DNA of 64,000 nucleotides. It comes from Agathobacter sp. Its GTDB lineage: Bacteria; Bacillota; Clostridia; Lachnospirales; Lachnospiraceae. This document shows positions 1 to 64,000 of the stretch, one piece after another (the stretch's first letter is position 1; each line of letters opens with the position of its first letter). A model generated the notes under the pieces. It saw only the letters and a list, made by a program, of their open reading frames with translations. It did no database searches and had not been told where the DNA came from. Position numbers and translations under genes: made by a program. The stretch spans positions 1 to 64,000 of the forward strand of contig JALFLB010000059.1 in NCBI GenBank assembly GCA_022775045.1, written 5' to 3'.

Positions 1-1
1 T

Positions 2-172
2 GTGGAAGCAATCAATGAGGTTTTGAAACATTACGAGGGGTATATTGCAGCTCTGTCTACAAGAATGCTCTATGATGAGTGCGGGAATCCGCATTACTGT
101 GTTGATGAAACTTTACGTCGCAGATTAGAAACAAAGCTGATTACGAAAATATTGGCTTTTGAAGTTGCATAG
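2..172 (+). CDS. Tn916 ORF8-like helix-turn-helix protein, C-terminal part
   Basis: An open frame runs in from the left edge and stops at TAG 170-172, giving 56 residues. The visible part contains LKHYEGYIAAL, DECGNPHYCVDETLRRRLE and ends KILAFEVA. This matches what I recall of the small helix-turn-helix protein (HTH_16 type, Tn916 ORF8) that sits upstream of xis-int in Tn916-family elements and usually has about 75 residues, so roughly 20 residues lie outside the window. In those elements it neighbours the ORF7 sigma-like factor and is thought to help control conjugation genes. The DNA-binding N-terminus is not visible, so the call rests on the C-terminal signature and on the xis-int pair that follows. 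Confidence 0.7.
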   Translation: MEAINEVLKHYEGYIAALSTRMLYDECGNPHYCVDETLRRRLETKLITKILAFEVA

Positions 173-640
173 CAGTCGGTCAGCGGTGTCCCTTTCCATT
201 CGCTGATCGGTGCGTATGCACCATGTACCTTGACAACTGAATATTGATTGCATACAGGACGTGAGGATATGCGGAGCCACTAGGCAGATTCGCCAAGAGA
301 TACCTGCTCTTTTTGAGTGAACGTGAGGAAATGTTGAAACACTACATTGAAGCAAAGGTATGGAGCGAGAAGAATTTGGCAAAATGTGTAGCAGTTACAC
401 AGGGCGATGAAGCATATCTGTGATAATGATACTTCCGGAGAGATCCGGTCAATTTGAATGACGGTGCAAGACCGATGTGGGCAGAGTAATGAACTGCCAC
501 CTGTATGGATTTTTTGTTATCTGCTGATGAGAAATAGGAGCATAGATTCCTGTTTGTCATGGGCGGATAAAGTGCTGCCTATTATGAGAAAGATGGAGGT
601 GTTGAAAATAGATAATACAGAGGCAAAAGTGAAAGGAAAG
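173..640 (+). other. Degenerate stretch between the HTH gene and xis
   Basis: No convincing intact gene is seen here. One open frame, 265-423, has protein-like composition (EPLGRFAKRYLLFLSERE, then HYIEAKVWSEKNLAK) but no proper start and is closed by TGA at 262-264. An internal ATG at 331 would give only 30 residues. I read it as the remnant of an element gene whose front has been lost; I do not recognise the family. A small hairpin, CCGGA-GAGA-TCCGG, lies at 434-447. The xis frame is open upstream to 458, but that part has no family resemblance. Confidence 0.4.
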
Positions 641-838
641 ATGGTTCCAATATGGGAGAAATATATGCTAACAGTTGATGAGGCTGTTCAATATTTTGGA
701 ATTGGAGAAAAGAAGATAAGGCTGCTAATTTCTGAGAACGTTGATTCCGATTATTGCTTTACTGTTCAGGTGGGGAATAAATCATTGATAAACCGACATA
801 AATTTGAGGAATTCCTTAATCAGACAACTTCTTTGTAG
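641..838 (+). CDS. xis: Excisionase (Tn916 Xis family)
   Basis: Small basic recombination directionality factor that bends the element ends so that the tyrosine integrase excises rather than integrates. From ATG 641 it has 65 residues, close to the about 67 of Tn916 Xis. It shows the family opening PIWEKYMLTVDEA, a winged-helix recognition region (YFGIGEKKIRLL) and a basic wing ending NRHKFEEFL. The frame stays open upstream with ATGs at 584 and 593. I prefer 641 because that start fits the family length and because AAAGGAAAG lies directly before it, though the spacing is short. Integrase follows 109 bp downstream on the same strand, the usual order. Confidence 0.85.
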   Translation: MVPIWEKYMLTVDEAVQYFGIGEKKIRLLISENVDSDYCFTVQVGNKSLINRHKFEEFLNQTTSL

Positions 839-863
839 TAATAAAAGAAATACAGAACTTTAT

Positions 864-921
864 CACTTTAAAGTGGTAAATGCCGCCCTAGTATGATATA
901 ATATGACTGTCGTGCTAGGGC
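864..921. repeat. Inverted repeats between xis and int
   Basis: Two dyads lie in the xis-int gap. CACTTTAAAGTG (864-875) is a perfect 12-bp palindrome and a possible protein-binding site. GCCCTAG (885-891) pairs with CTAGGGC (915-921), a 7-bp stem with a 23-nt loop that ends just before the integrase ribosome site. There is no U-run, so it looks more like a transcript element that tempers int translation or read-through than a terminator. Confidence 0.45.
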
Positions 922-947
922 TTCTTCGTAGAAAGGAGCGAAGGCGT

Positions 948-2162
948 TTGAGTGAAAGAAATCGCAATCAGAAAAGACGTGATAAGAAAGGACGTATTTT
1001 ACGAAACGGAGAAAGCCAGCGAACGGATGGAAGATATGCATTTGTTTATACAGATTGCTTTGGGAAGCAGAAATTCCTTTACAGTTGGAAGTTAGAATCG
1101 ACAGATCCACTTCCGGCAGGAAGAAGACCCTGTCAGTCACTTAGAGAGAAGGAAAAAGCCGTTTTAAAAGATATAAATGATGGTATTACTCCATATGGTG
1201 ACAATTTGACAGTTCTTGAGTTAGTAAAGAAGTATATAGGTCAAAAGACAGGTGTTCGTCATAATACAGAAGCGAATTATAACTTTGTTATCAACATTAT
1301 TAAGAAAGAGGAATTTGGTGCCAAAAGGATTGATAAGGTAAAACTATCAGATGCAAAGGCGTGGTTGATTAAGCTTCAGGCAGATGGTAGGGGATATAGC
1401 ACCATTCATTCAGTCCGGGGAGTGGTAAGACCTGCTTTTCAAATGGCTGTAGACGATGATTTGATTCGTAAAAATCCGTTCGAGTTTCAACTATGTACAG
1501 TAGTTGTAAACGATAGTGTAACAAGAGAAGCCATAACCAGAAAACAAGAAAGAAAGTTCTTGGAATTTATTAAGAATGATGAGCATTATAAACGATACTA
1601 TGATGGTATGTTTATCCTCTTTAAAACCGGGCTTCGTATTTCAGAGTTTTGCGGATTGACACTTTCCGATATTGATTTTGAAGAAAAACAAATAAGTGTA
1701 AATCATCAGCTTCAAAGGACCAGAGGAATGAAGTATATTATTGAGGATACGAAAACATCAAGTGGAACCAGAATCATTCCTATGACCGAAGAAGTGTATG
1801 AATGTTTTAAGCGTATTGTTGAAAATCGGAAAAAACCCAAGAAGGAACCTGTGATTGATGGATATAAGGGATTTTTGTTTTTGGATAAGAAGGATATGCC
1901 GGAAGTTGCCTTGCATTGGGAAAAACATTTTGAGTGGGCATTGGCAAAACATAATCGAATCTATAAGGAACAATTACCTAAGATCACACCTCATGTTTGC
2001 AGACATACTTATTGCAGTAACATGGCAAAAAGCGGAATGAATCCCAAGACACTTCAATATCTAATGGGGCATTCTGATATAGGAGTTACCCTGAATACAT
2101 ATACGCATCTGGGAGCAGAGGATGCCAAGGAAGAACTTGGCAAATATGCTAAAATGGCTTAA
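948..2162 (+). CDS. int: Tyrosine recombinase, Tn916-family integrase
   Basis: Catalyses excision and integration of the conjugative element. With the TTG start at 948 (AAGGAG at 933-938) it has 404 residues and opens LSERNRNQKRRDKKGRIL, matching the Tn916 Int start SEKRRDNRGRIL, so the earlier ATG at 903 is rejected. Order of parts: N-terminal arm-binding domain (about 1-75, with GESQRTDGRYAF), core-binding SAM-like domain (about 80-170) and catalytic domain (about 185-395). Catalytic residues visible are R230 (TGLRISEF), H349 and R352 (HVCRH), H375 (GHSDIG) and Y385 (NTYTHLG), so the active site is complete. Stop is 2160-2162 and the element end should follow closely. Confidence 0.95.
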   Translation: MSERNRNQKRRDKKGRILRNGESQRTDGRYAFVYTDCFGKQKFLYSWKLESTDPLPAGRRPCQSLREKEKAVLKDINDGITPYGDNLTVLELVKKYIGQKTGVRHNTEANYNFVINIIKKEEFGAKRIDKVKLSDAKAWLIKLQADGRGYSTIHSVRGVVRPAFQMAVDDDLIRKNPFEFQLCTVVVNDSVTREAITRKQERKFLEFIKNDEHYKRYYDGMFILFKTGLRISEFCGLTLSDIDFEEKQISVNHQLQRTRGMKYIIEDTKTSSGTRIIPMTEEVYECFKRIVENRKKPKKEPVIDGYKGFLFLDKKDMPEVALHWEKHFEWALAKHNRIYKEQLPKITPHVCRHTYCSNMAKSGMNPKTLQYLMGHSDIGVTLNTYTHLGAEDAKEELGKYAKMA

Positions 2163-2204
2163 AATTTAAAAATATTGATACAACTAAAAGATAACCTAAG
2201 TGGA

Positions 2205-2262
2205 AAAAGTCTTTAGTAAAATGAGAAAATCGAGCTGTTTTACTAAGATTTTTACTAAATTT
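2205..2262. repeat. Putative integrase arm-site repeats at the element end
   Basis: Directly after int lie three copies of one short A/T-rich motif: TTTAGTAAAA (2212-2221), TTTTACTAAG (2238-2247) and TTTTACTAAA (2250-2259). The last two are in the same orientation 12 bp apart; the first is the inverse complement. Tn916-family integrases bind such direct repeats with their N-terminal domain inside the element ends. The element boundary is therefore likely between about 2260 and the first host gene at 2390. The exact core site cannot be fixed from one end. Confidence 0.5.
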
Positions 2263-2389
2263 GGATGACAAAATATACGAATTTATGCCACGATATGCGA
2301 CGAAAACGAAGAAAACAATCTATCACAGCAAATCGTATAAAGTGGCGTAAAATCAAGGAAAATCAGCATTTTCAAGGAGTTTTTAAGGC

Positions 2390-2857
2390 ATGATTAAAAT
2401 ATTATTTGTGTGCCACGGCAACATCTGTCGCTCCCCAATGGCCGAATTTGTCCTCAAGGATATGGTACAAAAGCGAGGGATGGCAGATCAATTTGAGATT
2501 GCATCAGCAGCTACCAGTACAGAGGAAATCTGGAATGGTGTTGGAAATCCGGTTTATCCACCTGCAAGAGAAGAATTAGCTAAACACGGAATAAGCTGTG
2601 AAGGCAAAAGAGCTGTCCAGCTAAAAGCTTCAGATTATGATTTTTATGATTATCTTATCGGTATGGATTCCATGAATATCAAGAATATGGAGCGAATGAC
2701 CGGACATATTGGTGGAGAAAAAATTTATAAGCTGCTTTCCTTTGCGGGTAGTGACAGGGACTGCAGAGACCCGTGGTATAGCGGACGATTTGATGAAACC
2801 TACCGGGATGTTATGACGGGGTGTGCTGCTTTTTTGGATTATGTCTGTGGTAAGTAG
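2390..2857 (+). CDS. Low-molecular-weight protein tyrosine phosphatase
   Basis: Cytosolic phosphatase of the LMW-PTP/arsenate-reductase fold that removes phosphate from protein tyrosines. The 155 residues are the normal family length. The P-loop C8-x5-R14 (CHGNICRS) sits at the N-terminus and the general acid is D127 in DPWYSG, so the enzyme should be active. The DPWY tail fits LMW-PTP and not arsenate reductase, which carries extra redox cysteines. AAGGAG lies about 10 nt before the ATG. This is the first host gene after the conjugative element, whose integrase points at it; its coding sequence is intact, so the insertion lies upstream of the gene. Confidence 0.88.
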   Translation: MIKILFVCHGNICRSPMAEFVLKDMVQKRGMADQFEIASAATSTEEIWNGVGNPVYPPAREELAKHGISCEGKRAVQLKASDYDFYDYLIGMDSMNIKNMERMTGHIGGEKIYKLLSFAGSDRDCRDPWYSGRFDETYRDVMTGCAAFLDYVCGK

Positions 2858-2867
2858 GGGGAGATTT

Positions 2868-3527
2868 ATGCAAACCAGGGAAGAAGCATTAGAATATGGA
2901 TTATCGTTTCCCAATACATATCAGGAGGCGCCGTTTCACGATCCGAACTGGCAACTGGTTCGTGTAAAAGGAAGCAAAAAAGTGTTTTTATGGACTTATG
3001 AGAGGGAAGGATATGTGAATCTGAATGTGAAGGTGGATCCGGAATGGAGGGATTTCTGGAGAGCGTCTTTTGAGGCGGTGATTCCTGCCTATCATCAGAA
3101 CAAAGACCACTGGAATACCATTATTCTGGATGGTTCCATACCGGATCTGGAAATACGGCGTATGATTGCAGAAAGCTATGATCTGGTAGTGGATAGCCCG
3201 TCCAAGAGAATTTATGATGCTGTTCGTCGGATTCCAAAGGGGCATGTGGCAACTTATGGACAGGTGGCAGAGATGGCGGGAGATAGGAAGATGGCCAGGG
3301 CTGTTGGAAATGCATTGCACAGGAATCCGGATCCGGAGAATATTCCCTGTTTCCGCGTAGTCAATGCGAAAGGAGAGTTGGCAGGGAAATTTGCTTTTGG
3401 AGGAAAGGATGCACAGGAAGAGTTGCTTCAGAGAGAGGGAGTAGAAGTTAAGAATGGCAAGGTTGATTTGGAAAAATATGGCTTTACTGAGTTAAAATGT
3501 GGTACTATATCAGATATGAAAAAGTAA
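2868..3527 (+). CDS. YjbR/MmcQ domain fused to O6-methylguanine-DNA methyltransferase-like domain
   Basis: A 219-residue fusion. Residues about 1-108 form a YjbR/MmcQ domain (PNTYQEAPFHDPNW, FLWTYEREGYVNLNVK). Residues about 112-205 are an Ada/MGMT DNA-binding methyltransferase domain (SKRIYDAVRRIPKGHVATYGQVA, then the active-site segment). The acceptor cysteine is C161, but the usual PCHRVV reads PCFRVV, with F162 in place of the histidine that normally activates the cysteine. It could repair alkylated guanine with altered reactivity or act as an alkyltransferase-like damage flag. ATG 2868 is chosen because AGGGGGAG precedes it. It follows the phosphatase by 10 nt and leads into a run ending in DNA polymerase IV. 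Confidence 0.85.
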   Translation: MQTREEALEYGLSFPNTYQEAPFHDPNWQLVRVKGSKKVFLWTYEREGYVNLNVKVDPEWRDFWRASFEAVIPAYHQNKDHWNTIILDGSIPDLEIRRMIAESYDLVVDSPSKRIYDAVRRIPKGHVATYGQVAEMAGDRKMARAVGNALHRNPDPENIPCFRVVNAKGELAGKFAFGGKDAQEELLQREGVEVKNGKVDLEKYGFTELKCGTISDMKK

Positions 3528-3543
3528 GAAAGGACGGATTGCA

Positions 3544-3999
3544 ATGGATTATAAATACAATTCAATTAATGAAATCAATCATTTTGAGTTTGGGGAGGCC
3601 GTAATCGGTGGAATTCAGATGACGAATCGGATGTTTCATGCAGTGCTGGACAATGTAAAAATCAAACCGGAAAATTCCTGTAACAGGGATATCCGAACAA
3701 TGCGCACAAATGAAATGCTTTTGAAACTTGACGAGGCGGAAATAATCTCTCTTGTAGAAGAGGGATATCGAGAGTATGATGCAGATGGAAATCTGAAACA
3801 TATCTATGAGGATAGGACCATTGAACAGGAACAATACAAGCAGACGGAGGAGGTGCTGGTTGAGGGAACGGTCTACGAATTGAAACTTGAAGACGGGGTG
3901 TATAGTTTTGTGATTGACGGAACCAATGACCGGACGTATATGCTAAAGGTTGCGGCCAGTGGGGATGAGGAGTTTTGGAATCGCTTCCTCGAGGTATAG
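3544..3999 (+). CDS. Conserved hypothetical protein, 151 residues
   Basis: I do not recognise a domain. The protein is acidic and soluble with no signal peptide or membrane segment. It has a basic central part (NRDIRTMRTNEM, residues about 47-58) and a C-terminal half rich in short beta-type stretches (VEGTVYELKLEDGVYSFVIDG). AGAAAGGA precedes the ATG. It lies 16 nt after the YjbR-methyltransferase fusion and 9 nt before dinB, so it is almost certainly co-transcribed with two DNA-damage genes. A role in that response is inference from position only. Confidence 0.7.
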   Translation: MDYKYNSINEINHFEFGEAVIGGIQMTNRMFHAVLDNVKIKPENSCNRDIRTMRTNEMLLKLDEAEIISLVEEGYREYDADGNLKHIYEDRTIEQEQYKQTEEVLVEGTVYELKLEDGVYSFVIDGTNDRTYMLKVAASGDEEFWNRFLEV

Positions 4000-4008
4000 G
4001 GGGTTGGA

Positions 4009-5223
4009 ATGGATGAAACATGCAAGAGGAACAGGATTATTTTTCATATAGATGTCAACAGTGCATTTCTTTCCTGGGAGGCGATTGCGAGACTGGATGC
4101 AGGCGAAAAGACGGATCTTCGGGAGATTCCCTCGGCTGTCGGGGGAGATATTGAGACTCGTCATGGTGTAATTCTGGCAAAGTCAATTCCTGCAAAAAGA
4201 TATGGTGTGACAACCGGGGAGCCAGTGGTGGATGCTCTGCGCAAATGTCCGGAACTGGTGTTGGTAAAGCCACATCATGCCATGTACAAGAAAAAGTCGC
4301 ATGCATTTATGGAAATTTTGCAGCAGTATTCAGATCAGATTGAACAGTTTAGCGTGGATGAGGCATTTGTTGATATGACTGGGACGGAGCGCCTGTTCGG
4401 ACCTCCGCTTGAAGCGGCAACGGAGATAAAGAATCGGATTTCCCGGGAATTGGGATTTACGGTCAATGTCGGGATATCTTCCAATAAACTTCTGGCCAAG
4501 ATGGCGAGTGATTTTAAGAAACCTGACCGTGTACATACCCTTTTTCCGGAGGAGATTGAAGAAAAAATGTGGCCGCTTCCGGTACGTGACCTCTTTTTTG
4601 TGGGAAAGGCGGCAGAGCAGCGCCTGAAGTCCCTTGGAATTCGTACAATCGGTGATTTGGCACACACCGATCAGAAAGCGATCTCCCGTGTACTCAAGAA
4701 GCATGGAGAGGTGCTGTGGCGATATGCCAATGGGATGGATGATTCGCCGGTTGAGACGGAGAGTCCGGATGCCAAAGGTTATAGCAACTCTATTACAGTC
4801 CCTTTTGACATTACAGACGCAGCAGATGCCAAAAGTGTATTGTTGAAATTGTCAGAGCAGGTATGCACGAGACTGCGGAGGGATGATGTCCGTGTGGAGA
4901 CGGTGACAGTTCAACTGCGTTTTGATGATCTCATGCGTGCTTCGCATCAAGGTCCGCTTCCGACAGCAACGAATATCACGCAGGAAATATATGAGCATGT
5001 CTGTCAGCTTTTTGATGAAATGTGGGATGGAACACCAATTCGGTTGCTGGGCGTGTCTGCAACGAAAGTGTCCCATGAACAGCAGGGGAGACAGATGTCG
5101 CTCTTTGATACCACTGATTACGAAAAGCTGGAGAAACTGGACCGGGCAATGGATGCAATCCGAACGCGTTATGGTTCAGGAGCGGTGCAGCGTGCATCCA
5201 ATTTGGAAAAAGGGACTGAATAG
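4009..5223 (+). CDS. dinB: DNA polymerase IV (Y-family translesion polymerase)
   Basis: Error-prone polymerase that bypasses lesions. The 404 residues match the family. Metal-binding acidic residues are D15 in FHIDVNSAF and D117/E118 in SVDEAFVDMT. The region around 200-240 carries the helix-hairpin-helix thumb (GKAAEQRLKSLGIRTIGDLA), followed by the little-finger domain. Q362-F366 (QMSLF) near the C-terminus is a sliding-clamp binding motif. Start ATG 4009 has AGGGGG upstream. It sits in a tight run after the methyltransferase fusion and the unknown gene, which suggests a DNA-damage operon. No SOS (LexA) box was identified. Confidence 0.95.
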   Translation: MDETCKRNRIIFHIDVNSAFLSWEAIARLDAGEKTDLREIPSAVGGDIETRHGVILAKSIPAKRYGVTTGEPVVDALRKCPELVLVKPHHAMYKKKSHAFMEILQQYSDQIEQFSVDEAFVDMTGTERLFGPPLEAATEIKNRISRELGFTVNVGISSNKLLAKMASDFKKPDRVHTLFPEEIEEKMWPLPVRDLFFVGKAAEQRLKSLGIRTIGDLAHTDQKAISRVLKKHGEVLWRYANGMDDSPVETESPDAKGYSNSITVPFDITDAADAKSVLLKLSEQVCTRLRRDDVRVETVTVQLRFDDLMRASHQGPLPTATNITQEIYEHVCQLFDEMWDGTPIRLLGVSATKVSHEQQGRQMSLFDTTDYEKLEKLDRAMDAIRTRYGSGAVQRASNLEKGTE

Positions 5224-5232
5224 GGAGTTGAA

Positions 5233-5874
5233 ATGATAGAAGCAGTAATTTTTGATATGGATGGAACTTTGATAGATACAGAAAAGTATTACCATATTTG
5301 CTGGATGGAGGCAATCCGGCATTTTGGATATGAGATTACCCATGAGCAGGCGTATGACCTGCGTTCACTGGGACGTCCTTTTGTCCAGGAATATTTTCAG
5401 AGATTGTATGGATTGGATTTTGAATATGAAAAAGTTCGTGATTATCGAAAGATGTTGATGGATCAGATGGTAATGGAAAAGGGGATTGAATTAAAGCCGG
5501 GGGTGTTGGAATTACTCGCTTATTTAAAAGAAAAGAAAATTCTGACAGCGGTTGCTACGGCGACAGATTTGGAGAGAACCGGGAAATATTTGAGAGACCT
5601 TGGAATTTATGCTCGTTTTGATCGAATTATATCTGCCCGGATGGTAGAGAAAGGAAAGCCGGCGCCGGATGTTTATCTTTATACCTGCAGTCAGTTGGGA
5701 CTGGAACCGTCAAAATGTATGGCAGTGGAGGATTCCCCGAACGGTGTGATGAGCGCGTATCATGCAGGATGTAAGGTTGCTATGGTACCCGACCAGACGC
5801 AGCCGGACCAAGAACTTCAGCAAATGATATACACGAAAGTGGAATCACTCATAGAACTAAAGGAGTATTTCTGA
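5233..5874 (+). CDS. HAD-superfamily phosphatase, beta-phosphoglucomutase-like
   Basis: 213 residues of the HAD fold. Motif I is DMDGTLID near residue 8; a helical cap domain covers about 18-85; motif II lies near VATATDLERT; motif III is K-P-A-P-D in GKPAPDVYLY; motif IV is VEDSPNGVMSA. This arrangement fits the beta-phosphoglucomutase/phosphoglycolate phosphatase subgroup. The substrate, probably a sugar phosphate or nucleotide, cannot be read from the sequence. It begins 9 nt after dinB with AGGGAG, so it is likely the last gene of that run; the T-box leader begins after it. Confidence 0.85.
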   Translation: MIEAVIFDMDGTLIDTEKYYHICWMEAIRHFGYEITHEQAYDLRSLGRPFVQEYFQRLYGLDFEYEKVRDYRKMLMDQMVMEKGIELKPGVLELLAYLKEKKILTAVATATDLERTGKYLRDLGIYARFDRIISARMVEKGKPAPDVYLYTCSQLGLEPSKCMAVEDSPNGVMSAYHAGCKVAMVPDQTQPDQELQQMIYTKVESLIELKEYF

Positions 5875-5893
5875 CAAAAGCGGAAAATTTTTC

Positions 5894-5922
5894 TTGCAAT
5901 CACCAAAAGATTGTGATAAAAC
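5894..5922 (+). promoter_or_regulatory. Promoter of the aspS-gatCAB operon
   Basis: TTGCAA (5894-5899) and TAAAAC (5917-5922) are separated by 17 nt, placing the start near 5930, just before the T-box leader. The -10 is weak, so this is a moderate call. Confidence 0.45.
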
Positions 5923-6026
5923 AAACATAGAAAAAATGAAAATGCAGTGAAGGAGACTCCAATCATCAGAGGCCGACAGGAATACAGCGTCACCGACTGA
6001 GAGCGCTGTTTGGATGAGGTGATAAG

Positions 6027-6068
6027 GCGAAAGCATGTGCGTAGGCACTCAATCAGAGGTTGAGCACA
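6027..6068 (+). repeat. Leader module A (42 nt, repeated at 6261-6302)
   Basis: Begins GCGAAAGCATGTGCGTAGG and ends GTTGAGCACA. It aligns without gaps to module B with 34 of 42 positions identical. It can fold as GTG...CAC outside and CTCAA/TTGAG inside with a 7-nt loop, leaving CGTAGGCA bulged. It lies between the T-box stem I region and the antiterminator. Confidence 0.6.
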
Positions 6069-6260
6069 TAGGGGAACACTCCGGAGCAGACGGGCTGAAC
6101 ATGGAATCAGAACAAGCACAAAAAGTAGGTTCGTACGTTGGCGCACGTTACGCGTAAGAGAGGGAAGATGAGCTACGGTTCATGTTTCAATGCGGGTGGT
6201 ACCGCGGATAATGTACTGAGTGAGATCAAGAAGAAGCACATGCATGAGAATTTCGCTGAC

Positions 6261-6302
6261 GCGAAAGCAAGTGCGTAGGTACTTGATCGAAGATTAAGCA
6301 CA
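6261..6302 (+). repeat. Leader module B inside the antiterminator
   Basis: Begins GCGAAAGCAAGTGCGTAGG and ends ATTAAGCACA. Relative to module A, the inner stem changes CTCAA/TTGAG to CTTGA/TTAAG, so one C-G pair becomes T-A and one A-T becomes G-T, keeping the pairing. A TTTCGC-TGAC-GCGAAA hairpin (6251-6266) precedes and overlaps it. It sits in the loop closed by GCGGA/TTCGC of the T-box antiterminator. Confidence 0.6.
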
Positions 6303-6308
6303 ATGTTC

Positions 6309-6344
6309 GCCCCGGAATACAATTTAAGTATTCCGGGGCTTTTC
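6309..6344 (+). terminator. T-box intrinsic terminator
   Basis: GCCCCGGAATAC (6309-6320) pairs perfectly with GTATTCCGGGGC (6328-6339) across a 7-nt loop and is followed by TTTT. The first six bases are shared with the antiterminator, the classic T-box switch. Confidence 0.93.
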
Positions 6345-6413
6345 TTATGTTCAATTGTTCAATTTGAATGGGTTCTGAATAGTAATAGTTTGAATGTAAG
6401 AAAAGCCCCGGAA
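6331..6413 (+). repeat. 17-bp inverted repeat linking the terminator to the aspS ribosome site
   Basis: TTCCGGGGCTTTTCTTA (6331-6347, the terminator's 3' arm and U-run) is exactly complementary to TAAGAAAAGCCCCGGAA (6397-6413), 49 nt downstream. When antitermination frees the 3' arm it could pair with this third strand, making a hairpin that ends 4 nt before AAGGAG (6418-6423) of aspS. It may be a second control layer or a leftover of a duplicated terminator. Confidence 0.6.
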
Positions 6414-6429
6414 GGAAAAGGAGTAGAAG

Positions 6430-8175
6430 ATGAGCAATATTTACAGAGACGTTACATTGAATCAGGTGAGTGAAAGCGATATTGGAAAATCAATCCGTGT
6501 CGCAGGCTGGGTCGAGAACATCCGTGATCATGGAGGGGTATCCTTTATCGATTTGAGAGATATGTATGCGGTGATGCAGATCGTTATCCGTGATGGAAAA
6601 CTGTTAGAGGGCATTCGTAAGGAGCAGGCTATCACTGTGCAGGGACTTATTGAAAAGAGAGATGAGGAGACCTATAATCCGAAAATTCCGACTGGAACGA
6701 TCGAGTTGGATGCAAAGGAGATTACCGTACTTGGAGAGGTATATTCCCAGCTTCCGTTTGAGGTTATGACCAGTAAAAGTGTTCACGAGGATGTCCGTCT
6801 CAAGTATCGCTATCTGGATTTGAGAAATCAGAAGGTTAAGGACAACATTATTTTCCGGTCTAAAGTCATTTCTTTCCTGCGGGAGAAGATGACCGAGATG
6901 GGATTTTTGGAACTGCAGACACCAATTCTTTGTGCATCTTCACCGGAGGGTGCGAGAGACTATATTGTACCTTCCAGAAAATTTAAGGGTAAATTCTATG
7001 CCCTGCCGCAGGCACCCCAGCAGTATAAGCAGCTTTTGATGGTGTCTGGCTTTGATAAGTATTTCCAGATTGCACCGTGTTTTCGTGATGAAGATGCCAG
7101 AGCAGACCGTTCCCCGGGAGAGTTCTATCAGCTGGATTTTGAGATGAGCTTTGCAACGCAGGAGGATGTTTTCAAAGTGGGAGAGGAAGTGCTTTCTGCT
7201 ACATTTGAGAAATTCGCACCGGAGGGAAGCGTGATTACCAAGGCGCCTTATCCGATTATCAGCTATAAACAGGCGATGTTGGAGTTCGGAACGGACAAGC
7301 CGGATCTGCGTAACCCGCTGCGAATTATTGATGTGACAGATTTCTTCCAGAAGTGTACCTTTAAGCCGTTTATCGGCAAGACGGTTCGTGCTATCCGGGT
7401 ACATGCAGATATGTCCAAAGGATTCCATGAGAAGTTGTTAAAGTTTGCCACAGGACTGGGAATGGGGGGACTCGGATATCTTGAAGTGCTGGAAGATGGC
7501 TCATACAAAGGACCAATCGACAAGTTTATCCCGGATGACTGTAAGGAAGAATTCCGTGCGTTGGCAGGTCTGGAAGTTGGCGATACGATTTTCTTCATGG
7601 CTGATAAGGAGGAGCGTGCCGCTTATTATGCAGGCATGATTCGTACCGAGCTGGGTGAGAAGCTGGATCTGATTGAGAAGAATGCCTACCGTTTCTGCTA
7701 TGTAAACGATTTCCCGATGTTCGAGAAGGATCCGGAGACCAAGAAGATTGGTTTCACCCACAACCCATTCTCTATGCCGCAGGGAGGTCTTGAAGCCCTT
7801 GAGACCATGGATCCATTGGAGATCCTGGCTTACCAGTATGATATTGTCTGCAATGGTGTGGAACTGTCTTCTGGAGCTGTTCGTAACCATGATATGCAGA
7901 TTATGGAAAAGGCATTTGAGATTGCAGGCTATGATAAGGAAGTCTTAAAGAATAAGTTTGGAGCACTGTATACCGCATTCCAGTATGGAGCTCCGCCACA
8001 CGCCGGTATGGCACCGGGAGTTGACCGTATGATCATGCTGCTTCGCAATGAGGATAATATCCGCGAGGTCATTGCGTTCCCGATGAATGGAAATGCACAG
8101 GATCTGATGTGTGGTGCACCGAATGAGGTGACTGAGCAACAGCTTCGAGAAGTGCACATCAAAGTAAGGGAGTAG
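6430..8175 (+). CDS. aspS: Aspartyl-tRNA synthetase
   Basis: Class II synthetase that attaches aspartate to tRNA-Asp and, in organisms using the indirect route, also to tRNA-Asn. The 581 residues are normal for the bacterial type. N-terminal OB-fold anticodon-binding domain about 1-105 (VRVAGWVENIRDHGGVSFIDLRD region), catalytic core with the motif 2 region FRDEDARADRSPGEFYQLD and motif 3 APGVDRMIMLL, plus the bacterial insertion domain in between. Start ATG 6430 has AAGGAG at 6418. It is the first gene after the T-box leader and is followed within 6 nt by gatC. The link to gatCAB suggests a non-discriminating enzyme whose Asp-tRNA-Asn is amidated by GatCAB; this is inference. Confidence 0.97.
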   Translation: MSNIYRDVTLNQVSESDIGKSIRVAGWVENIRDHGGVSFIDLRDMYAVMQIVIRDGKLLEGIRKEQAITVQGLIEKRDEETYNPKIPTGTIELDAKEITVLGEVYSQLPFEVMTSKSVHEDVRLKYRYLDLRNQKVKDNIIFRSKVISFLREKMTEMGFLELQTPILCASSPEGARDYIVPSRKFKGKFYALPQAPQQYKQLLMVSGFDKYFQIAPCFRDEDARADRSPGEFYQLDFEMSFATQEDVFKVGEEVLSATFEKFAPEGSVITKAPYPIISYKQAMLEFGTDKPDLRNPLRIIDVTDFFQKCTFKPFIGKTVRAIRVHADMSKGFHEKLLKFATGLGMGGLGYLEVLEDGSYKGPIDKFIPDDCKEEFRALAGLEVGDTIFFMADKEERAAYYAGMIRTELGEKLDLIEKNAYRFCYVNDFPMFEKDPETKKIGFTHNPFSMPQGGLEALETMDPLEILAYQYDIVCNGVELSSGAVRNHDMQIMEKAFEIAGYDKEVLKNKFGALYTAFQYGAPPHAGMAPGVDRMIMLLRNEDNIREVIAFPMNGNAQDLMCGAPNEVTEQQLREVHIKVRE

Positions 8176-8181
8176 AAAATT

Positions 8182-8478
8182 ATGGCAAATGTAATTTCAG
8201 ATGAGACTATGGAGTATGTTGGAATCCTTGCCAAGCTGGAACTTTCCGATGAGGAAAAAGAAGCGGCAAAGAAGGATATGGAAAGTATGCTCGATTATAT
8301 TGATAAATTGAACGAACTGGATACCTCCAGAGTGGAGCCGATGTCTCACGTTTTCCCAGTTAAGAACGTATTCCGGGAGGATGTTGTTGTCAACGGAGAC
8401 GGCGGGGAGGAAACCCTTGCAAATGCGCCAGAGCGGCGTGACCGTGCATTTGTTGTCCCAAAAACTGTAGAGGGATAG
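8182..8478 (+). CDS. gatC: Asp-tRNA(Asn)/Glu-tRNA(Gln) amidotransferase subunit C
   Basis: Small 98-residue subunit that wraps around GatA and stabilises the amidotransferase. Typical features are an opening helix with [16 protein letters not shown], the segment [24 protein letters not shown] and a C-terminal extended arm ([12 protein letters not shown]) that binds GatA. It lies between aspS and gatA in the same operon. Confidence 0.95.
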
Positions 8479-8517
8479 GTGTTCCCGAAATAGGTGTCAA
8501 CAAAAAGGAGGACAAAT

Positions 8518-9981
8518 ATGAATTTATTATCACTCACAGCCGTAGAGCTGGGAAAGAAAATAAAAGAGCACGAAGTCACTGTCGAGGAAGCAACAAAAGC
8601 TGCCCTTGATGCAATTCGTGCAAAGGAAGAAACTATCAACAGCTTTGTCACAGTTGATGAAGAAGGAGCCATGGCGCGAGCAAAGGAAGTGCAGAAGGGC
8701 ATTGATGAAGGAATCATAACAGGGCCGCTTGCAGGGGTGCCGGTTGCTATCAAGGACAATATGTGTACAAAGGGGATGCTGACTACCTGCAGCTCCAAAA
8801 TTTTATATAATTTTATTCCAACTTATACAGCGGAGGCCGTTCTCAATCTTGAAAAGGCGGGAGCTGTCATCATCGGAAAGACCAACATGGATGAGTTTGC
8901 CATGGGAAGTACCACTGAAACCTCGGCTTTTGGTGTGACAAGAAATCCATGGAATACCGAGCATGTCCCAGGAGGTTCCTCTGGAGGGAGCTGTGCAGCA
9001 GTGGCAGCGGAAGAGTGTTACTATGCGCTGGGATCAGACACCGGAGGTTCCATCCGTCAGCCAAGTTCCTTCTGCGGTGTGACTGGCATCAAGCCGACCT
9101 ACGGTACGGTTTCCCGTTACGGTCTGATAGCATATGGTTCCTCATTGGATCAGATTGGACCAGTGGCAAAGGATGTGACCGACTGTGCGACCATTTTAGA
9201 GGCAATCACTTCCTATGATGAGAAGGATTCCACTTCGGTCAAGAGAGATGATACGGACTTTACTTCGGCCCTTGTAGATGATGTGAAGGGTATGAAGATT
9301 GGTATTCCGCGGGATTATCTGGGCGAGGGTCTGGATGCAGAGGTGAAGGATGCCATCCTTGCCGCAGCAAAGAAGCTTGAAAAAAAAGGCGCCATTATAG
9401 AGGAATTTGATTTAAGTCTTGTGGAGTATGCGATTCCTGCTTACTATGTCATTGCAGCAGCGGAGGCAAGCTCGAATCTTGCCCGTTTTGATGGCGTTAA
9501 ATACGGCTACCGGACAAAGGAATATGAGGGACTTCATAATATGTATAAGAAATCCCGGTCTGAGGGCTTTGGACCGGAGGTAAAACGTCGTATTATGCTG
9601 GGATCCTTCGTGCTGAGTTCTGGCTATTATGATGCATATTATCTGAAGGCACTGCGTACGAAAGCATTGATCAAGCAGGCCTTTGACAAGGCGTTTGCAA
9701 AATATGATGTGATTATCGGACCGGCAGCACCGACGACGGCGCCGAAACTGGGGGAATCCTTAAGTGATCCACTTAAGATGTATCTTGGTGATGTTTATAC
9801 AGTTTCTGTAAATTTGGCAGGATTGCCGGGAATTACGGTGCCATGCGGGCTTGATAGCAAGGGACTGCCAATTGGTCTGCAGATGATTGGAGACTGCTTT
9901 AAAGAGAAGAATATCATCCGTGCAGCTTACAGCTTTGAACAGACAAGAGAGTATAAACACAGCCCGGTGGCAGAGGCTTAG
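8518..9981 (+). CDS. gatA: Asp-tRNA(Asn)/Glu-tRNA(Gln) amidotransferase subunit A
   Basis: Amidase-signature subunit that releases ammonia from glutamine or asparagine. From ATG 8518 (AAAGGAGG upstream) it has 487 residues; the upstream ATG at 8494 lacks a ribosome site and family homology. The Ser-cisSer-Lys triad region is intact: the lysine in VPVAIKDNMCTKG, the glycine/serine-rich stretch PGGSSGGSCAAVAA and the nucleophile segment GSDTGGSIRQPSSFCG. The order gatC-gatA-gatB is standard. Confidence 0.97.
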   Translation: MNLLSLTAVELGKKIKEHEVTVEEATKAALDAIRAKEETINSFVTVDEEGAMARAKEVQKGIDEGIITGPLAGVPVAIKDNMCTKGMLTTCSSKILYNFIPTYTAEAVLNLEKAGAVIIGKTNMDEFAMGSTTETSAFGVTRNPWNTEHVPGGSSGGSCAAVAAEECYYALGSDTGGSIRQPSSFCGVTGIKPTYGTVSRYGLIAYGSSLDQIGPVAKDVTDCATILEAITSYDEKDSTSVKRDDTDFTSALVDDVKGMKIGIPRDYLGEGLDAEVKDAILAAAKKLEKKGAIIEEFDLSLVEYAIPAYYVIAAAEASSNLARFDGVKYGYRTKEYEGLHNMYKKSRSEGFGPEVKRRIMLGSFVLSSGYYDAYYLKALRTKALIKQAFDKAFAKYDVIIGPAAPTTAPKLGESLSDPLKMYLGDVYTVSVNLAGLPGITVPCGLDSKGLPIGLQMIGDCFKEKNIIRAAYSFEQTREYKHSPVAEA

Positions 9982-9998
9982 GAAAGGAGGAGCGGAAA

Positions 9999-11429
9999 AT
10001 GCATAAAGAATATGAGACTGTCATAGGACTGGAAGTCCATGTAGAATTAGCAACCAAGACGAAGATTTTCTGTGCCTGCTCCACTGCCTTTGGCAGCGCG
10101 CCGAATACGCATACCTGTCCGGTTTGTACCGGTATGCCGGGATCACTTCCTGTTTTGAACAAAAAGGTAGTGGAATATGCGATGGCTGTTGGTGTTGCAA
10201 CAAACTGCCAGATCAATCAGTACAGTAAATTTGACCGTAAGAATTATTTTTATCCGGATAACCCACAGAATTATCAGATTTCCCAGCTCTATCTTCCAAT
10301 CTGCCATGATGGCGGTGTGGAGATTGAGACAGAAGGTGGAAAGAAGACCATTGGAATTCACGAAATCCATATGGAGGAGGATGCCGGAAAGCTGGTGCAT
10401 GATGACTGGGAGGATGTATCTCTTGTGGACTACAACCGTTCCGGTGTGCCGCTGATCGAAATCGTATCCGAGCCGGATATGCGCTCCGCGGATGAAGTGA
10501 TCGCTTATCTTGAAAAGCTGCGCATGATTATCCAGTATCTCGGTGCCAGTGACTGCAAGATGCAGGAGGGATCCATGCGTGCAGATGTGAACTTGTCCGT
10601 GCGCAAAAAGGGGGCAAGTGAGTTTGGAACGAGAACGGAGATGAAGAATATCGGTTCCTTCAAGGCCATTGCAAGAGCCATTGAAGCGGAGACAGCCAGA
10701 CAGATTGATCTGATTGAGTCGGGTGAGGCAGTAGTACAGGAGACGCGCCGCTGGAACGATGAACAGGGCTATTCCTATGCGATGCGATCCAAGGAGGATG
10801 CACAGGATTATCGTTATTTCCCGGAGCCGGATCTGGTACCGATTGTCATTAGTGATGAGTGGCTGCAACAGATTAAGGATAATCAGCCGGAACTTCGGGA
10901 TGAAAAGTTGGCGCGTTATGAAGCCGAGTTTGGACTGCCGGAGTACGATGCACAGATTCTTACCTCGGAGAAGAAACTGGCAGATTTGTTTGAGGCAACA
11001 ACAGAACTTTGCAAGAAACCTAAAAAGGTGTCCAATTGGCTGATGGGTGAGACGATGCGTCTTCTCAAGGAGCATGAGATGGATGCGGCAGATATTCAAT
11101 TTTCGCCGGTTAATCTCGCAAAGTTAATTGAGATGACTGAGGCTGGGACCATCAATGGTTCAGTGGCGAAGGAAGTATTTGAGAATATCTTCAAAGAGGA
11201 TGTAAATCCGGAAAAGTATGTGGAGGAACATGGCCTTAAGAGTGATAATGATGAGGATGCCCTTCGTGCTACCATTGAACAGATTGTCAAGGATAATCCG
11301 CAGTCGGTGGAAGATTACCATAACGGAAAAGAGAAAGCCATTGGTTTTCTGGTAGGACAGACCATGAAGGCCACGAAGGGAAAAGCAAATCCTGGAATTG
11401 TAAATAAGATTCTGAAGGAGCTGCTTTAA
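9999..11429 (+). CDS. gatB: Asp-tRNA(Asn)/Glu-tRNA(Gln) amidotransferase subunit B
   Basis: Subunit that binds tRNA, activates the mischarged aminoacyl group with ATP and receives ammonia through a tunnel from GatA. The 476 residues are full length: cradle domain with TVIGLEVHVELATKTKIFC near the start, FDRKNYFYPDNPQNYQISQ, MEEDAGKL, DYNRSGVPLIEIVSEPDM, and a C-terminal YqeY-like helical tail ending GIVNKILKELL. AGGAGG precedes the ATG. Last gene of the T-box operon; no clear terminator follows, so read-through into the next gene is possible. Confidence 0.97.
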   Translation: MHKEYETVIGLEVHVELATKTKIFCACSTAFGSAPNTHTCPVCTGMPGSLPVLNKKVVEYAMAVGVATNCQINQYSKFDRKNYFYPDNPQNYQISQLYLPICHDGGVEIETEGGKKTIGIHEIHMEEDAGKLVHDDWEDVSLVDYNRSGVPLIEIVSEPDMRSADEVIAYLEKLRMIIQYLGASDCKMQEGSMRADVNLSVRKKGASEFGTRTEMKNIGSFKAIARAIEAETARQIDLIESGEAVVQETRRWNDEQGYSYAMRSKEDAQDYRYFPEPDLVPIVISDEWLQQIKDNQPELRDEKLARYEAEFGLPEYDAQILTSEKKLADLFEATTELCKKPKKVSNWLMGETMRLLKEHEMDAADIQFSPVNLAKLIEMTEAGTINGSVAKEVFENIFKEDVNPEKYVEEHGLKSDNDEDALRATIEQIVKDNPQSVEDYHNGKEKAIGFLVGQTMKATKGKANPGIVNKILKELL

Positions 11430-11462
11430 TTCTTAAAGAATGATAAAAAATATGCTTCTGCC

Positions 11463-11491
11463 TTGTCTTTGGAGGGGGCATGTCGTATAAT
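11463..11491 (+). promoter_or_regulatory. Promoter of the clpX-like gene
   Basis: TTGTCT (11463-11468), 17-nt spacer, perfect TATAAT (11486-11491). Confidence 0.75.
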
Positions 11492-11504
11492 GGCAAGGTA
11501 TTGT

Positions 11505-11521
11505 GGGTGCGTTTCGCACCC
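11505..11521 (+). promoter_or_regulatory. 5' leader hairpin of the clpX-like transcript
   Basis: GGGTGCG-TTT-CGCACCC forms a perfect 7-bp stem near the predicted 5' end of the mRNA. There is no U-run after it. A role in mRNA stability is plausible. Confidence 0.5.
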
Positions 11522-11547
11522 TAAACCTGATAAAGGAGTTTGAAACA

Positions 11548-12957
11548 ATGTCTGAGATCCAGAATAATGAGGAAGAAGTAAAGTCCAAAGATTATGAGGA
11601 CGTTTGTTATATTTGCCGAAGACCGGAGAGCGTTACGGGACCTATGATACATATTCAGGGAGATATCTGTATCTGTAGTGACTGTATGCAGAAAACCTTT
11701 GATGCCATGAATAGCAGCGGCGGTATGAATTTGGGCGACATGTTCAATATGAATATAGGTAAGATGCCGAATATCAGCATGATCAATCTGGCTGATTTGC
11801 AGGGGGCTATTCCGCAGTCGCAGAAACTTAAAAAGAAAAAGCCGAAGGAGAAGAAGGAAGCACCGGTACTTGATATCCATTCGATTCCGGCTCCCCATAA
11901 GATTAAGGCCAGTCTTGATGAGTATGTGGTTGGACAGGAGCATGCTAAGAAGGTGATGTCCGTTGCCGTTTACAATCACTATAAGAGAGTAATGAGTGAT
12001 GACAGGGATGGTGTTGAGATTGAGAAGTCCAATATGCTGATGATTGGACCGACCGGTTCCGGAAAGACTTATCTGGTTAAGACGTTAGCGCGTCTTTTGG
12101 ATGTGCCGCTTGCAATTACCGATGCAACTTCGTTGACTGAGGCCGGTTACATTGGTGACGATATTGAGAGCGTGGTAAGCAAGCTGCTTGCCGCAGCAGA
12201 CAACGATGTGGAACGTGCAGAGCATGGCATTATCTTTATCGATGAGATTGATAAAATTGCCAAGAAGCGCAATGCGAATCAGCGGGATGTCAGTGGTGAG
12301 TCTGTGCAGCAGGGAATGTTAAAGCTGTTAGAGGGGGCGGAGATTGAAGTGCCGGTTGGAGCCAGCAGTAAGAATGCGATGGTTCCGATGACAACTGTGG
12401 ATACCAGGAATATTCTCTTTATCTGTGGTGGGGCGTTTCCGGACCTTGATGAGATTATCAAGGAACGTCTTAACAAAGCTGCTTCAATTGGTTTTAAGTC
12501 GGATCTTAAGGATAAATATGATAATGATGAGAATTTATTATGTCAGGTGACGGTCGAGGATGTACGTAAATTTGGAATGATTCCGGAGTTTTTAGGCCGA
12601 CTTCCAATTCTGTTTTCATTGGAGGCTCTGACAGAGGATATGCTGGTCAAGATTCTGTCGGAACCGAAGAATGCCATTTTAAAACAGTATCAGAAGCTGC
12701 TTGCTATGGACGAGGTGGATCTGGTCTTTGATGAAGGAGCACTTCATGCCATTGCCCGACAGGCTAAGGAGAAGAAAGTAGGTGCGCGCGCACTTCGCGC
12801 TATTATTGAGGAATTTATGCTGGATATTATGTATGAGATTCCGAAGGATGATAATATTGGAAGAGTTACCATTACGGAAGACTATGTTGAAAAGAAAGGC
12901 GGTCCGCTGATTCAGATGCGTGGTGTGGCTTCCATCGAACAGTCTGCAGGGATTTAA
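11548..12957 (+). CDS. ClpX-like AAA+ unfoldase (divergent paralogue)
   Basis: ATP-dependent unfoldase of the ClpX family, 469 residues from ATG 11548 (AAAGGAG upstream; the earlier ATG at 11503 is rejected). N-terminal four-cysteine zinc domain (C20, C23, C43, C46), then an unusual methionine- and lysine-rich linker (about 50-110). The AAA+ core has Walker A GPTGSGKT (167-174), pore loop GYIG (about 200), Walker B FIDEID (about 230), the ClpP-docking IGF loop (I314-F316) and the sensor segment GARALRAIIEE. The IGF loop suggests it still partners ClpP. The zinc domain and linker differ from the canonical ClpX that I would expect elsewhere in the genome, so I treat it as a second ClpX and leave the symbol empty. 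Confidence 0.88.
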   Translation: MSEIQNNEEEVKSKDYEDVCYICRRPESVTGPMIHIQGDICICSDCMQKTFDAMNSSGGMNLGDMFNMNIGKMPNISMINLADLQGAIPQSQKLKKKKPKEKKEAPVLDIHSIPAPHKIKASLDEYVVGQEHAKKVMSVAVYNHYKRVMSDDRDGVEIEKSNMLMIGPTGSGKTYLVKTLARLLDVPLAITDATSLTEAGYIGDDIESVVSKLLAAADNDVERAEHGIIFIDEIDKIAKKRNANQRDVSGESVQQGMLKLLEGAEIEVPVGASSKNAMVPMTTVDTRNILFICGGAFPDLDEIIKERLNKAASIGFKSDLKDKYDNDENLLCQVTVEDVRKFGMIPEFLGRLPILFSLEALTEDMLVKILSEPKNAILKQYQKLLAMDEVDLVFDEGALHAIARQAKEKKVGARALRAIIEEFMLDIMYEIPKDDNIGRVTITEDYVEKKGGPLIQMRGVASIEQSAGI

Positions 12958-12978
12958 TTGAATACAAATGCAAACTAT

Positions 12979-13013
12979 GTCGGCATCCGTCTGGATGTCG
13001 ACTGTTTCTTTTT
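12979..13013 (+). terminator. Terminator after the clpX-like gene
   Basis: GTCGGCATCC (12979-12988), loop GTCT, GGATGTCGAC (12993-13002) with one G-U pair, then a T-rich tail ending TTTTT. Confidence 0.85.
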
Positions 13014-13105
13014 ATAAAAACTTACGTATACCTCTAGATTCTGTATTTAAAAATTGTTATCATAAATATATCACATTCTTTCGGAGAGTGAAAATAGGAG
13101 GAAAT

Positions 13106-14194
13106 ATGAAAATTATTCATTGTGCCGACCTGCATCTGGATTCTAAAATGACAGCGAATTTGACCAGGGAGCAGGCAAGGGAGCGCAGGAAAGAAATCAT
13201 AAGGACTTTTACAAGGATGGTTGAGTATGCTGAGACGCAGGATGTCCGTGCGATTTTGATTGCCGGAGATCTGTTTGATACAAGAAGTGTATCAGCCATG
13301 GCGCGAAATACGGTGAAGGATATGATCTGTACACATCCGCAGATTGATTTCTTGTATCTGCGGGGCAATCATGACAGTGATAATTTTTTGTCAAAGATGG
13401 AGGAGATACCGGAAAATTTACTGCTTTTTGGGGATCAATGGACTGCATACCGCTATGGATCTATTGTGATTTCAGGTTTGGAACGGTCTGCAAAGAACAG
13501 TGCAACGGTGTATAATTCCCTTGTTTTGAATCATGATGATTTTAATATTGTGACATTGCATGGACAACTGGAAAATTATGCGGGGAAGGAGCAGGTGGAA
13601 CGGATTGGTTTGTCGGATCTGCGTAATCACAACATTGATTACCTTGCACTGGGACATGTGCACACTTTTGTGATGGATAAGCTGGACAATCGGGGAATCT
13701 ATTGTTACCCAGGATGTCTGGAAGGAAGAGGATTTGATGAATGCGGTCCTAAAGGGTTTGTGCTTTTGGATATTAACGAGCAGGAGCACCGGGTTCAGAC
13801 CACGTTTGTTCCGATTGCTGCACGTACGTTTTATACGATTGAAGTGGATGTCAGCGGTGTGATGACTACACGGGAAGCGGCGGTTCGGATGGAACAGGCA
13901 ATTGCAAAGACTTCCTATTCATCCGGAAGTCTGGTCAAATTTGTGCTCACGGGAGAGGTGGAGGTAGATGCGGAGATAAATTGTGATTATCTCAGGGATC
14001 TGTTCACAGATTATTTCTATTTTGAGAAGGTGTATGACCGGACACATCTTCGGGTTGATTACAGAGAGTATGAGAATGATGCCTCATTAAAAGGCGAGTT
14101 TATCCGGATGGTACTGGGATCAGAACTGAGTGAGGAGCAGAAAGCGGAAGTTATTCGCTGCGGAATACTCGCATTGTCCGGAGAGGAGATATAG
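13106..14194 (+). CDS. DNA repair exonuclease, SbcD/Mre11-like (YhaO-type)
   Basis: Metal-dependent nuclease subunit that acts with the following SbcC/Rad50-like ATPase on DNA ends or hairpins. From ATG 13106 (AGGAGG upstream) it has 362 residues. Calcineurin-type phosphodiesterase motifs are all present: CADLHLDS (D-x-H) near residue 8, GDLFD near 55, RGNHD near 87, TLHGQLE near 150 and LGHVH near 185. Beyond about 260 is a short capping domain. The length and the partner with a membrane hairpin fit the YhaO/YhaN pair better than classical SbcCD. It ends 4 nt before its partner. Confidence 0.88.
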   Translation: MKIIHCADLHLDSKMTANLTREQARERRKEIIRTFTRMVEYAETQDVRAILIAGDLFDTRSVSAMARNTVKDMICTHPQIDFLYLRGNHDSDNFLSKMEEIPENLLLFGDQWTAYRYGSIVISGLERSAKNSATVYNSLVLNHDDFNIVTLHGQLENYAGKEQVERIGLSDLRNHNIDYLALGHVHTFVMDKLDNRGIYCYPGCLEGRGFDECGPKGFVLLDINEQEHRVQTTFVPIAARTFYTIEVDVSGVMTTREAAVRMEQAIAKTSYSSGSLVKFVLTGEVEVDAEINCDYLRDLFTDYFYFEKVYDRTHLRVDYREYENDASLKGEFIRMVLGSELSEEQKAEVIRCGILALSGEEI

Positions 14195-14198
14195 AATT

Positions 14199-16592
14199 AT
14201 GAAATTAATTTCCTGTCATGTAGACAATTTTGGAAAATTATCAGATATACATATTGATTTTTCGGAGGGAGTGAATCTCTTTCATGAGCCGAATGCATGG
14301 GGCAAGAGTACCTTGGCGGCATTTCTTCGTGTGATGTTTTATGGATTCGATTCCAAAAAGGAGTCAGGAGCATTCGATAAGGAGCGTGTGGTTTATCGCC
14401 CGTGGCAAGGTGGTACATATGGTGGGGAGCTTGATTTTATCTATAAGGATAAATCGTACCGTATTAGTCGAACCTTTGGAAAAACCGAGAAGACGGATGA
14501 GTTTCATCTGTACGATCTGGCAACAAATCTGGAGTGTCATGATTTCTCATCCGAGATTGGGTGTGAAATTTTTGGATTGGACAGCGCTTCCTTTAAGAGA
14601 AGTGCATTTATTGCCCAGAATGACTGTGCATGTGCTTCTACGGATGCCATCAATGCGAAACTTGGTAATCTGGTTGAAAATACAAACGATATTAATAATT
14701 TTGATACTGCTCAGAAGCGAATTCACGACCGGATGAACAAGCTGTCTCCGGATCGTGCTACCGGTTCTATCAAAAAGCGCAGGAATACCATTACCCTCCT
14801 TACGGAGGAACTGCGAAGCTTTGATGCAGCAGAGGATGCAGCGAGGGAACTGTCGGAGAAACTTTCTGAAAAGCAGAAGCAGCGTCGGGAACTGTCGGAT
14901 ATCCGTGGACAGTATGCGAAGGCGTTGCAGGTAGCAAGTGAGGAGAGTCGTCGGGAAAGTCTTAAGGAAAATTATCGTACACTCTGTGAGGAGGAACAGC
15001 AACGTAGACAGGAACTGGTCTCCTATCAGGAAATTTTCCCGGGAAGAGTGCCGGAGGACGAGGAGTTTATCCAGAAAAATCAGGAAGTGCAGATGCTTGG
15101 TGTGCTCAAAACCACACTCTATAATCTGGGACTGACCGATGAGGAACGGACGCAATATGAGAAATTATCCGATACCTTTGTCCAGGGAGTTCCTACGGAA
15201 CAGGAATTGCAGGAGATGGAAAGGGAACTGGAAAGGTTTTCAAAGCTTCGGGAAGAAAAGGCGCAGCTGGAGACGAAGCTTTCTTATTTTGAAGCAATCG
15301 CAATGAAGCGTGAGGATCCTGTTTTTACAGTGAAAAAGAGAACAGCGATGTTGGTGCTTGGAATTCTGCTTCTTCTGATTGGCATTACAGCGGTGGGGGC
15401 AACCTTTCTGCTGCCATCGCAGCCGGGATTTCTTATTCCGATAAGAGTCGGAATGACTGCTGTGGCGGTGATTGGTCTGATTTTCATTGGGGCGCGCAAT
15501 CTGCTTCTTTCAAAGGATGAGCGTGCAGCCAGGGAAATGAAAATCAAGCAGCAGGAGGAAGAAAAAAAGCTGCGCGAGCCAGTTGCAGATATTCAGCGGA
15601 CGATGGATGATGCAGCGAGGGAAACAAAGAGGATTGAGGAAAACACGATTGCTTTTTTCGGTAAATATCATATTTTTTGTGGTGCTGCAGATGCCCGTAC
15701 AAGTCTGTATGAACTGCGAAGTCAGGTAAATGAGTATGAGCGTCTGAAAACAAGAGAGAACAGAAGCGTGGCAGCTCGGGAGGAGTTTGATCGGACAAGA
15801 GAATTGATTCTGGCATTTGGAAAGGATGCAGGGATGGATTTTGGAGAAGATATTGCGGCTGGCATCAGTCAGATGCAGCTGAAAGCAGCCGAGTACCGTT
15901 TGGCGCAGAAAAATTATGAGGAAGCGCTTCATAAAAAGAAAGTTTTTGAGGAAGAGTATCACATGGAGGAGCTTGCAGCGATTGAGAAGTGTCCATATTC
16001 CCTGGATGAACTGAATGCAATGATTCATGATGTAGATGACCGGATTGAGGATGTGCGCCTTGCAATTGAGCAGTACAGTCATCAGATGGAGGATTTGCAG
16101 GAGCAGCTGGATGTGAGGGATGAGAAGGAACAGCAGCTTGCTCTTTGCCGGGAAGAACAAGAAAGTGAGATGCACGTATATGAGACACTTGGAATGACGC
16201 AGGAGTTTTTACAGAGGGCAAAAGAACAGTTTTCGGCGCGCTATCTCGGACCAATTGAGAGAGGATTTGGCAAGTATTATGAGTTATTGACCGGTGATAC
16301 CAGTAAGGAATGGATGGTAAATGCCAATATTGCGGTGCAGCTGAAACAACAGGGAGAGCTTAGGGAGACAAAGTGGCTGTCAACAGGGTATCAGGATTTA
16401 CTGGGAGTCTGTATGCGGCTGGCTCTGGTAGATGCGATGTATCCCGATGAAAAGCCGTTTTTGGTTCTCGATGATCCGTTTGTCAATTTGGATGAGGATA
16501 AGGTAATTCATGGAAATGAGCTTTTGAAAAAGATTGCGGCAGAATATCAGATCCTGTATTTCACCTGCCATTCCAGTCGAAATCCTGCATAA
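14199..16592 (+). CDS. SbcC/Rad50-like ATPase with membrane hairpin (YhaN-type)
   Basis: 797-residue SMC-type ATPase, partner of the nuclease just upstream. Walker A is in HEPNAWGKSTLAAF (about 29-42), and Walker B is LVLDDPFVNLDE (about 752-763). Between them are long coiled-coil arms (about 175-375 and 440-690). In the middle, where Rad50 has a zinc hook, there are two hydrophobic helices instead (about 381-402 and 416-437), so the complex is probably membrane-anchored, as proposed for YhaN-like proteins. No CxxC hook was seen. Start ATG 14199 is 4 nt after the nuclease stop, with GGAGAGGAG upstream inside that gene. Confidence 0.88.
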   Translation: MKLISCHVDNFGKLSDIHIDFSEGVNLFHEPNAWGKSTLAAFLRVMFYGFDSKKESGAFDKERVVYRPWQGGTYGGELDFIYKDKSYRISRTFGKTEKTDEFHLYDLATNLECHDFSSEIGCEIFGLDSASFKRSAFIAQNDCACASTDAINAKLGNLVENTNDINNFDTAQKRIHDRMNKLSPDRATGSIKKRRNTITLLTEELRSFDAAEDAARELSEKLSEKQKQRRELSDIRGQYAKALQVASEESRRESLKENYRTLCEEEQQRRQELVSYQEIFPGRVPEDEEFIQKNQEVQMLGVLKTTLYNLGLTDEERTQYEKLSDTFVQGVPTEQELQEMERELERFSKLREEKAQLETKLSYFEAIAMKREDPVFTVKKRTAMLVLGILLLLIGITAVGATFLLPSQPGFLIPIRVGMTAVAVIGLIFIGARNLLLSKDERAAREMKIKQQEEEKKLREPVADIQRTMDDAARETKRIEENTIAFFGKYHIFCGAADARTSLYELRSQVNEYERLKTRENRSVAAREEFDRTRELILAFGKDAGMDFGEDIAAGISQMQLKAAEYRLAQKNYEEALHKKKVFEEEYHMEELAAIEKCPYSLDELNAMIHDVDDRIEDVRLAIEQYSHQMEDLQEQLDVRDEKEQQLALCREEQESEMHVYETLGMTQEFLQRAKEQFSARYLGPIERGFGKYYELLTGDTSKEWMVNANIAVQLKQQGELRETKWLSTGYQDLLGVCMRLALVDAMYPDEKPFLVLDDPFVNLDEDKVIHGNELLKKIAAEYQILYFTCHSSRNPA

Positions 16593-16605
16593 TATTTATA
16601 TTTTT

Positions 16606-16640
16606 CCCCCTTTGAATGAAATACTTTCAATCAAAGGGGG
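16606..16640. terminator. Bidirectional terminator between the SbcC-like gene and the GH42 gene
   Basis: CCCCCTTTGA (16606-16615) pairs with TCAAAGGGGG (16631-16640); inside, TGAAA/TTTCA extend the stem past one A-A mismatch. Both sides are T/A-rich, so it can serve the converging genes. Confidence 0.88.
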
Positions 16641-16645
16641 ATTGT

Positions 16646-18670
16646 TTATGCGAGCACCACTACCTGATACTTGTCCATGGTGAGAACACCATTGATCACG
16701 GTTCCGGTCAGCAGGTCTGTTCCATGCACGTCCTCTACCGTCTGTGTTTCCTGTGTACAGTTGAGATAAAACGTATAGCATTGATTATCAGACTGGCGAG
16801 TATGGCATTCAACCCCTTTTGGAAGTCTGCGCATGGCAACGTCAGCATTCGTAAGCATCTGTGCAAAAAGATGTTTCATTGCGGCATCATCAAGTCTGGC
16901 TGCCACATAATATGCATTTCCCTTTCCATATACTTTCTTCGTAACCGCGGGGGTACCGGCATAATAATCATCTTGATAGGTTCCGAGCGTCTCAGCATCC
17001 GCAATCCGGAGTACTTCCGCGTAATCGTGTACCTGTCCGGTTAATCCATCTACAAAATTTACCTGATTGCAGTCTGCTGGATAAAGAGTATCCAGCTCTT
17101 CACTGATTACACCGAATAAATCCTTCAGACCATCGCCTGGAAAACCACCGAGGAAATTGAGCTGATTCTCGTCTACATATCCGGTCACATATGTTGCAAG
17201 CAATTGACCTCCATCGTTGACAAAGGATTTCAGGCGATCTGCAATTTGGGGCTTTAACATATAAAGCATTGGTGCAACAATAACTTTATAATCAGCAAAA
17301 GAATCCTCACATGCTATGACGTCTACATCCACGCCGAGTTCCATCAGATTGCGATATGTGGCAATACAGGTTTTCGGATAGTTCTTTGTCTCCTGTGCCA
17401 TTCCCCTCATATCCTCGATGGCCCACATTGTATCCCAGTCAAAAATCACTGCAACCTTGGATTTTATTATTGTCCCACATACATCGGATAGCTTTTTTAA
17501 ATCTCTGCCAACCTCGGCAACTTCACGGAATACACGTGTATTTGATGTGCCCAGGTGATCAAGCACAGCTCCGTGATACTGCTCAGAAGATCCGCGCCCC
17601 TTGCGCCACTGAAAATATTGAACTGTATCGGATCCAAGCGCAACTGCCTGTAAGGATGCCAGTTTGTGTACCCCGGGACGCTTCATCTTATTGTAGCCAT
17701 GCCAATTCACCAACCCCGGAGCACTTTCCATTAGCATAAATGGTTGATTTTTTTTCATAGACCGCATGACTGCATGATCAAAGGCATTCTCTGCCAAGGT
17801 ATCGGAAAAGCTTTCCTCATCATTATGAAAGCGTGGATAGGAATCCCAGGAAATAACATCCAATTCTTTCGCCATTATTCGATAGTCAAGGCCATCGTAC
17901 AGTTTCATAAAATTAGTGGTGATTGGAATCTCGGGTGTGCGTTCTCGCAAAATGGCAATTTCCGATTTCATATAGTCGTTCATGCTCCATGTTGTAAAAC
18001 GCTTCCACTCCAGATTCAGCCCCATGATACTGGACTCGCCATTGTTGTATGGCGGTTCAATCTGTGAAAAATCATTGTAGTTATGACTCCAGAACACTGT
18101 CCACCAGTCGTGATTCAGCTTATCAATATCGTGGTCAAATTTTTCGGCAAGATAATTCTGAAAACGTGCTACACAGTGCGGACAAAAACATTCTCCGCCA
18201 AATTCGTTCGAAATGTGCCACATAAGAAGTCCCGGGTGGGAGCCGACTTCATCAATCATTTTATTAATGATTACCGAAACCTTTTCCCGGTAAATTGGTG
18301 CACTCATACAATGATTGTGACGGACTCCATGATGTGCGCGTACACCATAGGAATCTACACGCATTGATTCTGGATACTTCTCATCCAGCCATGCCGGACG
18401 GGCACCGGATGGGGTAGCAAGAATCGTATAGATTCCGTTCTCATACAAGCGGTCCATAATATCCTTCAGCCATTCAAAATGAAACTCACCTTCACGCGGT
18501 TCGTAGGTAGACCATGCAAAAACTCCTAATGTTGCACAATTCATCCCGGCTTCCTTCATCAGGCGGATATCTTCCTTCAAAATATCCGGACGGTCCAACC
18601 ACTGCTCAGGATTGTAATCCCCCCCGTGCATTAAACCGCCAAGCTGCGGAAATAGTATCTTTTTCTCCAT
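16646..18670 (-). CDS. Beta-galactosidase, glycoside hydrolase family 42
   Basis: Cytosolic retaining beta-galactosidase acting on short galacto-oligosaccharides. 674 residues from the ATG at 18670 (AGAGGG upstream; an in-frame TTG at 18676 is less likely). The TIM-barrel A domain (about 1-390) has acid/base E156 in WHISNEF and nucleophile E315 in MLMESAPG. Cysteines C121, C161, C163 and C166 match the structural zinc cluster of GH42. A Rossmann-like trimerisation domain (about 395-600) and a small C-terminal beta domain follow. No signal peptide. It is transcribed alone against its neighbours, with a possible operator upstream, and belongs functionally with the galactose genes near 50-57 kb. 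Confidence 0.95.
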   Translation of the reverse strand: MEKKILFPQLGGLMHGGDYNPEQWLDRPDILKEDIRLMKEAGMNCATLGVFAWSTYEPREGEFHFEWLKDIMDRLYENGIYTILATPSGARPAWLDEKYPESMRVDSYGVRAHHGVRHNHCMSAPIYREKVSVIINKMIDEVGSHPGLLMWHISNEFGGECFCPHCVARFQNYLAEKFDHDIDKLNHDWWTVFWSHNYNDFSQIEPPYNNGESSIMGLNLEWKRFTTWSMNDYMKSEIAILRERTPEIPITTNFMKLYDGLDYRIMAKELDVISWDSYPRFHNDEESFSDTLAENAFDHAVMRSMKKNQPFMLMESAPGLVNWHGYNKMKRPGVHKLASLQAVALGSDTVQYFQWRKGRGSSEQYHGAVLDHLGTSNTRVFREVAEVGRDLKKLSDVCGTIIKSKVAVIFDWDTMWAIEDMRGMAQETKNYPKTCIATYRNLMELGVDVDVIACEDSFADYKVIVAPMLYMLKPQIADRLKSFVNDGGQLLATYVTGYVDENQLNFLGGFPGDGLKDLFGVISEELDTLYPADCNQVNFVDGLTGQVHDYAEVLRIADAETLGTYQDDYYAGTPAVTKKVYGKGNAYYVAARLDDAAMKHLFAQMLTNADVAMRRLPKGVECHTRQSDNQCYTFYLNCTQETQTVEDVHGTDLLTGTVINGVLTMDKYQVVVLA

Positions 18671-18706
18671 ATTCAAGCCCTCTTTGTTTTTGTTTTGATA
18701 ATACCA

Positions 18707-18721
18707 TGTTACACCCTAACA
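18707..18721. promoter_or_regulatory. Candidate operator upstream of the GH42 gene
   Basis: TGTTACACCCTAACA is a perfect 5-bp inverted repeat with a 5-bp spacer, 37 bp before the GH42 start. On the minus strand a TATTAT-like -10 is adjacent. The neighbouring AACAC...GTGTT pair (about 18719-18740) may be part of the same control region. The regulator is unknown. Confidence 0.35.
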
Positions 18722-18810
18722 CAAGCGGAAGCAAGTGTTGGAATCAAAATACCGATGTACAATGGTCTGAAAAAAATTTATACAAAAAAAGTGTCGAAAA
18801 AAGAAGAACT

Positions 18811-18844
18811 ATGTTATACTTATAACAAAATTATTTATGTTATA
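18811..18844 (+). promoter_or_regulatory. Probable promoter/operator region of the lipoprotein gene
   Basis: GTTATACTTATAAC (18813-18826) is a perfect palindrome that contains a TATACT -10-like box (18815-18820). ATGTTATA is repeated at 18811 and 18837, 26 bp apart. No good -35 was found, which would fit an activator-dependent promoter; this is inference. Confidence 0.3.
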
Positions 18845-18864
18845 GAGATATCGGGAGGGATTAC

Positions 18865-20052
18865 ATGAAGAAAAGGATATTGGGCTTATTGTCAGTATGT
18901 GTACTTTTGCTGGCGGGGTGCGGTGGGAGCGCCCAAATTGATGATTATGCGACGAATGAAGGTTATGAGAAGGATGTACAAACGGCAGCAAAAGACGGAG
19001 AAGAAGCTGATAAAAGTAGTGGAATCCCGGCAAACGAGATTAAGGTTGGGGTTTTGCATCTGACAGATCCGGCAGAGGGAAATGGTTATTCTTATACGCA
19101 CGATTTAGGAATTCAGGGAATGCAGAAGAATCTGGGATTGTCGGATGAGCAGATTGTCCGTAAGGTTAATGTGGATGATACGAATGCCGAGGAGACGAGA
19201 CAGGCAATCCAGGAATGCATTGACGAAGGCTGTAATATCATTTTTACAACAAGCTGGGGATATATGGAGACAACCAGTGAAATGGCGGAAGAATATCCGG
19301 ATATTTATTTCTGTCATGGCACTGGTTATATGAGTAATGGCACAAATTTTGTCAATTATTTCGGACGGATATATCAGGCTCGTTATCTGAGCGGAATTGT
19401 TGCAGGAATGAATACAAAGAGTGATAAGATAGGTTATGTTGCAGCTCAGGATTCTTCTAATTTTGAGGTGACAGGGGGAATTGATGCATTTGCAATCGGA
19501 GTTGCAAAAGTCAATCCGGATGCTAAAATATATGTCGTTGTGACGAACAGCTGGTATGACCCGGAGGGGGAAGAGGCTGCTGCAAAGAAATTGCTCGATA
19601 TGGGATGTGATGTGATGGCACAACACTGTGATACAGCCTCACCGCAGACGCTTGCAGAGGATGCGGGTGTATATGGAATTGGCTATAATTCTGACATGAG
19701 CAAGGAAACACCGAATTCGTGTCTGACCAGTGTAATCTGGAACTGGAGCGCATATTATACAGCTGCAGTACAGAGTGTGATTGACGGTACCTGGACAGGC
19801 GAAAATTATTATGGCGGTATGGCAGAAGGTCTTGTGGATATTACCAATCTTGCCGATTTTTGCGTGGATGGAACACAGGAGGCGGTGGAGGAAGCGCGCG
19901 CATCCATTTTGTCAGGGGAATGCAATGTTTTTGATGGTGTTATGGAGACTAATACCGGGGAAACAGTAGGAGCAGAAGGAACTACGCTGGATGATGGGAC
20001 GATTACAGGCGGAATTAACTGGTATTACAAGAATGTGCTTATTGTGGAATAA
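18865..20052 (+). CDS. BMP-family (PnrA-like) substrate-binding lipoprotein
   Basis: Extracellular lipoprotein of the basic membrane protein family, which usually binds nucleosides or related small molecules for ABC uptake. 395 residues; lipoprotein signal peptide (about 1-18) with lipobox LLAGC and anchoring C19, then a flexible acidic linker (about 22-55) and a two-lobed periplasmic-binding fold (KVGVLHLTDPAEGNGYSYTHDLG, IIFTTSWGYMETT, YFGRIYQARYLSGIVAGM). GGGAGG precedes the ATG. No ABC permease or ATPase gene is near. Instead a chemoreceptor starts 12 nt downstream, so it may present its ligand to that receptor. Confidence 0.88.
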   Translation: MKKRILGLLSVCVLLLAGCGGSAQIDDYATNEGYEKDVQTAAKDGEEADKSSGIPANEIKVGVLHLTDPAEGNGYSYTHDLGIQGMQKNLGLSDEQIVRKVNVDDTNAEETRQAIQECIDEGCNIIFTTSWGYMETTSEMAEEYPDIYFCHGTGYMSNGTNFVNYFGRIYQARYLSGIVAGMNTKSDKIGYVAAQDSSNFEVTGGIDAFAIGVAKVNPDAKIYVVVTNSWYDPEGEEAAAKKLLDMGCDVMAQHCDTASPQTLAEDAGVYGIGYNSDMSKETPNSCLTSVIWNWSAYYTAAVQSVIDGTWTGENYYGGMAEGLVDITNLADFCVDGTQEAVEEARASILSGECNVFDGVMETNTGETVGAEGTTLDDGTITGGINWYYKNVLIVE

Positions 20053-20064
20053 GGGGGATTGGCT

Positions 20065-21780
20065 ATGAACAGGAAATTTGGGATGACATTGAAAAAGAAA
20101 ATTCTTAGCATGATTCTTCTTCCGGTTTTGGTTCTAGGACTGATGGTTATTATTCTTGCCACGACTGTGATTAAGGGGGCGCTGATTCGGGAGGTTCGTC
20201 TTGCACTGCAGAGTGTGGCAACGGCTACTTATGCAGCGTATGACCAGAATGCCGGAGATTATGTGGAATCCACAAATGGAGATATCTGGAAGGGCGGATA
20301 TAATATATCAAAGTCTGACAGTATTGTAGATACGATTAAAGAAAAATCCGGAGTAGAGGTCACCTTTTTCTATGGGGATCGTAGAATCATGACTTCTGCA
20401 AAGGATCAGGATGGTAACCGTATTCTCGGATCGAAGGCTGGCGATGTGATTGTGGACAAAGTACTGAAAGGGGGAGAGGAATATTTTAGTAAAAATGTTT
20501 CAATCAATGGAACACTTTACTATGGTTATTATGTTCCTGTGTACCAGACTTCGGGGGCATCTCCAATCGGAATGGTATTTGTCGGTGCAAAAAAGTCAGA
20601 AAAGGATGCTGTCATAAATCAGATTGTTTATGCGATTATTGTGATGGTTGTAATTTTGATGGCAGCTTGTATGCTGTTTGGTTTCCTTTTTGCATCTTCA
20701 CTTTCCCGTTCGCTCAAGCGGAGTATTGGTGCGGTACAGTCAGTTGCCACCGGTAATCTCCGAACACCGGTGGATGAGAAACTGCTGAAACAGAGAGATG
20801 AGGTTGGAGATCTCACAAGGGGAATCAAGCGTCTGCAGGATGAGATGACCAAGAGTATTGAATTGATTGCGCAAAATAGCAAGGCAGTGCTTGCTGCATC
20901 CGGCACACTTGAGTCAACCGCAAAAGAGACAACACATTCGATGCAAGAGGTGGAAAATTCCATGAACAGCATTGCAGAAAGTGCTTCTCAGCAGGCGCAG
21001 ATTTCAGGGGATGCATCTGCGTATGTTGCCAGAATGGGAGAAAAGATTGAACAGACCAGTCGTGAAGTGGAGGATATGAAGAAAAATGCAGCAGCTATGC
21101 GAGATTCAGAGGAGGAGACAGCAGCCACGATGGAACGGTTGTTAGAGGGCAACAGCGAGGTGGAGAAACTGGTTCGAGAAATCTCACAGCAGACCAGTCA
21201 GACGAATGAGTCAGTGCAGAAAATAAAAGAGGCAACCGATATCATTGCAAGCATTGCGGATGAGACAAGTCTGTTGAGTCTGAATGCCAGTATTGAGGCA
21301 GCCCGTGCAGGGGAGAATGGAAGAGGTTTCGCTGTGGTGGCAGAACAGATTCAAAAGCTTGCACAGCAGTCTGAGGAGTCCAGTAAAAAAATTGAAGAGA
21401 TTATCCATCAACTGATTGAGGACTCTGATCTCACCGTCCGTACGATGGAGCAGGTCATGGCTACAGTGTTTACACAGACAGAACATATGCAGCAGACCAG
21501 CCAGATGACACAGGAGGTACGGGAACGACTTGGCGTATCCATGAACAGCATGGCGGTTATTGAAGAAAGTGTTGCTTATCTAAATACAGCGCGGCAGGAA
21601 ATTGTGCGCACGGTACAGGAGCTTTCTGATATTGCAAGTCAGAATGCGGCGACAACGCAGGAAGTATGTGCGACTGTCAATACAGTTACAGAAAGTTTTG
21701 GAAGCGTTGAAGGAAGCACGGAGGATCTTCGGTCAATTGCCGATGGTCTCGAGGACAGTATGGGGCATTTTAGTGTTTGA
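20065..21780 (+). CDS. Methyl-accepting chemotaxis protein with single Cache-type sensor
   Basis: Transmembrane chemoreceptor, 571 residues from ATG 20065 (GGGGGA 6 nt upstream; an in-frame TTG at 20059 is rejected). TM1 about 12-37, extracellular sensor about 38-180 with ADE-free Cache-like elements ([26 protein letters not shown]), TM2 about 186-212, HAMP about 212-262, then the signalling coiled coil with the tip [29 protein letters not shown]. No CheR-docking pentapeptide at the C-terminus. The gene follows the binding lipoprotein by 12 nt, which suggests a sensor pair. It implies a motile organism or one that recently was. Confidence 0.92.
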
Positions 21781-21810
21781 TGGAGCATATCATATAAGAA
21801 AAGACTTTTT

Positions 21811-23535
21811 ATGAATTGTGACGAAATTATTAAATCCAATGATACCTATGATGTCATTATTCCGAGAGAGTACCTTGAACGTGAAATCCAGGAACCAGAA
21901 TGTATGCAAAGCATCAGCGATGCCTATGAAATCTACTATTACAACCGGCAGAAGGTTGCACCCTTAAGTATTCAAAATTACACATACTCTGCAATTCCAA
22001 AATGTTTTGGACTGTTAGATACCCCTGCACTTGAAGAGAGTGGAATTTTGCAGCTGCAGACACAACCGGCCCTGTCCCTTCGTGGACAGGGCGTTCTTGT
22101 CGGATTTGTGGATACAGGGATTGGTTATGAGAATGCCTGTTTCCGCAGGACGGATGGCAGTACACGGATTCGTGCCATATGGGATCAGACAGCTACGCCA
22201 GAGAATGAGGAGATGCTTCCGGAAGGGTTCGCCTATGGAGTGGAATATTCTATGGAGGAAATCAATGAGGCACTTCGGTCGGAAAATCCATATGAGATTG
22301 TTCCCCAGACAGATGTGCAGGGACATGGGACCATGTTGGCCAGTATTGCCTGTGGAAGTGAGGATGCTACAGCCAATTTTGTCGGGGCGGCACCGCTTTC
22401 CGATATACTTGTGGTGAAGTTAAAACCGGCTAAATTGTATTTGAAGGAGTTTTATTATATCCCGGAAAATGCCACAGTGTATCAGGAAAACGATATTATG
22501 GCGGCTGTTGCATATCTGGAAAAGAAGGCGGAAGAATATGGGCAGCCGCTGATTATCTGTCTTGGAATAGGGACGAATAATGGAAGTCATTCAGGGGCGA
22601 GTGTGCTATCTGAGTATTTGAACGATATTGGAGGTCTTTGGCGAAGATGTGTGGTTACGGCAACCGGAAATGAGGCATCGGCGCGTCATCATTTTTTTGG
22701 AAGGAGTAATCATGGTGCGAGGAATACGCAAGGCACGGGACGGCAGGAAAACGGAATGCCGGTTGCCGTAGAAATTAATGTTGAAGAGAACATGCGGGGA
22801 TTCTATCTGGAATTATGGGCTTCCGCACCGGAACTGTTTTCTGTGTCTGTCCGTTCTCCGGCAGGAACACTGTTGCCGGCAGGGTCTCCGGGGACAGGAA
22901 GTCATCAGGTGCATGATTTTATTCTGGAAAATACGAGGGTGGAGATGGATTATCGTACCGTCGGACGCACCCGTGGAGATCAGTTGGTATTCATTCGATT
23001 TGAGCGGGCTGCGCGTGGAATATGGACGCTCAATGTATTCCCGGATACAACCATTACGGGAAATTTTCATGTGTGGCTGCCCATGACCGGAATGCTTGAG
23101 CATGATGTGGTATTCCTGCGTCCGGATCCGGAAGTGACCCTTACGATTCCCTCAACAGCAGCGATTCCAATCACAGTCGGTGGGTATCAGACTACGGATG
23201 GAAGTCTGTATCTGAATTCCGGCAGAGGGTATACGGTTTCATCTGTTGTAAAGCCGGACTTTGCAGCTCCTGCTGTCGGGGTGCAGGCAGTTGGAATCCG
23301 TGGAAATTATGTGACCATGACAGGAACAAGTGCTGCAGCGGCGATTACTGCAGGAGCCTGTGCACAGCTGATGGAGTGGGGGGCGGTGCGCCGAAGAGAT
23401 CTTGCATTGAATTCGGTGGAGATTGGAAATATTTTGATTCGCGGGTGCAAACGGAGCTCAGAAATGGAATTTCCAAATCCTTCATGGGGATATGGAAAAC
23501 TGGACGTTTATCAGGCAGTCAGGGAACTGCAATGA
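21811..23535 (+). CDS. S8 (subtilisin-family) peptidase, Csp-like
   Basis: 574-residue serine protease with a complete catalytic triad: D101 (GFVDTGIGYE), H172 (GHGTMLAS) and S507 (TGTSAAAA), plus oxyanion N287 in ATGNEA. A long insertion (about 300-450) between the oxyanion region and the serine forms a jelly-roll-like domain, as in the clostridial Csp germination proteases. No signal peptide or membrane segment is visible, and the N-terminal 70 residues could be a short prodomain. The ATG at 21811 has a weak ribosome site. The substrate is unknown; it lies 31 nt after the receptor gene on the same strand. Confidence 0.88.
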   Translation: MNCDEIIKSNDTYDVIIPREYLEREIQEPECMQSISDAYEIYYYNRQKVAPLSIQNYTYSAIPKCFGLLDTPALEESGILQLQTQPALSLRGQGVLVGFVDTGIGYENACFRRTDGSTRIRAIWDQTATPENEEMLPEGFAYGVEYSMEEINEALRSENPYEIVPQTDVQGHGTMLASIACGSEDATANFVGAAPLSDILVVKLKPAKLYLKEFYYIPENATVYQENDIMAAVAYLEKKAEEYGQPLIICLGIGTNNGSHSGASVLSEYLNDIGGLWRRCVVTATGNEASARHHFFGRSNHGARNTQGTGRQENGMPVAVEINVEENMRGFYLELWASAPELFSVSVRSPAGTLLPAGSPGTGSHQVHDFILENTRVEMDYRTVGRTRGDQLVFIRFERAARGIWTLNVFPDTTITGNFHVWLPMTGMLEHDVVFLRPDPEVTLTIPSTAAIPITVGGYQTTDGSLYLNSGRGYTVSSVVKPDFAAPAVGVQAVGIRGNYVTMTGTSAAAAITAGACAQLMEWGAVRRRDLALNSVEIGNILIRGCKRSSEMEFPNPSWGYGKLDVYQAVRELQ

Positions 23536-23608
23536 TATGAGGGAGTTAAGAAAAGCGGAAATTAATCCGATAATAATATATGAATATTCAGATCAGGGAG
23601 GACGAAGG

Positions 23609-23674
23609 ATGGGTGACAGCGTGAAAACGGAGAAAGAATTACAAGTTGGCACGCAGGTGGATTTTAGGTTATAA
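23609..23674 (+). CDS. Possible 21-residue peptide
   Basis: A short frame, MGDSVKTEKELQVGTQVDFRL, follows a strong GGGAGG 8 nt before its ATG and stops 20 nt before a terminator hairpin. The frame is open upstream to an ATG at 23537, which would give 45 residues but has no clear ribosome site. Position between the protease stop and the terminator means it would be translated from the same mRNA. I do not recognise it, and it could be chance. Confidence 0.3.
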   Translation: MGDSVKTEKELQVGTQVDFRL

Positions 23675-23693
23675 TTGAAAAGACAGACTTCGG

Positions 23694-23720
23694 GAGCAGC
23701 CCAGGGGCTGCTCTTCTTTT
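23694..23720 (+). terminator. Terminator after the S8 peptidase
   Basis: GAGCAGCC (23694-23701), loop CAGG, GGCTGCTC (23706-23713), then TTCTTTT. It ends 13 nt before the next start codon, so the following gene must have its own or partial read-through transcription. Confidence 0.9.
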
Positions 23721-23733
23721 GGGGGAGGAAATT

Positions 23734-24840
23734 ATGGCAAACATCATGGATTATCTGGATTGGAGAGGGGATTTGGACTGGTCGGTGTCAGCATTTAATG
23801 AGGTGGATAATCTGATTTTGTCGGAATTGGTCTATGTGGATTTTGAAGGGATTGTTCCGGCAATGGGAAAGGAAAAAGTAACACTTGCTAAAGCCTCTGA
23901 AGCTTTTTTTTCCATACATACCGAGGAAGAAATCAATGCGCGGGTGTCCAGTACCCGCATGGCAGCATTTTTGATGCAGAAGATGGCACAGACAAAGCGT
24001 TTTGGACAGATCCTTCTTGCAGATTATATCAATGATATCAGCCTGGATGAACAGTCCCAGTTCTGTGCGATGACAGTACAGCTGGGTGATGGATATACGA
24101 ATGTAGTATACAGTGGAACGGATTCTACAATTGTTGGCTGGAAAGAAGATTTTAATATGAGTTTTCTGGATGAGACACCAGGACAGATTAAGGCGGTGGA
24201 ATATCTGAAGAATGTGGCAGCTAAGACCAGGGAACCGCTTAGGCTTATGGGGCATTCGAAGGGAGGAAATCTGGCGATTTATGCGGCGATGCACTGTTTT
24301 GTATCCATTTATGACCGGGTGGAAGTAATCTATAATAATGATGGGCCTGGTTTTACGGAATCGATGCTGCAGATGGATAATTATGAGCATCTTTTGCCGA
24401 GAATCCGGACAATTGTTCCGGAATATTCCATTGTCGGGATGTTGTTTGAGCATAAAGAAGAGTATGAGGTAGTGGCAAGCTCAGGGAGCGGGGCTGGGCA
24501 GCACGATGTTATGAGCTGGGAAGTAAAGGGCACACAAATGGTTCATCTAAGCCATGTGGATGGTAAGGCGCTTCTTTTGGACAAAACGATGAAATCATGG
24601 CTGGATGGAATGAATGAGACGCGCAGGGAGGCATTTGTTGATACGCTGTTTGGGATTCTTGAAGCGGCGGATATCCGCACGATAGATGATCTTGCCAATA
24701 TGAGTGCGGGCAAGTTCATGGAATTGATGAGGCTTCGATCTTCCCTGGACCGGGAAGATCAGGAGTTGCTTCGTGACAGTCTGTGGAAGTTTTTAGCACA
24801 GAGTGGAAAGGAACTCCGGGAACAGTTTTTTAAGAAGTAA
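23734..24840 (+). CDS. DUF2974 alpha/beta-hydrolase (Mbeg1-like)
   Basis: 368-residue cytosolic protein from ATG 23734 (GGGGGAGG upstream). The nucleophile elbow GHSKGG puts the catalytic serine at S175, preceded by VYSGTDSTIVGWKEDF, typical of DUF2974 lipase-like proteins. The C-terminal about 100 residues are helical and charged. Expected activity is hydrolysis of an ester or lipid; the substrate is not known. The upstream terminator nearly touches its ribosome site, so expression may depend on terminator read-through. Confidence 0.8.
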   Translation: MANIMDYLDWRGDLDWSVSAFNEVDNLILSELVYVDFEGIVPAMGKEKVTLAKASEAFFSIHTEEEINARVSSTRMAAFLMQKMAQTKRFGQILLADYINDISLDEQSQFCAMTVQLGDGYTNVVYSGTDSTIVGWKEDFNMSFLDETPGQIKAVEYLKNVAAKTREPLRLMGHSKGGNLAIYAAMHCFVSIYDRVEVIYNNDGPGFTESMLQMDNYEHLLPRIRTIVPEYSIVGMLFEHKEEYEVVASSGSGAGQHDVMSWEVKGTQMVHLSHVDGKALLLDKTMKSWLDGMNETRREAFVDTLFGILEAADIRTIDDLANMSAGKFMELMRLRSSLDREDQELLRDSLWKFLAQSGKELREQFFKK

Positions 24841-24930
24841 CGATGCCAAAATGTTAAAATTTTATGAAATCCTTTTTTTTAAGGCTTAAGTAAGATATAA
24901 TAAAGTCTATTACAGAATGGAGAGTGAAGA

Positions 24931-26268
24931 ATGGCAGATAGAAAACTTTTGGCAAACTATGCAGCAGAAAAACAGAATATGTGTATTGAGAATGACACCA
25001 TTTCGGACAGTTTGTTTCAGGAGTATGGTGTTAACCGTGGTCTTCGTGATGTGAACGGTAAGGGTGTTCTGACCGGACTCACCCGTATTTCTAAAATTGT
25101 TTCCTTTAAGGAGGATGAAAGCGGAAAGTCGGTTCCCTGTGATGGGGAATTATGGTATCGCGGTTATAATGTGAAAACCCTGATCGAATCCATTGGTAAC
25201 GATGAGTTTGGGTTTGAACGGGCAGCATACCTTCTGATGTTTGGAGAATTACCGAATAAGGAGGAGGAAGCGGAATTCTGCAGGGTACTTGGAGAGAGTC
25301 GGACACTTCCAACGAATTTTACCCGTGATGTCATCATGAAAGCACCTTCCAAGGACATCATGAATTCCATGACAAGAAGTATCCTGACACTTGCAGCATA
25401 CGATAAGAGGACTTCGGATGGCTCGATTGAGAACAATATCCGCCAGTGTATGCAGCTGGTAGCAAATTTCCCAATGTTAGCGGTTTATGGATATCATGCG
25501 TATAACCATTATGAAAATGATTCGAGCATGTATATTCACCGCCCGAAGCCGGAATTGTCCACAGCGGAGAATTTTCTGCGTATGCTCAGACCGGATAACA
25601 AGTATACCAAACTTGAGGCACAGGTGCTGGATGTGGCACTGATTCTTCATATGGAGCATGGGGGAGGTAATAACAGTACATTTACAACGCGCGTGGTAAC
25701 GTCGGCGGGAACAGATACGTACTCTGCAATTGCGGCGGCAATGTCATCCCTTAAGGGACCAAAGCATGGTGGAGCCAACATCAAGGTAATTGAGATGATG
25801 AATGACATCCGTGCACATGTGAAGGATTGGGAGGATCGCGATGAGGTGCGCGCTTATCTTTCCAAGATGCTCGATGGAAAGGTTTTTGATAAAAAGGGAT
25901 TGATATATGGAATGGGACATGCAGTCTATTCCCTGTCGGACCCTAGAGAGCGCGTTTTCAAGTCATACGTGGAGCATCTTGCAGTGGAAAAGGGACGTCA
26001 GAAGGATATGGATCTTTACAATACGATTGAAGAACTGGCTCCGGAATTGATTGCCGAGAAGCGCCATATTTTTAAAGGTGTCAGCCCGAATGTTGATTTT
26101 TACAGCGGATTTGTATATGAGATGCTGGATATCCCGATGGAATTGTATACGCCATTGTTTGCAATTGCCAGAATTGCAGGCTGGAGTGCACATCGTTTGG
26201 AGGAAATCGTGGGTATGAACAAGATCATTCGACCAGCCTATAAGAGCGTGATGGAGGAGAAGGAATAA
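24931..26268 (+). CDS. gltA: Citrate synthase (Si type)
   Basis: Condenses oxaloacetate and acetyl-CoA to citrate, giving 2-oxoglutarate for glutamate synthesis. 445 residues. Active-site histidines lie in HMEHGGGNNSTF and GMGHAVYSLSDPR, and the catalytic aspartate in NVDFYSG. The N-terminal part resembles the longer clostridial form that opens with an extra about 40 residues (DTISDSLFQEYGVNRGLRD). A TATAAT at 24896-24901 lies 30 bp before the ATG, without a clear -35. 2-Methylcitrate synthase is an alternative that sequence alone cannot exclude, but no prp genes are near. argJ follows under its own promoter. Confidence 0.92.
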   Translation: MADRKLLANYAAEKQNMCIENDTISDSLFQEYGVNRGLRDVNGKGVLTGLTRISKIVSFKEDESGKSVPCDGELWYRGYNVKTLIESIGNDEFGFERAAYLLMFGELPNKEEEAEFCRVLGESRTLPTNFTRDVIMKAPSKDIMNSMTRSILTLAAYDKRTSDGSIENNIRQCMQLVANFPMLAVYGYHAYNHYENDSSMYIHRPKPELSTAENFLRMLRPDNKYTKLEAQVLDVALILHMEHGGGNNSTFTTRVVTSAGTDTYSAIAAAMSSLKGPKHGGANIKVIEMMNDIRAHVKDWEDRDEVRAYLSKMLDGKVFDKKGLIYGMGHAVYSLSDPRERVFKSYVEHLAVEKGRQKDMDLYNTIEELAPELIAEKRHIFKGVSPNVDFYSGFVYEMLDIPMELYTPLFAIARIAGWSAHRLEEIVGMNKIIRPAYKSVMEEKE

Positions 26269-26279
26269 TTCACATCAAC

Positions 26280-26308
26280 TTGATAAATGCATGAAATAAG
26301 ACTATAAT
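26280..26308 (+). promoter_or_regulatory. Promoter of argJ
   Basis: TTGATA (26280-26285), 17-nt spacer, TATAAT (26303-26308). Confidence 0.75.
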
Positions 26309-26309
26309 A

Positions 26310-26350
26310 ATGAGCATGTATTCTTGCTTATGGGCAGGAGGCATGCTCAT
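26310..26350 (+). promoter_or_regulatory. Leader hairpin of argJ
   Basis: ATGAGCATG (26310-26318) pairs with CATGCTCAT (26342-26350), a 9-bp stem with a 23-nt loop at the predicted transcript start. The loop's 3' side carries AGGAGG. No strong U-run follows, so attenuation is uncertain. Confidence 0.45.
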
Positions 26351-26398
26351 TTGTTATTTGGAGATTAGCAATTGCAAAGAGGGAAGAGAGGAATATAT

Positions 26399-27625
26399 AT
26401 GGAATTTACGCAGGTAGAAGGCGGCGTTTGTGCCGCAAAGGGATTTTCGGCAAACGGGCTCAATTGTGGACTGAATGCTGACAAGAATAAAAATGATTTG
26501 GCATTGATTTATTCTGAAGCAGCCTGCAAGACAGCAGCTGTGTATACCACCAATAAGGTAAAAGGTGCACCGATTTTAGTAACTAAGGCACATCTGGCAA
26601 AGACAGGTGGTTTATCAAAAGCTGTAATTGCAAACAGCAAGAATGCCAACACCTGTAATGCCGACGGAGAAGAAAAAGCGGAACGTATGTGTGCCCTTGC
26701 AGCCGGAGAACTGGGGATTCAGCCGGAGGAGGTCATTGTTGCTTCCACGGGAGTGATTGGTAAGAGACTTCCGATTGAACCGATAGAGAGTCATATCAAG
26801 GAGTTGGCAGAAGGGCTGTCGCCGGAGAACCATGGAAAGGCAGCAAATGCGATTATGACAACGGATACCTTCCCAAAGGAGACGGCAGTGACATTTTCCC
26901 TTGGAGGTAAGATCTGTACGGTAGGCGGCATGGCAAAGGGAAGTGGAATGATTCATCCGAATATGGCAACGACCCTTAATTTTGTTACAACGGATATTGC
27001 AATATCTGCCGATCTGATTCAGAAGGCTTTGTCAGAAATCGTAAAAGTAACCTACAATTGTTTGAGCATTGACGGGGATACTTCAACCAATGATATGGTA
27101 AGCATTATGGCAAATGGACTGGCTGGTAATCCTGAGATTATGGCAGAGGATGAAGATTATGAGCTCTTTAAGGCAGCATTATATCAGGTTCTTATGACCA
27201 TGACCAAAATGTTGGCGAAGGATGGTGAAGGTGCAACGAAAATGATTGAATGTACCTGTGCCGGTGCACCGAATCAGGATACAGCGATCATTGTGGCAAA
27301 GAGCGTGGTTCGCTCTCCGCTCACAAAGTGTGCAATGTTTGGTGAGGATGCCAACTGGGGAAGAATTTTATGTGCAATCGGATACTCTGAAGCAGAGTTT
27401 GATATCAGTAAGGTTGCAGTTGATATTGTGTCCGCAAAAGGCTGTATCAGTGTATGCAGAGATGGTGCAGGGGTTGATTTTTCTGAGGATGAAGCCAAGG
27501 TAGTTCTCGGTGAGGACGAAATCTATATCAATATTGATCTGCATCAGGGACAGGCTGAAGCGAAAGCATGGGGCTGTGATCTGACCTACGATTACGTGAA
27601 GATTAATGGGGACTATCGGACCTGA
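26399..27625 (+). CDS. argJ: Bifunctional ornithine/glutamate N-acetyltransferase
   Basis: Transfers acetyl from N-acetylornithine to glutamate and may also use acetyl-CoA, recycling the acetyl group in arginine synthesis. 408 residues from ATG 26399. The precursor self-cleaves at the A190-T191 bond in HPNMATTLNF to give alpha and beta chains, with T191 as nucleophile; the whole segment (KGSGMIHPNMATT) is intact. Substrate-binding STGVIG (about 116-121) is present. AGAGAGGA precedes the ATG. It stands alone; the other arg genes are not in the window. Confidence 0.95.
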   Translation: MEFTQVEGGVCAAKGFSANGLNCGLNADKNKNDLALIYSEAACKTAAVYTTNKVKGAPILVTKAHLAKTGGLSKAVIANSKNANTCNADGEEKAERMCALAAGELGIQPEEVIVASTGVIGKRLPIEPIESHIKELAEGLSPENHGKAANAIMTTDTFPKETAVTFSLGGKICTVGGMAKGSGMIHPNMATTLNFVTTDIAISADLIQKALSEIVKVTYNCLSIDGDTSTNDMVSIMANGLAGNPEIMAEDEDYELFKAALYQVLMTMTKMLAKDGEGATKMIECTCAGAPNQDTAIIVAKSVVRSPLTKCAMFGEDANWGRILCAIGYSEAEFDISKVAVDIVSAKGCISVCRDGAGVDFSEDEAKVVLGEDEIYINIDLHQGQAEAKAWGCDLTYDYVKINGDYRT

Positions 27626-27637
27626 TGTACCCCAACA

Positions 27638-27779
27638 CAGTGTATTTGCAAAAACGAAACAAAGTGAATTTACAAAATGACCAATAGTATCAATTTACTA
27701 CTTTGTCTTTTTTTAGATTTAAAGAAGTGGAGCGGTGTATTAGGTGTGCTTTGCAAATTCACTTTGTCTCTATACACTG
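27638..27779. mobile_element. MITE-like imperfect inverted repeat
   Basis: In the argJ-proC gap, ACAAAGTGAATTTACAAA (27659-27676) faces TTTGCAAATTCACTTTGT (27750-27767), 17 of 18 positions complementary. Farther out, CAGTGTA (27638-27644) faces TACACTG (27773-27779). The arms enclose about 73 bp without coding capacity; ACTTTGTCT occurs once more inside (about 27689). This is the size and build of a miniature inverted-repeat element. No target duplication is evident. A long terminator-like or regulatory stem is the alternative. Confidence 0.4.
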
Positions 27780-27816
27780 ATAAATCGTAATCTTTAAATA
27801 GACAGGAGGATAGAGT

Positions 27817-28617
27817 ATGAATAAAAAAATTGGTTTTATCGGTTGTGGCAATATGGGAACTGCCATGATAGCAGGAATTCTTGATTCCGGAAAATGTGAA
27901 CCACAGGAAATGATGATTTCCTGCCGGACGAAGGAAACACTGGAAAAGAAAAAGGCAGAATTTGGTGTGCAGATTACGACAGATAATAGTGAGGTTGCAG
28001 CCTTTGCAGATATTTTATTTGTGGCGGTAAAGCCACAGTTTTATGAGGAAGTGTTGCGTGAAATAAAGGATGCATTGACAGAGGATGACATTCTTGTGTC
28101 CATTGCACCTGGAAAAACACTCGCCTGGTTCTCAGAACTTTTGGGCGAGAATCAAAAGGTGATTCGTACTATGCCGAACACCCCTTGTATGGTAAAAGAG
28201 GGGATGATGGGAATGTGTGCCGGAAGTCAGGTAACTGAGGAGGATATGGCAGAAATCCGTGAACTTTGCAGTGGATTTTCCGAGACGGAAGTGATTCCGG
28301 AGCATTTAATGGACGTGGTAACGGCAGTAAGTGGAAGCTCACCGGCTTATGTTTTTATGTTTATCGAGGCGATGGCGGATGCGGCAGTTGCCGGTGGAAT
28401 GCCAAGAACACAGGCATACAAATTTGCTGCGCAGGCAGTACTTGGAAGTGCGAAGATGGTACTGGAGACCGGAAAGCATCCGGGTGAGCTGAAAGATATG
28501 GTATGCTCTCCGGCTGGTACAACGATTCAGGCAGTGCGTGTACTTGAGGAAAAGGGAATGCGCAGCAGTGTGATTGAGGCAATGATGAAGTGTCTTGATA
28601 TTTCCAGAAATATGTAG
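27817..28617 (+). CDS. proC: Pyrroline-5-carboxylate reductase
   Basis: Last step of proline synthesis, reducing P5C with NAD(P)H. 266 residues with N-terminal Rossmann motif GFIGCGNMGTAMIAG, then KPQFYEEV near 72, RTMPNTPCMVKEGM near 117 and the C-terminal dimerisation region SGSSPAYVFMFIEAM and SPAGTTIQAV. CAGGAGG lies 8 nt before the ATG. It precedes feoAB by 17 nt on the same strand. Confidence 0.95.
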   Translation: MNKKIGFIGCGNMGTAMIAGILDSGKCEPQEMMISCRTKETLEKKKAEFGVQITTDNSEVAAFADILFVAVKPQFYEEVLREIKDALTEDDILVSIAPGKTLAWFSELLGENQKVIRTMPNTPCMVKEGMMGMCAGSQVTEEDMAEIRELCSGFSETEVIPEHLMDVVTAVSGSSPAYVFMFIEAMADAAVAGGMPRTQAYKFAAQAVLGSAKMVLETGKHPGELKDMVCSPAGTTIQAVRVLEEKGMRSSVIEAMMKCLDISRNM

Positions 28618-28634
28618 CATATTTAGGTGGTGTT

Positions 28635-30986
28635 ATGAATCTTGCAGAATTGAAAGAGGGGCATAAAGCTGTCCTGACTCAAATCGGGGGACAGGGAGCT
28701 TTGCGTCAGCATTTTTTAGATATGGGGCTGATTCCGGGCGCACAGGTTACCTATGTGAAGGCTGCACCTATGGGGGATCCGGTTGAGTACCGGGTTTGGG
28801 GATATGAGCTTACCCTTCGCCTGTCGGAGGCGGAGCAGATTCAGATTGATCAGATGGAGTCTGTGGAAGCCGGACCGGAAGAAAAAGTCAGATCCAAGAA
28901 AAGAGTCAAAGATTCCAGTCATCCGGGACTAGGTGAGATGGGAATCTATCATGTGCGAAAAAGAGGAGAGACTATTGAGAAGGGCGAATTGCTGACCTTC
29001 GGATTGGCGGGAAACCAGAATTGCGGAAAGACAACGCTGTTTAATCAGTTGACAGGCTCCAATCAGCATGTAGGAAATTTTCCGGGAGTAACTGTGGACC
29101 GCAAGGATGGTCCAATCCGCAAGCAGGAGCATACGCTTGTGACAGATTTGCCGGGAATCTATTCCATGTCTCCATATACGAGCGAGGAGATTGTGACCCG
29201 GGAATTTTTCTTAAAGGATCGTCCGCGGGGAATTATTAATATCGTAGATGCAACAAATATTGAGCGTAATCTTTATTTGACCCTGCAGCTAATTGAACTG
29301 GATATCCCGATGGTGCTGGCGTTAAATATGATGGATGAAGTGCGGGAGAATGGAGGTACCATCGATATCAATCTCCTTGAAGATACACTTGGAATTCCGG
29401 TGGTGCCAATCTCGGCAGCAAAGAACGAAGGAATTGATGAGTTGGTGGCACATGCGGTTCACGTGGCAAGGTACAGGGAGAGACCAGGTCGAATGGACTT
29501 CTGCGATGCTGAGGGAGCGGACGGAGGTGCGATGCACCGATGCATCCACTCAATTATGCATTTGATTGAGGATCATGCACATAAGTATAAGGTTCCAACC
29601 CGTTTTGCGGCAAGCAAACTTGTGGAAGGAGATAAGCTTGTAGAAAAGGCGCTTCATCTCGATCAGAATGAATGTGAAATGATTGAGCACATCATATCAC
29701 AGATGGAAGCGGAGAGCGGGATGGATCGTCAGGCGGCTTTGGCGAATATGCGGTTTACCTTTATTCACAAAATCTGTTCAGCAACGGTGGTTCGTCCGCA
29801 CGAAAGCAGGGAACATATAAGAAGCCGCAAAATTGATAAGATTCTTACTGGAAAGTATACGGCACTTCCCGTATTTGCAGGTATTATGGTTCTGATCTTC
29901 TATCTGACATTCGGTCTGGTGGGCAAATGGCTGTCGGATTTTTTGAAGCTGGGGATCGATGCATTTACGAGCTGGACAGACAGCTTACTTAAGGCTGCAC
30001 ATGTGAATGCAGTGGTACATTCGCTGGTCATTGATGGTGTGTTTTCCGGTGTGGGAAGCGTCTTAAGTTTTCTGCCGGTGATTGTGACATTGTTTTTTTT
30101 CCTTTCTCTATTGGAAGACAGTGGATATATGGCAAGAGTTGCCTTTGTTATGGATAAACTTTTGCGAAAAATCGGTTTGTCCGGGAGAAGTTTTGTTCCG
30201 ATGATTATTGGATTTGGCTGTTCGGTACCGGCCATTATGGCAACCAGAACATTGCCGTCTGAGAGGGATCGTAAAATGACGATTCTTTTGACTCCGTTTA
30301 TGAGTTGTTCGGCGAAAATGCCAATTTATGCGTTTTTGTCTGCGGCATTTTTTCCCAAGCATGGAACAATTGTGATGACAGCCCTGTATTTTACCGGAAT
30401 TATTACAGGTATTGTGTTTGCCTGTATTTTGGATCACACGGCATTTAAAGGCGAACCGGTGCCATTTGTTATGGAATTGCCGAATTATCGCCTGCCAAGT
30501 GCAAAGAGTGTTGGACGGTTGATCTGGGATAAGGCGAAGGATTTTCTTACCCGGGCCTTTACGATTATTTTTTTGGCTTCGCTTGTTATCTGGTTTTTGC
30601 AGAGTTTCGACCTGCATCTGAATATCGTGGCAGATTCGAAGGACAGTATTCTTGCGGCAATTGGAGGCTTGATTGCACCTGTATTTATACCTCTGGGGTT
30701 TGGAGACTGGAGAATTTCAACAGCACTCATTACCGGATTTATGGCGAAGGAGAGTGTGGTAAGTACCTTGACGGTCTTGTCGGCAGTCAATATTCTGAGT
30801 CCTTTTACAGCGGCGGTGTTTCTTGTGTTTACCCTGTTGTATACGCCGTGTGTGGCGGCAATCGCCTCTGTTAAGAGAGAACTCGGAGGTAAGTGGGCAG
30901 TGCTTGTTGTCCTTGTACAATGTGTCATTGCATGGATGGTGGCATTTGGAGTCCGTCTGGCTGGTATGTTGGTTGGGTTGGGATAG
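28635..30986 (+). CDS. feoB: FeoA-FeoB fusion, ferrous iron transporter
   Basis: 783-residue inner-membrane Fe2+ transporter with FeoA joined to FeoB. The FeoA-type SH3 domain is about 1-73 (FLDMGLIPGAQVTYVKAAPMGDP), followed by a basic linker (about 78-115). The G-protein domain has G1 GNQNCGKTT, G2 GVTVDRK, G3 DLPG and G4 NMMD. After a helical domain (about 290-400), the transport part has Gate motifs and about eight membrane helices, including FGCSVPAIMATR and SCSAKMPIYAF. No FeoC gene follows; an 81-residue membrane peptide gene comes next. Confidence 0.95.
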   Translation: MNLAELKEGHKAVLTQIGGQGALRQHFLDMGLIPGAQVTYVKAAPMGDPVEYRVWGYELTLRLSEAEQIQIDQMESVEAGPEEKVRSKKRVKDSSHPGLGEMGIYHVRKRGETIEKGELLTFGLAGNQNCGKTTLFNQLTGSNQHVGNFPGVTVDRKDGPIRKQEHTLVTDLPGIYSMSPYTSEEIVTREFFLKDRPRGIINIVDATNIERNLYLTLQLIELDIPMVLALNMMDEVRENGGTIDINLLEDTLGIPVVPISAAKNEGIDELVAHAVHVARYRERPGRMDFCDAEGADGGAMHRCIHSIMHLIEDHAHKYKVPTRFAASKLVEGDKLVEKALHLDQNECEMIEHIISQMEAESGMDRQAALANMRFTFIHKICSATVVRPHESREHIRSRKIDKILTGKYTALPVFAGIMVLIFYLTFGLVGKWLSDFLKLGIDAFTSWTDSLLKAAHVNAVVHSLVIDGVFSGVGSVLSFLPVIVTLFFFLSLLEDSGYMARVAFVMDKLLRKIGLSGRSFVPMIIGFGCSVPAIMATRTLPSERDRKMTILLTPFMSCSAKMPIYAFLSAAFFPKHGTIVMTALYFTGIITGIVFACILDHTAFKGEPVPFVMELPNYRLPSAKSVGRLIWDKAKDFLTRAFTIIFLASLVIWFLQSFDLHLNIVADSKDSILAAIGGLIAPVFIPLGFGDWRISTALITGFMAKESVVSTLTVLSAVNILSPFTAAVFLVFTLLYTPCVAAIASVKRELGGKWAVLVVLVQCVIAWMVAFGVRLAGMLVGLG

Positions 30987-31066
30987 CTTGGACTTGCTTT
31001 TTGCAATGAATATGTGTACAATAAGAAAATAGTGAAAAGAATTACATAATAGGTAGGAGAAAAATC

Positions 31067-31312
31067 ATGAGTCAGGCAAAGGTAGAACGATATAAAAAGG
31101 AAAAGGCAAACCGAAAGAAGATAATGGCGAAAGAGAAGGCGGCACGTATTGCAGGAAGAGTATGTGCATGGGCAATTCTGATTGTGATTGTTGGCTGGGC
31201 AGGTTATACCGGATATCAGTATTATGAGGATAACCGACCAAGCAAAACATTTTATACAGATGTTTCGGCAGTTTCTGATTATCTGAGTGGTTTGAATACA
31301 GAAACAGAATAG
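31067..31312 (+). CDS. Small single-pass membrane protein, 81 residues
   Basis: Not recognised as a named family. A very basic N-terminus (about 1-28, many K/R) is followed by one membrane helix (about 30-50, CAWAILIVIVGWAGYTGY) and an acidic tail, so topology should be N-in. TAGGAG precedes the ATG. It lies 81 nt after feoB and just before a strong terminator, so it may be co-transcribed with it. A role as a FeoB accessory is only a guess. Confidence 0.7.
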   Translation: MSQAKVERYKKEKANRKKIMAKEKAARIAGRVCAWAILIVIVGWAGYTGYQYYEDNRPSKTFYTDVSAVSDYLSGLNTETE

Positions 31313-31326
31313 TATGAATTTGTTTG

Positions 31327-31354
31327 GGCATCGCCATTTATGGCGATGCCTTTT
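31327..31354. terminator. Bidirectional terminator
   Basis: GGCATCGCCA (31327-31336), loop TTTA, TGGCGATGCC (31341-31350), TTTT. The minus-strand gene's stop codon (31338-31340) is in the loop. Confidence 0.88.
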
Positions 31355-31769
31355 CTAATGCATCCGAGATTGCCTCAAGCAGCAGCATGGAGGTGTACTG
31401 ATTGTTTTGAGAATATGTAATATCCGTGAGGGACTGTTGGGATAGAATCTGCTCGGACAATTCATCGAGTGTGGGTTCGACAAGTGGGTACATGGTTTCC
31501 ATTGTCTCATCGAGGTTGACGAGTGAAATGGAGTTGATATGATTTTCGTCCACGGCAACCTGTACATCCAAGGCATTCTGGTCTATCATGACAGAGGAGG
31601 TGTATACGCCCGGGGTATACATGGTTGGCACGGATTCTCCGGCTGAGTTCTCCCTGGTATGTAGCATGAAAAAAAGTAAGATAAGAAATATAATTCCTAA
31701 TGCGGCTGCGACTCCCGCAAATAGAAGTTTTTTCATATGAAGAACGACGATTTTGGTTTTTGCACTCAT
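31338..31769 (-). CDS. Membrane-anchored protein with FMN-binding-like domain
   Basis: 143 residues from the ATG at 31769 (GGAGG upstream on the minus strand). One membrane helix near the N-terminus (about 14-36), then an outside domain with TPGVYTSSVMIDQNALDVQVAVDENHI and SLVNLDETMETMYPLVEP. The pattern of small beta strands with VAVDENxI resembles FMN_bind domains, but the flavinylation threonine cannot be placed with confidence. I recall similar unnamed proteins in other clostridia. The frame is open upstream, but no ribosome site supports a longer start. Confidence 0.7.
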   Translation of the reverse strand: MSAKTKIVVLHMKKLLFAGVAAALGIIFLILLFFMLHTRENSAGESVPTMYTPGVYTSSVMIDQNALDVQVAVDENHINSISLVNLDETMETMYPLVEPTLDELSEQILSQQSLTDITYSQNNQYTSMLLLEAISDALEKASP

Positions 31770-31879
31770 AATTTGCCTCCATTTCCTGTTCCATACAGTG
31801 TATGCGTGGGGGGAGTGATTCATGCATGGAGGAAAATTTTTGTAATCGTACAAAAAATATAAAAAATTGAAAAAAAGTG

Positions 31880-31908
31880 TTGACATATGAGGGTACGTTT
31901 GTTATTAT
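31880..31908 (+). promoter_or_regulatory. Promoter of tRNA-Gly
   Basis: TTGACA (31880-31885), 17-nt spacer, TATTAT (31903-31908): near-consensus. Confidence 0.88.
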
Positions 31909-31946
31909 ACTAAATGTGTTCAGGAGAACACAGCAAATTAAGAAAT

Positions 31947-32019
31947 GCGATAGTGGCGTAGTTGGTAACGCGCGACCTTGCCAAGGTCGAGACCGCGGGT
32001 TCGAGCCCCGTCTATCGCT
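31947..32019 (+). tRNA. tRNA-Gly (anticodon GCC)
   Basis: Cloverleaf of 73 nt: acceptor GCGATAG/CTATCGC, D arm GCG...CGC, anticodon stem CGACC/GGTCG with loop TTGCCAA (GCC at 31980-31982) and T arm with GGTTCGAGCCCC. Discriminator is T32019; CCA is not encoded. It has its own promoter and terminator. Confidence 0.96.
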
Positions 32020-32029
32020 CTTGTGACAC

Positions 32030-32057
32030 AAGGATATCCGTAAGGATATCCTTTTTT
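32030..32057 (+). terminator. Terminator after tRNA-Gly
   Basis: AAGGATATCC-GTAA-GGATATCCTT, a perfect 10-bp stem followed by T's. Confidence 0.92.
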
Positions 32058-32127
32058 ATTGCAGGAATAAAGCAGATGTTCCTCAGTACCAACAGTCCAA
32101 ATCATACATTCTTTCAATTCTGTATCT

Positions 32128-32156
32128 TGTAAAAAAAGCAAATAGATTTTATAATA
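32128..32156 (+). promoter_or_regulatory. Promoter of the PAS-like gene
   Basis: TTGTAA (32128-32133), 17-nt spacer, TATAAT (32151-32156). Confidence 0.78.
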
Positions 32157-32209
32157 TAGACAAGGGGAAAAGGTAAAAGTGGGTATTACAAGAGGGAGGT
32201 GCGCAAAAG

Positions 32210-32686
32210 ATGAAATGTGGAAAAACCTTTGAAGAGTTTGAGGCTGTCAATGGAATTAGTGTGCAGGAGATTCTTTCCGTTTTCGAAGCCGTATCGCAGG
32301 CATTTCCGATGATTGTGTCGGCGAATCTGACGAAGAATACATACACAATGATTAAGGAGGACGGATTTCTGGCAGATCATATTCCAATGACCGGAAAATA
32401 CGATGATTTGATTGATTATGGAGTAGAGAATATTCATCCGAACTATCAGGGAGTATTTCTTGAAAATTTTTCAAGGGAGCGATTGCTGCATCTGTTTGGA
32501 CAGGGAAAACGGGAAGTCAGTGTCAAGTTGTACCAAAAAGGAAGGGGAAACCATTATCAATGGGTGTCTACCCATGTGATTCGTGTGCAGGACAGAGATG
32601 GGGATGTGTGTGAAGTCTGCATTAACAAGATTCTGGGAGATGGTCGTGGGGATGACCCCGTGCGTATCAGCCGGGCGCCGTATTAG
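32210..32686 (+). CDS. Stand-alone PAS-like sensory domain protein
   Basis: 158 residues, soluble. The segment ILSVFEAVSQAFPMIVSANLTKNTYTMIKEDGF followed by GREVSVKLYQKGRGNHYQWVSTHVIRV is the pattern of a PAS-type domain of the kind found in front of clostridial diguanylate cyclases, but no output domain is attached. It may act in trans or be the remnant of a larger signalling protein. GGGAGG lies before the ATG. Its stop codon is in the loop of the terminator hairpin. Confidence 0.65.
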   Translation: MKCGKTFEEFEAVNGISVQEILSVFEAVSQAFPMIVSANLTKNTYTMIKEDGFLADHIPMTGKYDDLIDYGVENIHPNYQGVFLENFSRERLLHLFGQGKREVSVKLYQKGRGNHYQWVSTHVIRVQDRDGDVCEVCINKILGDGRGDDPVRISRAPY

Positions 32687-32706
32687 TACGGCGCTCAGGC
32701 TTTTTT
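32669..32706. terminator. Bidirectional terminator, PAS-like gene and TVP38-like gene
   Basis: GCGCCGTA (32675-32682), loop TTAG, TACGGCGC (32687-32694); AGCC/GGCT extend it past an internal loop and TTTTTT follows. The TAG stop of the plus-strand gene is the loop. Confidence 0.85.
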
Positions 32707-33384
32707 GGATTTCCGGTTGTGATAGCGGTAGATGAGCATACCGGCAATGTAGAGAACAACCAGAATTATAAATACGATTACGGCGGTACTGTACTCTGCT
32801 TCACCGAGTGCACTGCCACTCATTACCGATAAAAAGATGGCCGGCAGACGACCGACAGCTGAGATAAAAATCCAGTGCGAAAGCTTAATATCGGTAAGTC
32901 CTACCAGGTAGGAAAGGAGATCTTTGGGAGTTCCGGGTATGAGGAAAAGCAAAAAAAGAATGCTTTCCAGACGCCTGGAATTTTTTAATATACGGACAGA
33001 TTTCATCTTTTCCCGACTGACAAAAAGTTCCACAAAGCGCATTCCAAAGCGGCGCACAAATAAAAAAATCAGAATACTTGCAATTGTCATTGCAATATCG
33101 CAGATGATCGTTCCTTTGACGGCACCGAAAGCATAGCCGGCTCCAACCTCAAAGGGACCGCCGGGGATGATGGCGAGGAAAACCTGCAGAATATTCATTC
33201 CCATAAAGGCAAGAATGCCCCAAAATCCTTTTGCATCTACCCAAAGACGGAATTGCTCCGGTTCCGAAACAAATTGTACAAGCGGACGACCAATAAAATA
33301 ACATAAGGCACCCAGAAACAAAATTGCAGCGATGCCCATTAGTAATTGGAACCATTTTTTCTGTTTCAGGTTTGATTGATCCAT
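32695..33384 (-). CDS. TVP38/TMEM64-family (DedA-like, VTT) membrane protein
   Basis: 229-residue integral membrane protein with about six hydrophobic segments (about 13-33, 50-75, 82-110, 130-150, 160-185, 195-220). The SNARE-assoc/VTT signature region contains IPGGPFEVGAGYAFG, then FRRFG-like VRRFGMRFVELF and LFLIPGTPKDLLSYLVGLT. Family members are linked to lipid flipping and membrane homeostasis; the substrate here is unknown. GAAAGGA precedes the ATG. Monocistronic and convergent with the PAS-like gene. Confidence 0.88.
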   Translation of the reverse strand: MDQSNLKQKKWFQLLMGIAAILFLGALCYFIGRPLVQFVSEPEQFRLWVDAKGFWGILAFMGMNILQVFLAIIPGGPFEVGAGYAFGAVKGTIICDIAMTIASILIFLFVRRFGMRFVELFVSREKMKSVRILKNSRRLESILFLLFLIPGTPKDLLSYLVGLTDIKLSHWIFISAVGRLPAIFLSVMSGSALGEAEYSTAVIVFIILVVLYIAGMLIYRYHNRKSKKA

Positions 33385-33449
33385 AAATTTTTCCTTTCGT
33401 ATTTATTTTTCCCTAAAAAATAATATAATGGATAAGTGGAGGAAAAACA

Positions 33450-34364
33450 ATGCTTTTCTATTTAGCTCCCCTTGAGGGAATTACCGGATATATTGTAAGG
33501 AACGCGTATGCACATCATTTTCCTTATATTGATCAATATTATACCCCATTTATTCCGGCAGCAAAACGGATGAATCAAAAAATTTTAAGGGATCTTGCAC
33601 CAGAGCACAATCAGGGAATCCGGCTTGTTCCGCAGTTGATCGGAAATCGTGCTGATGAGATACTGATGATGACAGAACAGCTTGCAGACCTTGGTTTTAC
33701 CAGTGTGAATCTCAATATGGGCTGTCCGTCTGGAACAGTAGTTGCAAAGAAAAGAGGGGCGGGTATTCTGTCTTGTCCAGATGAGCTTGACTGCCTGCTG
33801 GATGAGGTCCTTACTAAATGTCCGCTTCGTGTATCGGTAAAAACACGGATCGGGATGGAAAGTGAGAATGAGTGGGAACAGTTGTGTTCGATTTATGCAA
33901 AGTATCCCCTGGAGGAACTGATTATTCACCCGCGTATTCAGAAGGACTTCTATAAAAACGAGCCGAGGCTGGATGCGTTTGCAAAGGCCGTGGAACAGAT
34001 TTCTGCGCCGTTGTGTTATAATGGCGACATTAATACAGTGGAGGATTACCGTCGAATTACGCGGCTGTTTCCAACGGTGGATCGGGTGATGATTGGCAGG
34101 GGACTGCTTGCCAATCCCGGTCTGGTCGGTGAAATCAAGGGACATCCGGCAGCTGATAAGAGACAGATACGGGCATTTCATGATGAAATTCTGGAAGGAT
34201 GTCTTGCAACATTTCGAGGAGAACGGGATGTCGTGTTCCATATGAAAGAAATCTGGTTCTACCTGACGAAGCGCTTTCCAGAGAGTGACAAGCGTTTAAA
34301 GCAGATTCAAAAATGTCAGTCGCTGGTGGAATACCGCCTGATAGTACAGCAAATATTATCATAG
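33450..34364 (+). CDS. tRNA-dihydrouridine synthase
   Basis: FMN enzyme that reduces uridine in the tRNA D-loop. 304 residues: TIM barrel opening LAPLEGITGYIVRNAYAHHF, catalytic cysteine C92 in NLNMGCPSG, VKTRIGM near 130, IHPR near 160 and the FMN phosphate-binding GDINT and IGRGLLANPGL. A helical C-terminal domain (about 235-304) binds tRNA. It resembles the shorter clostridial Dus, so the exact modified position is left open. A TATAAT at 33424-33429 precedes the GGAGG. Confidence 0.9.
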   Translation: MLFYLAPLEGITGYIVRNAYAHHFPYIDQYYTPFIPAAKRMNQKILRDLAPEHNQGIRLVPQLIGNRADEILMMTEQLADLGFTSVNLNMGCPSGTVVAKKRGAGILSCPDELDCLLDEVLTKCPLRVSVKTRIGMESENEWEQLCSIYAKYPLEELIIHPRIQKDFYKNEPRLDAFAKAVEQISAPLCYNGDINTVEDYRRITRLFPTVDRVMIGRGLLANPGLVGEIKGHPAADKRQIRAFHDEILEGCLATFRGERDVVFHMKEIWFYLTKRFPESDKRLKQIQKCQSLVEYRLIVQQILS

Positions 34365-34427
34365 ACTTTTTGTGATAAATTCGTTACAATAGGTACTTGT
34401 AGATGAAAGGAAAAGAGAGGAAAGAGA

Positions 34428-35276
34428 ATGAGTCTGGCAGACAAGATATTTGTCGATATGTGTAAAGATATATTGGAAAATGGAACAAGTACGGAGGGAG
34501 AGTTGGTCCGACCGCATTGGGAAGATGGCACCAGTGCTTATACAATCAAGAAGTTCGGTGTTGTCAATCGTTATGATTTGTCGAAGGAGTTTCCGGCAAT
34601 TACGCTCCGTAAAACGGCCGTTAAGACCTGTACTGAGGAGATGCTTTGGATCTGGCAGCGTAAGTCTAACAACATCCATGATTTAAAGAGTACGGTCTGG
34701 GATGAGTGGGCGGATGAGAACGGCTCGATCGGTAAAGCGTACGGTTATCAGCTGGCACAGAAGCATCAATATAAAGAAGGAATGATGGATCAGGTGGATC
34801 GTGTGATTTATGATCTGAAGCATAACCCATTCAGCAGAAGAATTCTTACCAACATCTATGTTCATGAGGATCTGCATGAGATGAATCTCTATCCCTGTGC
34901 ATACAGTATGACATTTAATGTGACGCAGCAGCCGGGGGAGGAGAAGCTTACGCTCAATGCAATCTTAAATCAGCGCTCACAGGATGTTCTTGCGGCGAAC
35001 AACTGGAATGTGTGTCAGTATGCGGTGCTGATGCATATGCTGGCACAGGTGTGCGATATGAAGGTGGGTGAGCTGGTACATGTGATTGCTGATGCACATA
35101 TTTATGACCGGCATGTACCGCTGATAAAGGAGCTGATTTCAAGGGAACAGCACCCGGCACCAAAGTTCTGGCTGAACCCTGAGGTGAAGGATTTTTATCA
35201 GTTCACTACAGATGATATCCGGATTACGGATTATGTAACTGGACCACAGATTAAGGATATTCCGATTGCGGTATAA
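34428..35276 (+). CDS. thyA: Thymidylate synthase
   Basis: Methylates dUMP to dTMP with methylene-tetrahydrofolate. 282 residues. Catalytic cysteine C157 in LYPCAYSM, phosphate-binding arginines in NPFSRRILTNI, folate/dUMP region RSQDVLAANNWNVCQYA and C-terminal IKDIPIAV. The motif around the cysteine differs from the usual APCH, as in the longer-insert Bacillus/Clostridium type. Dihydrofolate reductase follows 21 nt later, the normal pair because ThyA produces dihydrofolate. Confidence 0.95.
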   Translation: MSLADKIFVDMCKDILENGTSTEGELVRPHWEDGTSAYTIKKFGVVNRYDLSKEFPAITLRKTAVKTCTEEMLWIWQRKSNNIHDLKSTVWDEWADENGSIGKAYGYQLAQKHQYKEGMMDQVDRVIYDLKHNPFSRRILTNIYVHEDLHEMNLYPCAYSMTFNVTQQPGEEKLTLNAILNQRSQDVLAANNWNVCQYAVLMHMLAQVCDMKVGELVHVIADAHIYDRHVPLIKELISREQHPAPKFWLNPEVKDFYQFTTDDIRITDYVTGPQIKDIPIAV

Positions 35277-35297
35277 AGATTTAAGGAGGTACGTTTT

Positions 35298-35789
35298 ATG
35301 AATATCATTGCAGCTGTCGATAATAATTGGGCGATTGGCAAGAATAACAATCTATTGGTGCGTATTCCGATGGATCAGAAGTTTTTCCGGGAGACAACAA
35401 CCGGAAAAGTTGTTGTCATGGGCAGAAAGACACTGGAAAGTTTCCCAAATGGTCTTCCACTTAAGAATCGGACAAATATTGTGTTGACACATAACCTCAA
35501 TTACAAGGTGAAGGATGCAATTGTTGTTCACTCCATGGATGAACTGCATGAGGAACTGAAAAAATATAACAGTGATGATATTTATGTGATCGGCGGAGAA
35601 AAGATTTATGAGCAGCTGTTAGATGAGTGTGATGTGGCACATATTACTAAGATAAATTTTTCTTATGATGCAGATGCATATTTTCCAAATCTGGATGAAA
35701 AGCCGGAGTGGAAGATTACTGCGGACAGTGAGGAACAGACATACTTTGATCTGGAATTTTATTTTTACAAATATGAGAAAGTGAAATAG
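35298..35789 (+). CDS. folA: Dihydrofolate reductase
   Basis: Regenerates tetrahydrofolate for ThyA. 163 residues: opening IIAAVDNNWAIGKNNNLL, substrate and NADPH elements (VVMGRKTLESFP, IYVIGGEKIYEQLL) and C-terminal strands. AAGGAGG is 8 nt before the ATG. Between thyA and the AEC carrier gene, with 2 nt to the latter. Confidence 0.95.
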   Translation: MNIIAAVDNNWAIGKNNNLLVRIPMDQKFFRETTTGKVVVMGRKTLESFPNGLPLKNRTNIVLTHNLNYKVKDAIVVHSMDELHEELKKYNSDDIYVIGGEKIYEQLLDECDVAHITKINFSYDADAYFPNLDEKPEWKITADSEEQTYFDLEFYFYKYEKVK

Positions 35790-35791
35790 AA

Positions 35792-36742
35792 ATGAGTGAT
35801 TTTTTATTCAGTGTCAACGTGACGCTGCCAATTTTTCTGGTTATGGTGATTGGTTGGGTGCTGCGTCAGATCGGAATGCTGGATGAGCATTTTGTTACAG
35901 TGGCAAATAAATTTAACTTTAAGGTGACTCTTCCGTTTATGCTGTTTCGGGATATTGCTTCTGTTGATATCTGGAAGGTGTTTGATCTTAAGTTTGTACT
36001 TTTTTGTGCAGTTGCCAGCAGCATCTGTTTTTGGGGAATCTGGGGAGTATCTAAGCTGCTTGTAAAGGAGAATAGCATTCGTGGTGCGTTTGTTCAGGCT
36101 TCGTTTCGCAGCAGTGCGGCTGTGATGGGGCTTGCATTTATCAGCAATATTTATGGAGCCTCTGCGATGGGACCACTCATGATTATTGGTGCAGTGCCAC
36201 TTTACAATATATATGCGGTAATTGTTTTGACATTTGAAGCAAGTGGTGAGGATGGAATCAGAAACACTGCAAAGATTAAAGAGGCATGTATCAATATTTT
36301 AAAAAATCCGATTATAATCTCTATTTTCCTGGGACTGACTGTGTCAATGCTGGGGATTCATTTTCCGGTGATGGTGGATAAGACTGTTAATTCCGTGGCA
36401 CAGCTTGCAACACCGCTGGCACTGATTGTGATTGGTGCAGGATTTGAGGGGCGTAAGGCACTTGCTAAAATAAAGCCAACGTTCTGGGCTTCGGCAATCA
36501 AGCTTGTGATTCAGCCCCTTGTCTTTTTGCCGGTGGCTGCATGGATGGGATTTACAGGGGAGAAGATGATAGCCATATTAATTATGCTGGCATCACCGAC
36601 GACACCAAGCTGCTATATTATGGCAAAAAATATGAAAAATGACGGCGTGCTGACGGCAAGCGTGGTGGTCGCGACAACACTTCTCGCGGCATTTACGCTG
36701 ACGTTATGGATTTTTCTGCTTCGCCGGTTTGGGTTAATATAG
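35792..36742 (+). CDS. AEC-family (auxin efflux carrier-like) transporter
   Basis: 316-residue membrane protein with about ten hydrophobic helices in two five-helix halves: first LPIFLVMVIGWVLRQIGMLDE with FKVTLPFMLFRD, second IISIFLGLTVSMLGIHFPV with ATPLALIVIGAGF and ASPTTPSCYIMAKNM. Bacterial members export or take up organic acids such as malate; the substrate is not known. It starts 2 nt after folA and ends 13 nt before ilvB, so it may move a branched-chain or keto-acid precursor; that is inference. Confidence 0.85.
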   Translation: MSDFLFSVNVTLPIFLVMVIGWVLRQIGMLDEHFVTVANKFNFKVTLPFMLFRDIASVDIWKVFDLKFVLFCAVASSICFWGIWGVSKLLVKENSIRGAFVQASFRSSAAVMGLAFISNIYGASAMGPLMIIGAVPLYNIYAVIVLTFEASGEDGIRNTAKIKEACINILKNPIIISIFLGLTVSMLGIHFPVMVDKTVNSVAQLATPLALIVIGAGFEGRKALAKIKPTFWASAIKLVIQPLVFLPVAAWMGFTGEKMIAILIMLASPTTPSCYIMAKNMKNDGVLTASVVVATTLLAAFTLTLWIFLLRRFGLI

Positions 36743-36755
36743 GAGGAAGCAAATA

Positions 36756-38477
36756 ATGGATATTACAGGAAGAAAATTGTTCGTAAAAGCGCTTGCGGAG
36801 GAAGGGGTTGATACCATCTTCGGTTATCCGGGCGGTACGGTTACGGATTTATTTGATGAATTATACAAAACGGATTCCATTAATCTGGTTTTGCCACGTC
36901 ATGAGCAGGGATTGATTCATGCGGCAGAAGGGTATGCCAAGTCCACAGGAAAAGTAGGGGTGTGTCTTGTTACCAGTGGTCCGGGAGCGACCAACATTAT
37001 TACAGGACTTGCAGATGCACATTATGACAGTGTTCCATTAGTTTGTTTTACGGGACAGGTTCCACTTGGATTGATTGGAAATGATGCTTTTCAGGAAGTG
37101 GATATTGTTGGAATGACCAGAAGCATCACAAAGTATGGTGTGACAGTGAGAAACAGGCAAGATCTTGGTAGAATTATTAAGATGGCGTTTTATATCGCAC
37201 AAAGTGGAAAGCCGGGTCCGGTTGTGGTTGATATTCCGAAGGACATTCAGATTGCATCGGGACCGGCAGATTATCCAAAACATGTGGATATCCGTGGATA
37301 TAAGATCAGCAGCGGCGTACATGTGGGGCAGCTCAAACGTGCTTATAAGCTTCTAAAAGCCGCGAAGAAGCCACTTATTCTTGCTGGCGGGGGAATCAAT
37401 ATTGCAAGAGCCAATGACAAGCTGCAGGCCTTTGCAGAGCAGGAGCAGGTTCCGGTAGTGACAACCATTATGGGAAAAGGAGCGATTCCGACTACACATC
37501 CACTGTATATTGGAAACTGTGGAATGCATGGCAAGTATGCGGCAAATATGGCAGTAAGCCAGTGTGATGTCCTTTTCTCTATTGGTACACGATTTAACGA
37601 CCGCATTACGGGAGATCTTAATGAGTTCGCTCCAAATGCAAAGATTGTACATATCGATATCGATACCGCATCCATCTCCAGAAATGTGGTGGTTGACGTT
37701 CCGGTGGTAGCAGATGCAGCAGTTGCGCTTGAAAAGCTTTTGGAGTGGACGGAGCCGAAAAAAACAGAGAAGTGGCTGTCGCAAATCCGTTCCTGGGACG
37801 AGGAAAATCCGCTGGTGATGCGCAGAGATCGCGGCATGAGTCCACAGATGATTATGGAACATATCAATCAGGAGTTCCCGCATAGCATTTATGTGACGGA
37901 TGTCGGCCAGCATCAGATGTGGGCAACTCAGTATTTGCAGCTGGATAAGGGAAGCCAGCTGATTACATCGGGCGGACTTGGAACGATGGGATTTGGTTTT
38001 CCGGCGTCAATTGGAGCAAAGATTGCCAATCCAGATAAGGATGTGGTATGCATTACAGGGGACGGTGGATTTCAGATGAATATTCAGGAGATGGCAACTG
38101 CGGTCACGCAGGGAACCGGGATAACGATTTGTCTTCTCAACAACTATTATCTGGGCATGGTTCGTCAGATGCAGGAACTGTTTTATGGGAAGCGATACAG
38201 TGCAACCTGTCTCCGCAAGCGTCCGTCGTGTCCGTCAGATTGTAAGGGACCGTCCGATGCCTGTCCACCGTATGTACCGGATTTTGTTAAGCTTGCAGAA
38301 AGTTATGGCGCTTATGGGATTCGTGTGACCAAAGAGGAAGAAATTGATGCGGCATTTGCTGAGGCAAAGAAGCATACGGATGCACCGACAGTTATCGAAT
38401 TTATGATTGCCACGGATGAACTGGTACTTCCTATGGTAAAGAGTGGAAATCCGATGAGTGAGATGATTTTAAAATAG
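36756..38477 (+). CDS. ilvB: Acetolactate synthase, large subunit, with cysteine-rich insert
   Basis: ThDP/FAD enzyme making acetolactate or acetohydroxybutyrate for branched-chain amino acids. 573 residues; ThDP glutamate in LPRHEQGLIHAAEGYAK, central FAD domain, and the C-terminal ThDP motif GDGGFQMNIQEMATA...NNYYLGMV. After LFYGKRYSA, a roughly 20-residue insert carries C485, C492, C496 and C503 (C-x6-C-x3-C-x6-C), then PPYVPDFVKLAESYG resumes the family sequence. This insert lies in the loop that closes over the active site, so redox or metal control is possible. AGGAGG is 8 nt before the ATG. Confidence 0.93.
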   Translation: MDITGRKLFVKALAEEGVDTIFGYPGGTVTDLFDELYKTDSINLVLPRHEQGLIHAAEGYAKSTGKVGVCLVTSGPGATNIITGLADAHYDSVPLVCFTGQVPLGLIGNDAFQEVDIVGMTRSITKYGVTVRNRQDLGRIIKMAFYIAQSGKPGPVVVDIPKDIQIASGPADYPKHVDIRGYKISSGVHVGQLKRAYKLLKAAKKPLILAGGGINIARANDKLQAFAEQEQVPVVTTIMGKGAIPTTHPLYIGNCGMHGKYAANMAVSQCDVLFSIGTRFNDRITGDLNEFAPNAKIVHIDIDTASISRNVVVDVPVVADAAVALEKLLEWTEPKKTEKWLSQIRSWDEENPLVMRRDRGMSPQMIMEHINQEFPHSIYVTDVGQHQMWATQYLQLDKGSQLITSGGLGTMGFGFPASIGAKIANPDKDVVCITGDGGFQMNIQEMATAVTQGTGITICLLNNYYLGMVRQMQELFYGKRYSATCLRKRPSCPSDCKGPSDACPPYVPDFVKLAESYGAYGIRVTKEEEIDAAFAEAKKHTDAPTVIEFMIATDELVLPMVKSGNPMSEMILK

Positions 38478-38485
38478 GAGGGAAA

Positions 38486-38995
38486 ATGATGTCTGAAATG
38501 AAAAAAAGATGGATTGCTTTGTACGTTGAGAATCAGGTGGGCGTACTTGCGAAGGTTTCCGGGCTGTTTTCTGCGAAATCCTATAATCTGCAGTCTCTGA
38601 CTGTTGGAACCACAGAGGATGAGACCGTCTCCCGTATGACAATTGGAGTGGAGAGTGATGATATTACATTTGAGCAGATCAAGAAGCAGCTCAATTGTAT
38701 GGTGGAAGTAATTAAGGTGATTGATCTGACAGATGTACCTCTTCGAATGAAGGAGCTGATGTTTGTCACGATTGCAGATCTGGATGAAGCGCAGATGACT
38801 GAAGTTTTTCAGATCGCACAGGCGATGCGCGTGGATGTAGTGGATATCGGAGTTCACAGTGTGATGCTTGAGTGTAAGAGGACAGAGCATAAGCATAATG
38901 ATCTGGTTGCGCTCCTGAAGAAAAAATTTAAAAATATTTGTGTTGTACGTGGCGGGGCAGTTGCAATTGAGTCCATCAGTACAGAATGCAAATAG
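38486..38995 (+). CDS. ilvN: Acetolactate synthase, small (regulatory) subunit
   Basis: ACT-domain regulatory partner of IlvB; valine feedback is usual for the family. 169 residues: N-terminal ACT domain with WIALYVENQVGVLAKVSGLFSAKSYNLQSL (wait-free valine pocket intact), then the C-terminal activation domain ending VVRGGAVAIES. Starts 9 nt after ilvB with AGGAGG. A terminator follows. Confidence 0.93.
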   Translation: MMSEMKKRWIALYVENQVGVLAKVSGLFSAKSYNLQSLTVGTTEDETVSRMTIGVESDDITFEQIKKQLNCMVEVIKVIDLTDVPLRMKELMFVTIADLDEAQMTEVFQIAQAMRVDVVDIGVHSVMLECKRTEHKHNDLVALLKKKFKNICVVRGGAVAIESISTECK

Positions 38996-39002
38996 AATAA
39001 AA

Positions 39003-39033
39003 ATTCCCCGCGGCTTTAAAGACCGCGGGGATT
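39003..39033. terminator. Bidirectional terminator after ilvN
   Basis: CCCCGCGG (39006-39013) with CCGCGGGG (39023-39030), 9-nt loop, AAT/ATT extend the stem, T-rich tail on each side. Confidence 0.85.
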
Positions 39034-39041
39034 ATTATTTG

Positions 39042-39548
39042 TCAGCGGGCAACGGCTTCTATGATTTCTCCAACATACATGGTGTGCATATCGTGGTCGC
39101 TGTACCATTTGGATGAGATTGAAGAATCTGTAAAGCTGTCCTCAGTCATCGGTACGGCTGCCATCTTGCGGCAAAGGAGAACAAGATTTGCCTCATCAGG
39201 ATAAGGAATATCGTGGCGGAATGCAGGGGTAAGTCCGGCTTCGGCAAATTTGTCTTCGTTTCTTCCACTGTGGCTGCCACAGTAATTTAAGGCAGTGCGG
39301 TAATCCTCGTTTAAGAAAGAGAGGGAAAACAAATCTCCTTTGTCGAGAAATTCCTTTGTATAGCGGGAATCACGGATAAAGATATAGACAACATTTTTGC
39401 CCCAGAGGACACCAACACCGCCCCAGCTGACGGTCATGGTATTGCATTTCGTCTTGTTACCAGCAGAAACAAGAGCCCATTCTTTTCCAATTTTTGTAAA
39501 GGGGTTCATTTTCAACTGATCGATTGGGTATGGTTGAAAAGCATGCAT
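39042..39548 (-). CDS. Flavin reductase-family protein
   Basis: 168-residue FMN-binding split-barrel protein of the flavin reductase-like (DIM6/NTAB) type: AGNKTKCNTMTVSWGGVGVLWGKNVVYIFIRDSRYTKEFL binds flavin and the middle segment FSLSFLNEDYRTALNYCGSHSGR is characteristic. Likely an NAD(P)H-flavin or small-molecule reductase. AGGAGG is 9 nt before its ATG. Transcribed alone, convergent with ilvBN. Confidence 0.88.
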   Translation of the reverse strand: MHAFQPYPIDQLKMNPFTKIGKEWALVSAGNKTKCNTMTVSWGGVGVLWGKNVVYIFIRDSRYTKEFLDKGDLFSLSFLNEDYRTALNYCGSHSGRNEDKFAEAGLTPAFRHDIPYPDEANLVLLCRKMAAVPMTEDSFTDSSISSKWYSDHDMHTMYVGEIIEAVAR

Positions 39549-39666
39549 AGCAAATCCTCCTATGTTTTATAATATTTTATGCTGAATCTTTTAAGTACAG
39601 TATACCAATGGTAACATTTTTTCGCAAGCTGCATACAATAGCATGAGAAAAGAAAAAGGATCTAGT

Positions 39667-40938
39667 ATGGATCTGCAGCAGAATGTGAATGAAAATGCCA
39701 GTAACAATGTAGATAAAGGAACCCTGCGTATCAGTTTGACCAACGAATCGACTGGAAGTCCCGTGCAGGGGGCAAAAATTGCTATTTCCTATACAGGCAA
39801 CCCATCAGTGACGCTTGAGGAGGTGAGTACGGATGATTCCGGAAATAGTGAGGAACTTACGCTTAATGCTCCACCGCTGGAATACTCCATGGAACCTAGT
39901 GAGCAGCAGCCGTATGCGGAATATACGATCCATGTGCAGGCCCCGGGCTATCGGGATATTACGGTTTCGGCGATCGACATTCTTCCTGGGGAAGCGGCGA
40001 TTCAAAATGTAAAGCTTGAAGCGGAGGATGCTCCGGGAGACAGGATTGATACGATAGTGATTCAACCCCATACGCTTTATGCTGAATATCCACCGAAGAT
40101 TCCGGAGGACGAAATCAAACCGATGGAGGAGACGGGAGAGATTGTCTTAAGCCGTGTTGTGATTCCGGAGTATATTGTTGTTCATGACGGAGCACCATCG
40201 GATTCGACGGCAGCAAACTATTATATCAGATATCGTGACTACATCAAGAATGTTGCTTCCTCTGAAATTTATGCCACATGGCCGGATGCAACGCTTCGGG
40301 CGAATATACTTGCCATCATGTCCTTCACGTTGAACAGGGTTTATACGGAGTGGTATCGTGGAAAAGGATATCAGTTTACGATCACTTCTTCAACGGCTTA
40401 TGATCACAAATTTATGTACGGACGTAATTTTTTTCAAAGTATTTCCCGTGTGGTGGATGAAATGTTTGAAAACTATCTTTCCCGTCCAAATGTGCGCCAG
40501 CCTATACTGACCCAGTACTGTGACGGACAGAGAGTCAGCTGTCCGAACTGGATGTCGCAGTGGGGTAGCAAATATCTGGGCGATCAGGGATATTCTGCAA
40601 TAGAGATTCTGCGCAATTATTATGGGGATGATATGTACATCAATTCTGCGCAGGGAATTTCCGGCATTCCGGCATCATGGCCGGGATATGATCTTGGTGT
40701 TGGCGCAAGTGGCGACAAGGTCCGTCAGCTGCAGGAACAGCTTGCGAGAATCTCGCGTTCTTATCCGGCGATTCCTACTGTTACTGCAGATGGAATTTAT
40801 GGAAACAGGACAAAGGAGGCAGTAGAAAAATTCCAGTCTGTTTTCGGACTTCCGGTAACAGGGATCGTTGATTATCCGACATGGTATAAGATTTCAGATA
40901 TTTACGTGGCGGTGTCACGGATTGCGGAGCTACGCTAG
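39667..40938 (+). CDS. SpoIID-like and peptidoglycan-binding domain protein
   Basis: 423 residues from ATG 39667 (AAAGGA upstream; the ATG at 39643 has no ribosome site). Three parts are visible: a carboxypeptidase-regulatory-like beta sandwich (about 20-115, with VQGAKIAISYTG and YTIHVQAPGYRDITV), a central domain of SpoIID/stage-II-sporulation type (about 150-330, YIRYRDYIKNVASSEIYATWPDATLRANILAIMSF), and a C-terminal peptidoglycan-binding domain (about 345-410, GDKVRQLQEQLARI, DGIYGNRTKEAVEKFQ). No signal peptide is visible, which would suit delivery inside the mother cell during sporulation. The function is inferred from domains. Confidence 0.75.
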   Translation: MDLQQNVNENASNNVDKGTLRISLTNESTGSPVQGAKIAISYTGNPSVTLEEVSTDDSGNSEELTLNAPPLEYSMEPSEQQPYAEYTIHVQAPGYRDITVSAIDILPGEAAIQNVKLEAEDAPGDRIDTIVIQPHTLYAEYPPKIPEDEIKPMEETGEIVLSRVVIPEYIVVHDGAPSDSTAANYYIRYRDYIKNVASSEIYATWPDATLRANILAIMSFTLNRVYTEWYRGKGYQFTITSSTAYDHKFMYGRNFFQSISRVVDEMFENYLSRPNVRQPILTQYCDGQRVSCPNWMSQWGSKYLGDQGYSAIEILRNYYGDDMYINSAQGISGIPASWPGYDLGVGASGDKVRQLQEQLARISRSYPAIPTVTADGIYGNRTKEAVEKFQSVFGLPVTGIVDYPTWYKISDIYVAVSRIAELR

Positions 40939-41000
40939 ACATTCCTGTTTATTTGTGGTTAAATTGAAAGAAAGAACACGCAAAGATACAGGGGAAAAGA

Positions 41001-41759
41001 ATGAAGAATTACAGAATTACCGTTGCATATGACGGGAGCAGATATAAAGGCTGGCAGATACAAAAAAGTACGGATGCGACTATTCAGGGAAAGCTTTCGA
41101 TGGTGCTTATGAATCTTGCCGGCCATAATGTTGAGGTGATCGGATCGGGAAGAACTGATGCTGGTGTGCATGCTCTCGGTCAGGTTGCCAATTTTCATCT
41201 GGACGAGCATTTTTCTGAGAAGGAGATTTTTAATTATCTCAATCGATATCTGCCGGAGGATATTGCAGTTCTTGATATTATGGAGGTGGATGAGAGGTTT
41301 CACAGCCGCTATCAGGCTACCGGAAAGACATACAGCTATCGGATTCGGACTAATCCGGTGCCGGATGTGTTTGAGCGTCGTTTCCTCTATCATTATGGGC
41401 AGCCTCTCGATTTGGAGCGGATGAGGAAGGCGGCAGTGCAGTTTCTTGGAACACATGATTTTGCCTCTTTTTGCGGCAACAAGCATATGAAAAAATCCAC
41501 TCGGCGCACGATATTTGATATTTGTTTTAAGGAGAGTCCGGATGAAATTGAAATCCGTTATACAGGTAATGGATTTTTGCAGAACATGGTTCGGATTCTT
41601 ACCGGAACCCTTATAGAGGTCGGTCGGGGCGAGCGTGAGCCGGAGAATATGAAAGAAATTTTGGAAGCAAAAAATCGCGAAATGGCAGGCTATACGGCAC
41701 CGCCGCAGGGATTACGATTAGAGAAGGTTATGTATGGAAAAGTGGTTGGTGACGAATAA
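41001..41759 (+). CDS. truA: tRNA pseudouridine synthase A
   Basis: Makes pseudouridine at positions 38-40 of the anticodon arm. 252 residues with the catalytic aspartate D53 in GSGRTDAGVHALGQVANF, plus YSYRIRT near 115 and GNGFLQNMVRILTGTLIEVG near 195. The gene overlaps the start of recJ by 26 nt, indicating coupled translation. Confidence 0.95.
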   Translation: MKNYRITVAYDGSRYKGWQIQKSTDATIQGKLSMVLMNLAGHNVEVIGSGRTDAGVHALGQVANFHLDEHFSEKEIFNYLNRYLPEDIAVLDIMEVDERFHSRYQATGKTYSYRIRTNPVPDVFERRFLYHYGQPLDLERMRKAAVQFLGTHDFASFCGNKHMKKSTRRTIFDICFKESPDEIEIRYTGNGFLQNMVRILTGTLIEVGRGEREPENMKEILEAKNREMAGYTAPPQGLRLEKVMYGKVVGDE

Positions 41760-43494
41760 AAAGGCAGATTTTAAAGGGATTGGCAGCCGCTTTCATATTG
41801 ACCAGGTGACAGCAAGAATTATTCGTAACCGTGATGTGGTGGAGGATGAGGACATTCGTTGCTTTTTGCATGGCACGCTCTCGGATCTTCCAGATGCGCA
41901 TCTGTTAATGGATGCGGACCGGCTTGTGGAGATTCTGGTGCAGAAAGTGAAGAAAGGACAGAAAATCCGTGTTATCGGAGATTATGATATCGATGGAGTG
42001 ATGTCTTCCTATGTGCTGTGGAAGGCACTGACACGGATCGGGGCAGTAGTTGATGTAGCGATTCCACACCGTATTGAGGATGGATATGGGTTAAATCTTA
42101 ATCTTATCGAAAAAGCATGGGAAGAAGGCGTGGATACCATTCTCACCTGTGATAACGGAATTGCTGCAATCAATGAGATTGCTTATGCGAAGAAAATGGG
42201 AATGACGGTGCTTGTGACAGATCATCATGCGATTCCATTTTGCGAAGAGAGCGGAATACATCGGGAGAAACACAGTCTTGCAGATGCGGTCGTGAATCCA
42301 CATCAGCAGGAGTGCCGATATCCATATAAGGAGTTGTGTGGTGCCACGGTTGCCTGGCTTATAGTTTCTCTTTTGTATGAGAAGCTGGAAATGAAGCGGG
42401 AGGAGACAGAAGAACTGCTGGAGTTTGTGGCATTTGCGACAGTAGGGGATGTTGTGGCACTGACCGGCGTGAACCGGATTTTGGTGAAGGAGGGGTTGAA
42501 GCGGATTCATCATACGGAAAATGTCGGTATGAAGGCACTGATCGCTCAATGTGGACTTTTGCCGGAGCAGATAAATTGTTATCATTTTGGCTTTGTGCTG
42601 GGACCGTGTATCAATGCGGCCGGACGGCTGGAGACTGCAAAATTAGCATTATCGCTTTTCCAGACCCGGAATGAGACGGAAGCAATACAGATGGCAAACC
42701 GGCTTGTTGTACTCAATGAGGAGCGCAAGCAGATGACCTTTAAAGGGGTTGAAGAGGCGAAACACCTCTTTGAAGAGGGAGACTATGAGAAGGACCCGGT
42801 GCTGGTACTTTATCTTCCGGACGTACATGAAAGCATTGCAGGGATTATTGCCGGCAGAATTAGGGAATATTATTACCGGCCGACCTTTATTCTGACGAAA
42901 AGTGAGGATGGAGTAAAGGGCAGCGGGCGCTCTACGGAGGAGTATTCCATGTATGAACAGATGTGCAAATGCAGTGCGCTTTTTACCCGTTTCGGAGGAC
43001 ATCCGATGGCAGCGGGATTATTTCTGCCGGAGGAGAATGTGGAGGAGTTTCGCAGGCAGATCAATGAAAACTGTCCGCTGTCGGTAGAACAGCTTCAGCC
43101 GAAAGTACATATTGACGTTCCAATGCCGGTGGATTATGTGACAGATGCGCTTGTAAGGGAGTTTGAGCTGCTGGCACCATTTGGAAAGGATAATCCAAAG
43201 CCTGTTTTTGCAGACCGAAATCTCCGTGTTAGCAGGATGTGGGTCATCGGAAAGAAGCAAAACGTTTTGCGCCTTTCGCTGGTATCGGAACATGGGCGTC
43301 CGGTTTCCGGTATTTATTTTGGGGATATCGATGCGTTTTTGGAATATATCAGGTGCCAGTTTGGAGAGGATGCGCTTGCGAAGGCGATGCATGGAAGAGA
43401 GAATACAATTCGTTTGTCGATGGTATATTCACCCAAGATCAATAATTATCACAATAGTGAAAGTCTGCAGTTTGAGATTCAATATTATCGTTGA
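41734..43494 (+). CDS. recJ: Single-strand 5'-3' exonuclease RecJ
   Basis: DHH-family nuclease in recombination and repair. 586 residues; metal ligands in VIGDYDIDGVMS (about 79-90), DNGIAA, the DHH motif of VTDHHAIP (about 157-163) and the second catalytic domain with GRSTEEYSMYEQM and FGGHPMAAG (DHHA1 type), then an OB-like C-terminus (PFGKDNPKPVF). Its start at 41734 lies inside truA; no separate promoter was seen. Confidence 0.93.
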   Translation: MEKWLVTNKKADFKGIGSRFHIDQVTARIIRNRDVVEDEDIRCFLHGTLSDLPDAHLLMDADRLVEILVQKVKKGQKIRVIGDYDIDGVMSSYVLWKALTRIGAVVDVAIPHRIEDGYGLNLNLIEKAWEEGVDTILTCDNGIAAINEIAYAKKMGMTVLVTDHHAIPFCEESGIHREKHSLADAVVNPHQQECRYPYKELCGATVAWLIVSLLYEKLEMKREETEELLEFVAFATVGDVVALTGVNRILVKEGLKRIHHTENVGMKALIAQCGLLPEQINCYHFGFVLGPCINAAGRLETAKLALSLFQTRNETEAIQMANRLVVLNEERKQMTFKGVEEAKHLFEEGDYEKDPVLVLYLPDVHESIAGIIAGRIREYYYRPTFILTKSEDGVKGSGRSTEEYSMYEQMCKCSALFTRFGGHPMAAGLFLPEENVEEFRRQINENCPLSVEQLQPKVHIDVPMPVDYVTDALVREFELLAPFGKDNPKPVFADRNLRVSRMWVIGKKQNVLRLSLVSEHGRPVSGIYFGDIDAFLEYIRCQFGEDALAKAMHGRENTIRLSMVYSPKINNYHNSESLQFEIQYYR

Positions 43495-43540
43495 AAAATA
43501 GGTGCGTACATTGTAAAATAGAGACAGTGGAGGGCGAGTC

Positions 43541-44497
43541 ATGTTCGGCAGAAATAAAGTAAGTCAGGAAGAAATTGAAAAGATAAAAAATATTGTTGAG
43601 ATCGATGATCATTTTTTTGCGGGAATGGAAGACGGAAAGGATATGTTCGAAGCAACAGTGTCGGAGATTACAGAGTCCTATCATCAGGTTGATGCAGACG
43701 TTAATCAGGTCCGTGAGAATATTAGGAGTGCAGCTGAGCTTGCAGCTGGAAATGTGGAGATTGAATCAATACTCAGCAGCAGAATCAGTGAATGCCGGGA
43801 ATGTGCTGTACAGACACAGGAGCGGCAGGAGCAGGTGCGCAAAGGATATCATCAGGTATTGGATGAGGCAACGCGTCTGGTGGATGAGAATAAGCATTTT
43901 ACCTCGCCATCCAAATCTTTAAGCAAGTTTCCTGCGAATCTTAAGGCTCAGAATCAGATCTGTCGGGAGCAGCTGGATCAGATGGAAGAATACAGCAAAC
44001 AGATGGGGGTTCTTGCACTGAATGCTGCAATAGAAGCTGGACGACTTGGAGAATCCGGCAAGCAGTTTGTTACATCTGCCGAGGCAATTCGCAGTTATGC
44101 AACAAATTATGACAGAGTTATTGAGATTACGCGTAAGCAGCTTCAGGATTCGGATGAACGTATTGCAAAATTAGAAGAGCAGGTGCATCATCTGGTCACC
44201 CTGCTTAAGGATAACAACATGGCAACTGCCAGACTGATGAAATCCTGCGAGGAGGCAGTCCGCCAGGCGGATGAGCAGAAGGATACTTCTCTTGATAAGG
44301 ACTTGACGGAGATAATGAATCAGGTGACTACACTCCGGAATGCGGATGAAGAGATTGTGAAGTCCGAGGAGCGCAACCGTATGCAGATGGAGGATCTTGC
44401 GGAAGAATTTGTGGCGCAGCAGAAGAACCAGAAGGAGATTGCTCAGATGGTTGATCCGCTTTTCAGGCATGTAATTGAACGTAAAGCTGGTCAGTAG
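43541..44497 (+). CDS. Cytosolic methyl-accepting-receptor-like coiled-coil protein
   Basis: 318 residues, no membrane helix or ligand domain. Nearly all helical. Around 152-185 is MGVLALNAAIEAGRLGESGKQF, which matches the tip of chemoreceptor signalling domains ([19 protein letters not shown]) but with glycine and glutamine replacing conserved alanine and arginine, so CheA/CheW contact may be lost or changed. The flanking coil is shorter than a normal receptor domain. It could be a soluble chemoreceptor or a methyl-accepting regulator of another process. A terminator follows. Confidence 0.7.
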   Translation: MFGRNKVSQEEIEKIKNIVEIDDHFFAGMEDGKDMFEATVSEITESYHQVDADVNQVRENIRSAAELAAGNVEIESILSSRISECRECAVQTQERQEQVRKGYHQVLDEATRLVDENKHFTSPSKSLSKFPANLKAQNQICREQLDQMEEYSKQMGVLALNAAIEAGRLGESGKQFVTSAEAIRSYATNYDRVIEITRKQLQDSDERIAKLEEQVHHLVTLLKDNNMATARLMKSCEEAVRQADEQKDTSLDKDLTEIMNQVTTLRNADEEIVKSEERNRMQMEDLAEEFVAQQKNQKEIAQMVDPLFRHVIERKAGQ

Positions 44498-44516
44498 ATC
44501 TGATATGATGAAAAAG

Positions 44517-44552
44517 AAAAGGCTGATTTCGTGATTGCGAAATCAGCCTTTT
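44517..44552. terminator. Bidirectional terminator
   Basis: AAAA-GGCTGATTTCG (44521-44531), 6-nt loop, CGAAATCAGCC (44538-44548)-TTTT. It serves the receptor-like gene and the converging PAP2 gene. Confidence 0.92.
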
Positions 44553-44564
44553 AAATTTATATAT

Positions 44565-45266
44565 TTATTCTACGGAGACATTTCCGCGGGACTTCTGAGC
44601 CGTAGAAACCTTTGACCATTTGTGTCGGTAGACAACACGGTACATGACATAAGCCAAAAGAAATGCGGTACATACATCAAATACAGAATGCTGCTTTAAG
44701 AACATGGTTGCAAGGATGATGCTGACCATTAACAGGAAGGAGAGCATCTGAACCGTTTTATTCTTGCGCAGCTGCTCATTGTGTGCCACTGCAAGATGGA
44801 TGCCGATGGAATTGTACACATGGATACTTGGAAACAGGTTGGTTGCAGTATCTGATGAGTATAAAAATTCGCAGAGCATCGTGCATAAATTGTGATGCGT
44901 AAAATAGGTCGGACGAAGAAAATGTCCGTTCGGATACAGCGTTGATATCATTAAGAAAATCGTCATACCGGTGAAAAGAAACGCACACAGTTTGTAATAG
45001 TCTGATTTGTTGTGAAGTGCCATGTAGACAATTCCCCAGGCGACATAAGCAAACCACAGAAAATATGGAATGACAAAATATTCACAAAATGGAATATAAT
45101 CATCCAGTGCTACGTGAATCACATGAAAATGAGTGGTCACGGTCTTCTCGACATAACCAAACCAGGCCAGATATACAAAAAAATATAGCAAGATTAACAA
45201 ATGCTTATAGTTGTTATACAGGTTAAAAAACCAAACCTTGAGCCGGGCTCCATTGCGTGACACCAT
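44565..45266 (-). CDS. PAP2-family membrane phosphatase
   Basis: 233-residue membrane protein with about five to six hydrophobic helices. The phosphatase motifs are the FPSIHVYNS segment (domain 2, PSxH, about 143-151) and KQHSVFDV (domain 3, about 190-197); domain 1 is less clear (LRPTYFTHH region). Likely acts on lipid pyrophosphates or phosphatidic acid, or belongs to the inositolphosphotransferase-like group. Monocistronic. Confidence 0.85.
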   Translation of the reverse strand: MVSRNGARLKVWFFNLYNNYKHLLILLYFFVYLAWFGYVEKTVTTHFHVIHVALDDYIPFCEYFVIPYFLWFAYVAWGIVYMALHNKSDYYKLCAFLFTGMTIFLMISTLYPNGHFLRPTYFTHHNLCTMLCEFLYSSDTATNLFPSIHVYNSIGIHLAVAHNEQLRKNKTVQMLSFLLMVSIILATMFLKQHSVFDVCTAFLLAYVMYRVVYRHKWSKVSTAQKSRGNVSVE

Positions 45267-45390
45267 AATTCGTTCCTTTCATAATAATACTTACTCTTTG
45301 TAATGAACAGATTATAGCACCACTTGGAAAAAGCGACAATAGGAAATAATTATTGTTAATAAAAAGTTAAACATTTCCAGCAGGGTGTGG

Positions 45391-45418
45391 TTGACAAGAA
45401 AATGGTCTAAGATATAAT
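45391..45418 (+). promoter_or_regulatory. Promoter of the L,D-transpeptidase gene
   Basis: Perfect TTGACA (45391-45396) and TATAAT (45413-45418) with a 16-nt spacer. Confidence 0.88.
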
Positions 45419-45452
45419 CTAGGAATAGAAGCAGAACAGGAAAGGAAAGTAT

Positions 45453-47045
45453 ATGAGTACGAAAGATAAGAAAAGAATAATTATTGTCGTAATTTTTGCG
45501 GTTGTGGCAGCATTTTACATAGGTATGGGAATTTTCTTTATGCACCATTTTTTTCCGGGGACAACATTGAATGGAAGAAAGGTGAGCGGATGCTCGGCAC
45601 AACGGGTAAAGGATGATGCGACGGATGAAATTCATTCTTATCAGTTATCAATTTTGACAAGAGATGGAAATACGGAAATTATAAAAGGTACAGATATTGA
45701 TCTTGAGCCGCAGTGGGATGATGCAACAGAAAAACTAATTGAAAAGCAGGCGGCTTTTTTGTGGCCGGTTCAGATTTTCTATAGGCATGAGCTTACAAGC
45801 GAAACTTTGGTTGATTACGATGAAGAAAAACTTCAGGAGAGAATCCAGACCCTTGTCTGTATGGATGAAACAAAGCAGATACCACCGGAGAATGCAACCT
45901 TTTCCGAGTGGGATAAGGATGCTGGTTATACGATTGAACCTTGCGTAATGGGGACAACAATTGACCGTGATAAAATGAGCGATGCTGTGGAGATAGCAAT
46001 CAACGGCTTGTGTGAAACCCTTTCTGTTGAAGAGGCGGGGGCTTATGTGGATCCTAAAATCAAGGATGACGATGAACGTCTGGCAGAAGCGATTGATGTT
46101 TTGAATCAATGTGCCGGGGCGCGTATCACTTATACAATTGGGGAGAAGACGCAGGTGCTCGATGTCAGCACCTTTGGAGCATGGTTTAAACTGGACAAAG
46201 ATGTCAAACCGGTGCTTCGCGGGAAAAAAGTGAAAGAATATGTCAGTGATCTTGCTTCAAAGTATAATACCTGCTACACGGCAAAGAAGCTTCAGACCTC
46301 TTATGGGAAAGAGGTTACAATTCCAGTGAGCCATTATGGCTGGAAGGTAGATGAAGAGGCAGAAAAAGAGCAAATCATTGAAACCATCAAGGCGGGAGAG
46401 GTGACAACGAGAGATCTGAATTATTCTATGACGGCAAATTCTCATGAGGGAAATGATTATGGGGACTCTTATGTGGAAATCAATCTGACGGCGCAGCATC
46501 TGTTTTTATATAAGGATGGGCAACTGGTGATTGATAGTGATTTTGTTTCCGGAAATGTGTCAAAGGAGAATGGATCACCGACCGGCGCATATGGGATTAC
46601 CTACACGCAGAAGGATGCAACGCTCAGGGGAGATGATTATGAGACTCCGGTTGCATACTGGATGCCTTTTGCCGGTAATGTTGGTATGCATGATGCAAGC
46701 TGGAGGAGCAAGTTTGGCGGAAGTATTTATAAATACGGGGGGTCCCATGGTTGCATTAACCTTCCGGTGAATGTGGCAAAAGTGATTTATGAGAATGTAG
46801 GTAAGAATTATCCGGTGCTGGTTTATGAGCTGCCGGGGACAGAGAGCACGAACTCGACGAATCCGAAGGCCGCAGAGGAAGTTGAGAAGCTGATTGAAGA
46901 GATTGGAACGGTAACAGAGGATTCTGGTGATGCTATCAAGAAGGCAGAGACCGCATACGACAAGCTGAGCGCAACCGAGAAAATTTATGTCAAAAATTAT
47001 GATACACTTACCAAAGCCCGGAAACAGTTTGAAAAGAAAAAATAG
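45453..47045 (+). CDS. L,D-transpeptidase (YkuD) with membrane anchor
   Basis: Makes 3-3 cross-links or attaches proteins in peptidoglycan. 530 residues: one N-terminal membrane helix (about 8-30), two peptidoglycan-binding-4 type domains (about 40-330), the YkuD catalytic domain (about 345-470) with H432 and nucleophile C434 in SHGCINLP, then a serine/asparagine-rich linker and a helical tail rich in lysine. Outside the membrane after the helix. Its promoter is near consensus. Confidence 0.92.
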   Translation: MSTKDKKRIIIVVIFAVVAAFYIGMGIFFMHHFFPGTTLNGRKVSGCSAQRVKDDATDEIHSYQLSILTRDGNTEIIKGTDIDLEPQWDDATEKLIEKQAAFLWPVQIFYRHELTSETLVDYDEEKLQERIQTLVCMDETKQIPPENATFSEWDKDAGYTIEPCVMGTTIDRDKMSDAVEIAINGLCETLSVEEAGAYVDPKIKDDDERLAEAIDVLNQCAGARITYTIGEKTQVLDVSTFGAWFKLDKDVKPVLRGKKVKEYVSDLASKYNTCYTAKKLQTSYGKEVTIPVSHYGWKVDEEAEKEQIIETIKAGEVTTRDLNYSMTANSHEGNDYGDSYVEINLTAQHLFLYKDGQLVIDSDFVSGNVSKENGSPTGAYGITYTQKDATLRGDDYETPVAYWMPFAGNVGMHDASWRSKFGGSIYKYGGSHGCINLPVNVAKVIYENVGKNYPVLVYELPGTESTNSTNPKAAEEVEKLIEEIGTVTEDSGDAIKKAETAYDKLSATEKIYVKNYDTLTKARKQFEKKK

Positions 47046-47063
47046 CAGATTCTTCATCAAGGC

Positions 47064-47110
47064 TTGACAAAGTTGCGCAAAAAAACGACAATAAAACTAT
47101 AGTTGCGCAG
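47064..47110 (+). promoter_or_regulatory. Promoter and paired operators of the lacI-family gene
   Basis: TTGACA (47064-47069), 17-nt spacer, GACAAT (47087-47092). TTGCGCAA, a perfect palindrome, lies inside the spacer (47073-47080) and TTGCGCAG (47103-47110) just after the start point. Their centres are exactly 30 bp apart, about three helical turns, so one repressor dimer pair could bind both. Confidence 0.7.
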
Positions 47111-47139
47111 CAAAGGAAAGCATATGTGGAGAGGTGCGT

Positions 47140-48138
47140 ATGAAGAGTGATAATATTACAATATCAGATATTGCGGAGGCTCTTGGAGTATCGAAGACGA
47201 CTGTAAGCCGTGCAATATCCGGAAAAGGAAGAATCGGAGAGGTAACCCGCAAGAGGGTGCTGGATTACATAGAAGAGCATGATTACAAACCGAATGTGAT
47301 CGCGAGGGGACTTGCGCAATCTAAGACATTCAATCTCTGCGTGGTAATGCCGGGAAACTATGCGATTGTTGATCTTCCTTTTTTTCAGGAAGTGATTGCA
47401 GGAATACAGGAAATTGCAGGAATGAACGAGTATGATATCCTTCTTTGTATTTGTCAGGAGAATGATATATCCAATCTTGAGAGAATCTTACACAATCATA
47501 AGGTGGATGGGGTTGTACTTTTGCGTACTTTTATGAAGGATCTTCAGATCGAACTTCTCACGGAGAGGCAGGTGCCGTTTGTTACAACCGGAAGTACAGC
47601 TTACCGGAAAGTAAAGCAGGTAGATAATGATCACCAGAGTGCGTGCCGGGAGCTGACCTCAATTCTTTTAATGCGCCAGATGAAACGAATCGCACTGCTT
47701 GGTGGTAATGAATCCCATGTTGTAACGCAGAATCGATACAGGGGCTATGTGCAGGCACACGAACAGGCAGGTATTGCACTGGACGAAGAGTTTGTGTATA
47801 TGAATCTGGAGAGCCGCGCTTTTATTGATCGTGCAGTAGAGAATGCACTTGAAAAAGGTGCGGACTGTATTTTGTGTATGGATGATGCTATTTGTGGACA
47901 GGTGTTGCGCAAATTGCGTCAGGAACATGTAAAAGTGCCGCAAGACGTAAAGGTAGCGTCTTTTTACAACAGTTCAGTTTTGGAGAACAACATTCCGTCG
48001 ATCACCTCCCTGACCTTTGATGCACGGGAACTTGGGATGGAGGCATGCAAGAATCTTCTCGCTCAGATTGATGGGGAGAAAGTACCGGAGCGAACGCTGT
48101 TGTCTTATGAGGTTGTATTGAAGGAATCTACAAAGTGA
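47140..48138 (+). CDS. LacI-family transcriptional repressor
   Basis: 332 residues from ATG 47140 (GGAGAGG upstream; a GTG at 47134 is less likely). N-terminal LacI helix-turn-helix (about 4-55: TISDIAEALGVSKTTVSRAISGKGRIGEVTR, hinge PNVIARGLAQ), then the periplasmic-binding-type ligand domain of LacI/GalR regulators, ending in a DNA-contact-linked C-terminus. The operators at its own promoter suggest autorepression, and the same motif overlies the next gene's promoter 158 nt after its stop. The inducer is unknown; a galactoside is a reasonable guess from the neighbouring GH genes. Confidence 0.92.
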   Translation: MKSDNITISDIAEALGVSKTTVSRAISGKGRIGEVTRKRVLDYIEEHDYKPNVIARGLAQSKTFNLCVVMPGNYAIVDLPFFQEVIAGIQEIAGMNEYDILLCICQENDISNLERILHNHKVDGVVLLRTFMKDLQIELLTERQVPFVTTGSTAYRKVKQVDNDHQSACRELTSILLMRQMKRIALLGGNESHVVTQNRYRGYVQAHEQAGIALDEEFVYMNLESRAFIDRAVENALEKGADCILCMDDAICGQVLRKLRQEHVKVPQDVKVASFYNSSVLENNIPSITSLTFDARELGMEACKNLLAQIDGEKVPERTLLSYEVVLKESTK

Positions 48139-48156
48139 GAATCCTCTATTTTTTAT

Positions 48157-48172
48157 ATGCGCAAGCGGTTGC
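48157..48172. promoter_or_regulatory. LacI/cre-like operator upstream of the 619-residue gene
   Basis: ATGCGCAA (48157-48164) overlaps GCAAGCGGTTGC (48161-48172), a perfect inverted repeat with the LacI-family AAnCGnTT core. It resembles a catabolite (cre) site, with two mismatches from the usual ends, or a binding site of the adjacent repressor. Confidence 0.45.
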
Positions 48173-48247
48173 TCCATAGCGCGGGAAACGGGATTTGTGT
48201 TGTGAAAAATGTGCAAAAACAGTCACTAAATATATAAAAATTGTACA

Positions 48248-48303
48248 TTGACATGGGAGGAAAGTCACGGTATACTACAAATACAGAACAACCGATTGCG
48301 CAA
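48248..48303 (+). promoter_or_regulatory. Promoter and operator of the 619-residue gene
   Basis: TTGACA (48248-48253), 17-nt spacer, TATACT (48271-48276). TTGCGCAA at 48296-48303 is just downstream of the predicted start, a roadblock position for the repressor encoded upstream. Confidence 0.78.
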
Positions 48304-48355
48304 AAGCAAAAGCGTAATCTGAAGCACATAAACATAAAAGTGGAGGGAAAACGAG

Positions 48356-50215
48356 ATGGACAAATTTATTGTGAACATCATCCATCGTCCAGAGATGGTT
48401 CCGGAGTATTCTGCAACCGTGACAGGACAGGGCAAGGAAGAGGATATCGGAGATAAGGCACTGATTACAGAGTCTCTGGATATCTTTAAGACACAGCAGA
48501 GACTGGCACATGAGAACGGGCTCAAGTGTACGATCCAGATGACGTATGCAGCCTTGTTTAATGATGAGGCGGTAGAACTGGCAAAGCATGACCATGAAGT
48601 ATATGGAGATGAGATCGCGCTCTCTCTGTTAGGTCTTCCTTGTGAGGAATTCCGCGATAAGTATAAGACAAAGGACTTCTGTATCTGGATGTTCTCGATG
48701 GAGGATAAGAAAGCAATCGTGAATGATGTGTTTGAGAAATTTCACGACAGATTTGGATTTTATCCGGAATCTACTGGTTCTTATTACATGGATGCCGATT
48801 TGATCAACTATATCAAAGAGACTTATCCAACTGTTAAATGCGCAGTTGCCACCTGCTGGGAGGAAGGTCCAAAGGCTTATCACACCTGCAACAACTCATG
48901 GTATACGTTGTTTGATGGAGGTCCATGGGCACCATGGATTCCTTCTAAGCAGAATACACACGCACCGGCAGCAAACAAGGAAGAGGACAGTGGAATCGTT
49001 GCAATCCCACATCTGTCCCGTGATCTGCTTGCCTGCTATGATGGAAACGGTTCCAATTTCGGAACCCATCCGCAGAACGTACTCCGTGGTATGATCTACG
49101 ATACCAAGACCTGGGAGTACCCATATCTTTACAACTTAATTGACCAGTACCGTGACCTGGAGAAGTACAACAATGGATATGCATACAACATGATGTTCGT
49201 TGGACCGGGCTGGATGAATAAGATGGGACGTTGGGAGCAGCCATATGAGCTTCTTCTTAAGTCTTACACCGATGGATGTGCTTACTATGGTAAGCTCAAG
49301 AAGGAAGGCAAGCTGGTTGACATGACCATGTCGGAGTTTGCAGATTACTACAGAGAGAAGAAGGGTGTCAACGATGGCAATTACAATGAGCCGGAGTGTG
49401 CACCTTGGAGAGATATTCTTTACGGATCAGACAAGCAGGTATTCTGGTACTGTGATCCATATATGAGAGCCTGTGTGAATATGGATCAGGGTGGTGCAAT
49501 CGTAGACCTTCGTCCTTACGTTGCAAAGCTTGAGTGGCCGGTTGGTATCGGAACCAAGCATGTGCAGGATGCTTCCTACCCATTCCTGATTCAGGAGAAA
49601 TACCGTGCAGGCTACTTCACCCACTATGCAGGAGCAGGTACCGTTCGTTCTGCAAAGCTTTGTTACAACGGAGAGGAAGTTGATCTGTGCCTTTGCCCGA
49701 CTCACTCCCATTTCTCAGAGGAAATGATTGACGGCAAGAAGAATCGTATCCTCACATTGGATCCGGTAGAGATTCAGTTCAACGGTGTTACTGTTAAGCT
49801 TCAGACAAAAGAGTACTTCGAAGAGGGGGCTTCCAATATCAAGATTGAGCGTAACATCCTTGATATCAGTGATCCAAATGCAGAAGTATATCTGGATGAG
49901 TACATTACCGCTTGTTACGGTACAACTGAGTATCCGGAGGATATGACAGGAATTACACTTACCTGCGAGGGTGAGAATCCGCAGACCATCAATTACGAGT
50001 ACAAGTGCCGTGATGCGAAGATGCAGGGTGCTACCGCTGTCAGTGCGGTTGTTCCGGCAATCCAGACAAAGGTTTCTCTTACACCATCCGCAGAGGCAGA
50101 AGGATATATTGAAGAGGGTTATGCATTCTCTCCAATGTTCAAGCTTGGATACAAGAAGAAAATTGAATCGAAGGAGGTATTTGCAACATGGCTCAACTTG
50201 GAAAAGGCAAATTAA
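48356..50215 (+). CDS. Uncharacterised 619-residue protein, possible glycoside hydrolase/deacetylase fold
   Basis: Large soluble protein with no signal peptide or membrane segment; I cannot name it with confidence. The first about 330 residues contain the sort of conserved acid, histidine and tryptophan clusters found in alpha/beta-barrel hydrolases and deacetylases (NGLKCTIQMTYAALF, ESTGSYYMDADLINY, ATCWEEGPKAYHTC, FGTHPQNVLRG). The C-terminal 250 residues look like beta-rich accessory domains. The coding sequence is unusually regular in codon choice (for example AAG, GTT, CTT, ATC) compared with neighbours, suggesting high expression. It follows a strong promoter with the TTGCGCAA operator, and its 3' end overlaps the next gene. 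By recall it may be akin to the DUF3863/DUF3864 proteins; unverified. Confidence 0.6.
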   Translation: MDKFIVNIIHRPEMVPEYSATVTGQGKEEDIGDKALITESLDIFKTQQRLAHENGLKCTIQMTYAALFNDEAVELAKHDHEVYGDEIALSLLGLPCEEFRDKYKTKDFCIWMFSMEDKKAIVNDVFEKFHDRFGFYPESTGSYYMDADLINYIKETYPTVKCAVATCWEEGPKAYHTCNNSWYTLFDGGPWAPWIPSKQNTHAPAANKEEDSGIVAIPHLSRDLLACYDGNGSNFGTHPQNVLRGMIYDTKTWEYPYLYNLIDQYRDLEKYNNGYAYNMMFVGPGWMNKMGRWEQPYELLLKSYTDGCAYYGKLKKEGKLVDMTMSEFADYYREKKGVNDGNYNEPECAPWRDILYGSDKQVFWYCDPYMRACVNMDQGGAIVDLRPYVAKLEWPVGIGTKHVQDASYPFLIQEKYRAGYFTHYAGAGTVRSAKLCYNGEEVDLCLCPTHSHFSEEMIDGKKNRILTLDPVEIQFNGVTVKLQTKEYFEEGASNIKIERNILDISDPNAEVYLDEYITACYGTTEYPEDMTGITLTCEGENPQTINYEYKCRDAKMQGATAVSAVVPAIQTKVSLTPSAEAEGYIEEGYAFSPMFKLGYKKKIESKEVFATWLNLEKAN

Positions 50216-50406
50216 ATTACAGATGTCCAATCTGCTTCATGAGAGATCTGGATATCGATATGTTCTATAATAAAGATACAGGGATTTACAGCTGTATTCG
50301 CTGCCAGTTCAGAGGAACAGAGGAGCAGGTGCTTGCGGGAAATGAGGATGTCCGCAAGAAATACGGCGCAATGTACAAGAGATTTGAAAAGTTTGATTTT
50401 GACTAA
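50188..50406 (+). CDS. Zinc-ribbon protein, 72 residues
   Basis: Small protein with one zinc ribbon: C13-x2-C16 (CPIC) and C36-x2-C39 (CIRC) separated by 19 residues, with an acidic C-terminus (KRFEKFDFD). The ATG at 50188 has AAGGAGG at 50171-50177, all inside the upstream gene, whose stop is at 50215. The 28-nt overlap suggests strict coupling and stoichiometry. It may assist or regulate the 619-residue protein; no other function can be read. A terminator follows. Confidence 0.7.
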   Translation: MAQLGKGKLNYRCPICFMRDLDIDMFYNKDTGIYSCIRCQFRGTEEQVLAGNEDVRKKYGAMYKRFEKFDFD

Positions 50407-50413
50407 AAAATAG

Positions 50414-50459
50414 AAAAAGCTGTCGCACGGATGAGCAATAGAAGTGCGGCAGCTTTTTT
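50414..50459 (+). terminator. Terminator after the zinc-ribbon gene
   Basis: AAAAAGCTGTCGCAC (50414-50428) pairs with GTGCGGCAGCTTTTT (50444-50458) with one G-U; T-run follows. GH2 starts 20 nt later, without a visible promoter of its own, so read-through or regulated termination is likely. Confidence 0.83.
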
Positions 50460-50466
50460 GAAATAG

Positions 50467-53568
<3,102 letters not shown>

Positions 53569-53588
53569 CGTGAATAAGGAGAGCATGA

Positions 53589-54698
53589 ATGAGTAAATTT
53601 ATTAAGGGAATGGATTTATCAACACTTCTCGAGTTGGAGCGCTGTGGCGCTAAATATTATGACAACGGACAGGAGATGGATGTACTTGATATCATGAAAA
53701 AATATGATGTGGATACGATTCGTCTGCGTCTGTGGAATGAGCCCCGTTCGGAGGAGGGAGAGCCGTATGGCGCCGGGAACAATGATCTGGATGAGACTAT
53801 TGCCATCGGACAGAGGGTGAGCGATGCCGGCTTTGGCGTGCTTCTCAATTTCCATTACAGTGATTTCTGGGCAGATCCGGGCAAACAGATCAAGCCGAAG
53901 GCATGGACCAATTATGGTGTGGAGGAATTGGAAAAGGCAGTCTATAATTTTACCAGGGAATCTCTTGCCAAGGTGCTGGATGCAGGTGTGAATGTGACGA
54001 TGATTCAGGTTGGGAATGAGCTTTCCAACGGACTGCTGTGGCCGGAGGGAAAGGTGCCGAACTATGAAAATATTGCCAAATTTGTCAGTTCTGGAATCCG
54101 TGCCTGCCGGGAAGTTAAAGGGGATATCCCGATTATGATTCATCTGGATAACGGCGGGAACAATGCCCTTTACCGGGAGTGGTTTGACAATTACACGAAA
54201 CGAGGAGAGGACTTTGACTATATCGGATTGTCCTATTATCCATTCTGGCACGGAAGCCTTCAGATGCTTGAGGATAACATGAATGATATCGCGGTGCGTT
54301 ATGGAAAGGAACTGATTATTGCTGAGGTATCCATGGGATACACAATGGAGGATTATAAGGATTATGAGAAGCTTTCTGATGAGGAGCGTAAAGGTTATGC
54401 AACCAAACCGGAGCTGGTCGCTAAGATTGAGTATCCGATGACAATTCAGGGACAGGTGGATTTTACGAAGGATTTCTTAAATCGTGTGGCACATGTGGCG
54501 GACAATAAGGGTGCAGGCTTTTTCTGGTGGGAGCCGGCATGGATTCCGGTACCCGGCAGTGCATGGGCAACTCCGGCATCCTTAAAGTATATGAATGATC
54601 CGGGACCATGCGGCAACGAGTGGGCAAATCAGGCGCTGTTCGACTATGAAGGGAACGTGTTGCCGGCACTTTCCGTAATCAGAGATTTTCAAAAGTGA
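53589..54698 (+). CDS. GH53 endo-beta-1,4-galactanase, apparently intracellular
   Basis: Hydrolyses beta-1,4-galactan or galacto-oligosaccharides. 369 residues of the GH53 TIM barrel: opening IKGMDLSTLLELE, LRLWNEP near 46-52, acid/base E144 in IQVGNELSNG, nucleophile E246 in LIIAEVSMGY and FFWWEPAW near 310. No signal peptide or anchor is present, unlike most GH53 enzymes, so the substrate is probably imported oligosaccharide, not polymer. ATG 53589 is chosen (AAGGAG upstream); an ATG at 53585 is in a frame that stops at once. Follows GH2. Confidence 0.93.
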   Translation: MSKFIKGMDLSTLLELERCGAKYYDNGQEMDVLDIMKKYDVDTIRLRLWNEPRSEEGEPYGAGNNDLDETIAIGQRVSDAGFGVLLNFHYSDFWADPGKQIKPKAWTNYGVEELEKAVYNFTRESLAKVLDAGVNVTMIQVGNELSNGLLWPEGKVPNYENIAKFVSSGIRACREVKGDIPIMIHLDNGGNNALYREWFDNYTKRGEDFDYIGLSYYPFWHGSLQMLEDNMNDIAVRYGKELIIAEVSMGYTMEDYKDYEKLSDEERKGYATKPELVAKIEYPMTIQGQVDFTKDFLNRVAHVADNKGAGFFWWEPAWIPVPGSAWATPASLKYMNDPGPCGNEWANQALFDYEGNVLPALSVIRDFQK

Positions 54699-54711
54699 TT
54701 TAATATGTAAA

Positions 54712-54785
54712 AATGTTGCATGATTTCAGCGGAATGTTGCAACTTGCCAAAAGCGTATTGCAAAGATCGCATCACGGGGTATAAT
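54712..54785 (+). promoter_or_regulatory. galK promoter with three 21-bp-spaced TTGCA repeats
   Basis: TTGCA occurs at 54716, 54737 and 54758, each exactly 21 bp from the next (two helical turns). The first two are part of the longer repeat AATGTTGCA. The third forms the -35 TTGCAA (54758-54763), followed by a 16-nt spacer and TATAAT (54780-54785). The arrangement resembles stacked activator sites leading into the promoter. Confidence 0.68.
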
Positions 54786-54822
54786 GGAATTATCAAGTGA
54801 ACAGCGCATGTGATACGCTTTT
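54749..54822. repeat. 10-bp inverted repeat flanking the galK promoter
   Basis: AAAAGCGTAT (54749-54758) and ATACGCTTTT (54813-54822) are perfect complements 54 bp apart, on either side of the -10 region. Could allow a looped operator or be chance. Confidence 0.4.
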
Positions 54823-54860
54823 TCGTGCGTTAGGGAGTTATCAGTAAAAGGAGAAGAAAA

Positions 54861-56030
54861 ATGATAGAGAATGATGTATTAGTAAAATTCAAAGAATTGT
54901 TTGGGGATGAGGGGGAAATCCGTATTTATTTTGCGCCGGGGCGTGTGAATCTGATTGGTGAGCATACAGACTATAATGGTGGGCATGTGTTCCCTTGTGC
55001 ATTGACAATCGGTACCTATATGGCAGCTCGAAAGAGAAACGATCGTAAGTTACGGTTTTATTCCATGAATTTTGAAAAGCTTGGTGTGATCGAGATCTCT
55101 TTGGATGAGATGAAGCCGAAGGAGGATGGAGAGTGGACCAATTATCCGGTTGGTGTAATCTGGGCATTTGAAGGACGGGGAATGAAACTGGAATGTGGAC
55201 TTGATGTTGTTCTGTACGGAAATATTCCAAATGGATCGGGTCTTTCTTCTTCCGCTTCTCTTGAGGTGGTTACCGGATATATGCTGAAGGATCTTTTCGG
55301 ATTTGATGTGACCAATCAGGATCTGGCATTGATTGGGCAGTATTCTGAGAACAATTTCAATGGCTGTAACTGTGGTATCATGGATCAGTTCGCTTCTGCC
55401 ATGGGCAAGAAGGACAATGCCATTTTCCTTGATACGGCAGACCTTTCCTATACATATGCACCTATTGTTTTAGATGGGGCAAAGATTGTTGTGACCAACA
55501 GTATGGTAAAGCACAGCCTTGTCACCTCGGCATATAATGACCGCCGGAATGAGAGCGCACAGGCACTTGCAGATCTGCAGGCCGTCTGTGGCATCGAAAG
55601 TCTCGGAGAACTGACAGAGGAAGAGTTCGAGAAGTTCAAATCTTCCATTAAGGATGAGACGAACAGACGTCGTGCAAAGCATGCAGTCTATGAGAACCAG
55701 CGCACCATTCAGGCAGTTGAGGCACTAAAGAATCAGGATATTGAGACCTTTGGAAAACTGATGAATGCATCTCATGTATCTCTTCGGGATGATTATGAGA
55801 CATCCTGTGAGGAGTGCGATATCCTTGCGGAAGAAGCATGGAAGATTCCGGGGGTGATTGGTTCACGTATTACAGGTGGCGGCTTTGGCGGATGTACCGT
55901 AAGTATTGTAAAGGATGAGGCCATTGATACCTTTAAGGAGCAGCTGAGTAAAGTTTATGAAGAAAAAGTCGGGAAGACACCGGAGTTCTATGTGGTTGCA
56001 GTTGGTGACGGACCAACCAGACTGGTATAA
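54861..56030 (+). CDS. galK: Galactokinase
   Basis: Phosphorylates galactose at C1 with ATP, first step of the Leloir pathway. 389 residues: FAPGRVNLIGEHTDYNGGHVF (about 24-44), ATP loop NGSGLSSSASLEV (about 116), catalytic-base region GIMDQFASAMG and GSRITGGGFGGCTVSIV near 335. AAAAGGAG precedes the ATG. galT follows 33 nt later. Confidence 0.97.
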   Translation: MIENDVLVKFKELFGDEGEIRIYFAPGRVNLIGEHTDYNGGHVFPCALTIGTYMAARKRNDRKLRFYSMNFEKLGVIEISLDEMKPKEDGEWTNYPVGVIWAFEGRGMKLECGLDVVLYGNIPNGSGLSSSASLEVVTGYMLKDLFGFDVTNQDLALIGQYSENNFNGCNCGIMDQFASAMGKKDNAIFLDTADLSYTYAPIVLDGAKIVVTNSMVKHSLVTSAYNDRRNESAQALADLQAVCGIESLGELTEEEFEKFKSSIKDETNRRRAKHAVYENQRTIQAVEALKNQDIETFGKLMNASHVSLRDDYETSCEECDILAEEAWKIPGVIGSRITGGGFGGCTVSIVKDEAIDTFKEQLSKVYEEKVGKTPEFYVVAVGDGPTRLV

Positions 56031-56063
56031 AGACAGGCAGAACAGAAAGGGAGAGGGAGAGCG

Positions 56064-57593
56064 ATGATCCAGGAGAATATTTTAGATTTAGTTGATTACG
56101 GACTGGCAACCGGATTGGTGGAGCCGGCAGACAAAGCATATACAATCAATCGTCTGCTGGAACTGTTTGAGGTGGATGATATTGAAGATGCTGTTTTTGA
56201 GGCTCAGGGGAAAAAGCCTGCCATGACGCAGGAAAGGGCAGAGTCTGTGCTTGAAGGGATTCTCGAGGAGATGATGTCCTATGCTTATAAGAATGGAATT
56301 ATGAAGGAGAACAGCATCGTTTACAAGGATCTGTTTGATACGAAGATTATGGGATGTCTTGTGGCACGGCCAAGTGAGATCCGTGCCAAGTTTCAGAATC
56401 TGTATGAGAATGTCTCACCGCAGGCTGCAACAGATTATTTCTACAAATTAAGTTGTGACAGCAATTATATCAGAAGACAGAGAATCCAAAAGGATCAGAA
56501 GTGGACTACGGATACGGAGTACGGAACACTGGATGTCACCATCAACTTATCCAAACCGGAGAAGGATCCCAAAGCCATCGCTGCGGCTAAAAATGCCAGG
56601 CAGAGCGCTTATCCGAAGTGCCAGCTCTGCAAGGAGAATGAAGGCTATGCCGGTCGGGTAAACCATCCTGCAAGGCAGAATCACAGGATCATTCCGGTTA
56701 CCATCAACAACAGTGAATGGTTTTTCCAGTATTCGCCGTATGTATATTACAATGAGCACTGTATCGTGTTCAATTCCAGACACACACCGATGAAGATTGA
56801 GCGTGCAACTTTTGGGAAGCTTCTGGATTTTGTAACACAGTTTCCGCACTATTTTGTGGGATCGAATGCGGATCTGCCGATTGTTGGCGGTTCCATTTTA
56901 AGTCACGACCATTTTCAGGGAGGTCATTACACCTTTGCCATGGCGAAGGCTCCAATCGAGAAGGAGTTAAGCTTTGAGGGATTTTCCGATGTCAAGGCTG
57001 GAATTGTTAAGTGGCCAATGTCTGTCATCCGTATCAGCGGACCGGATAAGGAGCGACTGATTGAGCTTGCGGATAAGATTCTTGTCACGTGGAGAGGCTA
57101 TACGGATGAGGCAGCATTTGTCTTTGCAGAGACGGATGGGGAGCCGCACAACACCATTACGCCGATTGCAAGAAGACGGGGCGAGGATTTTGAACTGGAT
57201 CTGGTGCTGCGCAACAATATCACAACAGAGGAGCATCCTCTTGGAGTGTACCATCCACATGCAAATCTGCATCATATCAAGAAGGAGAACATTGGTCTGA
57301 TTGAGGTAATGGGGCTGGCTGTTCTTCCGGCCCGCCTGAAGGAGGAGATGGCAGAACTTGCTGATGCTTTGGTTTTGGGAAAGGATCTGCACTCCACACA
57401 GACACTTTCTTCCCATGCAGATTGGGCGGAGGGATTCCTTCCGAAATATCCTTCCATCAATAAAGATAATGTGATGGATATTCTGCATGATGAGATCGGA
57501 ATTGTATTCAAGGATGTGTTGGAAGATGCCGGTGTGTATAAGTGCACGGATGAGGGCAGAACTGCATTTCTCCGCTTTATTGAGGCTGTATAA
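56064..57593 (+). CDS. galT: UDP-glucose-hexose-1-phosphate uridylyltransferase (class II)
   Basis: Exchanges UMP from UDP-glucose to galactose-1-phosphate. 509 residues, the longer firmicute GalT type distinct from the short E. coli form. CPKCQLC-type metal segment PKCQLCKENEGYAGRVNHPARQNHRIIPV (about 180-210), then the catalytic-histidine region SILSHDHFQGGHYTFAM (about 275-292), and GVYHPHANLHHIKKENIGLIEVMGLAVLP near 395. Forms the galKT operon; galE and a phosphoglucomutase are not in the window. Confidence 0.95.
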   Translation: MIQENILDLVDYGLATGLVEPADKAYTINRLLELFEVDDIEDAVFEAQGKKPAMTQERAESVLEGILEEMMSYAYKNGIMKENSIVYKDLFDTKIMGCLVARPSEIRAKFQNLYENVSPQAATDYFYKLSCDSNYIRRQRIQKDQKWTTDTEYGTLDVTINLSKPEKDPKAIAAAKNARQSAYPKCQLCKENEGYAGRVNHPARQNHRIIPVTINNSEWFFQYSPYVYYNEHCIVFNSRHTPMKIERATFGKLLDFVTQFPHYFVGSNADLPIVGGSILSHDHFQGGHYTFAMAKAPIEKELSFEGFSDVKAGIVKWPMSVIRISGPDKERLIELADKILVTWRGYTDEAAFVFAETDGEPHNTITPIARRRGEDFELDLVLRNNITTEEHPLGVYHPHANLHHIKKENIGLIEVMGLAVLPARLKEEMAELADALVLGKDLHSTQTLSSHADWAEGFLPKYPSINKDNVMDILHDEIGIVFKDVLEDAGVYKCTDEGRTAFLRFIEAV

Positions 57594-57622
57594 AACAAAA
57601 CGAACATATATTTTGAGGAAAG

Positions 57623-57654
57623 CCGTCATATCAATTGTGATATGACGGTTTTTT
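57623..57654 (+). terminator. Terminator after galT
   Basis: CCGTCATATCA (57623-57633), loop ATTG, TGATATGACGG (57638-57648), TTTTTT. Confidence 0.93.
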
Positions 57655-57691
57655 ATGTAGAAGAAAATACGAAAACTATCCTTTTGGATGG

Positions 57692-57720
57692 TTCACTATT
57701 AAAGCGTAATCTGATAAAAT
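57692..57720 (+). promoter_or_regulatory. Promoter of the HD-GYP/GGDEF gene
   Basis: TTCACT (57692-57697), 17-nt spacer, TAAAAT (57715-57720). Confidence 0.5.
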
Positions 57721-57754
57721 AAGAAAAATACAGTTAAAAATGGAGAGACGAAGG

Positions 57755-60514
57755 ATGAAGACAGAGTATGCAGTAAATCGGTATCTGAGACTGATTTTTT
57801 ATACGATTGCTTTGACTATATTGGTAGGTTTCGTTTGTATGGAATGCCTCTATCCCTCAGAGAGAGAGCCTGGAACAGAACCGGAAAGCCTGATTTATGA
57901 AGGGACACTGGTATGGGAGAAGCCGGATGGAACCAGGGAGGAAATAAAGGCTCCGGGCAACTATGATATAGAACCGGGAGACACGATGGTGATTACAACC
58001 ATACTTCCGGACAATTATGCGCAAAATGCAATAGAAATCCGCTCTTCGCAGCAAAGTGTCCGTTTTTATGTGGATGGGAGGCTGCGCAGTCAGTATAACA
58101 CAGAGGCATCAAGACCATTTGGCTCTAATTCAGTCAGCCGGTATGTGTTTTGCAGGACCTCTGAGGCTGATGCGGGAAAGGAACTGCGGATAGAACTGGT
58201 AACAAATGCAAAACAGTATTCCGGTGTTGTTAATCAATTGTTCTGTGGGGATAAAGCAGATATCTGGTCTTATATTTTCAGAATCAACGGATTTGAATTC
58301 ATCAATGGATTGTTTATCCTTTTTGTCGGCATTATAACGATTCTGTTTAGTATTGCTTTGGGAATTGCCTATAAAACAAAAATTAATCTGGCTTATCTGG
58401 GATGGTGTCTTCTTCTGGGGGCAATGTGGCTTTTGGGGGAATCCAAGCTGCGTCAGCTTCTGGTTCCCAATGCTTCAATCCTTGCGAACCTGTGTTTTGT
58501 GGTGGTAATGCTGTGCCCGATTCCACTGTTGTTTTACGTGGACAGTATCCAGAATGGGAGATATCGGAAGCTGTATAACATCATTGCAGGAATTGCCCTT
58601 GCCAATCTGACCATTTCCACAATCCTGCAGTTTGCAGAGATCGCGGATTATCTGGAAACGATGATTGTATCGCATGTGATATTTGGCATCACAGCTCTGG
58701 CGATTCTTGGAACGTTTATCTGCGATTTCCGTAAAGGGAAAATCCGGGAATACCTGTTGAGTGTAGCTGGAATTTTTGCAGGAATACTTGGAACTCTTAT
58801 GGAGGTGATATCGACCTATGTGGTTGTCAGCATGTCAGGACTTTTTCTTGGAGCGGGGCTGCTTGTTTTACTGTTTTTTACAATTATTAAGACAGTAAAG
58901 GATGTCCGTAAGCTGGAAGAAAAGCGTCATAAAGAACAGACGGAAGCAATGTCGCTGCAGATGATTCAGACACTTTCCACAACCATTGAGGCAAAGGATG
59001 AATATACGAAGGGACATTCCTTCCGTGTGGCGGAATATGCCGGGCTGATTGCAAAGGAGCTGGGGTGGAGTGAGGAGGAGATTTTGAATCTCAAAAATGC
59101 AGCATATCTGCATGATGTGGGTAACATAGGGATTCCGGATACGATTCTCAACAAACCCACAAAGCTGTTAGATGCGGAATATGATGTAATCAAAACACAT
59201 GTGACAATTGGTGCTGATATTCTGAAAAATATTACATTGATCGATCATGTGGAGGAGGTGGCGAGATATCACCACGAGCGGTATGACGGGAGAGGATATC
59301 CGGAGGGACTGTGGGGGGAAGAGATTCCTTTGTCTGCCAGAATTGTTGCAGTGGCAGACAGCTATGATGCCATGAATTCCAAGCGGATTTACAGGAATCC
59401 GCTTCCGGCGGAGGTGATTCGACAGGAGATTGTTCGCAATAAAGGAATTCAGTTTGATCCGGTGGTTGCAGATGCCTTTTTAAAGCTTCTGGATGAGAAG
59501 TGCATACAGAAAGTCAGGGAGGATGTAAGGGATTTTCCGGTGGAGGCAGGAACGTTTATTTCTAACGTGGTGGATACCATGCAGAGTCGTAAGGAAACAG
59601 AGAATATCGATTTTTTGACAGGACTTCCGATGAGAAATCTCGGAGAACAGCAGATTGCACAGGCTATGCAGATGCATTCCGGTTGTCTGGTATTTTGGGA
59701 TATGGATAATTTAAAGAAAATCAATGATCTCTATGGTCATAAATCCGGAGATCGCGTTTTAAAGTTGTTGGGAGACACGATTCTTACTTCTGCAGAAGGC
59801 GTTATTGCCTGCAGACTTGGTGGAGATGAGTTCTTAATTTTTCTCCCGGACACAACGAGAGAAGCAGCAGAACAACTGGTGGGGCAGATGTTTGAGTGTT
59901 TTACGACACAAAAGGATGCTGATGTCGAAATCAGGGATGCTTCTCTGTCCGGAGGACTGTGTATGTGTATAAAAGGAGATAATTTTCAGGAATGCTACTC
60001 CAAGGCAGATAAGGCGTTGTATGTTGTGAAGCAGAATGGGAAAAATGGTTATTCCTTTTATCAGCAGGCTGGACAGATGGATACGGTGTCACAGGGAAAC
60101 GGTAAGGATCTGGAACAGATTGCCAATGCTCTCAGACAGAGTGGAAGCTATGTCGGGGCTCTGGATCTGGAGAATCGTGAATTTTCCAAGATATATGAAT
60201 ATATCAGCAATCTTGGGGAACGGTATGAGCACAGTTGTCATCTCGTTTTGATCACTGTGGATGCAATTTCGGATGATACGTTATACATTGAGAAAATCGA
60301 ACAGGCGCTGGGGTGCATGGAGATGGCGATTCGCGAGAATATCCGCAATGTGGATATCTGTACGCGGTACAGCTCCATGCAGTATCTTCTGATTTTGATG
60401 GAGGCTGGAGAAGATAATATTCCCATGGTTCTGGAGCGGATTTTCACACAATATTATAAGCTTTACAGTGAAAATGATTTCCGCCCACGGTATGAATTCC
60501 GGCCGATGCTGTAA
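57755..60514 (+). CDS. Membrane HD-GYP plus GGDEF protein (c-di-GMP turnover)
   Basis: 919 residues from ATG 57755 (GGAGAGACGAAGG upstream; the ATG at 57740 lacks a site). One N-terminal membrane helix (about 5-27), an outside beta-rich domain (about 35-160), seven membrane helices (about 170-385) like the 7TMR-DISM layout, then a coiled linker, HD-GYP phosphodiesterase domain (HD at H453-D454; GYP 514-516 in DGRGYPEG) and a diguanylate-cyclase domain with intact GGDEF (689-693). About 150 further residues form a C-terminal domain without a recognised family. Both opposing activities appear intact, so signalling direction is unknown. Confidence 0.92.
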   Translation: MKTEYAVNRYLRLIFYTIALTILVGFVCMECLYPSEREPGTEPESLIYEGTLVWEKPDGTREEIKAPGNYDIEPGDTMVITTILPDNYAQNAIEIRSSQQSVRFYVDGRLRSQYNTEASRPFGSNSVSRYVFCRTSEADAGKELRIELVTNAKQYSGVVNQLFCGDKADIWSYIFRINGFEFINGLFILFVGIITILFSIALGIAYKTKINLAYLGWCLLLGAMWLLGESKLRQLLVPNASILANLCFVVVMLCPIPLLFYVDSIQNGRYRKLYNIIAGIALANLTISTILQFAEIADYLETMIVSHVIFGITALAILGTFICDFRKGKIREYLLSVAGIFAGILGTLMEVISTYVVVSMSGLFLGAGLLVLLFFTIIKTVKDVRKLEEKRHKEQTEAMSLQMIQTLSTTIEAKDEYTKGHSFRVAEYAGLIAKELGWSEEEILNLKNAAYLHDVGNIGIPDTILNKPTKLLDAEYDVIKTHVTIGADILKNITLIDHVEEVARYHHERYDGRGYPEGLWGEEIPLSARIVAVADSYDAMNSKRIYRNPLPAEVIRQEIVRNKGIQFDPVVADAFLKLLDEKCIQKVREDVRDFPVEAGTFISNVVDTMQSRKETENIDFLTGLPMRNLGEQQIAQAMQMHSGCLVFWDMDNLKKINDLYGHKSGDRVLKLLGDTILTSAEGVIACRLGGDEFLIFLPDTTREAAEQLVGQMFECFTTQKDADVEIRDASLSGGLCMCIKGDNFQECYSKADKALYVVKQNGKNGYSFYQQAGQMDTVSQGNGKDLEQIANALRQSGSYVGALDLENREFSKIYEYISNLGERYEHSCHLVLITVDAISDDTLYIEKIEQALGCMEMAIRENIRNVDICTRYSSMQYLLILMEAGEDNIPMVLERIFTQYYKLYSENDFRPRYEFRPML

Positions 60515-60517
60515 TTC

Positions 60518-60546
60518 TTTACATTTTTTCAAGAATGCGGTAAAGT
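60518..60546 (+). promoter_or_regulatory. Promoter of hisC
   Basis: TTTACA (60518-60523), 17-nt spacer, TAAAGT (60541-60546). Confidence 0.5.
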
Positions 60547-60576
60547 GTAACTATTAGACAATACGAGGAGGCATAC

Positions 60577-61638
60577 ATGAAGAACTGGGAAAAGAATATA
60601 CGCAAGGTTGTTCCATATGTTCCGGGGGAGCAGCCGAAAAAAGCGCGCATGATAAAGCTAAATACAAATGAGAATCCTTACCCGCCGGCACCGGGGGTTG
60701 CGGAGACATTGAAATGCATCGATACCGATAAGCTGAGACTTTACCCGGATCCTGTTGTCGGGGATCTGGTGCAGGCAATCGCTGATTTTTATCAGGTAGG
60801 CAGTAATCAGGTATTTGTCGGGGTGGGTTCTGACGATGTGCTGGCAATGATTTTTATGACATTTTTTAATTCAGATAAGCCGATTTTATTCCCGGACATC
60901 ACATATTCTTTTTATGATGTCTGGGCAGATATGCTGCGCATTCCTTATGAAAAGGTACCGTTGGACGAACAGTTCCGGATTCAGTCAAAGGATTATGCAC
61001 GGCCAAACGGTGGTGTGATCTTCCCAAATCCGAATGCCCCTACCGGAGAATTGATGGAGCTTGCGCAGATTGAGGATATCATTAAGGCAAATCCGGATGT
61101 CATTGTTGTGGTGGATGAAGCATATATTGATTTTGGCGGAATGAGTGCGCTGCCGCTTGTCGAGAAATATGATAATGTGATTGTGGTGCAGACTTTTTCC
61201 AAGTCACGGTCCATGGCGGGATCGCGTATCGGCTATGCCATCAGCAGTCCTGCACTGATCAGGTATTTGAATGATGTGAAATATTCGTTCAATTCCTATA
61301 CTATGGATTCTATCACCATTGCACTTGGTACGGCTGCGATTCGTGACCGGGCATATTTTGAGGAGACAAGGGATAAAATCATTAAGACGAGAGAGTGGAC
61401 GAAAGAGCAGCTTGCGGAGCTCGGATTTGTGTTTGGCGATTCGAAGAGTAACTTTATTTTTGCCATGCATCCGAAGGTGTCCGGAGAGAAATTGTTTGAG
61501 GTGCTGAAGGAACAGGACATCTATGTACGTCATTTCAGCAAACCTGCACGGATCAATGAGTATCTGCGAATTACCATTGGCACAGACGAGCAGATGCAGG
61601 AATTGATTGATTTTCTGCGCAGCTATCTTTCGGCTTAA
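60577..61638 (+). CDS. hisC: Histidinol-phosphate aminotransferase
   Basis: PLP enzyme of histidine synthesis, fold-type I. 353 residues: KLNTNENPYPPAP near the start, GVGSDDVLAM near 87, PNPNAPTGELM near 150, VVDEAYIDFGG near 178, and the PLP lysine in TFSKSRSMAGSRIGY (about 205-219). C-terminal domain with VRHFSKP. Related aromatic aminotransferases are the main alternative. AGGAGG is 8 nt before the ATG. No other his genes are visible. Confidence 0.9.
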   Translation: MKNWEKNIRKVVPYVPGEQPKKARMIKLNTNENPYPPAPGVAETLKCIDTDKLRLYPDPVVGDLVQAIADFYQVGSNQVFVGVGSDDVLAMIFMTFFNSDKPILFPDITYSFYDVWADMLRIPYEKVPLDEQFRIQSKDYARPNGGVIFPNPNAPTGELMELAQIEDIIKANPDVIVVVDEAYIDFGGMSALPLVEKYDNVIVVQTFSKSRSMAGSRIGYAISSPALIRYLNDVKYSFNSYTMDSITIALGTAAIRDRAYFEETRDKIIKTREWTKEQLAELGFVFGDSKSNFIFAMHPKVSGEKLFEVLKEQDIYVRHFSKPARINEYLRITIGTDEQMQELIDFLRSYLSA

Positions 61639-61665
61639 TACTATTACAGAAATGAGGATGCATTC

Positions 61666-62130
61666 ATGTTAAAAGATTATCTGTGGGTGTTTTTTATTTC
61701 CATGGTTCCGCTGGTGGAACTGCGCGGTGCTATACCGGTTTCACAGATTCGGCATTTGCCGGTTATTCAGTCCTATGTGATTTCCATTATCGGCAATATG
61801 CTTCCGGTGCCATTTATCTATCTGTTTGCGCGTAAAGTTCTGGTCTGGGGGGCTGATAAACCGGTAATTGGCCGATTTTTTTCCTGGTGTCTGGAAAAAG
61901 GGGAAAGAGGCGGACAAAAGTTAAAGGCAAAGGCCGGCAGAGGATTGTTTCTTGCCCTTTTATTGTTTGTCGGCATTCCGGTTCCGGGAACAGGAGCATG
62001 GACAGGGACGCTTGCGGCAAGTATCCTGGATATGGATTTTAAATCTACCACTGCAGCGGTCATGCTCGGTGTACTTCTGGCGGGGGTGATCATGATGATT
62101 TTTAGCTTTGCGGGAGTACAGATTTTTTGA
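61666..62130 (+). CDS. Small export-type membrane protein (COG2426 family)
   Basis: 154 residues with about four membrane helices. The opening FFISMVPLVELRGAIPV and the loop PVPGTGAWTGTLAASIL match the small multidrug-export family, but transport has not been shown for most members. Lies 27 nt after hisC and 17 nt before the next gene, so it is probably co-transcribed with both. Confidence 0.8.
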   Translation: MLKDYLWVFFISMVPLVELRGAIPVSQIRHLPVIQSYVISIIGNMLPVPFIYLFARKVLVWGADKPVIGRFFSWCLEKGERGGQKLKAKAGRGLFLALLLFVGIPVPGTGAWTGTLAASILDMDFKSTTAAVMLGVLLAGVIMMIFSFAGVQIF

Positions 62131-62147
62131 TTTAAGGAAGTTTTTTC

Positions 62148-63449
62148 ATGAAAGATAAGCAAAAGGCAAAAAAGCATATTCCACGTCAGGTGCGCTGGGA
62201 TAAGCTTGACAATACAGCGCATCTGTTTCCTTCAATTGCGGGAGAGAGCATGACAAATGTTTACCGTATCAGTGTGACTTTGACGGAGGAGATTCAAAAG
62301 GAATATCTGCAGCAGGCTTTGGATATTGTGCTGCCAAAGTTTGATGGCTTTAATCTTCGATTGCGGATGGGGGTTTTCTGGTACTATTTTGAGGAGAATG
62401 GGAAGCGGGCTCCGAAAGTTGTGGAGGAGAGCATGTTTCCGTGCCGTTATATCCGCCAGAATAAAAACCGCAGCTATCTGTTTCGGGTGACTTATTATAA
62501 GAGACGAATTAATCTTGAGGTTTTCCATGTGCTGACAGATGGAATGGGCGGTATCAATTTTTTGCGGGAACTGACGTATCAGTATTTGCGGCTTGTACAT
62601 CCGCAGCTTGGAGAACAGGCTGGAAACAGTTTGAGTGAAGATACTTCGTTGAGCCGTGAAGACAGTTTTGTAAGAAATTATAAGAAGGGGAAACCCAGCG
62701 GATTTAATAAAGAAAAGGCATATCTGATCAAAGAGGACAAGCTTCCGGCGGGGGAGTTTGGTGTCATGCACGGACGGATGTCGGTTACGCAGTTGAAAGA
62801 GGTGGCTCATCGGTATGGGGCATCGCTCAATGAATATCTGGTATCTGTTTTTGTATGGAGTGTATATATGGAGTTTTTACACGGGATACCGGGAGGAAGA
62901 CCAATTCGCATTGCAGTACCGGTAAATCTGCGTCCGTTTTTTGATTCGGATACGACAAAGAACTTTTTTGTTATGGTGTCCGCAGAGTTTCGACCGACAG
63001 AAGAGTCTTATACTTTTGAAGAGGTTGTGCAGATTATTTGTGAGAGCCTTCGTTCCCAGATTAATAAAGAGCATCTGGAGGATTTGTTTTCGTACAGTGT
63101 ATCAAATCAGATGAATAAGCTGATGAGGCCGATCCCACTTTTCCTTAAGAATATTGCGATGCGGCTGGTTTATGAAAAATCGGCAGTAGCGAATACCTCG
63201 ACCGTTACGAATATTGGTAATATCAAAATTGATGAGTTGTATCAGCCGTATATTGAGGGTTTTGATGCGTTTATTGCAATGTCAAAAGGACAGTCTATCA
63301 AGGGGACAATCTGCTCCTATGGAGATACTCTGGTATTTACATTCAGTTCCATTTTTTCGGAGGCATTGGTACAGAAAGCGTTTTTCCGTAAGATTGCTTG
63401 TGATGGGGTGGAAGTGAGAATTGAGACGAACGGAGTGTATTATGAATAG
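62148..63449 (+). CDS. Condensation-domain/alcohol-acetyltransferase-like protein
   Basis: 433 residues of the chloramphenicol-acetyltransferase-like fold used by NRPS condensation domains and alcohol acetyltransferases. The active-site motif H127-x3-D131-G is intact in FHVLTDGMGG; a second core element, PVNLRPFF (DFGWG-side counterpart not clear), is near 262. No carrier protein or adenylation domain is attached, so it is not a synthetase module. The last codons TATGAATAG overlap the ATG of the next gene, which suggests coupled expression of an acyl-transfer enzyme and a membrane protein. Confidence 0.8.
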   Translation: MKDKQKAKKHIPRQVRWDKLDNTAHLFPSIAGESMTNVYRISVTLTEEIQKEYLQQALDIVLPKFDGFNLRLRMGVFWYYFEENGKRAPKVVEESMFPCRYIRQNKNRSYLFRVTYYKRRINLEVFHVLTDGMGGINFLRELTYQYLRLVHPQLGEQAGNSLSEDTSLSREDSFVRNYKKGKPSGFNKEKAYLIKEDKLPAGEFGVMHGRMSVTQLKEVAHRYGASLNEYLVSVFVWSVYMEFLHGIPGGRPIRIAVPVNLRPFFDSDTTKNFFVMVSAEFRPTEESYTFEEVVQIICESLRSQINKEHLEDLFSYSVSNQMNKLMRPIPLFLKNIAMRLVYEKSAVANTSTVTNIGNIKIDELYQPYIEGFDAFIAMSKGQSIKGTICSYGDTLVFTFSSIFSEALVQKAFFRKIACDGVEVRIETNGVYYE

Positions 63450-64000
63450 ATGTCAGAAATGTAATGTGATTATTTTAGATGATACGGATCGGTGTCCGCT
63501 ATGTCAGCATGTATTGCAGTCAGATGGAGGGATGGCAGAGAACGCTTATCCCAATGCAATTGCTGTGACAAAGCGTTTTCGCTTTTGGGAAAATCTGTTT
63601 TTATTCCTTTCCATTTTGGTGGAATCATTGTTGGTATGGATTAATTACAGTGTAAATCCAGAGGTGGCGTGGAGTCTGGTCGTGGGACTTATACTTATTT
63701 ATGCAAATGCGGTATTTCGTATGGCGGTTGTGGGGAAGAGCGGGTATATGTTCAAAACATTAACGCTTGTCATACTTGCAATTGTGATGTTGCTTGGAAT
63801 TGATTATCTGACCGGATATCGCCGTTGGTCCTTAGACTATGTGCTCCCATGCGGAGTTTTGGCGCTGGATCTGGTACTCATTATTTTGATGCTGGTCAAT
63901 CGCAGAAACTGGCAGAGTTATATGATGCCACAGCTGTTTACAATCTTATTGTCCCTGATTCCGGTTATTCTGCGGGTCATGGGTGTTATTCAGTTCCCAT
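63442..64000 (+). CDS. Zinc-ribbon plus multi-helix membrane protein (DUF6320-like), truncated
   Basis: Frame begins at ATG 63442, overlapping the previous stop, and runs off the right edge after 186 residues. N-terminal zinc ribbon with CQKC (C4, C7) and CPLC (C18, C21), then at least five membrane helices (about 52-68, 75-90, 104-120, 129-148, 158-178). Membrane proteins of this build next to condensation-like enzymes are what I recall as the DUF6320 family. Function unknown; the end is outside the window. Confidence 0.75.
   Translation, partial: MNRCQKCNVIILDDTDRCPLCQHVLQSDGGMAENAYPNAIAVTKRFRFWENLFLFLSILVESLLVWINYSVNPEVAWSLVVGLILIYANAVFRMAVVGKSGYMFKTLTLVILAIVMLLGIDYLTGYRRWSLDYVLPCGVLALDLVLIILMLVNRRNWQSYMMPQLFTILLSLIPVILRVMGVIQFP

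Follow-up and report, generated by a model that had tools for sequence, protein, structure and literature searches.

The aspS leader in the window, the 64,000-nucleotide stretch of an Agathobacter sp. contig analyzed here, carries two related 42-nt modules, A and B, which are probably copies of a dispersed, non-autonomous hairpin repeat of the BOX/REP/MITE kind that is tolerated where RNA folding permits. The repeat is a small non-coding element that some members of the Roseburia group of Lachnospiraceae carry; it is a new cousin of the known bacterial hairpin repeats and is present twice in one riboswitch. Module B is part of a copy of this two-hairpin repeat, and module A, judged from its match to B, is a truncated copy. 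The duplication is accounted for as dispersed, probably mobile DNA and not as a new riboswitch part.

Modules A (6027-6068) and B (6261-6302) aligned without gaps with 34 of 42 positions identical, and seven of the eight differences were transitions, the single exception being T6036, which is replaced by A. When the 556-nt leader (5875-6430) was dinucleotide-shuffled 300 times, the best 42-nt self-match was 26 and a match of 34 was never reached; the duplication was also recovered as repeat family D1. The stem CTCAA/TTGAG of module A (6048-6052/6060-6064) becomes CTTGA/TTAAG in module B through one double change (C6050-G6062 to T-A) and one wobble (A6051-T6061 to G-T). These results bore out an earlier sequence-only reading of the leader, which had reported the gap-free duplication, the predominance of transitions, and an inner stem kept by compensatory change. 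The same reading had described a CGTAGG segment that is unpaired in both modules. The segment is identical in A (6040-6045) and B (6274-6279), but it was only mostly unpaired in the predicted folds, and its final G was paired in the fold of A. In both modules, the inner stem corresponds to hairpin 2 of the repeat, and CGTAGG contains the GTAG tag.

The modules lie in a T-box leader that contains the T-box motif GGTGGTACCGCG near 6195 and precedes aspS, gatC, gatA, and gatB, in this order (Table 1). The insert just 3' of Stem I contains module A, which comprises the 3' half of hairpin 1, the tag GTAG (6041-6044), and hairpin 2. Module B is the 3' portion of a longer unit that was matched by the covariance model R2 at 6232-6284, and the 5' portion of this unit is missing from module A. 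In hairpin 1 of copy B, the outer stem (6236-6243/6267-6274) includes one A-A mismatch, and the inner stem pairs 6251-6256 with 6261-6266. Model R2 did not detect module A in the window even at an E-value of 10; the membership of A in the repeat therefore rests on its match to B. Besides B, R2 found no convincing copy in the window, the second match scoring 12.1 bits (E = 0.11). An Rfam 15 scan over the inserts yielded, apart from the T-box, only weak matches below the gathering threshold, such as anti-hemB at 16.4 bits (gathering 49.5).

Table 1. Positions of the aspS leader features and repeat copies in the window
Feature	Position	Strand	Evidence
T-box leader of aspS, Rfam RF00230 match	5939..6221	+	35.8 bits, E 2.4e-6; gathering 93
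Insert of approximately 46 nt with A, immediately 3' of Stem I	6024..6070	+	Absent from the R. faecis leader; A-B identity
Insert of approximately 90 nt with B, apical loop of antiterminator	6213..6302	+	R. faecis has CTGA there; predicted fold
Hairpin 1 of copy B	6236..6274	+	R2 match 6232-6284, 56.7 bits, E 2e-18; predicted fold
GTAG tag of copy B	6275..6278	+	GTAG or GCAG at 80/95 sites
Hairpin 2 of copy B, CTTGA/TTAAG stem	6279..6301	+	Predicted fold; position as in other copies
T-box terminator hairpin, then TTTTC	6309..6339	+	Inverted repeat I2, 12/12 paired
aspS, aspartate--tRNA ligase	6430..8175	+	ORF; NCBIfam NF001750 741.7 bits, cut-off 443

Of 60 genomes, 25 matched the aspS leader, the window's own among them, and the stretch of module A was missing from most of the alignments. 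Nine of the related aspS leaders scanned were without A and B; eight of these scored 60-81 bits against RF00230, below the gathering threshold, and the ninth (L007, genome G032) gave no RF00230 match at an E-value of 0.001. Three leaders that carry the repeat on the 3' side of Stem I (L059, L163, and L087) scored 42-58 bits. Insertions thus accompany a lower T-box score (35.8 and 42-58 bits with the repeat versus 60-81 bits without it). The copy just 3' of Stem I was contiguous in G061 and G080, and the G017 contig starts within an array. The antiterminator of R. faecis reads GGATAAT-CTGA-ATTATTCG, with CTGA as its terminal loop; in the window, approximately 90 nt including B stand in the place of CTGA, and the predicted antiterminator still forms around B.

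Two types of AspRS were observed in the genus behind closely related T-box leaders (window 6430; L003, L005, L008, L010, L013, and L018-L020). The window, R. faecis, G017, and G061 carry the bacterial type, and other genomes carry a shorter AspRS resembling aspartate--tRNA(Asn) ligase, as tested on one 78-residue N-terminus. A 24-nt inverted repeat (92%) at 6331-6413 of the window shares sequence with the terminator and could fold into another large hairpin ahead of aspS. The aspS leader was also matched, at 83% over 41%, by a human fecal record labeled 'Bacteriophage sp.' (MT835487.1, 5155-5361), which is unannotated and may be bacterial DNA.

Copies of the repeat were observed well beyond the leader. 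Model R1, comprising hairpin 1 and the tag and built from eight copies, matched 17 of 62 genomes of the genus, taken to be the Roseburia/Agathobacter group, at an E-value of 0.01, and most genomes of the genus were without a match. Twelve of the 17 had a best E-value below 1e-9; the remaining five had one match each at approximately 0.004-0.005 and were not counted as carriers. R1 matches at an E-value of approximately 9e-4 or worse were excluded, with the exception of G032:C22:20763. The second model, R2, was built from 72 matches. At E-values up to 0.01, R2 gave at least 13 matches in the window's own genome, at least 67 in G032, at least 9-16 in each of eight other relatives, and, with 150 candidates scored per genome, none in three other relatives. 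Across the family, with 20 candidates scored per genome, R2 matched at least 24 of 299 genomes at an E-value of 1e-4, the window's own genome included. A whole-model match was found in at least 17 of these 24; in the other seven, the matches listed covered the hairpin only, with no tag. Seven family genomes had a best E-value below 1e-9 among the matches listed.

Among the matches listed, the part of the leader covering module B also occurred at two further places in the window's own genome and in six other genomes of 60 (G017, G026, G061, G075, G079, and G080); three further listed genomes matched the leader mainly at the terminator. A local duplication confined to the leader was ruled out because further copies exist in the same genome. 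The pattern GCRYAGG..GGAGC was of little use in this genome (24 forward and 15 reverse matches versus 7 and 7 for the control). A check for viral or plasmid carriage gave no exact pattern match in the viral_contigs collection and no match in plasmids.

Neighboring matches were merged into a mapped set of 95 sites. Simple ORF calling gave 58 sites that are flanked by genes on both sides and are not spanned by an ORF; among these, the repeat was sense to both genes at 28, antisense to both at 14, and mixed at 16. The unit consists, in order, of AGGAG, hairpin 1, a GTAG or GCAG tag, and hairpin 2, and head-to-tail arrays of units were frequent. Hairpin 1 has an outer stem of approximately 8 bp with a freely variable sequence, a 5' bulge that is usually ATGAGA or ATGAAA, an inner stem, and a short loop. 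The window site is counted with the 15 untagged sites for the sole reason that 6302 was taken as its end. A hairpin 2 with a strict score followed the tag at 35 of the 80 tagged sites, compared with 23 of 1900 random positions, and hairpin 2 was below the strict threshold at the other 45. The stretch AAGGAG...ATG was rejected as a mini-ORF because the ATG is not kept among copies, as in ATAAGAG and CATTTTAAA.

Covariation was analyzed in 63 distinct copies of hairpin 1, drawn from an input of 72 matches from 51 sources and aligned by fitting to the structure. In this model-fitted alignment, 97.4% of the cells paired, 12 of the 13 pairs showed double changes, and the covariation score was 0.481, versus 0.144 for shuffled and at most 0.054 for slid alignments. 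Single sites showed the same behavior. Between the orthologous atpD-atpC copies of G000 and G009, a T-A pair of the outer stem is exchanged for C-G, and the outer stems at the tyrS site have diverged at most positions but remain complementary. Palindromic DNA repeats give the same covariation pattern, so covariation alone is no proof of selection on RNA. The earlier reading is supported in part: its stem kept by compensatory change is correct, and the covariation of hairpin 1 is real, but a duplicated module tied to the T-box is not supported.

Filled and empty versions of the same site were also found in RNase P RNA and in a gene gap. RNase P was detected in 54 of 62 genomes, and the stretch of its RNA that corresponds to helix P12 was read at 33 loci and found at 32. 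Twenty-six stretches were short (19-45 nt, for example CCAC-TTTT-GTGG) and six were long, and the repeat was present in four of the six (G009, G017, G032, and G080). In the window's own genome, the P12 stretch (L197) is 81 nt long and holds two other GTAG hairpins, with no repeat-model match there among the matches listed. The atpD-atpC gap was readable at 19 of 30 loci; by eye, G000, G017, and G009 had the gap filled, and the remaining 16 did not. The atpD-atpC gap of the window's own genome (L093, approximately 1120-1155) also contains another dispersed palindrome, GCCCATTTGCCGAAGGCAAATTTTGCATGGGC; it recurs at many places in G017, G080, G032, G009, and G061 and at least once more in the own genome.

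The repeat also occurred at a tyrS T-box (tyrS being named from the protein start), at a lysine riboswitch, at the flanks of tRNA and tmRNA, and at SRP RNA. In Rfam scans of 60 loci (L097-L156), the repeat overlapped an Rfam RNA or lay no more than 50 nt from one at 14, with raw counts of 11 on the same strand and 3 on the opposite strand. Several sites were common to two to four species, indicating that copies can be old or retained.

A transposon-like context was found in G361, a genome of another genus, in which the two-hairpin module lies within a 211-bp MITE-like element that has inverted ends and starts with GTAACTATTCAG (L263-L275). Twelve near-identical copies of this element were examined and 11 were located; their 8-bp flanking duplications were perfect in six of the 11, matched at seven of eight positions in four, and matched at four of eight in one. 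In the window's genus, comparison of rnpB and aspS sites revealed neither terminal inverted repeats nor target duplications, and no transposase was tied to the repeat. Dispersal, filled and empty sites, covariation, and the place in the predicted fold are observed; mobility in this genus, a mobilizing enzyme that acts on the repeat, and the effect on aspS are inferred. Short elements recur in genome G216 (L279-L281, L298, and L299); their ends are near GTAACTGTTCACA...TGTGAACAGTAAC, and they enclose a hairpin resembling hairpin 1 without the tag.

The sequence-only reading had described a duplicated RNA module flanking the T-box; in line with it, the modules could be a cis-acting part of the T-box that tunes tRNA sensing. 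Copies in the aspS T-boxes of four genomes and the tyrS T-boxes of three, all on the leader strand, would fit such a role, as would the location of B in the antiterminator. We nevertheless regard it as very improbable because eight related aspS T-box leaders lack the modules and a T-box motif lies within 600 nt of just 7 of the 95 sites, most of which are unrelated to T-boxes. The covariance-model search that had been proposed along with this role found the repeat dispersed, mostly away from T-boxes, which counts against the role on the terms of its own proposal. A broader function under selection in untranslated regions, such as RNA processing, RNA stability, or protein binding by the hairpin, would account for the strong covariation of hairpin 1, the sites common to several species, and the 14 of 60 loci at which the repeat lies in a known RNA or at most 50 nt away. 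The twofold excess of sense over antisense orientation (28 versus 14 of 58) and the shared strand of 11 of the 14 copies near RNAs could likewise mean a role at the RNA level. Such a function seems unlikely, however, given that antisense copies exist, that no copies were seen in most genomes of the genus, and that the near-identical G361 copies lie in a transposon-like element.

The tag at 80 of 95 sites and the enrichment of a hairpin behind it recall a true REP of the GTAG superfamily, mobilized by a RAYT (TnpA-REP) single-strand transposase. This identity appears quite unlikely, since copy numbers of at least 9-67 per carrier stand against the more than 100 often seen for REPs, and the two-hairpin units form head-to-tail arrays and not single hairpins in mainly opposed pairs. 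A Y1 transposase domain was found in only 2 of 12 genus carriers (several genomes are incomplete, and the domain also covers IS200), and it was not enriched in the family (6 of 14 carriers versus 11 of 14 non-carriers); this absent association in genus and family speaks against mobilization by RAYT or IS200. Finally, the sites in an RNase P RNA loop, a T-box antiterminator loop, and a T-box junction might be read as a preference of the spreading repeat, at the level of RNA or single-stranded DNA, for the loops and junctions of RNA genes that are folded and transcribed, which would graft ready-made helical domains onto ribozymes and riboswitches. We consider this extension unlikely.

As a dispersed and tolerated hairpin repeat, the element lies in non-coding DNA that is often transcribed and would persist at places, for example the tip of a helix or a junction, where the host RNA can still fold around its self-contained hairpins. 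RNase P RNA or other genes also tolerate the cyanobacterial STRR repeats and the Rickettsia palindromic elements; the present repeat is similar in this respect, but those elements belong to other phyla. In the window leader, one copy would have replaced the antiterminator loop, and another would have landed 3' of Stem I. The T-box of the window is expected to remain functional, possibly with changed kinetics.

Among described repeats, the pneumococcal BOX element offers a close parallel: one report places a BOX element between two T-boxes upstream of trp, co-transcribed with them (PMC3049150). According to the same source, BOX elements are likewise small modular hairpin repeats, some of them tandem, in the non-coding DNA of a Gram-positive bacterium, but they have terminal inverted repeats and target duplications, neither of which was seen in the window's genus (PMC3049150). 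The present repeat differs further in standing inside an antiterminator and inside RNase P RNA. The comparison with BOX is one of description. Two scans of viral_contigs with BOX patterns returned, respectively, nothing and a coding stretch that is not BOX.

The GTAG REPs and BIMEs with RAYT share with the present repeat an unpaired GTAG tag beside a hairpin, complementary changes, and a mostly intergenic location (PMC3733652; PMC8266576). They differ from the present repeat, whose units have two hairpins and stand in head-to-tail arrays, with tens of matches per genome and no RAYT association. The accessible part of PMC3733652 describes GTAG repeats from Proteobacteria, Cyanobacteria, Chloroflexi, and the PVC group, and Firmicutes did not come up when its text was searched for that term; it also gives head-to-tail arrays as rare among REPs. 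The G361 module, within its 211-bp element, resembles MITEs in its inverted ends and 8-bp duplications, but the sites compared within the window's genus showed no ends of this kind. The literature searched, which lay mostly outside subscription journals and included term searches of RepRanger (PMC12306157) and a HuH survey (PMC6006769), yielded no description of the present repeat.

A covariance model is now available for this gut-bacterial repeat family, to which no Rfam family corresponded in the present scans. The natural pairs of filled and empty sites in RNase P RNA, the T-box antiterminator, and the operon gap make the structural tolerance of ribozyme and riboswitch loops directly testable, and they also allow one to ask whether such repeats tune expression. 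Two other RNA matches were noted: a Hammerhead_II ribozyme on the minus strand elsewhere in the window's own genome (L092, 1992-2060, 57.5 bits) and a pemK RNA in the window at 423-478 (35.5 bits versus a gathering threshold of 34.8).
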